A stretch of DNA of 64,000 nt, taken from assembly GCA_903813345.2 (NCBI GenBank), contig CAIIXF020000007.1, forward strand, positions 32,708,698 to 32,772,697, written 5' to 3'. The notes under the pieces were generated by a model, which saw nothing but the letters and a program-made list of their open reading frames with translations, was not told where the DNA came from and made no database searches. This DNA comes from Owenia fusiformis. Lineage: Eukaryota > Annelida > Polychaeta > Sabellida > Oweniidae. Below, piece after piece: positions 1 through 64,000 of the stretch; the first letter of the stretch is position 1, and every line of letters begins with the position of its first letter. Made by a program: the position numbers and the translations under genes.

Positions 1-1650
1 ATTTTCATACTAAGAATCATCCCTGAAAATTTGAAATTGATCTACTAAACGGCTCACCTGGAATTGCGTATACAAGACTTTACAAACAAGATTTTAGGAC
101 AGAAAATCCAAAATGGCTGCCTTGACATTTACCAAGAATGCCCAAAAACTAATCAGATCTAGATTTTCATAGTAAGAATCATCATTGAAAATTTGAAATT
201 GATCTACCAAACGGTTCACCTGGAAATGCATAGACAAGACTTTACGGGCAAGATTTTTAGACGGAATATCCAAAATGGCTGCCTTGACATTTACCCAGAA
301 TGCCCAAAAACTAATCAGATCTAGATTTTCATACTAAGAATCATCCCTGAAAATTTGAAATTGATCTACCAAACAGTTCACCTGGAAATGCGTAGACAAG
401 ACTTTACAGACGAGATTTTAGGACAGAAAATCCAAAATGGCTGCCTTGACATTTACCCAGAATGCCAAGAAAATAATCAGATCTAGATTTTCATACTAAG
501 AATCATCCCTAAAAATTTGAAATTGATCTACCAAATTGTTCACCTGAAAACGTGTAAACAAGACTTAACGGGCAAGATTTTAAGACGGAAAATCCAAAAT
601 GGCTGCCTTGACATTTATCCAGAATGCCAAAAAACTAATCAGATCTAGATTTTCATACTGAGACTCATCCCTCAAAATTTCAAATTGACCTACCAAACGG
701 TTCACCTGAAAATGCGTAGACAAGACTTTACAGACAAGATTTTAGGACAGAGAATCCAAAATGGCTGCCTTGACATTTACCCAGAATGCTCAAAAACTAA
801 TCAAATCTAGATTTTCATACTGAGAATCATCCCTGAAAATTTGAAATTGATCTACCAAACGGTTCACCTGAAAATGTGTAGACAAGACTTTACAGACAAG
901 ATTTTAGGACGGAAAATCCAAAATGGCTGCCTTGACATTTACCCAGAATGCCCAAAAACTTAAATCAGATCTAGATTTTCATACTAAGAATCATCCCTGA
1001 AAATTTGAAATTGATCTACCAAACAGTTCACCTGAAACGCGTAGACAAGACTTTACAGACAAGATTTTAGGACGGAAAAATCCAAAATGGCAGACAATAA
1101 AAAAGTGATTATGAGTTTTTGCTGATTTCTTTTTACAAAATTATCACATATAACTACTGTTAACAATAAGATAGGCTTTTACAACAAAGTACACCTGAAA
1201 TTATTTATAAAGCTACTAAATAGTTAAAATATGAAAACTGAAAAACACCATTCAATATGATACAAAGTATTATCGTGCGCTAACTTTAAACTTAAACTTA
1301 AAACATTCAAAATGGCTGACATGACTGAGCTAACAGGTCCAAAACCTAATCAGATCTAGAATGAAGTGAGCTGAACAAGATGTTAAAGTTTTAAAAGCAA
1401 CTGTGAAGCCATTTTTCTTAAAGTTTGCAGACAAGGATTTTAGCATTTGACTTCAAAATGGCCGACAGGAAGTAGGTATCGAGATAATTTTTTTCATCCA
1501 CATCTGTATGCACTCATAAAATATCCCTGAAAATTTGAAGGTGATATCTGTAGCGGTTTTGGAGAAAACTGCCGGACGTACGGACGGGCAGACAGACGGA
1601 CGCGCCTAGGCCGACAATATGGCCCCACACTATGTGGTGGGGACATAAAA
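1..1650 (+). mobile_element. Pearl-like element: 162-bp tandem core (about 6.7 units) plus ACGG-type microsatellite tail
   Basis: Units start at about 1, 163, 325, 487, 649, 811 and 975 (162 bp, one 164). Each ends with an AAAATGGCTGCC motif. After 1090 comes a diverged single-copy stretch and, at about 1571-1603, a CGGACG/CAGACGGACG microsatellite followed by GGTGGGGACATAAAA. The left end is cut by the window. The same family lies reversed at 44105-45332. Tandem core plus ACGG microsatellite matches the pearl elements described in bivalves, now linked to Helentrons. Non-coding. Confidence 0.75.
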
Positions 1651-1654
1651 AGTA

Positions 1655-1790
1655 TATATTTATTTTTCAAATTATATTGTTACCATTCAAAAGATGACCA
1701 TTAAATTGACGATGTGTTAAATTTTTAGATCTTTTTATACTGGTTTAAGAGAAATGTGTGAAAAAAAAGTTCTCCATATCGATACCACTC
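1655..1790 (-). repeat. Fragment of a dispersed 670-bp TIR element
   Basis: This stretch repeats, inverted, the bases at 2610-2715 and matches the right end of the full copy at 16126-16797 (shared TTACCATTCAAAAGATGACC). It ends in the terminal motif CCATATCGATACC. Together with 2608-3122 it brackets the pearl-like array at 1790-2525. Confidence 0.6.
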
Positions 1791-2525
1791 CTTTGGAGAA
1801 AATCTGACAAATCTGAAAAACCTTCAAAATGGCCACTAGAAAACAAGATGGCCACCCAAAAGTTAATCAGCTCTAGAACTTGATATCCTCTATGCTGTGT
1901 GCGAAAAATCCCAAAAACAAAATATTTCATTAGCTTCTTCTCTTTTCCCATAGTAAGGCCTAGGCATTAGCATATAAAACTTAAACAGAATTTGTTCACT
2001 GGTATTTGAGTTATCAAAGATTATGAAAAACAGCTGCCATAAATTCAAAGGCCATCTTGAAAATCCCATATTGGGCAATGCTCCTTTGCCCCTAAGCACA
2101 AGCATAACAAATTTGAACAAAATCTGTACATTGGTATTTGAGTTATCATATCAAAGATGACATATTTTAGGAAAATGGCCGCCATTTTCAAATACAGCGG
2201 CCATCTTAAAAATCCCTTCATGAGCAAAACTCCTTTACCCCTAAGTACAATCATTTAAAATTTGAACCAAATCCGTACACTAGTATTTGAGTTATCAAAG
2301 ATTGCATTTTTTACCAAAAATGGTGGCCATTTTGAATTGGATAACCATATTGAAAATTTCTTCTCGAGCAGAGGTCCTACACCCATAAGGCATAAGCCTA
2401 TAAAATTTGAATGAAATCTGTCAACCGGTATTTGCGTTATTGCCCGGACACACGAACGGAGGGACGAGCAAACGGACAGGTTTTCTATATCCCCCTCAGA
2501 CGTCGTTCGGTGGGATAATCATTAA
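1790..2525 (+). mobile_element. Pearl-like element, family A (about 135-bp units) with microsatellite tail
   Basis: Units share an ATGGCNGCCATTTT core, 'TTTGAACCAAATCCGT' and 'GTATTTGAGTTATCAAAGAT'. The tail at about 2440-2525 holds a degenerate CGGACACACGAACGGAGGGAC microsatellite and CCCCCTCAGACGTCGTTCGG TGGGATAAT. The same tail, reversed, opens the copies at 47726 and 58945. Non-coding. Confidence 0.65.
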
Positions 2526-2607
2526 TACATACCTCATTGGCTTATATAAGCCAAAACCACCCAAAATACCAGGGAGGTTACTCTTATTGTGCTTTTGGAC
2601 GATCTGA

Positions 2608-3122
2608 TCCTTTTAAACCAGTCATCAAAAAATTACACATTGTCAATTTAATGGTCATCTTTTGAATTGTAACAATATGATTTGAAATAAATATATATAC
2701 TTTTCTCTATGTTGTTATTTCTTGGTATCATATGTTTGGAATGAAATGAAACATCTATCGGAACCTCATTGGAAGAAAATGACAATATTGTAATTGGACA
2801 AACGAAAGTTTGGGTGATTTAAAAAAAAGTATCTCCATGTAGTTAATGAAATAAAAAGTTTATCTTAATTTTCAAGCTTCGGAAAGATATTTAATTTCAT
2901 TCTCAAGAATTGATAAAAAGTAACAAAAACAATTGCACTAAAAAACAAAAAAAAACAAAAATGTTATCAAAAATAGTTATATAAAATATATATAAACAAT
3001 TTTTGCATTAAATTGTTGTCAATCAGTCCAAATTACATAAGGGTCTGTGTTTTTTTACAGAATGATTTCAATAATTGGTTTAAGAGAAAAACATTGTTGA
3101 ATTCAGTTCACCATATCGATAC
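2608..3122 (+). mobile_element. Dispersed TIR element, partial copy
   Basis: AT-rich, non-coding. It matches the reverse of 16126-16797 over most of its length and ends with TTCAGTTCACCATATCGATAC. A shorter piece of the same family lies at 7520-7690. Confidence 0.6.
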
Positions 3123-3182
3123 AGTCCTTTGTTGATGCAACAATCCTCCCAAAATTAATAATTTTGAAATCCGTACCCATTA

Positions 3183-3578
3183 GGGGAGGCATCAAAAGTT
3201 CAATGTCGGATTGGAAACTAAATAGATCTAGTTTTGACTCCCCCCAAAAACTAAATAAGATGAAAGTTGATCGCTGACTTCCGGTTTGAGAATTTGAAAA
3301 ATTATTGCTAAACACGATCTAGTTTTTGTTAATTTCTATCGTAATTAGCGACTTTTAACAACTATTGATAGAATAGAATCCTTTGGAATGATCTTGACGA
3401 AGAAAGCATCAGGTAAATCTTTATTTTTAAACAATTCCAAGGCATTCTGAGTCAAAATTGCCAAAAATTTGAAATGTTGAAATTTGTCGGATAGCAAACT
3501 GAAATGGGTTTGAAACCCCTCCCCCCTAACTAGATTTATTTAGTTTTTTATCTGACATCAAACTTTTGATGCCTCCCC
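3183..3578. mobile_element. TTA-flanked MITE, about 400 bp, copy 1
   Basis: Terminal inverted repeats of about 50 bp begin GGGGAGGCATCAAAAGTTC and are flanked by TTA on both sides (3180-3182, 3579-3581). Two full sisters are at 14195-14604 and 43573-43986, and a decayed relative at about 51390-51590. It contains no coding sequence, so it would need a transposase from elsewhere. Confidence 0.85.
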
Positions 3579-3581
3579 TTA

Positions 3582-4440
3582 GTGTACCTATAAGGACTAA
3601 ATTTATTGAAAAGGGTAAAATGGAATTCCAAAATTATTTTTATATAATATGAATCTTTAAGAAGTTTATTTTCAACAAATCACAAAAACAATATTTAGAA
3701 TAAGGTAAAAAGTTGTTTTTTACAGTGATTCTTAACACATGTCATTCTGACTCTTAAAATGAGTAATTTTCACATATTTTCACAAAAACTTGAATAAAAT
3801 CTTGATGTTTGTAGATATACTTGAATTGACATGTCAGTATAAAACTACAATGTGTCAGAGCATATTAAGTTTCACTTAGCGGATCGGTCATGCATAAATA
3901 CTTTGTAATCCTATTGTTTTGAAAGGCACTTTGTGTTCTTGTTTTCAAGAATAAATGACCTTCTGCAGACACTGACAGATCATGGTGCTTCCGCAGGTCA
4001 GACCCCCTCTGATTTAACCTTTATTGTTTAGTATTGACATTATTGCATAGTTCAAACATGAAATAAGAGAGGGTCCTGAATGTGGAAGATAAACAATGTG
4101 AAAGTATAGCAAAAATTTTAGTTTCAAAAAGGAGGCCATATTGGATTAGTCTATTTCCAATAGACTGAATTTCCTGAGAATTCAGTCAATTGATCATTAT
4201 GTCCCTCCTGTGGGAAAACAGGAAATTTCCTGCACACAATTATCAATTTTAGGAAACTTCACTTCCAAAAAACAAGCATTATAACAATTCAATTTAAGGT
4301 ACAATTAAATGCTATAAAAAGTAACACCGCATATTGTCAAATGGAAACAAAGCTAGGGGAAGTAAAAATATGCAAATTTATTTACCCAATCTGCCATTTT
4401 GAATGGCACTTCCTTTGTAAACAAATAATTTTCAAGCCCA
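3582..4440. other. Gene-free AT-rich stretch
   Basis: No gene recognised. 3600-3700 matches 21975-22070 (dispersed repeat, shared GGGTAAAATGGAATTCCA). Small hairpins occur at about 4160-4190 and 4210-4240. Confidence 0.5.
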
Positions 4441-5335
4441 CATTTTAACATATGTGGGCTATAGTCTGAATATTTTCATTCCATATTTTAAAAAAAATTC
4501 AGACTGGAGGATATAGTCTACATATTGGATCTTATTAATATCCATTTAGCCATTAATGGGATGCTTAACGTTCTCACCCAAAGAAACAAAAAGGTCATTC
4601 TCACCCTTGGTATACGCAGCTAACGAAAATTGACCGGTACGGGTCAAAAGCTGGACCGGTACGGGTTAACGGTTTTATTTGAATTTAAAAAAGCCATAAC
4701 TTGCTCAATATTGACTTCCTCGTGTCTGATTTGAAATATATGATGCCTCCCGATGCTTTTAAGTACCCCAATTTTTTACAGATTTTTAAACGGACCAAAA
4801 CTCTCTAAATGCGCATTTATGCTCTTTTCTCTCGAGAACGGCTGTCTCATTTTCACGATAACTTTTATTTAGTACTTCTAACATATAAGATCTATTTTTC
4901 CCCATCAAGGTATGATGTAAATGACATGCTATTTACATCTTGTGAGTTTCAATGACGCGTGTTTGATTTTATAAAAAATGCCAAACTTTGTGACAAAGAA
5001 TTTCATCCTGCTTGCAGCGAGAAGACGGACCGGTTCGGGGCAATTTGCTTGCAGTGAGAAGATTGACCGGTTCGGGGCATATTGAAGATATTGCAGAGAC
5101 TGAATCAATATTCATTTAGCCATTTAAATGGACACTGCTTGTAAAGTGGTTTTCCCCTAAAGAAACAAATGGTTCAATCTATTTTTGATTCATAATTCAT
5201 GCCTACCCCTGAAGATGATACATCGCCGAGAGACTAAATCAATATCCATGTAGCTGTTTAAAGGGGGACTGCTTGTAAGGTAGTTCTCACCAAAAGAAAC
5301 AAAAGGGCCAATCTATTTTTCAATAGTACGTGGGA
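4440..5335 (+). repeat. Three diverged tandem units (about 150 bp) interrupted by a 485-bp insertion
   Basis: Units with 'AATATCCATTTAGCC', 'CTGCTTGTAA' and 'AAAGAAACAAAAGG' end near 4600, 5180 and 5320. The first unit is interrupted at about 4601-5085 by a segment that has near-inverted ends rich in GACCGGTACGGG / GACCGGTTCGGG. It looks like a small inserted element. Non-coding. 5337-5520 is a fragment of the foldback element at 7895-8860. Confidence 0.5.
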
Positions 5336-5629
5336 AGTGATACAGTCTTTGAAGGGTTCAATTTTAAAGAAGTTTTTAAATCTCTATTATGATGAATTAA
5401 AGATGAATTAATGCACCCATATGCCTTTATCTATGGATCTGTTATAAGTCTAGTCATTAAATAAAGCTGGAATCGTATACTACTTTCAGTACGTCTTTAT
5501 TATGATAGACTTGAAGTGAATTTTCGAGTCAAGTAAATGGTGAAAATGTTCTTTTTATGAAGTCGGGTCAAAACATTACTAATAGAAATCATAGTAAGCA
5601 TTAAACGATCATTAAAAATGTAAAATAAC

Positions 5630-6665
5630 ACACATAAAAATGGTGGCCATTTTTCAAAATGGCCAACTACTCCCTAAAGTTTTATTTGACAATGTGCCAT
5701 GCTTAAGTATTCACATATCAAATATGAACAAAATTGCTGCAATACTTTTTGAGTTATAGTAAAAAATGTAAAAATGACAGCCATTTTTTAAAATGGCCAC
5801 CTACTACGCGAAGTGTCATGAGACAGTGTGCAAGGCTCATAAGTATTCACATATCAAATATGAACAAAATCGCTCTACTACTTTTCAAGTTATAGTAAAA
5901 AACGTAAAAAATGGTGGCCATTTTTCAAAATGGCCGCCTACTACCCAAAGTGTCATTAGACAGTGTGCCATGCTTATAGTATTCACATATAAAATATGAA
6001 CAAAATCGCTCTGCTACTTTTTGAGTTATAGTAAAAAATGTAAAATAGCACACGTAAAAATGGCGGCCATTTTTCAATATGGCCGCCTACTACCCAAAAT
6101 GTCATTAGACATTGGGCCATGCTTAAAGTATTCACATACCAAATATGAACAAAATCGCTCTACTTCTTTTTGACTTACAGTAAAAAATGTTAAATAACAC
6201 ACATAAAAATGGCAGCCATTTTTCAAAATGGCCGCCTACTACCAAAAATGTCATCAGACATTGTGCCATGCTTAAAGTATTCACATACCAAATATGAACA
6301 AAATTGCTCCACTACTTTTTAAGTTACAGCAAAAATCGTAAAAAGACGTGCAAAGGCAGCCATTTTTCAAGATGGCTGCCAGGTATTTCTTCTGTATTTA
6401 CATTTCTAGCTTAATCAATGTCCTATATAACTTTTTTTTACATTTAAAACATATTGCTATTACAGTTTTATATGCAGTACCTAAATTTCTGTAAAATCGG
6501 CACTAAAATCGGTTTTCGAACAGAACTTCTACCCCCATTGGGTATATGTGTACAAAATATGAACAAAATCGGGCTTACGGTATTTGAGTTATTGCCCGGA
6601 CGGACGTACGAACGGACAGACGGAGGCGTTCCCTATATCCCTCTGAACTTCGTTCAATGGGATAA
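5630..6665 (+). mobile_element. Pearl-like element, family C (about 155-bp units) with microsatellite tail
   Basis: Five units share AAATGGCNGCCATTTTTCAA, GTGCCATGCTTA and 'CAAATATGAACAAAATCGCT'. The tail at 6595-6665 reads CGGACGGACGTACGAACGGA then CCCTCTGAACTTCGTTC AATGGGATAA. The same family is reversed at 58945-59778, 54955-55135 and 63500-63720. Non-coding. Confidence 0.7.
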
Positions 6666-6737
6666 AAATATTAGAGAGATTTCGCACCTCGTGAAAGTAC
6701 AACTTATAATGTATACTTATACTTATAGGTAAACGTA

Positions 6738-6958
6738 CAAGGTGTTTCATAATGTGGGCATTTCGTCAGGAAAGATCTTCTCGAACTGTAATAAATACAG
6801 GTCAAAGGGATGCCATTTGTACTTTCTTGAATGGTAGCATGTTTAGTTGATCCAAATGTGTTTCTCTAGAATAAAATAGGCTCATATATAGTACATATGT
6901 TATAGACCCATCTCTTCTCAAATTGACTTTTTGGAGATGCTCGTTATGAAACACCCTG
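6738..6958. mobile_element. Small mariner-like MITE with TA target duplication
   Basis: The ends CAAGGTGTTTCATAA and TTATGAAACACCCTG are inverted repeats flanked by TA (6736-6737, 6959-6960). 221 bp, non-coding. The CAGGGTG end and TA site are typical of Tc1/mariner relatives. 6961-7520 shows no gene and no clear repeat. Confidence 0.75.
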
Positions 6959-7740
6959 TATGTCATTTGTTGAGCTACTGAATGGTTCGTTTCCAGGAAT
7001 TGCTAGAACCTACTGGTTTGATTGGTGTTTCAAATTGATGGTATTTGATTGGATACTGTTACCACTCAGTCAATTAATTTTTAAAAATGCTTGCGGTCAA
7101 TTGTTCCACACACATGTAGGCAAATCTTTATACGGAGATCCAACTGTATACGTTATCACCTACGTAAATATACCGTTTTGTAAGTTCATTGGACTTATAC
7201 TGATCATGAAAACATTGAAATAATCAACTTGTTTATGTAATGACTCACTTTAAAGAATCATGACTCACTTTAAAGGATCGTGTTTATAATACACTACAAC
7301 TACAAGGACATGAAAGCAAGCATTTAATTATAATGTGCATAATCTACACGTGCAGATGACAGTGCATTCACAGTCTCTAGTTGGTGGAGCTTTTCTATAA
7401 CGGGAATAGTTATGTTCCATTAAGTACAATTTAAAATTGATTTTAGTAAATATAATAGTTCGACGTGACCCTTTAAGGTATACGTATACGTATAAGTTGT
7501 ACTTTCACTTATGTGCGAAATCTCTCTATAATAACAAAAACAGTTATATAAAATATATATCAATAATTTTTGCATTAAATTGTTGCCAATCAGTCAACAT
7601 TACATAAAGGACCAACATTCAATAATTGGTTTATTAATAGAGAAAAGTATTGTTGAATTCAGTTCACAATATCGATACCTATCCGTTACTTGTTTTTCAT
7701 TGTTCATTCATTCATCTTTTTTATATATGTTGAGTCTTAC

Positions 7741-7842
7741 CTTTTTTGTATAAAGAGTTGTTGCTTTAGTGAGATAGTACCTGGCATTAGCCTTGTAGTC
7801 TGCCCCTTCCAGGTAGTTCTGGAGACCCAGCAGGTACCACAC
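7741..7842 (-). CDS. ACL4: ACL4 exon 9 (last exon found)
   Basis: Acceptor TTTAG, donor GTAAGA. The 102 nt in phase 0-0 encode VWYLLGLQNYLEGADYKANA and RYYLTKATTLYTKK, the C-terminal TPR-like repeat. A clear donor follows, so at least one more coding exon must lie to the left. I saw no convincing acceptor plus acidic C-terminal reading frame down to base 1. Confidence 0.84.
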
Positions 7843-7894
7843 CTAAAGAAAATATTTTTTCATATGTCTAGCCAGGTTGTCCAACCCAAACGCT

Positions 7895-8860
7895 CTTACA
7901 TGCACGACGGAGGCTTTGTATAAAGAACCTCCTACCTCGCATCAACTTACCCACGTACGTGGGACATGATACAGTCTTTGAAGGGTTCAATTTTAAAGAT
8001 TATTAAGAAGATTATTAGAATTATTATTAGATTATTAGAAGTTATTAAATCTGAGTTTATGTTGAATTATAGATGAATCAATGCACCCATATGCCTTTAT
8101 TTAACGATCTGTCAACTGTCTAGCCATAAAATAAAGCCGGACTTGGAAAAATGTTAAAGGAATTTGGGGAGAGACAAATGACATAATATTGCTTCTTGGA
8201 CGAGATCAACCACTTTGACATATTCTTAAACCTACCTATTTTGCAATTTAACAATCAACGCAAGTATACATACCACATTTAAGCAGATATCGGACAAATT
8301 CATAAAATATTTGTTGATTGATAGAATCATTGATTATAAAACCAGAAGTATGATATGTGACGTCCTTGTGTGATATTTCAATTATTAAGAGTTTGCCGCG
8401 GATTCAATTTTAAATTCTTCTAAGTGATCTTCTATTAATGCTTACTATAATTTCTACAAGGGTAATGTTTTGTAATGTTTTGACTTCCCCACTTCATAAA
8501 AGCACATTATCACCATTTACTCTATAATTAAGCATAAACTGAGAATGAATAATAATCTTTAAATATTATGTGGGTACGAGGTTTTTTATACAAAGCCAGA
8601 CTGCCTGATCAACAAAATCATTTTGAGAAATCAAAAGCAGACATGACAGGCAATTCCGGCTTTATTTTATGACTATAGACGGATGACTGATCCATAAATA
8701 AAGGTATATGGGTACGTTAATTCATCTATAATTCATCATAAGCTAAGATTTAATAACTTCTTTAAAATTGAACCCTTCAAAGACTGTTTCATGTCCCACG
8801 TACGTGGGTAGGTGGCTACGAGGTAGGAGCGTTTTTATACAAAGCCCATGACGGAGCGTT
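7895..8860. mobile_element. Foldback element with arms of about 250 bp
   Basis: The left arm (about 7895-8150) and right arm (about 8645-8860) are inverted copies. They share GTAGGAGC/GCTCYTAC ends, a CCCACGTACGTGGG palindrome, 'ACTGTTTCATGTCCCACGT' and the TAAAATAAAGCCGG segment. The middle holds a further partial copy of the end (about 8570-8610). A lone arm fragment lies at 5337-5520. No protein recognised. Confidence 0.65.
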
Positions 8861-8998
8861 TCATTCATGCGGAAATGCTGGGGAGCGAAATAAAATGGTG
8901 GCCTACTATGACCGTAAGTACTGTTTCACTTGTTTCTCTTACATATCATACGTTATGTACCATTCGATGAACAATACCCTGAGCAAAGATCTTATCTA

Positions 8999-9310
8999 TC
9001 CAACTTCTGGTGGCAAACTGTTATTTGCTTGATCAAAGCTCCGTAGTGTAGGTCGAACAAATCTGAAGATGACGAATTGACCACAAATTGCGAATTAAAC
9101 TAGTATTTATATGAAAACGCCAATCTTTCTGTCAAAGTAGTAGATCACAAACTATATATTCTCGCGTGCTAAAATCCCAGTCCAAATCCATTACTTGTTC
9201 TCGAGAAATCGTTTGTTTTCCTCGAAATGCTCCGTTGATTTTTGGAAACAATTTAAGAAATGCTCTTACCATTTTGTTTTGATATTATATTCAAATTATT
9301 AAAGAAGAGT
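8999..9310 (+). repeat. Dispersed 310-bp repeat, copy 1
   Basis: Closely matches 33096-33430 in the same orientation (shared CAAACTGTTATTTGCTTGATC-like start and GAAATGCTCTTACCATTTTG end). No protein recognised. 9310-9740 shows nothing further. Confidence 0.7.
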
Positions 9311-9743
9311 TCGGAATCGAATCTATCCCTCAAAAAATGTTGTACATGTTAGGCAAGTTGAAATGACAAATATATTAGGCAAATATTACAAATAAAAAAT
9401 TGTGCAAGAATAGCCCCAACTAACCACGTTTAACCATATTTTGAAAATAAGTGAGCTTTTGAACCAGGAGTCATAGGGGAGTTCTCTGTATTGATGTTGA
9501 ACTAAAATAACTTAAAACGGGAATCGATTGTAGATGATAGATTAATATAGTATTCTATACTACAGATTCTATGAAAATTTCATAAGAATATATTGAAAAA
9601 TAAAAAGATTAGAGAGATATTATAATAATTTTATGATATACCCTCGTATGTACATTTTTTGAAAATGAAAAACTACAGATTTTAAACATTGTAACTATGT
9701 GTAATTTTAGTTTTATTAAAAAAAGCAGGTCAGAAAAGGCTAT

Positions 9744-9973
9744 TATAACATACCTATGATGATGTATAGTGCAAAGTGTACACAAGACAGCGGGCCAATA
9801 TAAGCTAACTTTCTGATTGGTCAAGGCGCTGACGTCATAACCAATCAATCGAAGATAAAACTGCACGAGCAATTTTTCTAAACTCCTTTCTATCATTTTC
9901 AAACCATTTGTTTGTCAATTCTATAAGAAAACGGTACTCTCTGACCAGTCTACATCATCATAGGTATGTTATA
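9744..9973. mobile_element. 230-bp MITE with 25-bp inverted ends
   Basis: The ends ATAACATACCTATGATGATG and CATCATCATAGGTATGTTAT are perfect inverted repeats. The interior carries a CRE-like TGACGTCA and an inverted CCAAT (CCAATCA). Non-coding. Confidence 0.75.
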
Positions 9974-9979
9974 AATCAT

Positions 9980-10092
9980 TTATGTCACTATTGTGGCACA
10001 TATACCCTCGGTTCTCAGAGATCAATGTCCCTCCCAAGGTCGGGCCATATATCCCTGAGACCGAGGGCATATATGCCACGATAGTGACATAA
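9980..10092. repeat. 113-bp near-perfect hairpin
   Basis: Arms starting TTATGTCACTATTGTGGCA and ending TGCCACGATAGTGACATAA pair over about 45 bp around a short loop. It begins seven bases after the MITE at 9744-9973. It is probably a separate palindromic mini-element. Confidence 0.75.
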
Positions 10093-10107
10093 CCTCTAAA
10101 TATTTGC

Positions 10108-10560
10108 AGGCCCGTATCCAGGATTTGCCAGGGGGAGTTCATTTTTGACAACTACAGCCCAAAAAATGGCCAAAATCACATGAACAGTGCTCAGAATGGT
10201 GAAACCTGCATGATTTTGAAAGAATTTTTGGCTAGGGATGGGGGGGTTGGGTCTTTTGATTGCTCTAGAGTCACGACAGTCCTAACTATGGTGGCCTTGA
10301 ACTCCTCCACCACTGATGTCAGTGGTAAGGAGTGTTTGGAAGTAGTGCTGTACAGGTTGACAGAGCTAAAGGAAGGGGCAAGCCTAGCCATTTCCTCAAG
10401 TGCTTGCTCAATGCATTCTCCATGGCCTGGACAGATAACAAGAACACAAATGTGTACAACATGTCCCCACCAATGGATGATCCTATATACTGCAAATTTT
10501 TCATCCTGAATGGCTAACACCAATCAACCTCCTAACAGCCTAACACCTAAATCCAATGTG
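10108..10560 (-). pseudogene. Retroelement-protein-like remnant
   Basis: The stretch is richer in GC than its surroundings. Its minus-strand frames (for example 10191-10523, 110 codons; 10319-10504, 61 codons) contain LRKWLGLP-type and SVVEEFKAT-type motifs of the sort I associate with invertebrate reverse-transcriptase proteins. The family is not settled. Its left end (10108-10150) matches the GGCCCGTATCCAGGAT repeat seen at about 50067. It is broken. Confidence 0.4.
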
Positions 10561-10659
10561 GCCGCCTTAAAATTTAGCAGGACTGCCCAAAGACTAAGTA
10601 GTTTAAGGTTTTCATACAAAGAATCATTCCTGGAAATTTGAAATCGATCAGTCAACTGG

Positions 10660-12590
10660 TTTGCCAGAAAACATGTTTTTTTGTGGTCACAAAGTAACAA
10701 AAAAGAAGACTGAGAATATTGAAAAGCTATGGACAGAAGATTGTACACAAGCACAGGCTACACTTAAAGAAAAACTGTCTACAGCACCAGTCCTTGCTTT
10801 CGCAGACTACAACAAGCCTTTTGTGTTAGAGATAGATGCGTCATCATCAGGACTCGGATGTGAACTTCTCCAAGAACAAGAAGGAAAGATGAGAGTCATT
10901 GGATATGGCAGCCGAAACTACCAGCATTAGAGCAACGTTGGGTGTCTGACTTAGCATGCTTCAACTTTGAGATAAAGTACAAGCCATGAATAAAGAACAC
11001 TGCAGCAGATGCACTCTCCAGACTAGAACACAGTTCAGAAGATGAAGATGAGGATGATGACTTCGAAGTCAGTGCTACGAGTGTTATCGCAGAGATCACC
11101 AATACTACACACCTTCCAGATCTGTCTACAGAAATTAACCAGAAGGAAGTAAATGTTCTGACAGTAGAAAGTGATATAACTTCAACGGAAACAACTGTCT
11201 TCCTTACTATTACAAAGGAAGGTCTAGCCACATTACAAGACAATGATCAAGATATCAGTCTCATCAAAGAAATCATAAAACATAACATTATTCCAACACC
11301 TAAGATACTGAAAAAGATGACAAAACATCAAAGAAAATGGGAGAAACAAAGACATAGACTCAGACTAGTTGATAACATATTGTATAGGAAGGTGAAGTCA
11401 AATGATAAAGATGTCAATCAAGTTGCTATTCCTACTGTTCTAAAAGAAGAAGTTCTAAAAGCAGGACATGATTTTGCAGGACACCAAGGTGTTGAAAGAA
11501 CTGATAAACTGATTAGTGATAGATACTTTTGGCCAGGAATGAAACATGACATATGTGAATATATCAAGACATGTAATCGATGTGTATTTGACAAGATGCC
11601 CTTTCACAAAATCATTATTCCCATAGGACGATTAACCGCAAAATCACCACTAGACCTAGTCTGTATTGATTTTACACTTTTGGAAAAAGCTACCAACGGA
11701 ATGGAAAACGTTTTGATCATAACTGACGTCGTTACAAAGTTCACAATTGCCAAAGAAAGTAAGGACCAAACAGCTGAAACAGTGTCAAAAATTCTTGTGA
11801 AAGATCTGTTTTTAGTTTATGGTATTCCCAAACGACTACACAGCGACCAGGGAAGGAACTTTGAGAGCAAGATAGTAGACTGTATCAAACATACAATGTT
11901 CAATAGTCACGAACCACACCGTACCATCCCCAAGGAAATGGTCAGTGCGAACGGTTCAACAGAACCCTCCACAATCTACTGCTGTCACTAGAAGCAAAGA
12001 AGAAGAACAAATGGCCAGAATACCTGAAGGAGTTGGTGTATTCTTACAACATAACCCCACATAGCTTCACGTGTTATTCACCGTTTTACATGATGTTTGG
12101 CCGAGAAGCATCACTACCACTATCTTCAGTGCTTGATTCAGAGAATGAAGATGAAGATTCTGAAGGAAATAAAGCAGATAACTGGGTAACTAAACAAAAC
12201 CAGAAGTTCAAAGAAGCTTATGCTCATGCGGAAGAAAATATCAATCAAAACGCTGATAGAAGAAAAGAAAGACATGACAAGAAACCAACAATCATAGAAA
12301 ATAAAATAGACATCGGAAGAAAATTCTTAACAAGAAGGAGAACACTTGGAAGAAACAAGATACAAGACTATTATGAAGATTCTGTATACAAAGTGATTGA
12401 AAGGAAAGGAGACACATATACAATTGAGAATGAAGACTCACTGAGGAAAACTGTAAATAGAGAAGATTTGAAAGAATTGCCAGATGGGATCAGAAACAAA
12501 AAGCTCCTTAATGAGGATACAGCTGCAGAAGTGCCTCAGCTGAGAAGGTCTAAGAGACTTTTAGATCAACACAAGTAGATTGAGATTTCA
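10660..12590 (+). mobile_element. Gypsy-type LTR retrotransposon fossil (3' half of pol)
   Basis: Remains in order: end of reverse transcriptase into RNase H (about 10687-10930, with FADYNKPFVLEIDASSSGLG), the integrase zinc-binding region (about 11460-11600, HDFAGHQGVERT and CNRC), the integrase core (about 11640-11920) and the integrase C-terminal part (about 12033-12578, ending in a basic RRSKRLLDQHK). Gag, protease and most of the reverse transcriptase are missing to the left. It is truncated and broken in a few places. No pair of LTRs was recognised; 12600-13390 may hold 3' non-coding or LTR sequence with repeated TTAAGGTAGTTGT. The readable domains suggest moderate rather than great age. 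Family: Ty3/Gypsy, clade not determined. Confidence 0.85.
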
Positions 12591-13390
12591 CTCTGATTTC
12601 AGCGCGTTACTGTAGTTCAAATAATAACTACACTTTAAAACATATTTTCAAAATCATGACTGTAGTGGGATCTATAATTTTATAAACAATCTATTTTTGG
12701 TCGTGGTTGTTAATTAGGGGAGGAAATACCAATATAATAGCATTTAGAGAATTATTCATCTTATTGACAGATATTTTGAATCATTTGATTATTTTAACTT
12801 ATGTTTTTGATTTTTGTATTAAATTTTCTTATTCATTTAAGATATTGTATATTTATTATATCAGTTTACTGTGGCCGTGTTTAAGGTTTATTTCATTAAA
12901 ATGAAGACGAGTCCGCATGGATGTGACATGCACTTTTATAAATACTTTCAAATATTAAATATTGTTGGTACAACTGATTATTCCTACCTAATGTATACTA
13001 CTTCTCAACACAGCACATACTGAGACTGTACTGATATGCCACCTTTAAAAAGCTTTAGTAACTACTTTATCACATGATCTAGGTCACATGATCATGTACT
13101 TTAGTGTTGGGCCTGCTTTTGAATCTTCTGGATGTGGTTAGTTCCTAGCTGACTTACTTTACCATATGCCCACACTCACAGCCCAAGTAGCTTTATTGTC
13201 AGGCATTCCACCAACAGTACTGCATTGGCAGACTGGTCACTCTTTTGTAATTTATATTTTAAGGTAGTTGTCACTCTTTTAAGGTAGTTGTACAACAACA
13301 TAGCAGTTGGGTTAAGGTAGTTGTGCAACATAGCAGTTGAGCATTAAGGTAGTTGTGCAAATTATACATGATCAATAAGGAAGTTGTAAG
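12591..13390 (+). other. AT-rich flank of the Gypsy fossil
   Basis: No gene recognised. Short direct repeats AAGGTAGTTGT occur four or five times at about 13261-13365. It may be the 3' untranslated or LTR remnant of the Gypsy element, but no second copy exists in the window to prove it. Confidence 0.35.
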
Positions 13391-13625
13391 GAATTAACCT
13401 ATAAAAGTATTCGAGTTATCAAAGATCTTATTTTTTACAAAATATGGTGGCCATTTTGAATTGAGTGACCGTACTGGAAACTCCATCTTGAGCAGAAATC
13501 CAATGCACATAAGGTATCAGCCTACAAAATTTGTACCAATTCTGTTGACAGATACTTGAGTTATCATCCAGACAGACAGATGGATGGACTTCTCAATATC
13601 CCTTACAAACTACATTGACATCCAT
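13390..13625 (+). mobile_element. Pearl-like family A, 3' fragment
   Basis: Starts in the ATTCGAGTTATCAAAGAT module, has one ATGGTGGCCATTTTGAATTG core and ends in CAGACAGACAGATGGATGG and TCAATATCCC, a decayed tail. It lies 90 bp downstream of ACL4 exon 8 on the gene strand. Confidence 0.6.
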
Positions 13626-13714
13626 ATGAACAATATAATGCCTTGTGTGGTAAGCGTGCCATTTTATAGGTACAGTATGTGTGTGAAATGATTTGCTCAT
13701 TCATGTAACAGTAC

Positions 13715-13837
13715 CTGTACACTGGTATCATCTTCATCTAGTAGGTACTCTAGCACCTCATTGGCTGTCTTGTAGTCCTCTACTTCAATCAGGATCTTAG
13801 CTGCCTCCACCCGACTACCATAGCTTATATCTACTAC
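13715..13837 (-). CDS. ACL4: ACL4 exon 8
   Basis: Acceptor TTTCAG, donor GTACTG. The 123 nt in phase 0-0 encode VVDISYGSRVEAAKILIEVE and DYKTANEVLEYLLDEDDTSV plus Q. This is the expected helix pair ending in an acidic EDD turn that precedes VWYLLG in exon 9. Confidence 0.85.
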
Positions 13838-14194
13838 CTGAAATAGATGTGGAGAGACTTAATTGCATTTTTCAATCTTCAATGTATAAATAGTACCATG
13901 GGTACTGGGTTCACATGGTATTGCTAAGAATAAGAAAAGTGAATGATGGCTAAAATGGCAGACAAAAAAATAAGCTAAAAAGCAGATATAGTTTTTTATA
14001 AATTCTTTTACAATGCAACTAAAATGGCAGCAACTGAAAATAGGCAAGCTTTTGAACCTGGACTCACAGGGGGGACTTCTGTATTAAAGAGGAACCAAAA
14101 TTATTTAAAACAGGAATCTTATTGACCCAGGTTGTAAAACTTGCTTCTATTGTTGACTGACTGAGAGACAAATGGACAAATCAATGTTATCTTA

Positions 14195-14604
14195 GGGGAG
14201 GCATCAAAAGTTCGATGTCGGATCGGAAACTAAATAAAGCTAGTTTTGACTCAGACCCCCCCCCTCCCCCCAAAACTAAATACCGTGAAAGTTGATCGCT
14301 TACTTCCGGTTTGAGAATTTGAAAAATTATTGCTAAACATGATCTAGTTTTTGTTAATTCCTATCGTAATTTGCGGCTTTTAACAACTATTGATAGAATA
14401 TAATCCATTGGAATGATCTTGACGAAGAAAGCATCAGGTAAAATCTTTATTTTTAAACCATTCCAAGGCATTCTGAGTTGAAATTGCCAAAAATTTGAAA
14501 TGTTGAAATTTGTCGGATAGCAAACCGAAATGGGTTTGAACCCCCTCCCCCCTAACTAGATTTATTTAGTTTTCTATCCAACATCGAACTTTTGATGCCT
14601 CCCC
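14195..14604. mobile_element. TTA-flanked MITE, copy 2, inserted in a pearl-like element
   Basis: Same termini as 3183-3578, with TTA at 14192-14194 and 14605-14607. The pearl-like unit reads through on both sides (ATCAATGTTA ... AATGGCAGAAAATAAA), so the insertion site is clear. Length 410 bp. Confidence 0.85.
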
Positions 14605-15049
14605 TTAAATGGCAGAAAATAAAGAAAACTGATATAATTTTTTGCCGATTTTTTGTAACAAAATTATTTCATAAAACTGCTCTTTTGAGTGACAAGCTTT
14701 TTCAATGCAGGACACCTGAAATTATCTATAAAACTACCAAATGGTCCAAAAGTGAATTTTGCGAGACAAAAATAGCAGCCATTTTGAAAAGAGGTGAGCT
14801 TTTGAACCAGGAGTCATAGGGGGTTTTCTGTATTGATGTTGAACAAAAATAACTTAAAAGGGAATCCTATCAACAGAGGTTTTAAAACAAATGGTCCAAA
14901 AGTGGATTTCATGAGACAGATTGAAAATTCAATGTTAACTAAAATGCCTGAAAATAAAAAACAAGAACACAAATGTGTACTAGTTTTCTATCCGACATCG
15001 AACTTTTGATGCCTCCCCTTAAATGGCAGAAAATAAAGAAAACTGATAT

Positions 15050-15530
15050 ATCAGAAACAAGTCAAATTCTTTACTTCAGAGAATATGTTTAATTTATTGA
15101 GACTTTCGACTAATATCCCTTAGTCTTTTTCAAAATATAACAGCATGTATACATTTATGTGACGTCATAAACAGACAATGGAAAATTTAATTATGTAACA
15201 AATGACCTAGTAACCTAAAAAATAACAACAACAAAAAACATAGATACGAAAAAACGAATGACCTAATAATAACCTTAAGATAAATATATCATCGTTATGG
15301 TAACAATTAAACTCAAATATTACTATTGCATACTTTGCTATACCATTCTTAATTTACAATATTTTATGATACAAATTGTCCAACTGATACCCATTATCTC
15401 TGTTCATTTTAGGTTGCATTGTTTTAATATGAATTGCTTCCTTAACCCATACGTTTAAGATCATGACTCTCATTATCAATGATTTTTACATTGTTCCAGT
15501 TTATATTATGATCATATAAAGCTACCAAAT
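15050..15530 (-). mobile_element. Penelope-like element, 3' fragment
   Basis: On the minus strand the upper part (about 15440-15530) reads like the GIY-YIG region of Penelope elements (HNINWNNVKIIDNESH). The lower part (about 15085-15135) has the GACTAAGGGATATTAGTCGAAAGTC hairpin-like 3' end usual for the group. It is a short, broken fragment lying inside the family B pearl-like element. Confidence 0.6.
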
Positions 15531-15749
15531 GGACGGGCAGATAGACAGACGGAGAAGTGAGTGATTGCAATAGTTCACCATGAGAGCTAAAAAATGAGCT
15601 AACCAAATATTCCTGTTATTAGACCCCTATCCTCCATGTGCCATTTATTGAAATTACTTTCAAACACTTTGTGAGTTGATAATTTCTTTTTAAAGTAAAA
15701 CACCTTTTCTCAAATAAAATTCTTTTTTATTTTCAAATGAAGTAGGACT

Positions 15750-16125
15750 CTTATTGAAATATGTAACTTGAAAAACAGCAACTTCATGGAGTAGCAAATC
15801 CCACCGAACAAAACATGTTTTGATAAATGGCGGCCGTGTTAAATTTGAGTCAAATCCATCCACTAGTATTTGAGTTATCAAAGATTATGTTTTTAAGAAA
15901 CATGGTTGCCATTTTGAAATTCAGCTGTCATCTTTAGATTTCTTCTTTAGCAGAGCTCCTATGTCCAAGGCATCAGCATATACAATTTAATCCAAATCCG
16001 TCAACTGGTACTTGAGTTTTCAAGGATTACGTGTTTAATAAAAAATAAAAGAGATTTCGATAAACCTTGAAAATTTCTTCTCAAGCAGAGCTCCTTTATC
16101 TCTAGGAATCAGTTTATAAAAGGAT
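15750..16125 (+). mobile_element. Pearl-like family A fragment
   Basis: Begins with the conserved end ACAGCAACTTCATGGAGTAG CAAATCCCACCGAAC, then GAGTTATCAAAGATTA modules with ATGGTTGCCATTTTGAAATT. The microsatellite tail is missing; it stops where the next element begins. Confidence 0.6.
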
Positions 16126-16797
16126 TGGTATCGATATGGAGAACTGAATTCAACAATTTTTTTCTCTTAAACCAATTATTGAAAACATTCTGTAAAAAAC
16201 ATGGTCCTTTACGTAATGTTGACTGATTGACAACAATTTAATGCGAAAATAATTTATATATATTTTTTGTTTTTTAGTGCAATTGTTTTTGTTCCTTTCT
16301 ATCATTTTTTGAGAATGAAATAAAATATCTTTCCGGAGCTTGTTTGAATAAAATAACATATACAACATTTTCTTAGACTTCTCAATATTATAGTTGTACA
16401 AAGGAAATTTTGGTTGATTGAACAAAAAGTATTCAAAACATTAAACTAAAACCCGCGACATAGATAAAAATTAAGATAAACCTTTAGTTTCATTAACAAG
16501 ATCCTTTTTTAAATCAACCAAACTTTCCTTTGTATAATTACAATATTGTGTTTATGTCATTTTGTTCCAATGAGGTTCGGATAGATGTTTCATTTCTTTC
16601 CGAACATATGATACCAAGAACAAAAGAAGTGTGCGATGTGTTTTCTAAAACAATATAGAGAAAAGTATAGATATCTATTTCAAATTATATTGTTACCATT
16701 CAAAAGATGACCATTAAATTGACAATGTGTAAAATTTTCAGAATTTTTGGATGACTGGTTCAAGAGAAACGTGTGTTCAAAAAGTTCGCCATATCAA
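16126..16797. mobile_element. Dispersed 670-bp TIR element, most complete copy
   Basis: The ends TTGGTATCGATATGGAGAAC and GTTCGCCATATCAAGG extend into about 50-bp imperfect inverted repeats that include CTCTTAAACCA. Pieces of the same family lie at 1655-1790, 2608-3122 and 7520-7690. AT-rich with no protein recognised. 16800-17190 shows no feature. Confidence 0.6.
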
Positions 16798-17194
16798 GGT
16801 CAAAGAAAGGTCACCTAAGATTTTAAAAACAGGCTTGCACCCACCCAATATTTCATTTGCACCGACTTGAAAATGAGAAAATCATGTAAAATGGGCATAG
16901 TTTGACCAATTTTATGCTGATTTGTGAAAATGAGAATTTTGCACCCACTTGAGAAAAAATCCTGGGGAGAACACTGCACATCATAACCCTCTTGGGCATA
17001 ACTGCCAACTCTAATTGTAGTGAGTATTGCAATGCTTGTATTGAGTCACATACAATACTTTAGCCGAATATAACACATTTTTAAGTGGAAACCCATCACA
17101 TAAGCTCTTCTGTTATTTAGGTTGCATTTTTGAAATTCTGTTTCACGGTCAATTTTCAGAAATAATGTTGAGTGCATGTAATATAAGCATTAAC

Positions 17195-17308
17195 CTGTAA
17201 GGGGTCAATCTCTTTTTCATCTTCACTCGCTAAAGTTTCTGATTTATCAATGCTCTGTAGCTTGGGTAACCATAGCTTCACTCCTTGGTCAATCATCTTT
17301 TTAGCTTC
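17195..17308 (-). CDS. ACL4: ACL4 exon 7
   Basis: Acceptor ATTTAG, donor GTTAAT (weak at +3 to +5). The 114 nt in phase 0-0 encode EAKKMIDQGVKLWLPKLQSI and an acidic linker DKSETLASEDEKEIDPLQ. The K.WLP motif after a helix matches the corresponding region of Acl4-like proteins. Intron 6 is only 224 bp. Confidence 0.84.
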
Positions 17309-17532
17309 CTAAATTACATACAGATACAAAGTTTACAATCCATATGATATGATCATGCACTTTCTGCATTAAGAGATAATGAATAAATTCATCAACTTGA
17401 AAGCAAAGACCTAAGATTTGCTGTTTGGCTCTTCTATTATTTTATATATTTGAGTACTGTTATTTGCTGTGTTACTATGATTTTCCAAATAAACATATTA
17501 AATAATTTTCAGGTCATCATAAAGTAACATAC

Positions 17533-17656
17533 ATTTTTATTTTGTTTTATAAGCTGGAAACTGGCCATGAGGTGGAAAGCCTCAGCATAGGTAGCGTCTC
17601 TTTCTATAGCTCTCTCAAGGGCTGTCCTACATTGAACTTCGGCATCAGCTTCATCA
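17533..17656 (-). CDS. ACL4: ACL4 exon 6 (TPR-like helix pair)
   Basis: Acceptor TTCTAG at 17657, donor GTATGT below 17533. The first base completes Cys with exon 5. The exon then encodes DEADAEVQCRTALERAIERD and ATYAEAFHLMASFQLIKQNK plus N, a TPR-like helix pair. It has 124 nt and ends in phase 0. The frame continuing from exon 5 (TDLC|DEADAE) is strong support for both boundaries. Confidence 0.86.
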
Positions 17657-18039
17657 CTAGAATAAACCAGATACACAGTGATAAATATCACACTTTGAAG
17701 AGTAAAATGGCTGCCATGTAATATACCCTGCATACCAAAAACATAATCGGATCATGGCACTACTCGGTCCTTGCCTCTGTAAGTATTTTAAGTTGAACAG
17801 ATATCAGCAGTTTTTCTTGAATTTTGATCACAAGATTTATGTGGCACCAACAAGAGACTCCCACAGGCCTGCCTAGCAGCAACAGATCATGACAATATTG
17901 CACCTTTTCAAAGTGTGATAAAAACCTTTTTAATAAGATACAAAAGTCCACACTTTGGAATGCCATGCAAATCTCTTGGATGTGAAGCAAAAGCTTTACT
18001 ATTTGGTGCTTTAAGCTACAAGAGAGCTACAATACTTTG

Positions 18040-21000
18040 TGCTCAATAAGCACTAGAGATGTAATTAAAATAGATATCTCTTGCCATAGATCTGTTATGC
18101 AATGCTTTGCCACGGCGCAGTAAGCACTAGAGATGTAAATTATAACAAATGTCTCTTGACCATTCTTACCATAGATCTGTCATGTAAAGCTCTGCCACTG
18201 AGAAGTAAGCACTAGAGATGTTACATTATATCAAATGTCTCTTGACCATTCTTACCATAGATCTGTCATGTAAAGCTCTGCCACTGAGCAGTAAGCACTA
18301 GAGATGTAATTATAACAAATGTCTCTTGACCATTCTTACCATAGATCTGTCATGTAAAGCTCTGCCACTGAGCAGTAAGCACTAGAGATGTAATTGTAAC
18401 AAATGTCTCTGCCACTGAGCAGTAAGCACTAGAGATGTAATTATAACAAATGTCTCTTGATCATTCTTGCCATAGATCTGTCATGTAAAGCTCTGCCACT
18501 AAGCAGTAAGCACTAGAGATGTAATTGTAACAAATGTCTCTTGACCATTCTTACCATAGATCTGTCATGTAAAGCTCTGTCACTGAGCAGTAAGCACTAG
18601 AGATGTTACATTATATCAAATGTCTCTTGACCATTCTTACCATAGATCTGCCATGTAAAGCTCTGCCACTGAGCAGTAAGCACTAGAGATGTAATTATAA
18701 CATATGTCTCTTGACCATTCTTACCATAGATCTGTCATGTAAAGCTCTGCCACTGAGCAGTAAGCACTAGAGATGTAATTATAACAAATGTTTCTTGACC
18801 ATTCTTACCATAGATCTGCCATGTAAAGCTCTGCCACTGAGCAGTAAGCACTAGAGATGTAATTATAACATGTGTCTCTTGACCATTCTTACCATAGATC
18901 TGTCATGTAAAGCTCTGCCACTGAGCAGTAAGCACTAGAGATGTAATTTTAACAAATGTCTCTTGACCATTCTTACCATAGATCTGTCATGTAAAGCTCT
19001 GCCACTGAGCAGTAAGCACTAGAGATGTAATTATAACAAATGTCTCTTGACCATTCTTACCATAGATCTGTCGTGTAAAGCTCTCCGACTGAGCAGTAAG
19101 CACTAGAGATGTAATTATAACAAATGTCTCTTGATCATTCTTGCCATAGATCTGTCATGTAAAGCTCTGCCACTGAGCAGTAAGCACTAGAGATGTTACA
19201 TTCTATCAAATGTCTCTTGACCATTCTTACCATAGATCTGTCATGTAAAGCTCTGCCACTGAGCAGTAAGCACTAGAGATGTAATTATAACAAATGTCTC
19301 TTGATCATTCTTGCCATAGATCTGTCATATAAAGCTCTGCCACTGAGCAGTAACCACTAGAGATATTACATTATATCAAATGTCCCTTGACCATTCTTAC
19401 CATAGATCTGTCATGTAAAGCTCTGCCACTGAGCAGTAAGCACTAGAGATGTTACATTATATCAAATGTCTCTTGACCATTCTTACCATAGATCTGCCAT
19501 GTAAAGCTCTGCCACTGAGCAGTAAGCACTAGAGATGTAATTATAACATATGTCTCTTGACCATTCTTACCATAGATCTGTCATGTAAAGCTCTGCCACT
19601 GAGCAGTAAGCACTAGAGATGTAATTATAACAAATGTCTCTTAACCATTCTTACCATAGATCTGTCATGTAAAGCTCTGCCACTGAGCAGTAAGCACTAG
19701 AGATGTAATTGTAACAAATGTCTCTGCCACTGAGCAGTAAGCACTAGAGATGTAATTATAACAAATGTCTCTTGATCATTCTTGCCATAGATCTGTCATG
19801 TAAAGCTCTGCCACTGAGCAGTAAGCACTAGAGATGTAATTGTAACAAATGTCTCTTGACCATTCTTACCATAGATCTGTCATGTAAAGCTCTGCCACTG
19901 AGCAGTAAGCACTAGAGATGTTACATTATATCAAATGTCTCTTGACCATTCTTACCATAGATCTGCCATGTAAAGCTCTGCCACTGAGCAGTAAGCACTA
20001 GAGATGTAATTATAACATATGTCTCTTGACCATTCTTACCATAGATCTGTCATGTAAAGCTCTGCCACTGAGCAGTAAGCACTAGAGATGTAATTATAAC
20101 AAATGTTTCTTGACCATTCTTACCACAGATCTGCCATGTAAAGCTCTGCCACTGAGCAGTAAGCACTAGAAATGTAATTATAACATATGTCTCTTGACCA
20201 TTCTTACCATAGATCTGTCATGTAAAGCTCTGCCACTGAGCAGTAAGCACTAGAGATGTAATTATAACAAATGTCTCTTGACCATTCTTACCATAGATCT
20301 GTCATGTAAAGCTCTGCCACTGAGCAGTAAGCACTAGAGATGTAATTATAACAAATGTCTCTTGACCATTCTTACCATAGATCTGTCATGTAAAGCTCTC
20401 CGACTGAGCAGTAAGCACTAGAGATGTAATTATAACAAATGTCTCTTGATAATTCTTGCCATAGATCTGTCATGTAAAGCTCTGCCACTGAGCAGTAAGC
20501 ACTAGAGATGTTACATTCTATCAAATGTCTCTTGACCATTCTTACCATAGATCTGTCATGTAAAGCTCTGCCACTGAGCAGTAAGCACTAGAGATGTAAT
20601 TATAACAAATGTCTCTTGATCATTCTTGCCATAGATCTGTCATATAAAGCTCTGCCACTGAGCAGTAACCACTAGAGATATTACATTATATCAAATGTCT
20701 CTTGACCATTCTTACCATAGATCTGTCATGTAAAGCTCTGCCACTGAGCAGTAAGCACTAGAGATGTTACATTATATCAAATGTCTCTTGACCATTCTTA
20801 CCATAGATCTGCCATGTAAAGCTCTGCCACTGAGCAGTAAGCACTAGAGATGTAATTATAACATATGTCTCTTGACCATTCTTACCATAGATCTGTCATG
20901 TAAAGCTCTGCCACTGAGCAGTAAGCACTAGAGATGTAATTATAACAAATGTCTCTTGACCATTCTTACCATAGATCTGTCATGTAAAGCTCTGCCACTG

Positions 21001-21360
21001 AGCAGTAAGCACTAGAGATGTAATTATAACAAATGTCTCTTGACCATTCTTACCATAGATCTGTCATGTAAAGCTCTGCCACTGAGCAGTAAGCACTAGA
21101 GATGTAATTATAACATAGGTCTCTTGACCATTCTTACCATAGATCTGTCATGTAAAGCTCTGCCACTGAGCAGTAAGCACTAGAGATGTAATTATAACAA
21201 ATGTCTCTTGACCATTCTTACCATAGATCTGCCATGTAAAGCTCTGCCACTGAGCAGTAAGCACTAGAGATGTAATAATAACAAATGTCTCTTGACCATT
21301 CTTACCATAGATCTGTCATGTAAAGCTCTGCCACTGAGCAGTAAGCACTAGAGATGTCTT
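18040..21360 (-). repeat. 84-bp minisatellite (about 39 units) derived from ACL4 exon 5 and its splice donor
   Basis: The unit is 84 bp (for example 18301 to 18385). On the gene strand each unit reads: a TA-rich run, ACATCTCTAG, the 42 nt that encode AYCSVAELYMTDL plus split Cys, then GTAAGAATGG and a short spacer. The array abuts the true exon 5 at 21306-21360 and runs into intron 5. Two units carry an internal deletion (near 18400 and 19715) and are about 46 bp long. Variants recur with an offset near 1315 bp (18396/19711; 19083/20398; 19202/20517), so a higher-order block of about 15-16 units was itself duplicated. The left-most unit (about 18045-18130) is the most diverged. Some units have GC instead of GT at the donor position. 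Confidence 0.95.
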
Positions 21361-21403
21361 TTACAGACACTCCATCACTGGGTAAGGCACAGGCTGCATT
21401 CAC
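21306..21403 (-). CDS. ACL4: ACL4 exon 5 (source of the 84-bp minisatellite)
   Basis: The acceptor is ATTTAG at 21404. The 98 nt encode VNAACALPSDGVSVKDIS and SAYCSVAELYMTDL plus two bases (TG) of a Cys codon, then donor GTAAGA (phase 2). The SxAYCS.AE.Y.TDLC segment is the most recognisable Acl4-family motif in the gene. The last 42 nt and the donor recur about 39 times in the minisatellite immediately downstream, so the donor actually used cannot be decided from sequence alone. The donor at 21305 is the only one contiguous with the unique 5' part of the exon. Confidence 0.85.
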
Positions 21404-21670
21404 CTAAATAATCAAATTCTATAATAATAACACATAGGGATTTCAGGATGATTCTAATAAATTATACTGCATGTTAAAGGAATTCATAAGTGCAGCAATG
21501 AAAAATGGTCTTAAACCTTCCAAGATTGAATTTTGAAATATGCATGCTTAAAAAGCAATGTTTAGACTGAGGATTGAAAGTGTTGTGCACTTTTTCATCC
21601 CAACGTTTTTTGCAGTCTTTGGTGTCAGGATTTTGAATATATTCACCAGAAAGGATCCGTACCCATTAGT

Positions 21671-21973
21671 GTAACCTCTTGAATACCCAGAGTGACGGAT
21701 ATATCCGTCACAAATGAAATAAGACTGGTGCCCAGAGGGACGAGAAAATCCGTCACAAAATTTTTCACAATAATTGCTCTCATTTGAACAATTTTCATCC
21801 AATTTACACAAAAATTGTTTTAAAACGTGTTGAAATGATCTCTGCCGTCCAATTTTACTAAGCTGAGCATCTAAAGTTGTATAGGTAATTGAAATAAAAT
21901 GTCAAAAGGTGGCAAAAAATGAAAAATTCTCTGGTTTCATGCCAATTTTAGAGCCTGGGATTCAAGAGGTTAA
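21671..21973. mobile_element. TTAA-type MITE, 303 bp
   Basis: The ends GTAACCTCTTGAATACCCAG and CTGGGATTCAAGAGGTTAA are inverted repeats with TTAA-like flanks. The interior has a CCGTCAC repeat. Non-coding; TTAA suggests a piggyBac-type helper. Confidence 0.7.
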
Positions 21974-22329
21974 TAAGAAAATTATTGGAAAGGGTAAAAT
22001 GGAATTCCAGAATTATTTTTATGTAATATGAATCTTTATTAAGTATATTTTCAACAAATCACAACATGGCATTAACATGACAAAATGTCACCACCTTGTT
22101 GCTCATAATATTATTAGTTCAATCTAAAGTCAGATATGAACTTCTGAGAACTTGTAGATAATTTTGAAAAAGAAAATTGGTCAATTTAAAGCAAGTTGAA
22201 AAAAGACAGTTTAACAAACAAAAGATATTAAATTTGTAAGACAGGTATGTTTATTTTGTATGATTGATGTTAATGCACAATTGTAAGTTAATTTAAAAGG
22301 AATTATTATGTTTACAAATTTCAAGAACA

Positions 22330-22920
22330 AGAAAACAAGATGGCCGCCCAAAAGTTAATCAGCTCTAGTACTTGATATCCTCTATCATTTGTGTAAATTT
22401 GAAGGAAATCCGATGAGCGGTTTTCCTGAAATGGCGATGACAAGATTTTTCGAAAAACCTTCAAAATGGCCACCAGAAAACAAGATGGCCGCCCAAAAGT
22501 TAATCAGCTCTAGTACTTGATATCCTCTATCATGTGTGTAAATTTGAAGGAAATCCGATGAGCGGATTTTCTGAAATGGCGATGACAAGATTTTTCAAAA
22601 AATCTTCAAAATGGCTGCCAGAAAACAAGATGGCCGCCCAAAAGTTAATCAGCTCTAGTACTTGATATCCTCTATCATTTGTGTAAATTTGAAGGAAATC
22701 CGATGAGCGGTTTTCCTGAAATGGCGATGACAAGATTTTTCGAAAAACCTTCAAAATGGCCACCAGAAAACAAGATGGCTGCATATGCTCTATCATCTCT
22801 GCGAATTTGGAGAAAATCTGATGAGCAGTTTTCCTTAAACGGCGATGACAAAAAGCGGAACGATCGCGACCACGATCACGATCACGACCACGACCACCAC
22901 TAATATGACAACTATATCCC
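22330..22920 (+). mobile_element. Pearl-like family E (about 145-bp units) ending in a CACGAT microsatellite
   Basis: Three and a half near-identical units start with AAGATGGCCGCCCAAAAGTT at about 22337, 22482 and 22627. The tail at 22858-22903 is a GACCACGATCACGATCACGA hexamer repeat and then TATATCCCACCGATGGTGTG. Non-coding. Confidence 0.65.
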
Positions 22921-22924
22921 ACCG

Positions 22925-24060
22925 ATGGTGTGATAAAAAGTTGAAACAAGACCTTTTTGACCTTGAGAAGGTCATTGAAGGTCAAATCTCAAATCTAAAG
23001 TCAGATTTGAACTTCTGATAACTTGTAGATGATTTTGAAAAAGAAAATTGGTCAATTTGAAGCGAGTTGAAAAAATACCTTTTTGACCTTCTGATGTTGA
23101 AAAGGTCAAATCTTAAAGGTGCAATAGCCAGAAGTCAGGAATAATTCCTTAGATCCAAAATAAATCGTTGGTGCCTCAAACATGCCCCCAAGAATGGCTA
23201 TGACCTGAACTTACTTTTTTCAAAATACCGGAGCCTGAAAATAATCACTCATCTAGATATGGACGAAAGAAATTACAGTTTCGTTCGACTGTGAGAGCAA
23301 AATTGAAGCTGAGCTAAATGATTTTAGTTTGTCGTAAAATTGACCTCATTTAACTACGCCATCTGGTGAATGAATCATTGTTTTTGAGTCATATCATTCG
23401 TTGTTTTGTGTCACATGACCTACCTTTAGACCTTTTGCCACTTATCGTAAGTTAATGGAATTAAAATGAAATATTTCGATCCAAGAAGAAAATTTGCACA
23501 AAAATTATAAACTCTGCTTGACATAATCTTTATCACTCTATCGTCTTCTTGATGAGACACACCGGAACTTGGGATTAATAGCCATTCAACCAAGCCACAC
23601 AAAGTATGTGTATTAGTTGTTCAACAGGTTCAATTGTGTTAATATTTCCAGGCATTTGACCTTTAAATTTAAAGTCAGATTTGAACATCTAAAAACATGC
23701 AGATGATTTTGAAAAAAATTGAAGTCAGTTATTGGAAGTTGTAAGAAGTTGTCACAGACACTGATCGCCAACCACTAACCATCTTCAAAAAATGGAGACC
23801 AAAATAATATGTCACCACTTTTTGGTGGTGACATAAAAATACAGTTTTGACCTTGAGGTCATACATTGAAGGTCGAATCAGTCAGATTTAAAAAGTCAAG
23901 ACGTTTTCGACCTTTCTTTGACCTTGAGAAGGTCAAATCTTAAATCTAATGTCAGATTTGAACTTATGATGACATGTAGATAATTTTGAAAAAAGACCTT
24001 TTTGAACCTTTTTTTACCACCCTGCCGTGTTAAGGCAATACACATCACTAAAATCCTCAT
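22925..24060 (+). repeat. Family D repeats rich in AGGTCA half-sites
   Basis: Units of about 130-140 bp near 22930, 23060, 23640, 23850 and 23960 share AAAGTCAGATTTGAACTTCT and GACCTTGAGAAGGTCA. Relatives occur at 22125-22200, 42780-42835 and 55135-55390. About 23820 reads GTGGTGACATAAAAA, the end also seen at 1640. Between units, 23110-23630 shows no gene. Confidence 0.6.
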
Positions 24061-24640
24061 TTTCACAGAAGAAAATTGAACTAAATCCATCAACTAGTAT
24101 TTGAGTTATCATTTTTCATGAAAGTGGTGGCCATTTTGAATATCCCAGATGCGAGTAGAAATAATCTCAATTTACGTCATTAACAATTCAAAATTTAATT
24201 TTGTTTGAAAATGTGACTTCTAGGTCGGGGAGATCACGCATAGACCCAATGTTGTAAAACCACAAAAAGTGAAATATCTTTTCTTGTGTTGGGTAGATAA
24301 TATTTTCTTTTACTGGACATATATTAATTTGTATAACTATCAGATACATAAAGGTAATATGAAAAGTGAACCACTAAAACTGATGTATATTCAAGTTTAA
24401 GGGAATTTTGTAATACTCTGCCATGTTAATTCCCCCGAATCAGCCACCTGGTGGCGAAACTGGTAACTACCTACTCGCATCTGAGTAATTGAGTGGCCAC
24501 ATTGAAAAATTTCTTCTCAAGTAGAGGTCCTACACACATAAAGCATAAGCCTGTAAAAATTGAATCAAATCCATCAATCAGTATTTGAGGTATTGTCACT
24601 TCTCTATATCCCCCTCAAACTTCGTTTGGTGGGATAGGTG
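24060..24640 (+). mobile_element. Pearl-like family A element interrupted by a MITE
   Basis: The module CAACTAGTATTTGAGTTATC and GTGGTGGCCATTTTGAAT continues, after the insertion at 24146-24483, with TTGAAAAATTTCTTCTCAAG and the tail TATATCCCCCTCAAACTTCG TTTGGTGGGAT. It lies about 100 bp past ACL4 exon 4. Confidence 0.6.
24146..24483. mobile_element. 338-bp MITE with 13-bp TIRs
   Basis: Ends CAGATGCGAGTAG and CTACTCGCATCTG are perfect inverted repeats. The pearl-like sequence resumes on each side. Non-coding. Confidence 0.75.
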
Positions 24641-24739
24641 ATACAGTTAATCCAAAAATTGTATAGCACAATTTGAAAATATCATTGATATTTAACTACA
24701 GTGGTCATATTATTTTAAGGACTGCAATTCTGTAGTTAC

Positions 24740-24900
24740 CTCCTTATTCTGTTGCTCTAGTAAACTCTCTTCCATCAATGCTATACCTTTCTGGAAGAAT
24801 GTCACAGCATCTACTCCTTCACATAGCTGCCCTAAGTACATATATTTGCTGTGTCCATTATCAGGGCTCAACTCAACTGCCCTACCGAAACACTGCTTGG
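24740..24900 (-). CDS. ACL4: ACL4 exon 4 (second TPR)
   Basis: Acceptor CTTAG at 24901, donor GTAACT below 24740. It encodes KQCFGRAVELSPDNGHSKYM, then YLGQLCEGVDAVTFFQKGIA and LMEESLLEQQNKE. The first part is a second TPR helix pair with ELSPDNG. The YLGQL.EG.(D)A...F.KGI pattern is typical of Acl4-like proteins. The exon has 161 nt and ends in phase 0. Confidence 0.85.
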
Positions 24901-25211
24901 CTAAGGAAAGCAAACTGCATGTTCAAGGTTTACAATGAAGGGACAAAACATGGCAGTTACAAAATGGGGAAGTTTATAATTTGTTAAATTTTGTCAGTTT
25001 GGGGAGAACAGAAAGTACATGGTATCATAAAATTTTAAGTTTCATATTCAAAACAATTTAGTCCATTTTCCATTTTATGATGTCATCATTTGAAGTTAAT
25101 AGTTACATGTAAGTAATCATCATTTCCTCAAAACAGAGTACTCAGATTGAAGTACTAATGTTACATTTTATTAATTTATATATTTTTGTTAAATGGATAC
25201 ATGTTTGGCAC

Positions 25212-25347
25212 TTTCATTGTTGCCAACCTCAAGCAGAAGTTGCCCAGAAAGTTCCAATGCTCTAAGGTTGTCAGGTTCCAGTTCAACAGCTCGTTGGCAA
25301 AACTTTTGTGCCAATTCATATTTGAACTCATCAAGGTATTCAGCTAC
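25212..25347 (-). CDS. ACL4: ACL4 exon 3 (first TPR)
   Basis: After the acceptor ATACAG this exon encodes VAEYLDEFKYELAQKFCQRA, then VELEPDNLRALELSGQLLLE and VGNNE. This is a clear TPR with the [A]xxF..RAVELEPDN pattern. I place the donor at AAA|GTGCCA (25212, phase 1) because exon 4 begins with two bases of a split codon. The alternative GAG|GTTGGC donor at 25228 would be phase 0 and out of frame with exon 4. The next bases read SAKH in frame, which looks like the family's SAKQ motif continuing into exon 4, so the junction may have shifted here. Confidence 0.82.
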
Positions 25348-25384
25348 CTGTATGTACAAATAAATGACAACTGAAAAATAGTAC

Positions 25385-25860
25385 AGTGGATACTGGGACC
25401 ACATGGTATTGTTCAAAAAGAGAAAAGGAATGATGGCTAAAATGGCAGACAATAAAAAATGATAAATACATTTTTATTGGCATTCAACTTTCATTGGTTT
25501 AATGCTCATTTAACAAATAGGTTAAGTTTCATCAAAGTGCATATTTGTTAGACAAAAGTTAACAAATTATTACATGAGAATTGCCATTTCTTTTTACTTT
25601 GGTTGATGTTGAACAAAAAAAACTTAAAACGGGAATCCTATCAACAGAGGTTTAAAACAAATGGTCTAAAAGTGGATTTCAAAATTGGTGAGATTTTAAA
25701 CCAGGAGTCATAGGGGGGTTTTCTGTATCGATATTGAAAAAAAAAGAATTTAAAACGAGAATGACAGAGGTTTTAAAACGTGCCACTGTTGTCGGCTGAC
25801 AGATGGACGACAGACAAGTGAGTGATTGCAAAAGCTAACCATGTGATGTGAGCTAATAAA
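25385..25860 (+). mobile_element. Pearl-like family B, short copy
   Basis: Head GGATACTGGGACCACATGGT and AATGATGGCTAAAATGGCAG, one diverged core, and tail GATGGACGACAGACAAGTGA GTGATTGC. It begins 38 bp from ACL4 exon 3, inside intron 2. Non-coding. Confidence 0.65.
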
Positions 25861-26873
25861 AAGATTCATAAGCCATGTAGGTTAAATAAGAGTAAATGAA
25901 TCACCTTTGTCTAGATTCCCCTTGACAAATATAGATAATTTAGCAGTTTTGATGCTCATAAGATCCTTTCTGTCCTCAAATTAAGCTTTCACAGCAATTT
26001 CAATCTAAAATTGACGTTACCTGAGGTTACTACTCATACAACATATATTGCAGCTTGTGAGTTAGCACCACATAATTCCGATTAGACATTGGCTATATAT
26101 AAAGAAATCTAATTTAAAGTGCTTTAAGAATGTAGTTGAAGTTAAAGGGGTAATAAGGTCACAAAAGTGTGATCCATTACAATATTAAGTATTTTATTAA
26201 AAAGATCGGCTGGGTAAATACATATGCGATCGATTGATGCATACGCAAACATATTCATTTCAATTTGGAGACCTCCACTCTGGCTCAGAATTGTGTAAGT
26301 CGCCATATTGCCTTCTTTATTGTACTGCATAATTAATGAGTGACGTCACATCAACAGAGATCGGGGATCACTTTGACTTTGAGAAAAATGGAAAATAAAA
26401 TTTAAAGATTAAGCAAATCAGCACAAAAATCATGTTAATTATCGCTATTTAGCATCAAATAGACTGTCAATGTAGGATTTGAGGTATAGTTTAACTTTTG
26501 TGTCATGGTAGGTGTGAATATTTTCGAAACAGATGCGTGATATATACACATATTTCGGACCAAATGCGTGACATGAACGGCAATCGTGTAAAGAAACCAG
26601 GTTTAAACACTGATTTTGACTGTTGACAAAAATCATGAAAAGAGAGAATGAGGCAACTTGTTAGAAACCATGACATGAAATTGTGAATGAAAAAAATATT
26701 ATTGTGGAGTTATTTTTGGAATTCATCATATACACTTCTGTGTATTAGTTTCTAAAGGTCTTTCAGTTCAAGTTAGAAAAGTGAAAACTGATTGAAAAAA
26801 TCATGCAAACGTAAACCGAAAGTAGCGAACGGAGTTACTGAGCGGAATTGGAGATTTATCTTTTAATTTAAAA
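25861..26873. other. Gene-free stretch with a GCGTGA-motif repeat
   Basis: No gene recognised. 26515-26620 belongs to a dispersed family with GCGTGA/TCACGC words (see 42880-43330, 59960-60185, 61395-61640). 26140-26165 resembles one end of the MITE at 33912-34283. Confidence 0.4.
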
Positions 26874-27334
26874 TTAAAGCTGCACATCGCTCTAGAACAC
26901 AATCTTGGGTGAACAAATGAGGCAAATCTTGTTTACAAATACTTACGATAAATGTGTCATAATGAGGATTTTTCTTTGAATTGCTTTGATTGTCGCTGAC
27001 AATATTATTTTTGGAAGGTTTCTAAATTAAGAACGTGACGTCACTGCTGAATTAGAACATTCAATATTAGTAGCGTAAATTACTCTTAAGGTGTCTTAGA
27101 TCATGATGTTGGTCTTGTGGTAGAATGCTCGCCGTGGGCACAGATGTCAGTGGATCGAATCCCACTCGGGAATTAATTTTTGTTCTTAACTAAATGATTG
27201 TGCTTTGATATTACGCAGAGAAACATTTTTTAATCATGTCAAACACTCGATCTTTAGTAATCTTGTTGGCTGTATGAAAATATAAAAATAATGTATGTCG
27301 AAATATTGCGTTTTAGATCAATGTGCGGGTTTAA
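26874..27334 (+). mobile_element. TTAA MITE carrying a tRNA-Gly-like sequence, oldest copy
   Basis: The ends TAAAGCTGCACATCGCTC and (reversed) TAAACCCGCACATTGATC are inverted repeats with TTAA at both edges. A tRNA-like stretch at about 27104-27172 has an A box (TGGTCTTGTGG) and a weaker B box (GGATCGAATCC). About 459 bp. Sisters: 38646-39144 (full), 37951-38260 (partial), 61905-62060 (3' part). Confidence 0.7.
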
Positions 27335-27494
27335 TATCACTGTTAACACCAAAATCCATTCTATGTATGGTAAGAAATCATTAAAATACAGTAAAAAAAA
27401 GACAAACACAATGCACAAAAGACTGGGTGTAGTTTACTCACTTCGAGAGCCATGTTAGATTTTGAAACTTATGGCTCTCAAACGCGGAAGTGAA

Positions 27495-27968
27495 CAGCTG
27501 ATCAATAGTGACCTTTGAAATCGAATTAAGTCGATCCGCGGCTTATTTTTGGTCTCTAACTGTGTCTTACGTCAGTATCATCAATCCGTGTAAGTATTGG
27601 AGCGCTGAAGTACTTCCTTTTCGATCGACTTGTAATTGTTAGTCGAGTGAATCTTTTTACTGCCAAATTCCAATATGGCGTTTTCTGCTCGGACATTTTC
27701 GTAAATCTCCGGAGGTTGTCCGAACCTAACTAATTCTCAAAATTCATTTCGTTCGTTGCGTATCTCGCTCCTAGCAAGCCGCCATATTGGAAATAGGTCT
27801 AAAAAACATTCACTCGATGAACCATTTACAAGTCTTGATCGAAAAAGAAGTATTCCAGCGCTCTAATACTTACACAGATTGATGATACTGATGTAAGACA
27901 CAGTTAGAGACCAAAAGTAAGCCGCGGATCGACTTAATTCGATTTCAAAGGTCACAATCATTCAGCTG
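27495..27968. mobile_element. 474-bp palindromic foldback element
   Basis: CAGCTG at both ends; arms 27509-27655 and 27808-27955 pair at roughly nine bases in ten. The middle is also inverted (CCAATATGGCG ... CGCCATATTGG). About the first 30 bases of each side differ only slightly. Non-coding. Confidence 0.8.
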
Positions 27969-28261
27969 TCCAAATGCTCAGTTGGAAAGCTATTATATCA
28001 AAATCCAAATAGCTTTCGCAGGAAGTAAGGTGTAGTGGTTTTATGTCACTATTATCAATTAAAAAGTCAAAATTAAAAATCATAAATAAATTCATCATTT
28101 TAGAAATTTAAAAAAAAATTATATCTTTATTTCCCCAATTATACATAAATCAACATATTAAGATAAACAGAGAGCCAACCATTACTTCTGCTTTAAGCTC
28201 TTGGCAAGGGTAATCTTAGGGGGAATCATGTAACATTTATGACAATTTTAATGTATTCTAC

Positions 28262-28338
28262 CTTATCCAGAAGCTGATCTACTGTATATTTCTGAGTGGT
28301 GTTTGCAGAGCTATCACCAGACTCTTGTTTTTTCTTGC
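28262..28338 (-). CDS. ACL4: ACL4 exon 2
   Basis: The acceptor is TTTCAG and the donor GTAGAA, which is weaker than the others. The 77 nt complete the Gly codon split by intron 1 and encode KKKQESGDSSANTTQ followed by KYTVDQLLDK, the helix that opens the TPR domain in the family. It ends in phase 0. It lies 12.3 kb from exon 1; the intron between them is almost wholly repeats. Confidence 0.82.
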
Positions 28339-28499
28339 CTGAAATATAATAGAAGATACAATTTATCTGGGTAATTGTCCAAATCCATTGTGCACTTCTC
28401 CCAGTTTTCTAGGAACTCGGAGGAGTTGGAATGATGATATCTGCAAGTGAAAAAGTTGGTGAATTATCTTGGGAGTAAACGTTTTGACTTACTTAAACT

Positions 28500-29400
28500 A
28501 GATTACCGCAATGCCAAAGCGGAGCAAATTCCAGTGAACAGCCATGGTTGCAATTTTTACAAAATCTTTCTACTACTTTTTCACTTACAGCAGAAATTGT
28601 AAAATAACACACATAAAAATGGCCACCTTGTCCCTCACTAGCCATATTGTCATAAGAAAGTGTAATATGCTTCTAAGAAGACACATATATTTTCAAAATG
28701 GCTGCCTACTAGCCCAAAGTGTCATGAGGCAGTAGTCAGTGTGCCATGCTTATGAGTATTCACATTTCTTACTAGAAAACAGCAACTCCACTGAGTACCA
28801 AATCCCACAGAACAAAAACTGGTTGGATAAAGACTGGTTGAAAAGAGCTCCCTTGTCCCTAGGTATCAGTATATAAGATTTGAACCCAATCTGTCAACTG
28901 GTATTTGAGTAATCAAAGATTATAATTTTTAAGAATAATGGCAGCCATTTTGAAATTCAGGTACCATCTTGGAAATTTCTTCTCGAGCCTAGCTCCTTTA
29001 TCTCAAGGCATAAGAATATAAAATTTGAACCAAATCCGTCCACTGGTACTTGAGTAATCAAAGATTACAATTCTTGCGTAAAATAGTGGCCATTTTGAAA
29101 TTTAGTAGCCACCTTGAAAATGTCTTCTTGAGTGGAGCTCTCATGTCACCAAATCCATCAACTGGTTTTTGAGATATCAAAGATTACATTTTCTAATGAA
29201 ATATGGCGGCCATTTTGAAATTTGGTAGCTATCTTGAAAATGTCTTTTTGAGTGGAGCTCTCGTGTTTTAAGGCGTGTAAAATTTGAACCAATTCCATCG
29301 ACTGGTTTTTGAGTTATCAATGATCATGAATGGTGGCCATCTTGAAATTCAGCTGCCATCTTGAATTCCTTCTCAACCAGAGCTCCTGTGTACCAACAGG
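28500..29400 (+). mobile_element. Two abutting pearl-like pieces (family C then family A)
   Basis: 28500-28770 starts with CGCAATGCCAAAGCGGAGCA and family C modules. 28765-29400 starts with AGAAAACAGCAACTCCACTG and holds four to five family A modules with ATGGCNGCCATTTTGAAATT. Neither has a microsatellite tail. Non-coding; intron 1 of ACL4. Confidence 0.6.
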
Positions 29401-29458
29401 TACTTGAGTTTTTTTGTTTTTTTATTTATTTTTTAATCAATTTATCACGCGGTCCTAA

Positions 29459-29845
29459 CTTCGACCGTTAATTTGAATTTTTGACCTACCAGATGCTTGA
29501 AAATCAAGGATTGTGAGTCTCATACTGCACCGTTTTTCTTCAAACTTATACCATTAAAAGCAAAACAAAATTGCCTTTCTGTCGGTGCATTACCTTATTG
29601 TAAAGAGTCCCTCGTGTTAGCAGCGTTTTGGTCCCCAGCTGTAAGGAGGTCTTCTTACAGCTTGGGACTAAAATGCCGCTGGAAGTAGGGACTCTGTTTA
29701 AGAGAATAATGTACCATCAGAAAGGGATTTTTTTATGCTTTGAATGGAACAAGTTTGAAGAAAAACAGTGCAGTATGAGACTCGTAATCCTTGATTTTCA
29801 AACATCAGGTAGGTCAAAAATTCAAATTAACTGTCGAAGTTAGTA
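29459..29845. mobile_element. 390-bp palindromic element, copy 1
   Basis: Nearly perfect inverted repeat: begins CGACCGTTAATTTGAATTTTT and ends with its complement. A second copy lies at 55987-56370. Because it is palindromic, its two strands give almost the same peptide, so long open frames here are not genes. Confidence 0.8.
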
Positions 29846-29859
29846 CCGCATGTTTATTA

Positions 29860-31850
29860 ACTTAAGTTACAATGGTACTAACTAGTATACAGAACTTAAA
29901 ATGCTTATAGATTTTACTATTTACTTATTTTTACTTAGTTTCCAAATTTCAAACTTGTGTTTAAATACTAGCTGGTTTCTATGGCATTTGTTCTCAAAAT
30001 CTCCCTCATTGTTATAAAATAAAATTTCTTGTTCAACAAGCCAGAAAAGGGCTACCCCCGCTGTTGTTTTTTGACTACCTGACCGTGCGTCACCAATTAA
30101 AGACTGTATGGCAACCATAGCTTATATGCCTCCTTGGAATCAAAATACGCCACATGGCTGCCTTCGAAAATGTGACTTCTATAATACGTATCTGTCCTGA
30201 CCGCAGAAATGCTAAGGGATCGTTAAATGTTGTTAGCTGCAGAAATGAAAGACCATGCGTATGGCGTTGCTGAAGCAAATGTGACCAAGGCTTAAATTCA
30301 GTGACGAACTCAGTGGCAAACTCAATGTGTCTTCACATTTATATCGACATTTTCAGAGATGTAACAAAAATGATGTAGCATTTTATGGTTTAAAATATTT
30401 GGTGGTTCAATGAAAATTTGCCTAAAATATTGATAAATTTTACCCATTATCAATAATATAAGTTATTCAATGATTCGAGTGAAATACAGAAAATATTCTT
30501 CCTGAGGATGTCTGTTTTTCATGATGCGCTAGCAAACCTGATTTAAACCATTTTCTATTGGTCAAGTGCTTAATGGTTGATTATAAGTTATACCTCACAA
30601 GTGATGGTATCGGTATCATTCAATGACATACTAGACTTTCTAGAATGCTGATTTAGACCGATAAATAGCAAAAGCGATACAAAATATCATCAATTTTATT
30701 TCGTTCAGTGTAAAAACGTGACTTTGAATTCCCAGGAGCAATTTTCAAGGGACACAGTTTTTGAAAATCAGTACATCCCAGGGATGAAATCTTGGACAAA
30801 CCTACTGAAAACACTACCTGGGAATAAAGTGTAGGACATATCAGGAATTTAAATCCAGTACAAACAGCCCTAGAGATAATGGTCCTGGAATAGTAACCCT
30901 AGGTTAGGTGTGGTTGGGACCACACAGTATACCACTTGGCACTGTATTCCCCAGGATCTTATTAGGGACTAGGTCAGTCTGACACTATTTCTTATTTCGG
31001 TAGGACTAGAAATGCTTTCATACTGGTATTACAAAAATAAAACTTGAAAATTTGGTATTAAACACAGACTGGTTGGTATATTAGGAAATGTATCCATTTT
31101 TGTATCTACTGAACTAAGATGTGAGCCCGTTTTCATATTTTACTGAGTTCATTTACGTAACTTAAGTGAGGAAGTAATTATTGATGATTTCGAAGTCTTA
31201 CAAGGTGATTCGTTCGCAAAAGCTTATATTTTCTGAAGCATAAGACCAAGAGTTATGTCTGTGCCAAAAAGGTAGTAATGATTTTGACTATATCTCACAG
31301 AATCTTGGAAAAACAAATTTTATTGAATAATGGTTGCGCCATGATCTGTTTTCGTAATTCACTTTATGAGTTCCTCCACAGTGAAAATGGAAGCCACAAT
31401 TTTAACATTTATTCCATGTTGTCCAGGCTAGGTTAAAGGATCCATTCTCAAGGGCAGAGAATTGGGATGAAAATGTAAAAATACAGTAAATTGAACTGAA
31501 ATTAAATGAAACACAATGAATTATGTAATATGATGAAATATTTTCTTGGATTGAAAATATTACGTATAGTTTTTGTTATGATATGAAATAGCTATGTACC
31601 CACACATTTCGCACACCACTGAAACTTGTCTAATTTTCTTAAATCTATTTTGTTCAAGAATTAAATAAATCATTCAAGGCCTGAGGAATTAAATGAAACA
31701 CATTTAACTTTAACGATAAATAAATGACATATTTTAGCAGAATAACAACATGTACCTTCAGTACATTGCAAAAATAGATCTACTGTATATAGCGACACAG
31801 AGAATCTAGAACATTTACATTTTACATTTACATATTGCACATTTGCAGTT
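29860..31850. other. Intronic stretch without recognisable gene
   Basis: 29920-30080 matches 57250-57370 (shared GTTATAAAATAAAATTTCTTG). 31388-31640 matches 42300-42530 (shared ACATTTATTCCATGTTGTC). The remainder, 30080-31380, shows nothing I can name. Confidence 0.45.
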
Positions 31851-32580
31851 ATCACCATTCCAAGATTTAATTAGTTTCTTGAACTCTGTTACAGAAACAC
31901 ATATTCTGAGATTAGACTGTTCCATATAAAGCATGCATCAACTCTAAAAGAGTGTCTGCCATGTGTTACAGTATTAGAAGGTGGAACATTTAGAATATTT
32001 TTGTGATGCAAATTGTAACTAGATGTATGCTCCTGTTAGTGTAGTATGTCATCAAGATAACTAGGAGAATGATTATTTATAACTTTGAAGGTTTCTATCG
32101 CAATCTGTCTTTGTCTACCTAGAGTTAAGGTCAGCAGGCCTGATTTGTCAATAAGAGTATCATAATCAGACTCATGGTCTTATAAACAAAATGGAGACAT
32201 CTCTCTTGGAGCTTTTCTAATTTAAGAGCATATCTCTTGCTGCAATGATGCCATACTATTGCAATCGGGAAAAATTAAAATGTGATAAGGCAAAGGCCTT
32301 AAAGATGGTCATGCGAGTTTTCATGTCTAAGTTTGAGAGTTGTATAAGGACATTGATGTGCTGTCTTAATGCGTAACTCTTAATATGATCATTGAACATG
32401 ATATTGTTATCAAAGACTACTCCAAGGACCTTCACAGATTGCTCTGTTTGAATTAAAGAATTGCCAAAAGTTGGAGTGTCTGGGAGGAAATTGGAGTTAA
32501 TCCTTGAACATTGTAACACCATAGCCTGAAATTTATCCGTTTTTGTTTGGTCATTATCACTGAGTTTGTGTACATTTCAC
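31850..32580 (-). mobile_element. LINE (CR1/Jockey-like) reverse transcriptase C-terminal fragment
   Basis: On the minus strand the fragment starts with an N..K(F)QAMVLQ-type motif, then VKVLGVVFDNNIMFNDHI, the conserved thumb-side motif of non-LTR reverse transcriptases. The 88-codon open part is 32256-32522. Below it, other frames keep KLQERCLHFVYK and later WN-type motifs down to about 31860. It has at least one frameshift near 32260 and several stops, and the 5' part is missing. No target-site duplication recognised. Confidence 0.75.
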
Positions 32581-32589
32581 CTTATTTTT

Positions 32590-33095
32590 TAACTTCAGTT
32601 GAGTCTCAATACTCTAAGCATTATTTTGATACTTAAAACATGGTCAGAATCACTTGCAATTCGCAGGTATTTAGCTTGAAGCACAAATTTCTTACTTTTT
32701 TTGGCCAAAACTCTGCTCATGGACATGACCTCATATCTATTACCAGACTTTATTATACTATGTTAGATATTATAGATAGATGGTGGTGACTGTGCTTACC
32801 TTACACTGTATTGAGGTATAAATAATTTACTGAGCTTAAGGACCCCAACAGAACCCCATAGAGGCCCAAAAAAGGACTTGATACAACCATGGGCTTTCAA
32901 CTCTAATTGAAAGCCCATAATACAACTTCCTGTGCTGGGAATGGTGATATAATATCAAGATGCCATTTATTTATGGTGAGCACACTGTAGTCTACAGTAA
33001 AACTTTAAATGTTAGGAACTACTTTAAATCTGAAAAATAAGCAATTAAGGTTATTCTTTCTAAACAACATTTTTGAAAAAATTCTTGTTTATTCA
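32590..33095. other. Gene-free stretch with one strong hairpin
   Basis: Nothing coding. At about 32889-32922, ATGGGCTTTCAA and TTGAAAGCCCAT form a perfect 12-bp stem around a 6-base loop. Confidence 0.45.
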
Positions 33096-33430
33096 ACTCC
33101 TGATGGTAAACTGTTATGTGCTTGATCAAAGCTCCATATAGTTTAGATTGAATGAATCTGAAGTTGACGAATTGACCACAAATTATGAATTGAACTAGTA
33201 TTTATGAGAAAAGGTCAATCTTTCTGTCAAAGTAGTAGATCACAAACTTGTATATTCTCATTTGCTAAAATCCCAGTCCAAATCCATTACTTTAATTAAT
33301 CTTGAGAAATCACTTGTTTTCCTCGAAACGCTCCGTCGATTTTGGACACAATTTTAGAAATGCTCTTACCATTTTGTTTTGATATTATTTTCAGATTATT
33401 AGAGAAAAATGTGTTGTACTTGTTAGGCAA
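33096..33430 (+). repeat. Dispersed 310-bp repeat, copy 2
   Basis: Same orientation and boundaries as 8999-9310, with one short insertion. Non-coding. 33430-33900 shows no gene. Confidence 0.7.
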
Positions 33431-33911
33431 ATTGAAAATTCCCAACCTGGTGGTGCTACACGTGCAACAAATCGATTTAAGCCTACATTAGATGATGTTA
33501 TGCCTTCATGTGTGCTAAAACATAAAACTATTGAAAGTCAAGCTATATATTTCCTAAATAGATTTTGACTAGTACCCCAGCGTTTCCAGTTCACTGTGTT
33601 AACCAGATCGCAGCGTTTCTTGAATACTAGAAAGTCATTTTAAGACTGGATTTTCGGTCATCAAATCACAATTACGATAATGTATGGTGTGTTGAAGCTT
33701 TGGAACTTGACCAGAATATACTCTAATGCTCTAATCTTGACTCAACTAATAACATGTCTCACCATAAGGGGTTTTGACTGGTAGAATGACTTTTCTTAAA
33801 ATATCAGCATTTCCAGGTCCATGGTAAGAGGCAATGGTGCCTGCAAAACCCGTTATCAACTGAGCCACTGGGCTATAGATGGGTGTTGTAACCAGAACTC
33901 AGAGAACTAAG

Positions 33912-34283
33912 TTAAAGGTGCAACAAGTAGTGCAGAGGGGCCATTCAACGATCATGGACAAGTGTCAAAATATATTTAAGTTTGGATATTTCATCAAGAC
34001 TAACATCTATTTTTATTTTCTACAAAGAAACCCCCTAGATAATCATTATTTCAGCTTATATTCCTCTTGAAATATGGTGGATCTTAAAAATATAAAAGTG
34101 GACGTCCCCTTTTTGAAGCTTTGAACTGAATTTACACTTTTTAATGCCGAAATTGATAATTTATCCATACATTTTAAGAAAATAGGTATGTCGAAGAAGA
34201 TGTTAAGCCAACTGTTGCCTTGATAGCTCAGAAAAAGTTCAAATTTTCCTATTTTCTCTCTACAAGCCTTATTGCCCCTTTAA
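33912..34283 (+). mobile_element. 370-bp TIR element, copy 1
   Basis: Ends TTAAAGGTGCAA and TTGCCCCTTTAA are inverted. A second copy, reversed, is at about 47112-47486 inside the large inverted repeat. Non-coding. Confidence 0.65.
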
Positions 34284-34552
34284 GTATATTTTGCTAAAGA
34301 TGCAACACATATCAAATATTAACAGATTTAGTAATTTTTTGTGCTCTGAAAATAAATAAAAACTATTGGAAACGCTTGAGATATATTTGACACAGGTATA
34401 AGATACTTTTATCCATATATAAAAATCAATATTAGGCAATGCTTTGTCGAACATAACAAAGACATGTTTTTACAAAACTTTTTTTACAAAAGTTAATGAC
34501 AGTATTTTATTTTTTAAAGCTCTCAGCGGAGAAAAAACCCCAATGATAACTG

Positions 34553-35040
34553 TTAAGGTGCTATGGAAGTTAACAGGAAATGACAAAACAAGAAATGTCA
34601 AAACCATGCTGGATTTTGAATTTTTTTTGAACCAAGATAACAGAGTTCTCTTTGGACCTCCAGTTAGTTTAACTAGTTCCACATATCATTTACATGACCG
34701 GGAACACAATGGAAATGGTCAGAATGACCATAAACATGATGAAATAACCTTTTCAGCCCTCTGAAAATGTGACTGAAAAATAGCTAAGAGTAGGTGCTCA
34801 GGAAAGGTCACTGAACAGAATCTTTTGACTTTTTCAGAAAATGTGCCCAATATATTGCTCTAAATGATACAATTTTTAAAAATTTCATATCATTCTTAGA
34901 AAAAGAAAAAAATGAAAAAAACTGAATTTAAAATCGATCTATTTTCCTTTTAACTACAGCCATTATTGTTTCAGAAGATTTTTTATAATTTCAAAGATTG
35001 TATCATTTAGAGCAATATGTTAGACATATTTTCTGAAAAG
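34553..35040 (-). mobile_element. TTAA MITE ('AAGGTGCTATGG' family), reversed copy
   Basis: Starts TTAAGGTGCTATGGAAGTTA and matches the reverse complement of the full copy at 62199-62682 along its length. Its far end is rearranged. Other pieces: 36690-37432, 42136-42256, 55393-55618. The open frame of about 106 codons at 34444-34764 is incidental. Confidence 0.7.
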
Positions 35041-35044
35041 ATTA

Positions 35045-36668
35045 AAATTAGTACTGTGGGTACTGGGCTCACATGGTGTTGCTCAAAAGTGAAAATAAAA
35101 AGACAGGTATAATTTTTTGCAGATTTTTTGTGACAAAATTATTTCATACAACTACTCTTTTCAAAGACATGGCTTTTTACAATGCAGGACACCTGAACTT
35201 ATATGTAAAGCTAGGAAATGGGCCAAAAGTGAATTTCCCGAGACAAAAATGGTGGCCATTTTGAAAATAGGCAAGATTTTGAAGCAGGAGTCACAGTTTT
35301 TTTTTCTTTATTGATGTTGAACAAAAATATTTTAAATCAGGAATCCTATCTACAGAGGATTTAATAAGTGTTGACAGAGGTTTAAAACTTGCCACTATTT
35401 TGGACTGACTGAGAGACAGATGGACGAATCAATGTTAACTAAAATGGCTGAAAATAAAAAAAACAGATATAATATTTTGCTGAATTTTTGTAACAAAATT
35501 ATTTCATATATCTACTCTTTACAGTGACATGGCTATTTACAATGCAGGACAGCTGAAATTATTTGTAAAGCTAGGAAATGGGCCAAAAGTGAATTTCGCG
35601 AGACAGGAATGGCGACCATTTTGAAAATAGGCGAGCTTTTGAACCAAGAGTCATAGGAGAGTTTTTTGTATTGATGTTGAAAAAAATTAACTTAAAACAG
35701 GAATCCTATCGACAGAGGGTTTAAGGCAAATGGTCCTAAAAGTGGATTTTGCGAGACAGATGGACAAATCAATGTTAACTAAAATGGCTGAAAATAAAAA
35801 AATGGATGGAATTTTTTTCTGATTTTTCGTAACAAAATTATTTCATACATCTACTCTTTACATTGACATGGATTTTTACAATGTAGGACACTTGAAATTA
35901 TTTGTAAAGCTAGGAAATGGGCCAAAAGTGAATTTCGCGAGATAAAAATGGCGGCCATTTTGAAAATAGGCGAGCTTTTGAGCCAGGAGTCATAGGGGAG
36001 TTTTCTGTATTGATGTTGAACAGAAATAACTTAAAACAGGAATCCTATCGACAGAGGTTTTAAAACGTGCCACTGTTGTTGACGAAAAAGTGGATTTCGC
36101 GAGTCAGATGGACAAATCAATGTTAACTAAAATGGCTGAAAATAAAAAAATGGATAGAATTTTTCGCTGATTTTTTGTAACAAAATTATTTCATATATCT
36201 ACTCTTTACATTGACATGGATTTTTACAATGTAGGACACCTGAAATTATTTGTAAAGCTAGGAAATGGGTCAAAAGTGAATTTCGCGAGACAAAAATGGC
36301 GGCCATTTTGAAAATAGGCGAGCTTTTGAACCAGGAGTCATAGGGGAGTTTTCTGTATTGATGTTGAACAGAAATAACTTAAAACAGGAATCCTATCGAC
36401 AGAGGTTTTCTAGGAAATGGGTCAAAAGTGAATTTCGCGAGACAAAAATGGCGGCCATTTTGAAAATAGGCGAGCTTTTGAACCAGGAGTCATAGGGGAG
36501 TTTTCTGTATTGATGTTGAACAGAAATAACTTAAAACAGGAATCCTATCGACAGAGGTTTTAGAACGTGCCACTATTCTTGACGGACAGACAGACAGACA
36601 GACGGACAGACAGACGGACAGACAGACGAACAAGTGAGCGATTGCTAAAGCTCACCATGTGAGCTAAT
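35045..36668 (+). mobile_element. Pearl-like family B element, fullest copy
   Basis: Head GGTACTGGGCTCACATGGTG; four full units of about 350 bp plus a short one, each with TGAATTTCGCGAGACAAAAA TGGCGGCCATTTTG and GGAATCCTATCGACAGAGG; tail at 36575-36640 is GACGGACAGACAGACAGACA-type microsatellite, then AGTGAGCGATTGC and CACCATGTGAGCTAATAAT. The last two units are almost identical, so the array expanded recently. Non-coding. Confidence 0.75.
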
Positions 36669-36689
36669 AATAATAATAATAAAAAGATT

Positions 36690-37432
36690 CTGTTCATTGA
36701 CCTTTCCTGAGCACATACTTTTAGCTATTTTTCAGTCACATTTTCAGAGGGCTGAAAAGGTTATTTCATCATGTTTATGGTCATTCTGACCATTTTCATT
36801 GTGTTCCCGGTCATGTAAATGATATGTGGAACTAGTTAAACTTACTCGAGTCTCTAGCTTACAGCTAGATGTAACTTCATTGATTTCGTATGTACTCGTA
36901 TTTCGTATGTAAAAATTGCTACACGCACCTAGAAATTATTTTTAATAAATTTTATAAATATTTTTAAGAATATTAATTATATTTAGGATGAAGCGTTGCT
37001 TGTCTGGATTTAGATATTTCAAAATTTCTCTTCGGAGTTAGACACATGGTGAAATTTTCTCAGCTGTAGCTAAAAATGGCTTCCGGTTCCGAATGGAGGA
37101 AACTTTGAAATTATTCTCGCTTAAAGAAATCAAATATAACAATTGATTCAGACAGAGATGTGTGCTGATGTTTCTCAAATCTATACATAGAGGTATATTT
37201 CATATTATTATGCCGTATTCACTGTGCGTGTGACACAATGATTTACAATATTTACAATACCAAGGCAGCTCAATCTTTCTACTCAAAGCCGGAATATAGA
37301 GAAGGCTTTGGACCGAAGTAAAGTTAAACTGACTGGAGGTCCAAACAGAACTCTGTTATCTTGGTTCAAAAAATTTTCAAAATCCAGCATGGTTTTGACA
37401 TTTTTTGTTTTGTCATTTCCTGTTAACTTCCA
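36690..37432 (+). mobile_element. TTAA MITE copy split by a 480-bp insertion
   Basis: 36690-36840 matches the middle of the 62199-62682 copy up to GGAACTAGTTAAACT. The match resumes at about 37322 with TTAAACTGACTGGAGGTCC and runs to TTAACTTCCATG at 37432. The intervening 36841-37320 has no recognised content; GTTAAACT is repeated at both joints. Confidence 0.6.
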
Positions 37433-37950
37433 TGTATACAATAGTTGCATTAACAGATTAAAGAAGTGTGCAAACAAATATAATACAAATCAAGGAAGGT
37501 TAATTTTCATGTTTTGTTCTTTTACAATATTTGTAATACGTAGTTTTATCATCTGATTATAGTATCATGCTTCTGAAGCAAGACACTACGAATTATTTTA
37601 ATAATCAAGCAACTGGCTTATGCATATTTTACAATATAGGATATAAGTTCCGAATTCATACAAGATATATAAACAATCGTTGATAGTTTTAACATATTTG
37701 GGCTATAGTCTGAATATTTCCATTCCAAATTTCAAAAAATTTCAGACTTGGATAAAAATTCGGAATGTACTAAAAACCCTTCGACCCTTCGACCCTGCGA
37801 CCTACGACTTACAGCGTGTCAAGAATTTTTGAAATATATTTTTATAAAAACCCTTCGACCTTCTAGATATTTCTCAGTCCATATGAAGTTGCTGGAAATA
37901 TTACTTTGTGTATAGAAATTAAGAATCTGTCCCAAGAGAGTTAAAGATAT

Positions 37951-38260
37951 TTAAAGCTGGACTTCGATCGGAGCCGGCGATATGATTTTGGAAAGGTTTC
38001 TAAATGAAGAACGTGATGTCACTTCCGAATCATAGCATTAAAAATAAGTACCGTTTAATTACTTCCACCATTCATAATATTATGGTGGTCCAGCGGTAGA
38101 ATGCTCGCTGAGCACGCGGGAGGCCCGGGTTCGAATCCCTCATTCGCCTTTTTATTTTTTTAACTAAATGATTGTTCTTTGATATTACGCAGATAATTTT
38201 TTTTTTTTATTTACATAAACTTTATATTAGAGCTTGAAAATGTAAAAACAATATAAAAAT
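37951..38260 (+). mobile_element. tRNA-Gly-like TTAA MITE, partial copy
   Basis: Starts TTAAAGCTGGACTTCGATCG with an internal deletion relative to the full copy. The tRNA-like part at about 38079-38147 keeps the A box TGGTCCAGCGG (38086-38096) and B box GGTTCGAATCC (38128-38138) and is followed by a T-rich run. The 3' part is lost after about 38253. Confidence 0.7.
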
Positions 38261-38526
38261 TTCGACCGCAATGCGTGACATATACGTAATTCGCGTGAAA
38301 AGTCCGAACGAAATGCGTACGTTTTTTTTTCGGCGTTCGTATTTTTGCTGTGTAGACCTAGGTGTAGACGAACTTTTTTAGAAATTTTTCTACTGAAACA
38401 TTTTTGCTTGACAGTTACCAGGTAAAATGCTTATCGCAGATTGTGGTCGTAGGCCCGCATCATTAGTAAGCCTGTGTTTCTACAATGTCGGAGAATGAAC
38501 TATGCATTGCACACATAAATGACCTA

Positions 38527-39354
38527 CCTCGATACATTCCTGAGTATTTTAGAATTCTTTTCATATAGTTGAATCGCAAATTGTATGGGTTTATCAGCAG
38601 AACGAAGATATTTTCGTTTTTGATAGCAATATTTGCGTGTAATATTTAAAGCTGGACTACGCTCCGAAACGCAATCTTGGGTTGTTTGTTTCGGGGGTGA
38701 ACTTTATCATTTTGAGCTTAATGAAAGATTATAGAATGATGAACAAATGGGGCAAATCTTGTGTAGAAATACTTACGATAAATGTGTCATTTCAAAGATT
38801 TTTCATTGAATTTGCTTCGATCGGAGCCGGCGATATGATTTTGGAAAGGTTTCTAAATGAAGAATGTGACGTCACTTCCGAATCATAGCATTCAAAATAA
38901 GTAGCTTTTAATTACTTCACCATTCAGAATATTACGGTGGTGTAGCGGTAGTATCCTCGCTGAGCATGCCGGAGGCCCGGGTTCGAATCCCGCATTCGCC
39001 TTTTTATTTTTTAACTAAATGATTGTTCTTTGATATTACGCAGAAAAAAACAATTTTTATTTACATAAACTTTATATTAGAGCTTGAAAATGTAAAAACA
39101 ATATATGTCAACATATTGCGTTTTTGAGCGATGTGCAGGTTTAACTTATTTCAACCGTCAAATTCCTCCATTCAGTTCCCGGCATGCACCAGTCATAAGG
39201 GAAATCCCTGGGGAATTCCCCTTCCGACATTTTGAAAATTGCTGAGATATTTCCGATGTAAAAACTTAAATCTCTTCGTTCTGCCGATAAACCCATACAA
39301 TTGGCGATCTGACAACATAAAAAGAATTTTAAAATACTCTGGAATGTATCGAGG
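38527..39354. mobile_element. 828-bp TA-flanked foldback inserted in the arm of the 2.7-kb element
   Basis: Ends CCTCGATACATTCC and GGAATGTATCGAGG flanked by TA on both sides. Arms of about 85 bp (GTATGGGTTTATCAGC and its complement) pair. The right arm of the host element at about 40183-40205 keeps the empty site. It contains the tRNA-bearing MITE 38646-39144. Confidence 0.8.
38646..39144 (+). mobile_element. tRNA-Gly-like TTAA MITE, full copy
   Basis: TTAA edges at 38646-38649 and 39141-39144; inverted ends TAAAGCTGGACTACGCTCC and TAAACCTGCACATCGCTC. The tRNA-like block at about 38930-39000 has A box TGGTGTAGCGG (38938-38948) and B box GGTTCGAATCC (38980-38990) and ends in CGCC then TTTTTATTTTTT, a pol III type stop. 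It contains an upstream GTGACGTCAC (CRE-like) at about 38867. Confidence 0.75.
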
Positions 39355-39436
39355 TACAGTCATTTTTTTTATTCTGGGAATCAGATCATATGGTTGAAAT
39401 AAGGAAAGAATGTGATGTAACCACGTGTCTACTTAC

Positions 39437-39458
39437 CGGCTTGTTCTATGTCATCCAT
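39437..39458 (-). other. Candidate alternative first exon of ACL4 borne by a transposon arm
   Basis: On the gene strand the 22 nt read ATG GAT GAC ATA GAA CAA GCC G and are followed by GTAAGT. This encodes MDDIEQA plus one base and is phase 1, as is ACL4 exon 1, whose end and donor are almost the same (GCTG|GTAAGT against GCCG|GTAAGT). Splicing to exon 2 would stay in frame (MDDIEQAGKKKQ). No transcript evidence; inference only. Confidence 0.35.
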
Positions 39459-40087
39459 CGGACTAGGTTACATCGTGGAATGCAGCCAAACACGACACTG
39501 AAGGCAACAGCATATCTATCTTGATCTTAGCCGAATTTTTGGAAATTTAGATCGTCCATTTTGCAAGCTCATGTGACTGACACGTGACACGTGTCTGATC
39601 ACGTGACTAGTTACTGTACCGATCATGTGACTTAATGACGTGTCAATGACGTGTCTCCCAACCATGTCTTCAAGGAAAACGGAAGTAAATATTTTGGAAA
39701 ATGTTTTCCGAGCATTTGCTACTGATTATACAAGGCCCAATAACGAACGAAACTGCTAAATTGTTTTTCGTGCCTAACAGGCGCAGTAAGCTTACGCAAT
39801 GAAAGAAACTGCTAAATTGTATTTTTAGTCTGCTTATTGATCTATTGATTCATAAAGACCTGAAATGATGCATTCAAATAAGACCGCCTCCTAAATGAAA
39901 ACACTACACCTAAGGTGGTGAAAAAGAACGAACTAAAGTTAAAAGATCGCAACGTTCGCTACTTTGTTCAATTCCGGAAATGTCCAAGGGGCTGCAAATG
40001 GGAAATTATTTAGATTTAGATTTTATAACCTCAGAATACTGGCTTCATTGTCGTGTTTGGCTGCTTTCCACGATGTAACCTAGTCTG

Positions 40088-40109
40088 ATGGATGACATAG
40101 AACAAGCCG
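40088..40109 (+). other. Mirror copy of the MDDIEQA mini-exon in the right arm
   Basis: Identical 22-nt sequence with GTAAGT at 40110, pointing right, away from the element's middle. It lies antisense to ACL4. Conservation of the ATG frame and donor in both arms suggests a functional part of the element. Confidence 0.35.
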
Positions 40110-40627
40110 GTAAGTAGACACGTGGTTACATCACATTCTTTCCTTATTTCAACCATATGAACTGATTCCCAGAATAAAAAAAATCACTGTAGGTCATTTA
40201 TAGTGCAATGCGTAGTTCATTCTCCGACATTGTAGAAAGACAGGCTTACCAATGAAACGGGCCTACGACCACAATCTAAAGGGGTCGTAGGATGCGATAA
40301 GTAAAATGCGTATTTGCGTGCACAGGGAGCTCAAGTTGGAACTATACGTAATCATTTAGTAAACTGGACTGGGAAATCAGAGGTCGAAGGGTTTTTCAAT
40401 AAAATATATTCCAAAAATTCTTGACACCCAGTAAGTCGTAGGGTCGAAGGGTCGTAGGTCGAAGGGTTTTTAGTACATTCCTAAAAATTCCGAACAAGCA
40501 CCCTGACTAAAAATGTTACTGTAACAGTCAGAGCGTAGATTCGGATCATTAGGATTCGTACCAATGGTGTGTCCTCCTGACTCCTCAATATATAACATTC
40601 AATATTTACTAAGATACCTACACTTAC

Positions 40628-40673
40628 CAGCTTTCGGCTTTTTCTTAGATTTCGGCGCATGCTTTCCTGCCAT
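40628..40673 (-). CDS. ACL4: ACL4 exon 1 (start codon, basic N-terminus)
   Basis: The exon encodes MAGKHAPKSKKKPKA plus the first base of a Gly codon. The donor reads G|GTAAGTG, phase 1. The start sits in a good Kozak context (A at -3, G at +4), and upstream bases include GGAAGT, an ETS-like core, which is weak promoter evidence. The lysine-rich stretch (SKKKPK) resembles a nuclear localisation signal and continues as GKKK in exon 2. Confidence 0.8.
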
Positions 40674-40799
40674 TTTACAACTTCCGATGGAAAGAACAAA
40701 AGTTGTCACTCAACTCAGAGTAAACAAAAATGGTAAGATAATCTGCGACGAAGAAAATAGAGTGTGGACTACTGTTATGAAAATATAGTTAGCCATCAA

Positions 40800-41240
40800 T
40801 GATTCAATATATGATTTATCATTCCGATGAGATTTTATATGTTTATATGAAGCTTTATGAAGCTTTATAGCTTTATATGTTAGTACTTATTTGATGAGGT
40901 CAGCTCAACGGCATATCTTTAGACCCAAGGCCCTCAACTCAAGACGACAATCCGAAGCTCTTGAAATATCATTCTGTTGATCAAAGGTCATGTAATATGC
41001 ACATATGTTTGTGATAAGACAGTTGTGTAGCAATAATACTTAGACGCTGGATAACCAGGTGTACTGTAGCTTTAGTTTTTCTTCTGCTATTTGCAAAGCA
41101 TTTATCAAAACTGCTGCAAAAGGTCCTAAGAAACTTGGGTGAGTATTTACAATACTTAGTTTGCACAAAGCTATCTCTTGGGAGATATACATACCTGTGT
41201 GTAAAAGGGGGGGGGGGCTTATTCAGTGTTAGTTCAGTCG
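40800..41240. other. Gene-free stretch upstream of ACL4
   Basis: No gene recognised. Short direct repeats AGCTTTATATG occur at 40850-40880 and a G run at about 41207-41217. The ACL4 promoter presumably lies at 40674-40800, but no clear element beyond GGAAGT near the ATG was seen. Confidence 0.35.
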
Positions 41241-41244
41241 GTTT

Positions 41245-41830
41245 CTCTAGGTAAACATAAGTGCAGTTTGGTGCACACTTGGTGCACCAGAGCTCTGCAC
41301 CATAGGCCAAGGGAAAAGTAATAGTAAGCTGTATATAGAAGAGATTACCCTTGGCCTATGCTCTGCACCAAAGTGCACTTATTAGCACCAATATTTATTG
41401 GGGTCCGCGCATTACACCGAAACCCATTATACCGACGCGCATTGCACTGGCGGATTAGGGGGGGGGGCCCAGGGGCCCGGGCCCCCCCCCCTTGGGTGGG
41501 CCCAGAAAAAAAAAATTGGGCCCAAAAAAATTTTTGGGCCAAACAAGGCCTTCAGGCCCCAAAAAGTGGGCCTTTTTGGTCATTACTGGGCCTTTTAAGG
41601 CCTTATTTGTTAATTTCAGGCCAAATTTTGAAGAAAATGGGCCTCAAAATTTCAAAATTTGGGCCCACTTTTGGATTTTAGGGGCCCAAAATTTTTTTTC
41701 GCGCAAGCGCGGACGTTTTTTCTCTGACCTGAAATTTGGGCCCCCCCCCTTGTTGGTTCCTGGATCCGCCCCTGCATTGTACCGAGAGGTGTTGTACCGA
41801 ATGCCATAATATCGAAGCACATTGTAAAAT
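41245..41830. repeat. Palindrome, CGGTATAATGCGC-type repeat and nested GC-rich MITE
   Basis: 41255-41310 and 41345-41385 are inverted (AGCTCTGCACCATAGGCCAA / TTGGCCTATGCTCTGCACC). 41400-41450 and 41777-41820 hold a 13-14 bp word close to CGCATTATACCGA. Between them, 41450-41776 is a MITE with ends CTGGCGGATTAGGGGGGGG and CCTGGATCCGCCCCTG and a body full of GGGCCC words. Long open frames here come from the low-complexity GGGCC runs and are not genes. Confidence 0.6.
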
Positions 41831-42129
41831 GTTCCTTTGTGTATCTATCTGCGTGTAACTTTTATGAGAAAATGCAAGCGCAACTTAATTGATGTAGACA
41901 AATTAGCAATCGAACACATATTTAAAGTTTATTTGGAGTAAAATATAAGACAGTTTTTAAGTTTTGATACATGATATTCAATAATTAGAATTGACGAAAA
42001 TCTTTACAAACGAGAGATCATGTATTTTAAGATAAGAACAACCTGTCATCAGCGATAGAAAAGCCACCCATTTGTTTGTCTATTGCCCCTCTATTTATTC
42101 GGAAAACAACTCAATAGTTTATAAGAATA

Positions 42130-43330
42130 CGTTTAAGGTGTAATGATACTTAACAGGAAATGATGAAACAGGAAGTGACAAAACATTTTGCATTTTTAGA
42201 CATTTTTTTGAACAAAGATAACAGAGTTCTGTTTTGACCTCCAGTCAATTTAACTATATTTAATTATGTCTTATGTCATAGGATGTCTGATTTAGTTTAA
42301 AAAAAGTTGCTGCCAAAATTCTAACATTTATTCCATGTTGTCTAGTCTTTAATTCAAGGATCCCTTCTCGAGGGCAGAAAAACAGGATAAAAATGTGAAA
42401 GAAAATACAGTAAATTGAATTGAAATAAATGTAACGCATTGTGTTATAGATGATGAAATATTTTAACGAACTGACAATTAACATTACGTACATTTTTATG
42501 ATTTGAAATACCTAGCCTCATATACAACGATCAATGCACCATTGGAAAGTTTATCTTGTCTTCTTTAGTTTCCTTTCTGACAGAAGTGAATCAACTGTCA
42601 CGCATTGAACTTCATTAAAGGCCCAAGATACTTAATTATCCCAACCAACGAAGTTCTTTAGGGATATAGTGAAGCCCTCCGTCCGTCCAGTCAGTCCGTC
42701 CGTCTGTCCGTCCGTCTGTCTGGAAGATAACTCGAATACTAGTCAACAGATTTTTTTCATATTTGGTGGAAAGATGTATATTAGTGAAGGTCAAAAAAGG
42801 TCAAAAAGGTATTTTTTCAACTTGCTTCAAATTATTATCCCATAAAACGAAGTTCTGAGGGATATACAGGCCTGTCAACTGTCCCGCAATTTGCGTATTT
42901 GTCACGCATTTGCTGAAGAATTTGAAGTCACGCCAGTTATTTTTGCGTGACAGAAAATGTCACGCAAATACGCATTTTACCTGGTAATTGTCAAGCAAAG
43001 ATATTTCTGTAGAAAAATTTCTAAAAAAGATCGTCTACACAGCAAAAATACGAATGTCGTAAAAAAAACGTACGCATTTCGTTCGGACTTTTCACGCGAA
43101 TTACGTATATGTCACGCATTCCGTTCGAAATTTTCTGGTGCAATATGTAAAAAAAATTATATAGGGCATTAATAAAGCTAGAAATGTAGATATTAAAGAA
43201 GCACATGGCAGCCATCTTGAAAAATGCCTTTACTTGTTATTTTACGATTTTTGCTGTAACTCAAAATGTAATGTCACGCATTTGGTACAAAATATGTGTA
43301 TATATCATGCATTTCTTTCGAAAATATTTA
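42130..43330. repeat. Mosaic of repeat fragments
   Basis: 42136-42256: TTAA MITE piece. 42300-42530: match to 31388-31640. 42640-42850: two pearl-like heads with TCCGTCCG microsatellite (42680-42722) and family D words. 42880-43140 and 43270-43330: TCACGC-motif repeat with CHAF-type frames. 43170-43260: family C piece. 43330-43570: nothing recognised. Confidence 0.5.
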
Positions 43331-43572
43331 CACACAAGTAAAGATTGAAATTTCTCAGATGACAAACCAAGATACACCCATCCTTACCCCTTGCAAAGAT
43401 ATTGCCATCTTTCATTCTAAAGTCACAAATGCAAGTTCAGATTTACTTGTGACATCGCTGCTTCATGAACATCAACAAAATAGCAACAGATACATTTTGC
43501 GGCGAGCATCCATGCGCATTGTAAAGAGGGGGAAAGTCCCAGATTCCAAAATCCCAGTCACCCGCTCACTTA

Positions 43573-43986
43573 GGGGAGGCATCAAAAGTTCAATGTCTGA
43601 TAGGAAACTAAATAAATCTAGTTTTGAGCTGGACCCCCCCCCTCCCCCTCAAAACTAAATATAATGAAAGTTGATCACGGACTTTTCACATGTTTTAGCG
43701 ACTCAATTTGGACTTTCCTGGGGGTAGTACTATAACTTATTTATGATTCATAAAACATGTGCCATCAACAATAGGCATAATATTCCATGTTGCATGCATC
43801 TTGGTGAAGAAGGCATCTGGTAAAGTCTTTATTTTCAAACCATTCCAAGGCATTTCGAGTCGAAATTGCAAAAAAATTCAAATGTTGAAATTTGTCGGAT
43901 AGCAAACTGAAATAGCTTTGACCCCCTCCCCCCTAAACTAGATTTATTTAGTTTTCTATCAGACATTGATCTTTTGATGCCTCCCC
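43573..43986. mobile_element. TTA-flanked MITE, copy 3
   Basis: Same termini as copies 1 and 2, TTA at 43570-43572 and 43987-43989, 414 bp. It lies just outside the large inverted repeat. Confidence 0.85.
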
Positions 43987-44104
43987 TTAAGATATCAATC
44001 ATATTCCTGAATGTTATTTACCTATAACATTTACTCGAGGTGGAAGGTGTGAGAATAGTGCAAAAAATGACTTTGTGAGCTGGATGGAGTTTCTTTGTAT
44101 TTTT

Positions 44105-45332
44105 ATCGCACCCTAAGGTGCTATATTGAAATCAGTTTGCCGGGCGGGCGGCGATTGGGCGGGCGGGCGGGCATCCCGAATAATCTTGTCTACAGGTTTC
44201 CAGCCAAACCGTTTGAGGGATTCATTTGAAATTTTCAGGGATGTTTCTACCTATGAAAGTTTAGAACTGATTAGTTTTTCGGCATTCTGGGTAAATGTTA
44301 AGGCGGCCATTTTGGATTTTCTGTCCTAAAATCTTGTCTGTCAAGGCTTGTCTACAGGTTTCCAGCCAAACCGTTTGAGGGATTCATTTATAATTCTCAG
44401 AGATGTTTCCACCTATTAAAGTTTAGAACTGATTAGTTTTTCAGCATTCTGGGTAAATGTTAAGGTGGCCATTTTGGATTTTTCGTCCTAAAATCTTGTC
44501 TGTCAAGGCTTGTCTACAGGTTTCCAGCCAAACCGTTTGAGGGATTCATTTGAAATTCTCAGGGATGTTTCTACCTATGAAAGTTTAGAATTGATTAGTT
44601 TTTCGGCATTCTGGGTAAATGTTAAGGCGGCCATTTTGGATTTTCTGTCCTAAAATCTTGTCTGTCAAGGCTTGTCTTCAGGTTTCCAGCCAAACCTTTT
44701 GAGAGATTCATTTGAAATTCTCAGGGATGTTTCTACCTATGAAAGTTTAGAACTAATTGGTTTTTCGGCATTCTGGGTAAATGTTAAGGTGGCCATTTTG
44801 GATTTTCCGTCCTAAAATCTTGTATGTCAAGGCTTGTCTACAGGTTTCCAGCCAAACCGTTTGAGGGATTCATTTGAAATTCTCAGGGATGTTTCTACCT
44901 ATGAAAGTTTAGAACTGATTTGTTTTTTTGCATTCTGGGTAAATGTTAAGGCGGCCATTTTGGATTTTCCATCCTAAAATCTTCGTCTGTCTAGGCTTGT
45001 CTACAGGTTTCCAGCCAAACCGTTTGAGGGATTCATTTGAAATTCTCAGGGATGTTTCTCTCAGGGATGTTTCTACCTATGAAAGTTTAGAACTGATTAG
45101 TTTTTCGGCACTCTGGGTAAATGTTAAGGCAGCCATTTTGGATTTTCCATCCTAAAATCTTGTCTGTCTAGGCTTGTCTACAGGTTTCCAGCCAAACCGT
45201 TTGAGGGATTCATTTGAAATTCTCAGGGATGTTTCTCTCAGGGATGTTTCTACCTATGAAAGTTTAGAACTGATTAGTTTTTCGACATTCTGGATAAATG
45301 TTAAGACGGCCATTTCTGTTCAAGGGTGCGAT
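44105..45332 (-). mobile_element. Pearl-like element (family of 1-1650), reversed, with 6-bp target duplication
   Basis: Six or seven 162-bp-type units (AAAATCTTGTCTGTCAAGGC, GTTTCCAGCCAAACCGTTTG, GGCGGCCATTTTGGATTTT). GGCGGGCGGGCGGGC microsatellite at 44140-44172. Ends ATCGCACCCT and AGGGTGCGAT are inverted and flanked by ATTTTT on both sides (44099-44104, 45333-45338). Two units share a 14-bp internal duplication (CAGGGATGTTTCTCT). Non-coding. Confidence 0.75.
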
Positions 45333-47111
45333 ATTTTTCACCGTGTGTTTTTTCATTCTATTAGGGTTTCCTGCATAAGGGATTTTGCCTGCGAAGCATA
45401 TAACTCTTGCGAACATATCTAAATTCTGGTCCGAAGAAGACATATCTTGAATTTTTTAGAAACAATTGGCAAAAAATTGAAACTACAAAAAGTCAAAATG
45501 TTCAACTCAAACACTAGCTATTTAATATTAACACTATGTATTATTTAATGTTTTTCAGATGTTTCAGGACCTTCATTAGTGTACTAGTGTCTAAAAATAA
45601 GATAATTAAGGACAAAATTTGGCATTTTTGATCATTTTCGCTTTCAGCAGTAACATATAGTTCCTTATATCTTGAGTTTTATGCTGACTGGTTGTAGCAA
45701 TCTTGATCAAATCTGTTCTTCTTCCATTTAAGATACAAAAAATGTATATTGGTCCACCAATGGTCATATTAGACCTTTCAGATCTCCCCTACCCCATTTA
45801 TTATGAAAAATTACCGAAAAATATGAAAAAGTAAAATAAACTTGAAATTATAAACTTTAACAAAGTTGTAGCTATTCTATATCAATATTATGTGTTATCT
45901 AATGTTTTTAAGATATTTCAGAACCTTTATTGGTATACTAGTGCCTAGAAATAAGACATTTAAGGACAAAAATTGGTCATTTTAGCTTTCAGCAGTAACA
46001 TGTAGTTCCTCATATATTGAGTTTTATGCTTACTGGTTGTTGCATTTTTGATCAAATCTATACTTGTACATGTGTTCTTCCATTTAAGGTATAGAAGATG
46101 TATAGTGGACCACCAATGGTCATATTAGAGCTTTAAGATCTCCCCTACCCCATTTATTAGGAAAAATTAAAGAAAAATATGAAAATATAAAATAACTTGA
46201 AATTATAAACTTTAACAAAGTTGTAGCTATTCTATATCAATATTATGTGTTATGTAATGTTTTTAAGATATTTCAGAACCTTTATTGGTAAAGTAGTTAA
46301 TAGAAATGAGATCTTTAAGGACTTAGACATGGCATTTTTTTACCATTTTCGCTTTCAGCAATAACGTATAGGTCCTTATATCTTGAGTTTTATGCTGACT
46401 GGTTGGTGCATTCTCGGTCAAATCTGTTCTTGTAGATGTCTTTTTTCATTTAAGATATAAAAAATGTATAGTGGATGACCAATGTTCATAGTAGAGCTTT
46501 CAGATCTCCCCTACCCCATTTATTAGGAAAAATGACCGGAAAATATTTAAAAAAAAATGACTTCAAATTATGAACTTGAACAAAGGTATACCTATTCTAT
46601 TTCAATACTATGTATTATTTAATATTTTTCTGATGTTTTAGGACCTTCATTAGTATTCTAATGCCTAGAAAGGAGACATTTAAGGACAAAACTTTCATTT
46701 TTGCTTTCAGCAATAACGTATAGGTCCCTATATCTTGAGTTTTATGGTGACTGGTTGGTACATTCTTGGTCAAATCTGTTCTTGTACATGTCTTCTTCCA
46801 TTTAGGATATAAAAATGTATATTGGACAACCAATGGTCATATTAGAGCTTTCATATCTCCCCTGCCCCATTTATAATGTAAATGAAAAAGTAATTTCAAA
46901 TCATAAACTTTGACAAAGTTGTAGCTATTCTCTATCAATACTATGTATTATTTAATGTAACCTTCATTTGATTACATTTGTCTAAAGTTTATGGACACAA
47001 TTTGGCATTTTTAGCATTCTGCTTTTAGCAGTATCATTTAATTTTCCACTATTATAATTCTTTGATGATAGATTGATATATGTTTTTTATTGAATCTGTC
47101 TTCTTTGATTT

Positions 47112-47486
47112 AAAGGGGCAATAAGGACTGTAGAGAAAATAGGAAAGTTTTTTCATTTATTCTGAGCTATCAAGGCAACATTTGGTTTAACATCTTCTTT
47201 GACATAACTATTTTCTTAAAATGTATGGATAAATTATCAATTACAGCATTAAGAAGTGTAAATTCAGTTCAAAGCTTCAAAAAGGGGACTTCCACTTTTA
47301 TATTTTTAAGACCCACCATGTTTCAAGAGGAATAACAGCTAAGATAATGTTTATCTAGGGCTTTTCTGTGCAGATAATAAAAATAGATGTTAGTCTTGAT
47401 GAAATATCCAAACTTAAATATATTTTGACACTGGTCCATGATCGTTGAATGACCCCTCTGCACTAATTATTGCACCTCTAAGTTAT
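47112..47486 (-). mobile_element. 370-bp TIR element, copy 2 (reversed)
   Basis: Reverse of 33912-34283, starting AAAGGGGCAATAAGGACTGT. It is near the centre of the large inverted repeat. Confidence 0.65.
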
Positions 47487-47725
47487 AGAAAATGTATGTA
47501 AGACAACGAATGTTTTTATTAGAGGTCTAAGATCTCCCCTCCACCATTTAATAAGAAAACCAACAAAAATAGAATTAAAAATATCTACATGTAAGTTGTT
47601 ATTATTTTTGGATGTTAATATTCTTAAGCTTTTCAAAAGTTTAGCACATTTATAAGCACATTGAAATCAAAAAATGACACATAAATGGGCAAAATGACCA
47701 ATTTTTCACTTTCAGCAATTGTTGT

Positions 47726-48505
47726 TTATATTTTTAGTTGAATGGTGATTATCGTTCGGGGGGATATAGAGAAGCCGTCCGTCCGTCCGTCCGTCCGTCC
47801 GTCCGTCCGTCCGTCCGTCCGTTTGTTCATCCATCCGTTCGTTTGTCCGTGTGTCCGGGCGATAACTCCAATACCGGTTGACGGATTTGGTTCAAATTTT
47901 ATAGGCTTATGCCTTATGATTGTAGGACCTCTGCTCGAGAAGGAATTTTCAAGATGGCCACTTAATTTCAAAATGGTGGCCATTTTTCTTAAAAATATGT
48001 AATCTTTGATAACTCAAATACCAGTGAACGGATTTGGTTCAAATTTTATATGATGATGCTTAGGGAAACAGTACCTATGTTCGACAAAAATTTTTCAAGA
48101 TGGCCGCTTAATTTCAAAATGGCTGCAATTTTTCGTAAAAAACGTAATCTTTGATAACTCAAATACCAGTGAACAGATTTGGTTAAAATTTCATATGGTT
48201 ATGCCTAGGACCACAGTAGCTCTGTTCAAGAAATAATTTTCAAGATGGCGCCTGAATTTCAAGATGGCGGCCAATTTTCGTGAAAAACATAATCTTTGAT
48301 AACTCATATACCAGTGAACGGATTTGGTTCAAATTTTATATGATGATGCCTAGTTCACAATGGTATAAACTAACTTTGTGCCAAATTTCATGCTTCTATC
48401 ACAAAGTGCACAAACATTTCAACATTTACACTAGCTCAACAAGCATAATATGTTTTGTTCGGTGGGATTTGCTACTCCGTGGAGTTGCTGTTTTTCTAGT
48501 TAGTT
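47726..48505 (-). mobile_element. Pearl-like family A element, complete
   Basis: Begins near GTTCGGGGGGATATAGAG, then a pure (TCCG) run at 47775-47822, then GATAACTCCAATACCGGTTG and four units of about 125 bp with AAGATGGCCGCTTAATTTC. It ends TTTTGTTCGGTGGGATTTGC then TACTCCGTGGAGTTGCTG. Both ends contain a GTTCGGNGGGATT-type word. 48505-48950 shows nothing further. Confidence 0.7.
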
Positions 48506-49334
48506 GATATATTTTAGATCATATATATTCAAGTATGTGTCTTATTATCTTCAAAGCATAGACAATGTGTTTTAAACACAAATGTACATATTAGAGATAA
48601 AATTACTACACTACCATATTTTTAAAAGATTACTCAAAAATAGAAAAGTACAAAATAATTTTGTAATTTCACATGTTACTCTCATATGAATCAAAGAATA
48701 TGTCTATAATTAAACATGATTGTTCACAACTCTCGAACTCAATCCAGCAACAGCCTGATTTTTCAAATCTCCTTGGTTCTATGTTAGGGCTGCATTTCAG
48801 TCATTTCAAATGTCTAAGTTGCTCATGATACCACAAGCCATATATTCAGATGTGTCAGATCTCTAAGTAATTTTTATAGTTCTAAGAAACTCATCCCAAA
48901 ATATTGTCCAACTATGTGCACTTGTGTTGTTTATTGTCACATGGACAGGTAGCAACACACCCTTGACTAGAAGTATACTAATGAAGGTCTTGTGACATTA
49001 AATATAGAATTCAATAACACATAAAGAATGGCTAAAGTTTATACTGGTAATTTGAAGTTATTTTTTATATTTTCCGGTCATCTTCCCCAATAAATGGGGT
49101 AGGGGAGATCTGAAAGCTCTAATATGAACATTGTTTGTCCACTATACATTTTCAATACCTTAAATGGAAGAAGACATGTACAATAACAGATTTAATCAAA
49201 AATGCACCAACCAGCCAGCATAAAACTCAAAATATGAGGATCTATATCACCCCGGGTGATCAATATCCTGTGTTCCGAATTTCGTTCCAGCAAGTCAGTG
49301 ACCCGAGTTGTGGTTTTACTGAATCCCGATAAAT

Positions 49335-49402
49335 ATGGCGTCTTGTTTGCCACTGGACGAGCCAGGTGACGAAAATGTGTCAAACAAATCAGATAGCATA
49401 AA
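49335..49402 (+). CDS. Putative first exon in left arm of the 4.18-kb element
   Basis: ATG at 49335; the 68 nt encode MASCLPLDEPGDENVSNK SDSI plus two bases, then GTAAGA (phase 2). It points inward. It pairs with an equally long exon in the other arm (53273-53340) that shares only the MA start and SDSI end. No product recognised. Confidence 0.4.
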
Positions 49403-50066
49403 GTAAGAATGAATATAGAGTAATGCATTAGGTGCTGGAATATGTTTTCAACATGTTCATAAACAATTATCCATATGTGTAGGCTATTAATGTAAATCGA
49501 AGCATGAAACCAACATGACCCAATTCGAAAAGCTCGCAGAAAACGATATCAGCGAGTCGTTCTTTGCCTTCTGTAAGTAATGATGGATACTCTGAGCATT
49601 GTATAACTGTAAAGTATACCTTATTAGTATGTCTCAACTTGTGCTATGTTTGAATCCAAGCTATTTCCTTTCATAAGCGTCATAGAAGTCGTTGAAAGAT
49701 ATATTCCATTCTACCGAATAGGAATCGCCATTGTCCCGAAGCTACAGAATAAGATTATATATATTTAGTATACTTTTGAGAATCCATTCATGAATACATC
49801 AAGCTAATTTGGTGCTACCTTTCTTGTTATTATTTTACAAATTCAAGATCGAATTTCCCTGTATATTGATTTCCACATTGGCATTGAACTGCAAATACAG
49901 GGTGTCCCAAAAAGTGTACCCACTTTATAGAAGGAATATAACTATTCAAAAAAAATTGAACTTTTCACATGATTAGGATGCTCTCAATTAGATTTTTAAA
50001 AATAAAAAATGTGTGCAAATCAAAACATTGCATTGCTGTCTGGTACAACCACGATGGCCATTTAGA

Positions 50067-50350
50067 GGCCCGTATCCAGGATTCACCATTGGGGAGCGGT
50101 TTTACCAAGGGGGGGGGGGGGCTTTTTGACAGTTTTGATAGCACGATTGTATGTATAGTATCAGTATCTCAATGATAATACCTCAGTTTGAGGTTTATTT
50201 GAGCCTAGCCTTCTACTATAAGTATGATCTGGCTGGCATCTGTTGTTTTGGCAAAAAATCATGTGAAAAGTGCTCAGAATGGTGAAAAACTGCAAGTTTT
50301 TAGAGAATTTCTGACCAGCCCCCCCCCCCCCTATCTGCGGGCCTGATTTA
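50067..50350. repeat. Poly-C/poly-G containing MITE
   Basis: Starts GGCCCGTATCCAGGATTCAC and ends CTATCTGCGGGCC; carries a G run (about 50109-50120) and a C run (about 50321-50330). 10108-10200 is a relative (shared AGTGCTCAGAATGGTGAAA). 50350-51390 and 51590-51860 show no gene. Confidence 0.55.
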
Positions 50351-52169
50351 ATAAATTATGCATGGATCCTGCCATTACCTTAGCAATGCTATCGTGAAAG
50401 CCTGGTGTGACCGTCGCCTTTATGTGACATTCATGGCTTACTAAGTGAAGACTTTTTAGCCTGTTGTCAATATTATTATATTTTTATGGATAAATTGTAA
50501 TGCCTACTCTAACAGTGACAACGTTGAAATATATTGCAATACCTGGCATATACCTGCTATATGATATGCTATATTTTTTGTCAATCCCTGGTTTTTGTGA
50601 CAATGTTAAAATATATCATGAAAATGCCTGCTACAGTATGTGCAATGTGGATTGTGAAATGACCATTCTTTGAAGGTGTTGCAACATAGTCTCATAATTT
50701 ACACATGTTGTATTGTACTCTCATCCTCTGATGTGTGTGGCCTCTTGACAATTTTCACATATTTTAACATGGGAAATCCTCAATTAATCAAATCCACTAC
50801 TCATTTATTAATTACTCAGACTAGAAAAAAATCAGTCAAGTTGGCAAAGTATCAATTTCAGTATTTTTATCTTGGCAACCACAGAAGGAATGACCTTGGA
50901 TGATGTGATTGATTTGTTCATGCACTGGTCTGTAGTTATGTGCAATACTGTGTTCAGATTGTCTGGATTCGGATACATCTTACTGATCCACTGAATTCTC
51001 TATCACTCATACATATGTACATATAATATAGTTATTCCATGTTTGTTTTGTTATTGTAAAATATGTGTGTATGTACCAAAGAAACATTTTTCTTAAAATA
51101 TAAAATAACTGACCTAGTGAAACTGTAAGATATGTGTGTTTGTTCCAAAGGGACATTTCCTTTGTTACAACTTTGATATTTGAAATATTTTTCCCATTTG
51201 AATATTAAGTAACTTAAACAATTGACATATCCTGGAGGTTTTGGGAGAAACTATATTTGACATGTAAGTTATACGTACATTGGAAGGTCAATTTTACATG
51301 TTGCTTGCAGTTTTTCACTCCTAAAAGATGTGATTCTTCCTTTAATTAAATTGCCTATCAGATGGCAAATTTCAAGATCTCATTATAAGTTTTAATCTGT
51401 GACCCCCCTCCCTCCCCCTCATAACTGTGTTTGAGAAATGTTGATTTTGTTGGTCATACTATATATTATAATAAAAATTAGTCAATGTTTGTAAGCTAAC
51501 TTTTGAGGTTATTAACCCCCGCCCTCCCTAACTATGCAAATACAGTTAATATTCCGACATTGATCTTTTGATATGCTCCCTTAGGTTCAGAACAAAACAA
51601 TATTTTTGGTGGTGACAACTGACAACACTGAGACTCATACTAATAGAATACTCATTGTTTACTGTAGTGACACCGACCTTGACACCACATGCGTAATCTG
51701 GCAGATCTTTCGGCAGTCTAGATCTAATTTTCAATATCAAATGCATTCAATTCTTATTTTTGATAAATTAAGATATCACACGTGAGTATACACTGCTTCT
51801 GTTCATTATGATTCAATAGTCTATAAGCATTTATCCATGAAGTGCGTCGATACACTGGCGATTCCTATTCGGTACTATGGAATATATCTTATTATGCCTT
51901 CTAGGACGCTTATGCAAAGAAATGGTTTACATTCACTGGAAGCACGAGTTGGTACATACTTTGAACGTCTACCCAGCAATTATACCATGATAACAGTTTA
52001 TCTCATTAACTAACAGAAGGTCAAAACTACTCGGTGACATACTTTCCAGCGAGCGTTGAAAATGAGGTCACGTTTACTTATGCTTCGATTAGCAGTAATG
52101 CCCAACGCATATGGATAAACAACTAAGAAAATGTTGCAAACATATTTAGGCACCGAATGCACCACTCTA

Positions 52170-53257
52170 CAGGGTGGTCCAAAAAAAATTGGAACATTTG
52201 TTAATTGAACGCAAAACCTTTATTTTTCGTCTGAAATGTACCAAAATTTTACTGAGCATAGTTCATTCACTTATCTCTCTGATGTTAAGTTTATTGGTGC
52301 AAGCCACAAAGTTAATGCATTAAACTCGTCAATGTTTGATATGACCCCCTTTTCTCAAATATACACTTGTCAATTTCGCCACTACTTTTTCAAGTTTTCT
52401 TTATTTCAACGCTTTAATGTACATGTTGATTGCTATACACATTTTATAAAATCATATTTAGTTGAAAAGCATCTATGGTTTACTTGAAAACTATTGTGTT
52501 ATCGTTTACTTAAGAATACCCCAAATCATTATTTTTATTTAAGAGTTGGAAAGAAAGAACATGTAAAAGGTGAGTGATTGCATAACCCATGCAGCTACTA
52601 AAGTGACAAAATCATTGCTTCCACTTTTCAGTGAAGGGGAAACTGACCAGTTATTTACAAGGCTTTATTCAAGACCACCTCTAAGCACATATAATATATC
52701 ATTTGTGTTCTGGGAAACTCTTTTATGATATTGATATACATATATTGATATATTCAATGAATATTATCCATATTAGAACAAGAAAGGGGGAGGGGGGCTC
52801 ATTTACCAGTCAAAACAGACTGCGCTGGCCTCTTTCTTGAGAATATTCAATCAGTAATACACCTAACAATAGCCATCAAAATATCCTTGATACCCATCAA
52901 TTTGGGTAAAAAATGTTGAATGTGTTCACATATTTGATCTTCCAAGGCAAACATATAAGTAGTTTGTTCAAGCTGAATTTTTTAATCAAGATGGCTTGGA
53001 CAAAATCAAACGAACAGCAAGGTGAATGAATCATTTCAAAACTGAGTCCCAGGCTTCAACTTGTAATTCAGGAGTTGAGGGGTCATATCAAACATTGTCT
53101 CGTTTAATGCATTAACTTTGTTGTTTGCACCCATAAACTTTACATCAGATAAATAAGTGACTGAACCAAGCTCAGTTAAAATTTGGTGCATTTTAGAAGA
53201 ACAATAAAGGTTTTGCGTTCAATTATCAAATGTTCCAATTTTTTTTGGACCACCCTG
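52170..53257. mobile_element. 1088-bp mariner-type foldback MITE, TA target duplication
   Basis: Ends CAGGGTGGTCCAAAAAAAAT and complement, flanked by TA (52168-52169, 53258-53259). Arms pair for about 190 bp, including TTAATGCATTAAAC and ATGTTTGATATGACCCC. It lies just inside the donor of the right-arm exon of the 4.18-kb element. The interior shows no transposase. Confidence 0.85.
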
Positions 53258-53272
53258 TATATTCAGTCTTAC

Positions 53273-53340
53273 CTTATGCTGTCAGAAAGTTTTGAATACT
53301 TGTCGACATCAACATCGTCTGTTGTCAAATTAGCCGCCAT
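53273..53340 (-). CDS. Putative first exon in right arm of the 4.18-kb element
   Basis: ATG at 53340 reading left; 68 nt encode MAANLTTDDVDVDKYSKL SDSI plus two bases, then GTAAGA (phase 2). Same length, phase and donor as 49335-49402 but a different middle. No product recognised. Confidence 0.4.
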
Positions 53341-53879
53341 ATTTGTCGGGATTCAGTAAAACACAACTCGGGTCACTGACTTGCTGGTACGAAATTCGGA
53401 ACACAGGATATTGATCACCCAGGGTGTATATGTTACTGCTGAAAGCAGCATTGATTAAAAAATGCCAAGTTTTGTCCTTAAATGTCTCATTTCTAGCCAC
53501 TTGAATACCGATAAAGGCTCCGAAAATCTTTAATACATTAAATAACACATAATATTGATATAGAACGACTACAACTTATTTTAGTTTACAAGTTATTTTA
53601 TTTTTTCATATTTTTGGGTTGTTTTCCATAATAAATGGGGTAGGGGAGATCTGAAAGCTCTAATATGAACATTGTTTGTCCACTATACATTTTCTATACG
53701 TTAAATGGAAGAAGACATGTGCAAGAAAAGATTTGATTGAAAATGCAACAACCAGACAGCATAAAACTTAAGATATGAAGATCTATATGTAAGTTTTGTC
53801 CTTAAATGTCTCATTTCAAGCTACTTGTATACCGATAAAGGTTCTGAAATATCTTAAAAACATTAAATAACACATATTC

Positions 53880-54240
53880 GAACATGACTGTATTCATGCC
53901 TTCATTAAAGTGTAAACAAAGTCAACATTTCACTCGGGGTATGTTCGCGAACAAAACCCCTTGTAATACGTTTAATGTGTGACGTCATAACGGCGGGCCG
54001 TAGAAATGGCGGACCATAATGAATACTCGAAACATTTTGGTGAGTTTTCATGTTCGAATTGTAATATAGACCTCAGAGCAGGTGTAATATTGTCGAATAC
54101 ACCCCTTAGGGCTAGGCACAAAAGCTTTCGAACCCCTCACTCCCTTCGGTCGTTTGGGGTATGGAACGTTTGTTCCTAGCCCTGCGGGGTGTATTCGACA
54201 ATATTACCCCTGCTCTTCGGTCTTTATTTCTTAAATATTG
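53880..54240. mobile_element. Palindrome-ended insertion within the array
   Basis: The array unit is interrupted at about 53878 (ACACATA) and resumes at about 54230 (AATATTGATATAGAATAGC). The insert has inverted pieces ATAGACCTCAGAGCAGGTGTAA / TTACCCCTGCTCTTCGGTCT and ATTGTCGAATACACCCC / GGGGTGTATTCGACAAT. Non-coding. Confidence 0.6.
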
Positions 54241-54869
54241 ATATAGAATAGCTACAACTTTGTTAAAGTTTATAATTTCAAGTTATTTTATTTTTTCATA
54301 TTTTTCAGTAATTTTCCATAATAAATGGGGTAGGGGAGATCCTAAAGCTCTAATATGAACATTGGTTGTCCACTATACATAATTTCTATACCTTAAATTG
54401 AAGAACACATGTACAAGTATAGATTTAATCAAAAATGCAACCACCAATCAGCATTAAACTCAAGATATAAGGAACTATATGTTATTGCTGAAAGTGAAAA
54501 TGATTAAAAAATGCCAAATTTTGTCCTTAAATGTCACATTTCTAGACACAAGTATACTAATGAAGGTCCTGAAACATCTAAGAAACCTTACATAACACAT
54601 AATATTGATATAGAATAGATACAACTTTGTTTGAGTTGAACATTTTGACTTTTTGTAGTTTCCATTTTAAAAAAATTCAAGGTATGTCTTCTTTGGACTA
54701 GTATTTAGATATGTTCACAAGAGCTTTCGCAGGCGAAATCCCTTATGCAGGACACCCTCATAAAATAAAAAATACACAGAAATTCCATCCAGCTCATTAA
54801 GTCATTTTTTCCTTAGAAAATTTTCTACCCGAGTAATTGGCAGTTCGGTGTCAACACACATCGTATATT

Positions 54870-55390
54870 ATTTTTCGGTACAATGCGCTTCGGTACAATG
54901 CGCGTCGGTATAATGCGCATCGGTATAATGCGCTTCGGTATAATGAAGTGATCCCTATTTTACTATAGTTGGTATGTGAATACTGTTAGCATGGCACACT
55001 TTTGGACACTTTTGGTAGAAGGTGACCATTTTGAAAAATGGCTGCCATTTTTGCTATATACTTTGTCTGTAAAAATGCCAGGCATGGCTGTTCGATGGGA
55101 TTCGCTACGCTTTGGCATTGCTGTTGTCTAGTTGACCAATTTTTTTCAAAATCATCTACAAGTTATCAGAAGTTCAAATCTGACTTTAGATTTGAGATTT
55201 GACCTTCATTGAGCTTCTCAAGGTCAAAAAAGGTCAAAAATGTCTGTTTTCAACTCGCTTCAAATTGACCTTTTTGTAAAAAAAATCGTCTTCAAGTTAT
55301 CAGAAGTTTAAATCTGACTTTAGATTTGAGATTTGACCTTCAATGACCTTTTCAAGGTAAAAAAAGGTCAAAAGGTCTTTTTTGACCATT
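54870..55390 (+). repeat. CGGTATAATGCGC repeats, family C fragment and family D fragment
   Basis: 54875-54955 has five 14-bp repeats of the CGGTATAATGCGCNT type. 54955-55135 is a family C end (GGCTGTTCGATGGGATTCGC). 55135-55390 holds two family D units with TCTCAAGGTCAAAAAAGGTC. Confidence 0.6.
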
Positions 55391-55392
55391 TT

Positions 55393-55618
55393 TCCTTACA
55401 TTTTCAGAGGGCTGAAAAAGTTATTCCATCATGTTTAGAGTCATTCTGACCATGTACATTGTGATCCTGGTCCTGTAAATGATATGTGGAACTAGTTGAA
55501 TAGACTGGAGGTCAAAACAGAACTCTGTTATCTTTGTTCAAAAAATGTCTAAAAATGCCACATGTTCTGTCACTTCCTGTTTTGGTATTTCCTGTTAAGT
55601 ACGGCACCTTAAATTACT
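55393..55618 (+). mobile_element. TTAA MITE, 3' half, just upstream of the GH35 exon
   Basis: Runs from TTTTCAGAGGGCTGAAAAAG to GTACGGCACCTTAA and matches the right half of 62199-62682. It ends 31 bp before the GH35 acceptor. Confidence 0.7.
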
Positions 55619-55648
55619 GGGGCATTGAAACAACACTCTTATTTTTAG

Positions 55649-55807
55649 GATGTCTACTGCATTAGAAGCCAGAGAGAGGTCATTCTTTCTCAATGGAGAG
55701 AAGCTAGTGCTTGTCAGCGGGGCAGTCCACTACTTCAGGATTGTACCAGAGTATTGGAGGGACAGGCTTATCAAGATGAAGGCATGTGGTCTCAATGCTG
55801 TAGAAAC
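55649..55807 (+). CDS. Beta-galactosidase (GH35), first recognised exon
   Basis: GH35 enzymes remove terminal beta-galactose from glycans, usually in lysosomes or outside the cell. This exon follows acceptor TTTTTAG. From the ATG at 55650 it encodes MSTALEARERSFFLNGEK, then LVLVSGAVHYFRIVPEYWRD and RLIKMKACGLNAVE plus two bases of Thr, ending at donor GTAAGT (phase 2). SGA.HYFR...EYWRDRL.KMKACGLN is the characteristic start of the GH35 catalytic barrel and is closest in flavour to the GLB1L2/GLB1L3 type. There is no signal peptide here and the ATG context is poor. A splice acceptor sits one base upstream of the ATG, so an upstream exon with leader or signal sequence may exist. I did not find one. 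The gene is divergent from ACL4. Confidence 0.85.
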
Positions 55808-55986
55808 GTAAGTTCAGCCAAATTAAATTACACTATTTCAAATTTGTTGAATTTGTACTTTACTTGGCGAATTGGATGGACTTATTTTACTTTTTATTAT
55901 TTTACAAGAGTTCACAATATTACCAAAGAGTTGTTAAACAAAACTGATGTGAAATCATTTCATGCCATTTACAAGCGGGACAAACT

Positions 55987-56370
55987 TCGACCGTTAATTC
56001 AAATTTTTGACCTACCAGGTGTTTGAAAATCAAGGATTGCGAGTCTCATACTGCACCGTTTTTCTTCAAACTTGTTCCATTCAAAGCACAAGAAAAATGC
56101 CTTTCTGTTGGTACATTATTCTGCTATACAGAGTCCCTACTTTCAGCGGCATTTTGGTCCCCAGCTGTGAGAAGGGCTTCTCACAACTGGGGACCAAAAC
56201 GCTGCTGAAACGAGCGACTCTTTTCAATAAAGCAATGTACCAACAGAAAGGCAATTTTGTTTTGCTTTGAATGGAACAAGTTTGAAGAAAAACGGTGCAG
56301 TATGAGACTCGCAATCCTTGATTTTCAAACACCTGGTAGGTCAAAAATTTAAATTAACGGTCGAAGTTTG
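55987..56370. mobile_element. 390-bp palindromic element, copy 2
   Basis: Same family as 29459-29845; both strands read MTYQVFENQGLRVSYCTVFL. Arms meet near 56175 (CCCCAGCTGTGAGAAG / CTTCTCACAACTGGGG). In GH35 intron. Confidence 0.8.
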
Positions 56371-56374
56371 TACC

Positions 56375-57680
56375 GCTTGATTTAGTAAAGTACTCAGTGA
56401 TTGTTAAAATTAGATTGTAAGTATGTTTTGCCATGCATGTACATGAATGTTTTTTTTATTTTGTTATTTGCTTTATTGGACTTATATCTCGATGTACATT
56501 ACATGTTCAAGAGACCAATAAACTTATATATATTATTAATAAACTTTATTCACTAAATTAGAACATTTATACAATTTTTACATAAAATACAATGGTACAC
56601 AGGCATACAGAACTTATTATCCCAATGAACGAAGTTCAGTAGGGATATAGTGAATTTTTTGCTAAAATCTTATGTTTTTCATTTTAAACCAAAAAAATAA
56701 ATATTATTATTTGAAATTTTGGAAGTATATTAACAACATATATCTATTTCACATATATCCCGGGTTTTTTACCCTGACCCCCAGGGGCGGTAAATCAGGG
56801 GCTGGAAAAACAGGAATTTGCATTAATTTTGAGATGTTTTTGAAGTATAGTTTTATTATACTCAAATGAAAAAACAATTTAGAGTAGATTGCAAACATTG
56901 TAGCATTTTTTTCTGATTCGGACCTCAAAAAATTCAAAATGGCTGCCTAATGCGGGATTTCGCAATTAATTTCTGATCTCTTAAAAGTATGGCTATATCA
57001 TACTCAAATTGAAGGAATTTCAGAGTAGATCACAATTATGTCATTGTTTCTCTGATTTGTGCCTTCAAAATTCAAAATTGCTAACTAGAGCAGAAATTCA
57101 CCATTACTTAGAGTTATCTTGAAAGTAATGATCTAAAATATTTATTGAAAGAAAGAGTAGATGGTAAATATTAGATTGTGTCTGTACAGATTGATTATTT
57201 ATATAGTGTTCATTTGGATTTGCTACTCCGTAGAGTTGCCATTTTCTAGTTGGTTATAGATTTTACTACTTCTTAGTTTCCAAATTTTAAGCTTGTGTTT
57301 CTATGACATTTGTTCTCAAAATCTCCTGCGTTGTTATAAAATAAAATTTCTTGTTCAGAAAAGTCGGGATTAAATATAGGGTTATTCCTTGTGACAGTAT
57401 CATGCCCGGTGATCGTACAAAATGGATGGAGGGATACAAAAAATAATCGAAATAAATTAATATTGGATGGAGGGGGGGGGGGAGTGGATGGGGGGGGGGA
57501 GTGGATGGAGGAGGGGGAGTAACGTGTATATATGCCATGATAAGACATGCTACTTGAATTTATTCTTATAACTCCGAACTTTCCCATTTTTCATTCTCCA
57601 AAGATATAATATCCAGTTTCTTACTTGGGTACTGAGTTTTTTCAAATACACAAATTCTGCCAAAGATGTTCATCTGTTAG
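56375..57680. other. Gene-free intronic stretch with repeat fragments
   Basis: 56620-56650 is a pearl-like head (CCCAATGAACGAAGTTCAGT) and 57205-57245 a pearl-like end (GGATTTGCTACTCCGTAGAG). 57250-57370 matches 29920-30080. 57470-57515 is a GGATGGAGG/GGGGGG tract whose reverse sister is at 58378-58400. Confidence 0.45.
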
Positions 57681-58345
57681 TTCTAATTAATAATAATTTA
57701 TGGTTCCTCTAACTAACCTGAATAACTTATTTTCTTTCATAGCTTTTGGATGTGACTACATCCTTTGTCAGTGACGGCATAGCGTTTCCAGATTCTAGGT
57801 GGATCTTGACTGCTTTGAAGTAATTTCAACTCTAGATCTTCCATAAAAAGATTTGCTACCACTGGTGAAAATGCTACATACTTCACTTTTGACAATGTTA
57901 TTTACAAACAATGCCATGGTTCCCCAATGGGATCTCCAGTTTCACCAGTAGGTGTTAGGATAAAAGAACATCAGACAGCATTAAGATTAGGAAAAGAAAC
58001 ATTGTCTGCTTTAGGTTAATATTCATATGTCACAGGTCATAGGATCAATTGGAACGAGTATAGTATAGTCGATAAGGAGGGTAAGGATTTCTATAGAAAA
58101 GTTAAAGAAGCCATTCACATACATCTTGATAAGCCCATCTTTAACAGGGACTCAGGTTATCTCGTAGATAAATCGCTACTTGAGACAGTTAATCCAAGGT
58201 CAAGGTCAAGGACAGCTGTGGTGGCGGGAAATCAACAAACAGTACGTCACTGACGAAGGATGTAGTCACATCCGAAAGCTATGAAAGAAAATAAGTTATT
58301 CAGGTTAGTTAGAGGAACCATAAATTATTACACAAATTCTTTTGA
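57680..58345 (+). mobile_element. Penelope-like element, internally deleted, with inverted terminal copies
   Basis: 57905-57950 carries the reverse-transcriptase motif QCHGSPMGSPVSP. 58040-58160 reads INWNEYSIVDKEGKDFYRKV and KEAIHIHLDKPIFNRDSGYL, typical of the GIY-YIG endonuclease part. The 3' end (58250-58330, with GGATGTAGTCACATCCGAAAG) is present again, inverted, at 57690-57770. Most of the reverse transcriptase is missing and it is broken. It is in a GH35 intron. Confidence 0.75.
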
Positions 58346-58618
58346 ATTTTTTCCATCGTAAAGACATATAACTCCCCCCTCCATCCACTCCCCCTCTATC
58401 CAATATTAATTTATTTCCATTATTCTTAGTATACTCATGGAGACTAACTTTAAAAAGTCAACAATGTCATTAGAGTTGTGATAATAACGTCCCTTATACC
58501 TACAGTATTTGTTAGAGGTCGTGTAGACCATTGTTGCCTGATTTATAGCAAAAACATTGACTTTTGCACGTTGGTGATGATGCACCTTTTTTAATAGATC
58601 TCATATCTTAGAAGCGTA

Positions 58619-58930
58619 TCAGTTCAAAAAAAATACTAGAAGACCTAACATATTTTGCCATGCACTGCGGCTATTCATTTGGCAATTCAGTTGTAAATTT
58701 TCTCTTGAAAAAGTAATCTTTCTTATTTGTTGAGTTTCCTTGCAGAAATCGCCTATTCCCCCCTCCATCCATTTTGTACGATCATCGGGCGTATGATATT
58801 TCCCGCTAGGGAAAATCATATTGTCTCTCGGAATAAAACCCATATTGAATCCCTCCAAGTAGAATTGTAATTTTCTTGTAAAACATTTTGACTTAAGAAT
58901 AGTCTTGCCAAAATTTTGATCCTGGCTACG
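58619..58930 (-). pseudogene. Protein-like remnant of unknown family
   Basis: An open minus-strand frame with YLEGFNMGFIPRDNMIFPSG and DDRTKWMEGGIGDF. Composition is coding-like, but no family is recognised and there is no start or splice support. It continues into the pearl-like head at 58945, which is not coding. Possibly a fragment of the neighbouring Penelope-like element or of another transposon. Confidence 0.3.
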
Positions 58931-58944
58931 GCCTATTAATAGTG

Positions 58945-59778
58945 CATTATTATCCCATCGAACGAAGTTCGGAGGGATATACGGAACACCTCCATCCGTC
59001 TGTCTGTCCGTCCGTACGTACATCCGTACGTACGTTTGTACATACTTTCGTCCATCTGGGCAATAACTCAAATACCGTTGGCCTGATTTTGTTCATATTT
59101 TGTACACATATACGCTATGGGGGTAGAAGCTCTTCTTGAAAGCCGATTTACAAAATGGTCACTCATTTGAAAATGATGTCTATTTTAGTGCCGATTTTAC
59201 AGCAGTTTAGGTGCAATATGTAAAACTGTAACAGCAATATGTTTTAAATGTAAAAAAATTATATAGGACATTAATAAAGCTAGAAATGTAGATATTAAAG
59301 AAGCACATGGCAGCCATCTTAAAAATGGCGGCATTTACTTGTTATTTACAATTTTTGCTGTAACTTTAAAAGTAGTGGAGCGATTTTGTTCATATTTGGT
59401 ATGTGAATGCTATAAGCATGGCACACTGTCTAATGATACTTTTGGTAGAAGGCAGCCAATTTGAAAATTGGCCACCATTTTAATGTATTTTACTATATCT
59501 CGCAAAGTAGTGGAGCGATTTTGTTCATATTTGGTATGTGAATACTATAAGTATGGCACACTGTCTAATGACACCGTTTTACCATATTTTGCTATAACTC
59601 GAAAAGAAGAGGAGCGATTTTGTTCGTATTTGGTATGTGAATACTACAAGCATGGCACACTGTCTAATGACATATTTGGTAGAAAGTACCATTTTTTGCT
59701 ATATACTTTGTTTGTAAAAATGCCAGCCATGGCTGTTCGATGGGATTTGCTATGCTTTGGCATTGCTGTTGTCAAGTT
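58945..59778 (-). mobile_element. Pearl-like family C element, complete, reversed
   Basis: Starts TTATCCCATCGAACGAAGTTC GGAGGGATATACGG, microsatellite TCCGTCTGTCTGTCCGTCCG with TACGTACATCCGTACGTACG, then four to five 100-155 bp units with GAGCGATTTTGTTCATATTT. It ends CTGTTCGATGGGATTTGCTA TGCTTTGGCATTGCTGTTGTC. The GH35 exon follows at 59846. Non-coding. Confidence 0.7.
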
Positions 59779-59845
59779 AATCTTATATTATTAAATCTAA
59801 ATGTATACAGTGTGTATATGCGTTATCAAAAAGTTATCATTTTAG

Positions 59846-59914
59846 GTATGTTCCTTGGAATCTTCATGAAGAAGTCAGGGGAGAATTTAACTTTGAGGGA
59901 ATGCTAGATGTCAG
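59846..59914 (+). CDS. Beta-galactosidase (GH35), second recognised exon
   Basis: Acceptor TTTTAG, donor GTACTA. One base completes Thr, then YVPWNLHEEVRGEFNFEGML and DV plus two bases of Arg. The YVPWNLHE motif followed by G.F.F.G..D is diagnostic of GH35. The 4.0-kb intron before it holds a palindromic element, a Penelope-like element and a pearl-like element. Confidence 0.88.
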
Positions 59915-59959
59915 GTACTATGTAAATGTGATTTCCTGCATGTCAGCTGCCCTGTCAGC

Positions 59960-60185
59960 CCTCACGCATTGGCTTGATTATCTTGCATTTGCTGGAAAAA
60001 ATGAAATTTTGCGTGTATGATAGAATGTCACCCTTTTATAAAATGCCTATACGTTGAAAAACGAATGTCGAAAAAATCGAACGAAAATAGAAAAGTTCAG
60101 ACTTTTCACAATTTCCATATACGTCACGTATTTGCTTCGAAATATGTGTATATGTCCCACATTTGCTTCAAAATATTTTGTACCT
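59960..60185 (+). repeat. TCACGC-motif repeat, copy
   Basis: Shares CATTTGCTGGAAAAAATGA-type and TCACGTATTTGCTTCGAAAT words with 42880-43140 and 61395-61640. One frame keeps SKYVYMSHICF, close to the peptide remnant at 26530 and 43290. Confidence 0.5.
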
Positions 60186-60677
60186 CCCCCACTTTCTAAC
60201 CCATTCCATCAATACTGAGGTATCAAATTGAGGATTCTGTTGTCTTCTGAACTATTTGTTTGCAAACATGTACATTTTCTTAAACATATGATACTTACAC
60301 ATGTCTGTGATAATGTCGTGGGAACTCTGCCTATAACATGTGAAATAAGGAAACAATTAAAATCGTACCTTCAAGTTTCCGAAACAAACCGTTTCGGTAA
60401 CAGGTATAATCGAGTGGATCACCAGTGATATTTGAGACACTTGAAGTTAATATGTCTGTTCGTTGAACTGCATATTTATCTATTAAATTGATCCTCAATT
60501 TGGAAGCAAGTCATGTCATATACATGTATTTATTGGATATAACATCTCAGGTAATAGAATAATGTAAGGTGTAAGACATAAAATGAATTTGATGGATGCT
60601 AAAGGGTAGATGGTTTCATATATTGATTTGCAATTGACCTAATCATGCATTACAGAATATATTTTCAAATATTCCAG

Positions 60678-60773
60678 AAAGTTTATTCAGATTGCCCAAG
60701 AGGTGGGCCTGCTTGTGTTGTTTAGACCAGGGCCCTACATATGTGGAGAGTGGGACTTTGGAGGTCTACCCAG
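60678..60773 (+). CDS. Beta-galactosidase (GH35), third recognised exon
   Basis: Acceptor ATTCCAG, donor GTAAAT. Completes Arg, then [20 protein letters not shown] and [11 protein letters not shown] plus two bases. RPGPYIC.EWD.GGLP is the GH35 signature block. The next expected block (a WLL stretch) and the catalytic Glu exons were not seen up to base 64000, so the gene continues to the right. Confidence 0.88.
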
Positions 60774-60779
60774 GTAAAT

Positions 60780-61640
60780 ATAGGGGAAGTTAGAGACATG
60801 TTGTATAACTATAGTCTGAGCAATAAATAAATGAGTAGTTGCTTTTCCATCACCACTTCCAAGCCACAGTGATTTGAAAGCCCATAGTTACGAATATTGT
60901 CAAGATACATATCCCCTAAAATGCATATATTTTACATTTTGTATACTCTCATCCACTGATGTTTGGTCTCATGAAAATTCTTGTATTTTCAACATGGGAT
61001 ATCCTTACTTTGCCTACGTGCAGAGTCTAGATATAAACTACCCTCTGCCTAGCATAGACTATATTAGAGTTAAGCAACCCCACTCCCAAGATCGGTGCCT
61101 GTGACAGTCCAGGTAATAAAGCATTTCAAATCTACCACGCTGACCTATTCTCAACAAATAAGCGAACTGGAAGGAACACATGCTAAATATGACACTATAT
61201 GTTATCAGTGTCAAATTCTATAACCATATAAATAATCTAAAAAAGTAATATAAGTGCACTTCCTTTATTTCAAAATGATCATATAAATGACTGATAATGT
61301 TGAAATGTATGTTTTTTGCAAGTTTTTTCATCTGAATTTATAAATAACAATGTTTAATTGACCTTCAAACTTCCCGTTGTCAGACATGGCAAATACAATT
61401 GTATTAGGCGTGATTGTCACGCAATTGCTGGAAAAATAGAAATCACGCATCAATTTAGCGTGTATGATCAAATATCACGCAAATCACGCATTTTGTTGAT
61501 ATTTTCAAAAATCGTTTTTTGTGAAATGCCGACACGGTAAAATACCGGACGGGCGAAAAAAGCGAATGCATTCCGTTCGGTCTTTCCACGCGATTGCCGT
61601 TATGGACACGGTAAAATACCAAACAGGCGATAAGAGGGGA
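60780..61640. other. Intronic stretch after GH35 exon 3
   Basis: No further GH35 exon seen. 60930-61010 resembles 50710-50790. 61395-61640 is another TCACGC-motif repeat. Confidence 0.4.
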
Positions 61641-61706
61641 ATGACTAACTAACGAGCATAGTGTAACAAGCCAGATAAAGAAATTGAAAGAAAGTGTGCA
61701 AAATTC

Positions 61707-61785
61707 GATGCCCCGTATGGGAATCAAACCTAGGACCATTGGATCCAAAGTCTGATGCTGTACCAAATGAGCTATAAAGGCTCAA
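61707..61785 (-). repeat. Degenerate tRNA-like sequence
   Basis: The minus strand reads TAGCTCATTTGGTACAGCA, CAGACTTTGGATCCAATGG and GGTTTGATTCCC, resembling D-arm, anticodon arm (TTG, Gln-like) and T-arm. The anticodon stem and D stem mispair and there is no matching acceptor. Likely a SINE head or tRNA pseudogene. Confidence 0.45.
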
Positions 61786-61904
61786 GCCACTGTAGCTGGA
61801 CTGTAGTAGCAACTTGGTATCAAGGGTCAATTGTTTAATATATATTTAATATTTAAAGACCTACTGAGGTGTAAAAAAGTAAAATTTGCAAGGTCAAAGG
61901 TCAT

Positions 61905-62060
61905 CCCGCATTTACTTTTTTATTTTTTTAACTAAATGATTGTTCTTTGATATTACGCAGAAAAAACAATTTTTATTTACATAAACTTTATATTAGAGCT
62001 TGGAAATGTAAAAACAATATATGTCAACATATTGCGTTTTCGAGCGAGGTGCAGGTTTAA
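61905..62060 (+). mobile_element. tRNA-Gly-like TTAA MITE, 3' end only
   Basis: Matches 38995-39144 from TTAACTAAATGATTGTTCTT to GAGGTGCAGGTTTAA. The tRNA-like part is absent. Confidence 0.75.
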
Positions 62061-62198
62061 AATCAAGATCATCTTTCCCAGTTCTGGGCATTATTATGAC
62101 ATCAAGATCACCTTGCATGCACACATAATAACACCTGCATTAGCCCTGCAGTGTTTACATTCACCACTTAAAGCCTGCGTGTGGTTTAAGCCGCTGTA

Positions 62199-62682
62199 TT
62201 AAGGTGCTATGGCAATTTAACATTATAAAGGTGCTATCTTTGAAATTTGAAAAAATCGTCTGAAACAATAATGGCTGTAGTTAAAAGGAAAATAGATCGA
62301 TTTTAAATTCAGTTTTTTTTCATTTTTTCTTTTTCTAAGAATGATATGAAATTTTTTAAAATTGTATCATTTAGAGCAATACATTGGGCACATTTTCTGA
62401 AAAAGTCAAAAGATTCTGTTCAGTGACCTTTCCGGAGCACCTACTCCTAGCTATTTTTCAGTCACATTTTCAGAGGGCTGAAAAGGTTATTTCATCATGT
62501 TTATGGTCATTCTGACCATTTCCATTGTGTTCCCAGTCATGTAAAATGATATGTGGAACTAGTTAAACTGACTGGAGGTCCAAACAGAACTCTGTTATCT
62601 TGGTTCAAAAATCTTTCAAGATCCAGCATGGTTTTGACATTTTTTGTTTTGTCATTTCCTGTTAACTTCCATAGCACCTTAA
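62199..62682 (+). mobile_element. TTAA MITE ('AAGGTGCTATGG' family), full copy
   Basis: TTAA at both edges (62199-62202, 62679-62682); ends AAGGTGCTATGG and CCATAGCACCTT. 484 bp, non-coding. Four other pieces exist in the window. Confidence 0.8.
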
Positions 62683-62786
62683 TCCATCTTTTTAGCAGGG
62701 TCAATAACACCAGTGATAAGACGATATGGACCCTGTTACACTTGGGCTATTCATCCGGCGTAAGATCATTCTTCGGCAATAAAAGT

Positions 62787-63180
62787 GCTACAGTCAAAAC
62801 AGAAATGTTTGTGACTACTTTGAATTTAAAAAATAAGCAATCAAATGACCATAACAGTTTATGTAAAAATAGAAACATTTATATTTATCCTAACTTTTGT
62901 ATATTTTAGTTTGTTTTGTAGTTTAGCTATCATATCTGTGTCCTCTTATATTTTGATACTTCTCTGCCATGTTATTTTTGGAAAAATTAACATGGCTGAA
63001 ACTCCCTAATTATTACAAAAGGCCCCAGCTTTGCTGCACATTATGCATTACTATCTGAAATATACAAAAGTTATGTTTCTATTTTTACATAAACTGTTTC
63101 AATATAGTCATTTGATTGCTTATTTTTTAAATTCAAAGTAGTCACAAACATTTCTGTTTTGACTATAGTGTAACTAGGGC
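62787..63180. mobile_element. Foldback element, about 390 bp
   Basis: Arms 62787-62890 and 63065-63175 are inverted (TACAGTCAAAACAGAAATGT, AAATAAGCAATCAAATGA). The middle carries GCCATGTTA...TAACATGGC, a second stem. 63180-63320: nothing recognised. Confidence 0.7.
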
Positions 63181-63325
63181 CAGTAGAATCAAGTTAAAGA
63201 AATTCAGAAGTTCTTCAATCGTTTTTCTTTTTGGGTAGAGAGGGACAGCGGAAAATTTTACTAGTTCAAGAGTTCATGATGCCATCTTGTTATTTCTGGG
63301 CATTTTTAATGTGTTTGAGTATTTA

Positions 63326-64000
63326 CAGGGTGACCAAAGAAACAGAACCCTCCAAAATTGTAATAATTTCTTTTATGTAATCATCTTCATTTTTCATGTA
63401 CAGAAACTACAATCTATGGATGACAATGTGACACTAAATTCGTAACATAACATTCAATATTCTTCTTGTCATGGTCAATTAGAAAATGTGCCCACCTTTG
63501 AAAGAAAAGAACATTTTAGGATTTTCGTTTCAATCATGTCCGTGAACGTCTGTATGCACATCCGTCCGTGCGTACATTTGTCTGTCCACCCGGTCAATAA
63601 CTCAAATACTTTTGGCCCGATTTTTGTTCATATATTGTACGAAATCCGATTTTACATTAATTTAGGTACAATATGTAAAACTGTAATAGCAATTCGTTTT
63701 AAATGTAAAAAAAGTATACAGTGCGTATCAAAAAAAAAACGCAACAGATTGTTATCTTGGAAAAGCACAAAACCAGTGATAACAGCATTGATTTCATTCA
63801 ATGCACCATAAAGCCATGTGTCTCCTCTTTACAATGATATATCATTAATTGATATTTGGTCATGGTTGGGCAAGTAATCAATCCATTTGCAAAGTGGGCC
63901 AAAATTAGCTTCGGGCCAAGTCTTTGTAATGGAACATTGCAAAAGTCAGTACAAGGGGAATAGGGGCTATTGGAAGAAGGTGTGACAGGCGTGGCATAGA
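63326..64000. mobile_element. Ends of two mariner-type elements around a family C head
   Basis: 63326: TA then CAGGGTGACCAAAGAAAC, a single end without partner. 63500-63720: family C head with TCCGTCCGTGCGTACATTTG and AATAACTCAAATACTTTTGG. 63719: TA then CAGTGCGTATCAAAAAAAAA, the left end of another mariner-like element that runs out of the window; no transposase frame visible yet. Confidence 0.5.

Follow-up and report, generated by a model that had tools for sequence, protein, structure and literature searches.

How does a gene find its own splice donor when dozens of near-identical copies of that donor follow it, and what kind of sequence are those copies? The question is raised by a minus-strand gene in the window (the whole 64,000-nt stretch of DNA analysed). 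Joining two of its exons in phase gives a sequence that matches solved chains of ACL4 over the splice junction (4ynv, E 6.7e-4; 4ynw, 6.9e-4; 5tqb, 9.6e-4), in agreement with the host gene proposed in an earlier sequence-only reading, whose exon numbers 5 and 6 we follow. When joined ACL4 exons were used to query the whole assembly, all 30 matches at E up to 1 fell at this one locus and comprised six exons and pieces of the array. Exon 5 (21306..21403, minus strand, 98 nt), which reads VNAACALPSDGVSVKDISSAYCSVAELYMTDL(W) and matches ACL4 together with exon 6, is the source of the repeated piece. The authentic donor of intron 5, GTAAGA, occupies 21300..21305 on the minus strand and the previously proposed start at 21305 is confirmed. 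It scores 6.03, which ranks at the 62nd percentile among 34 reference donors of this genome; for these the top candidate of each exon was taken if it scored above 1.5, in those 57 of 83 surveyed stretches without a stop in the match. Intron 5 (17657..21305, minus strand) is 3649 nt long and consists mostly of the array. Exon 6 (17533..17656, minus strand) has its start set by the joined ACL4 match and its end, AAT/GTATGT, placed by eye. The acceptor had been put at 17657; this is correct to within the AG, which lies at 17657-17658, with the exon beginning at 17656.

TRF delineates 84-bp units from 18079 to 21357 with 93-95% matches. Cutting by motif gives 41 units from 21357 onward, unit 1 being the real end of exon 5 (its last 52 nt, 21306-21357, minus strand). 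TRF and the unit list thus uphold the central claim of the sequence-only reading, that an exon end and its donor are multiplied in 84-bp units downstream of the exon. Its estimate of about 39 units becomes 41 by motif, the true exon end included, and the repeated end of the exon measures 52 nt (ACATCTCTAG plus 42 nt) where the last 42 nt had been given. In a full unit these 52 nt are followed by 32 nt from the start of the intron (in one unit 33 nt, in nine 34 nt). The donor reads GTAAGA in 31 of the 41 units and GCAAGA in seven; three have none. Units 1 to 40, placed by TRF and the unit and donor lists, span 18063..21357 on the minus strand and by hand calculation make up 3243 nt, or 89%, of the 3649-nt intron. 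The far end of the array is degenerate: unit 40 has decayed and unit 41 is a remnant without donor at 18030..18062 (minus strand, end approximate). Within the array, 18222-19700 recurs at an offset of 1315 bp, a block duplication covering 18222..21015 on the minus strand, and the block copies differ at 16 of 1479 positions, five of them clustered at one margin. Units 20 (19707..19753) and 36 (18392..18438), both 47 nt on the minus strand, carry an identical 37-nt deletion that removes the donor, and they are counterparts in the block duplication. The block duplication, the common deletion and the degenerate far end are what repeat turnover would leave.

The unit number comes from one assembly, and near-identical units and a 1315-bp block are the kind of place at which assemblers err. 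The array could accordingly be expanded by the assembly or be absent from the real genome. We consider this very improbable, as the units differ in a patterned way, the far end is degenerate, two units have a deletion in common and the array lies in the interior of a 39.8-Mb contig, C7; an error in copy number is still conceivable. Another possibility is that the array belongs to a dispersed satellite, or is a transposon piece, that happens to contain exon sequence, and tandem arrays are indeed many in the window (43 TRF rows). The 498-Mb assembly (525 contigs) was searched for a 28-nt exon piece with up to three mismatches. All 40 matches lay inside the ACL4 array and the reversed 28-nt control gave none in the same 498 Mb, which excludes chance. 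A two-unit probe placed 27 of 27 matches, best candidates only, in the array, and unit 1 is the coding exon itself. Dispersed origin, hardly credible on these grounds, was rejected by the genome-wide pattern search. We also note two 162-bp tandem arrays in the window, at 1-1091 (6.7 copies) and 44185-45315 (6.8 copies), which by eye appear to be one family in opposite orientation.

The copies are not weak imitations of the donor. All 30 extra GTAAGA sites score as the true donor does (6.03), except one that is slightly higher, in line with the dozens of near-identical 5' splice sites described previously. Scoring leaves out positions +1 and +2, and the GC units therefore score like the GT units. 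Since the copies are as strong as the true donor, position must decide between them, and the authentic donor is the only one lying 98 nt from the exon 5 acceptor. Exon definition would be the simplest explanation, and the donor at 21305 is most likely still the one chosen in splicing. The first donor, if retained in mRNA, reads TGG TAA in frame. Use of any later donor would retain it, and useful variation in transcript length through donor choice is therefore not supported; length polymorphism in the transcript had been one of the suggested effects.

The copied exon ends have a further property, which the sequence-only reading did not mention. The unit joints place TTGTTATAATTACAT or a similar stretch ahead of CTCTAG, and in 31 of the 41 units (the exon's own end counted) a 42-nt, stop-free, phase-preserving stretch lies between an AG and a GT donor. 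In unit 2, for example, it occupies 21222..21263 on the minus strand, after the AG and before the donor at 21221. The array could on this basis be a row of phase-neutral mini-exons, spliced in as 14-residue cassettes (CAYCSVAELYMTDL), such that ACL4 proteins gain extra copies of one TPR segment. In favour of this, an untrained acceptor model scores the AG at or above that of exon 5 in 24 of the 31 units; a score of -0.44 is found in most units, while the true acceptors of exons 5 and 6 reach -0.79 and -0.21. The same model separates poorly: among 911 AGs the true ACL4 acceptors rank only at percentiles 71 and 78, and an equal acceptor score is therefore of little weight. A second model, trained on 46 of this genome's acceptors, places the unit AGs below all 46, and it also rates the true acceptors of the KIF4-like and Scr-like genes described below low, for which reason it was set aside. 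Neighbouring pseudo-exons are moreover only 42 nt apart, less than the introns usually spliced in animals, which makes serial inclusion unlikely.

The copies show no clear sign of selection. In the 37 full-length units of the 41, 12 exon columns vary, five of them synonymously where 25.5% would be expected (p 0.20), so coding constraint does not speak for mini-exons either. Variable columns number 12 of 52 in the exon part and nine of 22 in the first intron part of these 37 units (p 0.16), and unit diversity is 0.022 for exon-derived against 0.057 for intron-derived sequence. The lower variability of the exon part could be a hint of constraint or of exchange with the exon. Taken together, we think it quite improbable that the array serves as a store of as many as 31 mini-exons, in which the duplication joint would have created an acceptor scoring like the gene's own. 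Were it so, ACL4 transcripts would take up variable numbers of a 14-residue TPR segment, their number open to fast minisatellite change, and exon-edge arrays more broadly may be a frequent origin, in this spiralian genome, of alternative exons and new introns.

The ACL4 array is not the only one of its kind in the genome. A kinesin family search found 18 hits of one domain piece on contig C2 in 159-bp steps (one of 158). These belong to an array of 159 bp by 17.9 copies (TRF) at 346-3189 of stretch L070 (C2:23266000-23270000), in a gene that by its sequence is putatively KIF4-like. Its unit consists of an acceptor and the first part of the exon, and the last copy runs on as the true exon; scoring covered 18 AG copies, of which one is the true acceptor and seventeen are extra. 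In form it is the mirror image of the ACL4 donor array. A Scr/Hox5-like homeodomain exon in the Hox cluster (C1, near 18.29 Mb) carries 76 bp by 13.4 copies at L023:479-1497, with units of an acceptor and about 17 nt of exon; the acceptor dinucleotide is AG in 12 of the 13 scored units and TG in the other. The Hox cluster on C1 also contains a homeodomain with a KLTGP tail, of Lox5 type, and a separate Lox4-type homeodomain, Hox genes that we take to mark a spiralian and that speak against an amphioxus host; the assembly yielded no COX1 match. At one end of the cluster two adjacent Post-type homeodomains (L032/L033, C1:17970457-17970993), about 70% identical over 193 nt of DNA, form a tandem duplicate.

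Forty further stretches, 20 from 60 TCP1 matches and 20 from 144 kinesin matches, were picked non-randomly, from the upper portions of the match lists; five of the 40 have an exon-edge array or duplication, two of these with two copies only. Four are CCT stretches: one of donor type (L075, 154 bp by 2) and three at acceptors (L079, 83-bp period, 7.6 copies before the stretch ends within the array; L083, 96 bp by 4.2; L087, 30 bp by 2). The fifth, in a kinesin stretch, lies at the acceptor of a neighbouring exon (L099, 93 bp by 3.9). Two candidates were rejected, L046, where the 33-bp units begin 24 nt past the donor, and L110, where a 37-bp array begins beyond the exon. The former is an array of 33 bp by 12 beyond a myosin donor (L046:1749-2147), and an array of 31 bp by 45 ends about 80 nt ahead of the same myosin exon. 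No regular tandem exon hits were seen in the match lists for DEAD (52 matches; 47 of 149 candidates scored), ABC (25 matches; 19 of 194 candidates scored) or TCP1 (60 matches). Stretches from TCP1 genes nevertheless had arrays, and list inspection therefore misses short copies. At C9:37986009-37994334 there are twelve irregularly spaced matches to one myosin-head stretch (profile about 18-84); a myosin heavy chain's alternative exons are the probable explanation, which sets these matches apart from the minisatellites.

Where acceptors are copied, the true one is the copy that continues into the remainder of its exon. It is no stronger than most of the others, although at KIF4 and L099 the copy farthest out is weaker. 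This recurrence bears on whether the extra ACL4 donors have a regulatory role, whereby distal donors would compete or bind U1 and lower productive splicing, and unproductive, decayed transcripts would tune the ACL4 dose. The 30 intact GTAAGA copies of equal score and the immediate stop (TGG TAA) upon use of a distal donor are compatible with such decoys, and downstream units are reportedly used in human IFI6 (PMC4526556). The donors are, however, not strictly kept, being GC in seven and missing in three of the 41 units. Similar arrays stand at unrelated genes and copy acceptors as well, which fits a general process, and the comparable arrays of amphioxus are reported to leave splicing undisturbed (PMC3087553, PMC3902484). 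We therefore regard a regulatory role as unlikely, and the array as a U1 sink is, judged by scale, implausible.

Are such arrays directed to exon edges? We surveyed 83 stretches, representing 14 of 50 homeobox, 30 of 92 myosin, 19 of 60 TCP1 and 20 of 144 kinesin matches; L089 was left out, its match lying at the stretch edge. Edges were the ends of domain matches, compared with 4814 flank windows of 17 nt for TRF arrays of period at least 25, and the flank windows of L071, L099 and L109 were set with default edges. Arrays cover five of 166 edges against 6.7% of flank windows, the L099 array being counted as flank because it touches an unsurveyed exon. With a stricter score the values are four of 166 and 6.5%, and with all periods six of 166 and 8.8%. 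By bases, arrays cover 6.3% of flank (bootstrap 3.3-9.4%) and 1.4% of interior. A special attraction of arrays to exon edges is not supported; depletion at edges is suggested, not established. The pattern would fit array birth anywhere in introns together with selection against harmful cases.

We consider it likely that the ACL4 array is a near-neutral exon-edge minisatellite, with the first donor still used and the array ignored by splicing. An 84-bp stretch straddling the junction of exon 5 with intron 5 would have been duplicated in tandem and then expanded, by slippage or unequal exchange, until about 40 units had been added, one late step being a 1.3-kb block duplication. One intact exon copy would stay at the edge of the array, since the remainder of the exon is outside it, and under exon definition only the first donor would close a 98-nt exon with the exon 5 acceptor. 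A general process may strew tandem repeats over introns genome-wide and sometimes copy an exon edge, donor or acceptor. The array is thus probably a tolerated by-product of repeat growth. We base this reading on the anatomy of the array, its uniqueness, the equal donor scores, the stop codon, the recurrence at other genes and the lack of enrichment at edges. From these we infer near-neutrality, slippage or unequal exchange as the source of the units, and exon definition as the rule of choice.

The interest of these loci lies partly in splicing itself. About thirty equal donors at ACL4 and seventeen extra acceptors at the KIF4-like gene largely remove site strength as a variable, and position and exon context must therefore tell the true site from the copies. 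The two arrays form a natural test of exon definition against proximity. Exon-edge minisatellites, known from lancelets, occur at several genes of a spiralian, and intron length, cryptic exons and perhaps new introns may arise there through such arrays. Gene predictors could also be misled by them.

The minisatellite of the human gene IFI6 has a 12-bp unit, much shorter than that of ACL4. In both, a minisatellite repeats the splice donor beside an exon; the difference is that in IFI6 (6-16; Turri et al. 1995) two downstream repeat units are reported as donors in mRNA (PMC4526556). Copies are therefore not to be assumed always ignored, and by analogy this would count against the near-neutral reading of the ACL4 array. 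Other human cases are more distant. Duplicated genes have variable internal tandem repeats at exon-intron boundaries, with new introns arising via cryptic splice sites; according to the parts of that report consulted, these are mostly exon or intron elongation in recent primate copies and not intronic arrays of splice sites (PMC2812944). The intronic VNTR of ABCA7 is a tandem repeat tied to splicing, with no mention in the available text of units copying an exon edge (PMC5954066). Among annelids, an earthworm metallothionein gene is described, in the portion of the account at hand, as having intronic minisatellites and a duplication of the fourth exon that is absent from the transcript, without an exon-edge array. 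Our search of the open-licence literature, in the parts accessible, recognised no exon-edge arrays outside amphioxus and human.

The closest relatives are the mirages of amphioxus, here taken from the accessible portions of two reports (PMC3087553, PMC3902484). These minisatellites at exon edges, found in Adh3, the globins BflGb6 and BflGb9, TnC and PGBD5, can copy either edge and carry splice signals in many but not all units. They show length and somatic instability, RT-PCR suggests that regular splicing is not hindered, and they could seed new introns. The ACL4 units likewise span an exon-intron boundary (52 nt of exon and about 32 nt of intron), only part of them have donors (31 GT, seven GC, three none), turnover is uneven (the 1315-bp block duplication and the degenerate units 40-41), and in this genome either edge, donor or acceptor, is copied. 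Splicing and instability are shown for the amphioxus arrays, whereas the ACL4 array is known from one assembly sequence. The host is a spiralian and not a cephalochordate, although host group is not a structural feature, and ACL4 has 41 units against six and three in the two haplotypes of BflGb6. The array had been called unusual. This holds in part only, as the kind is known from amphioxus and recurs at other genes here: the ACL4 array is of the mirage kind, and it is the spiralian host group and the 41 units that go beyond the published cases found, as far as the portions consulted extend.
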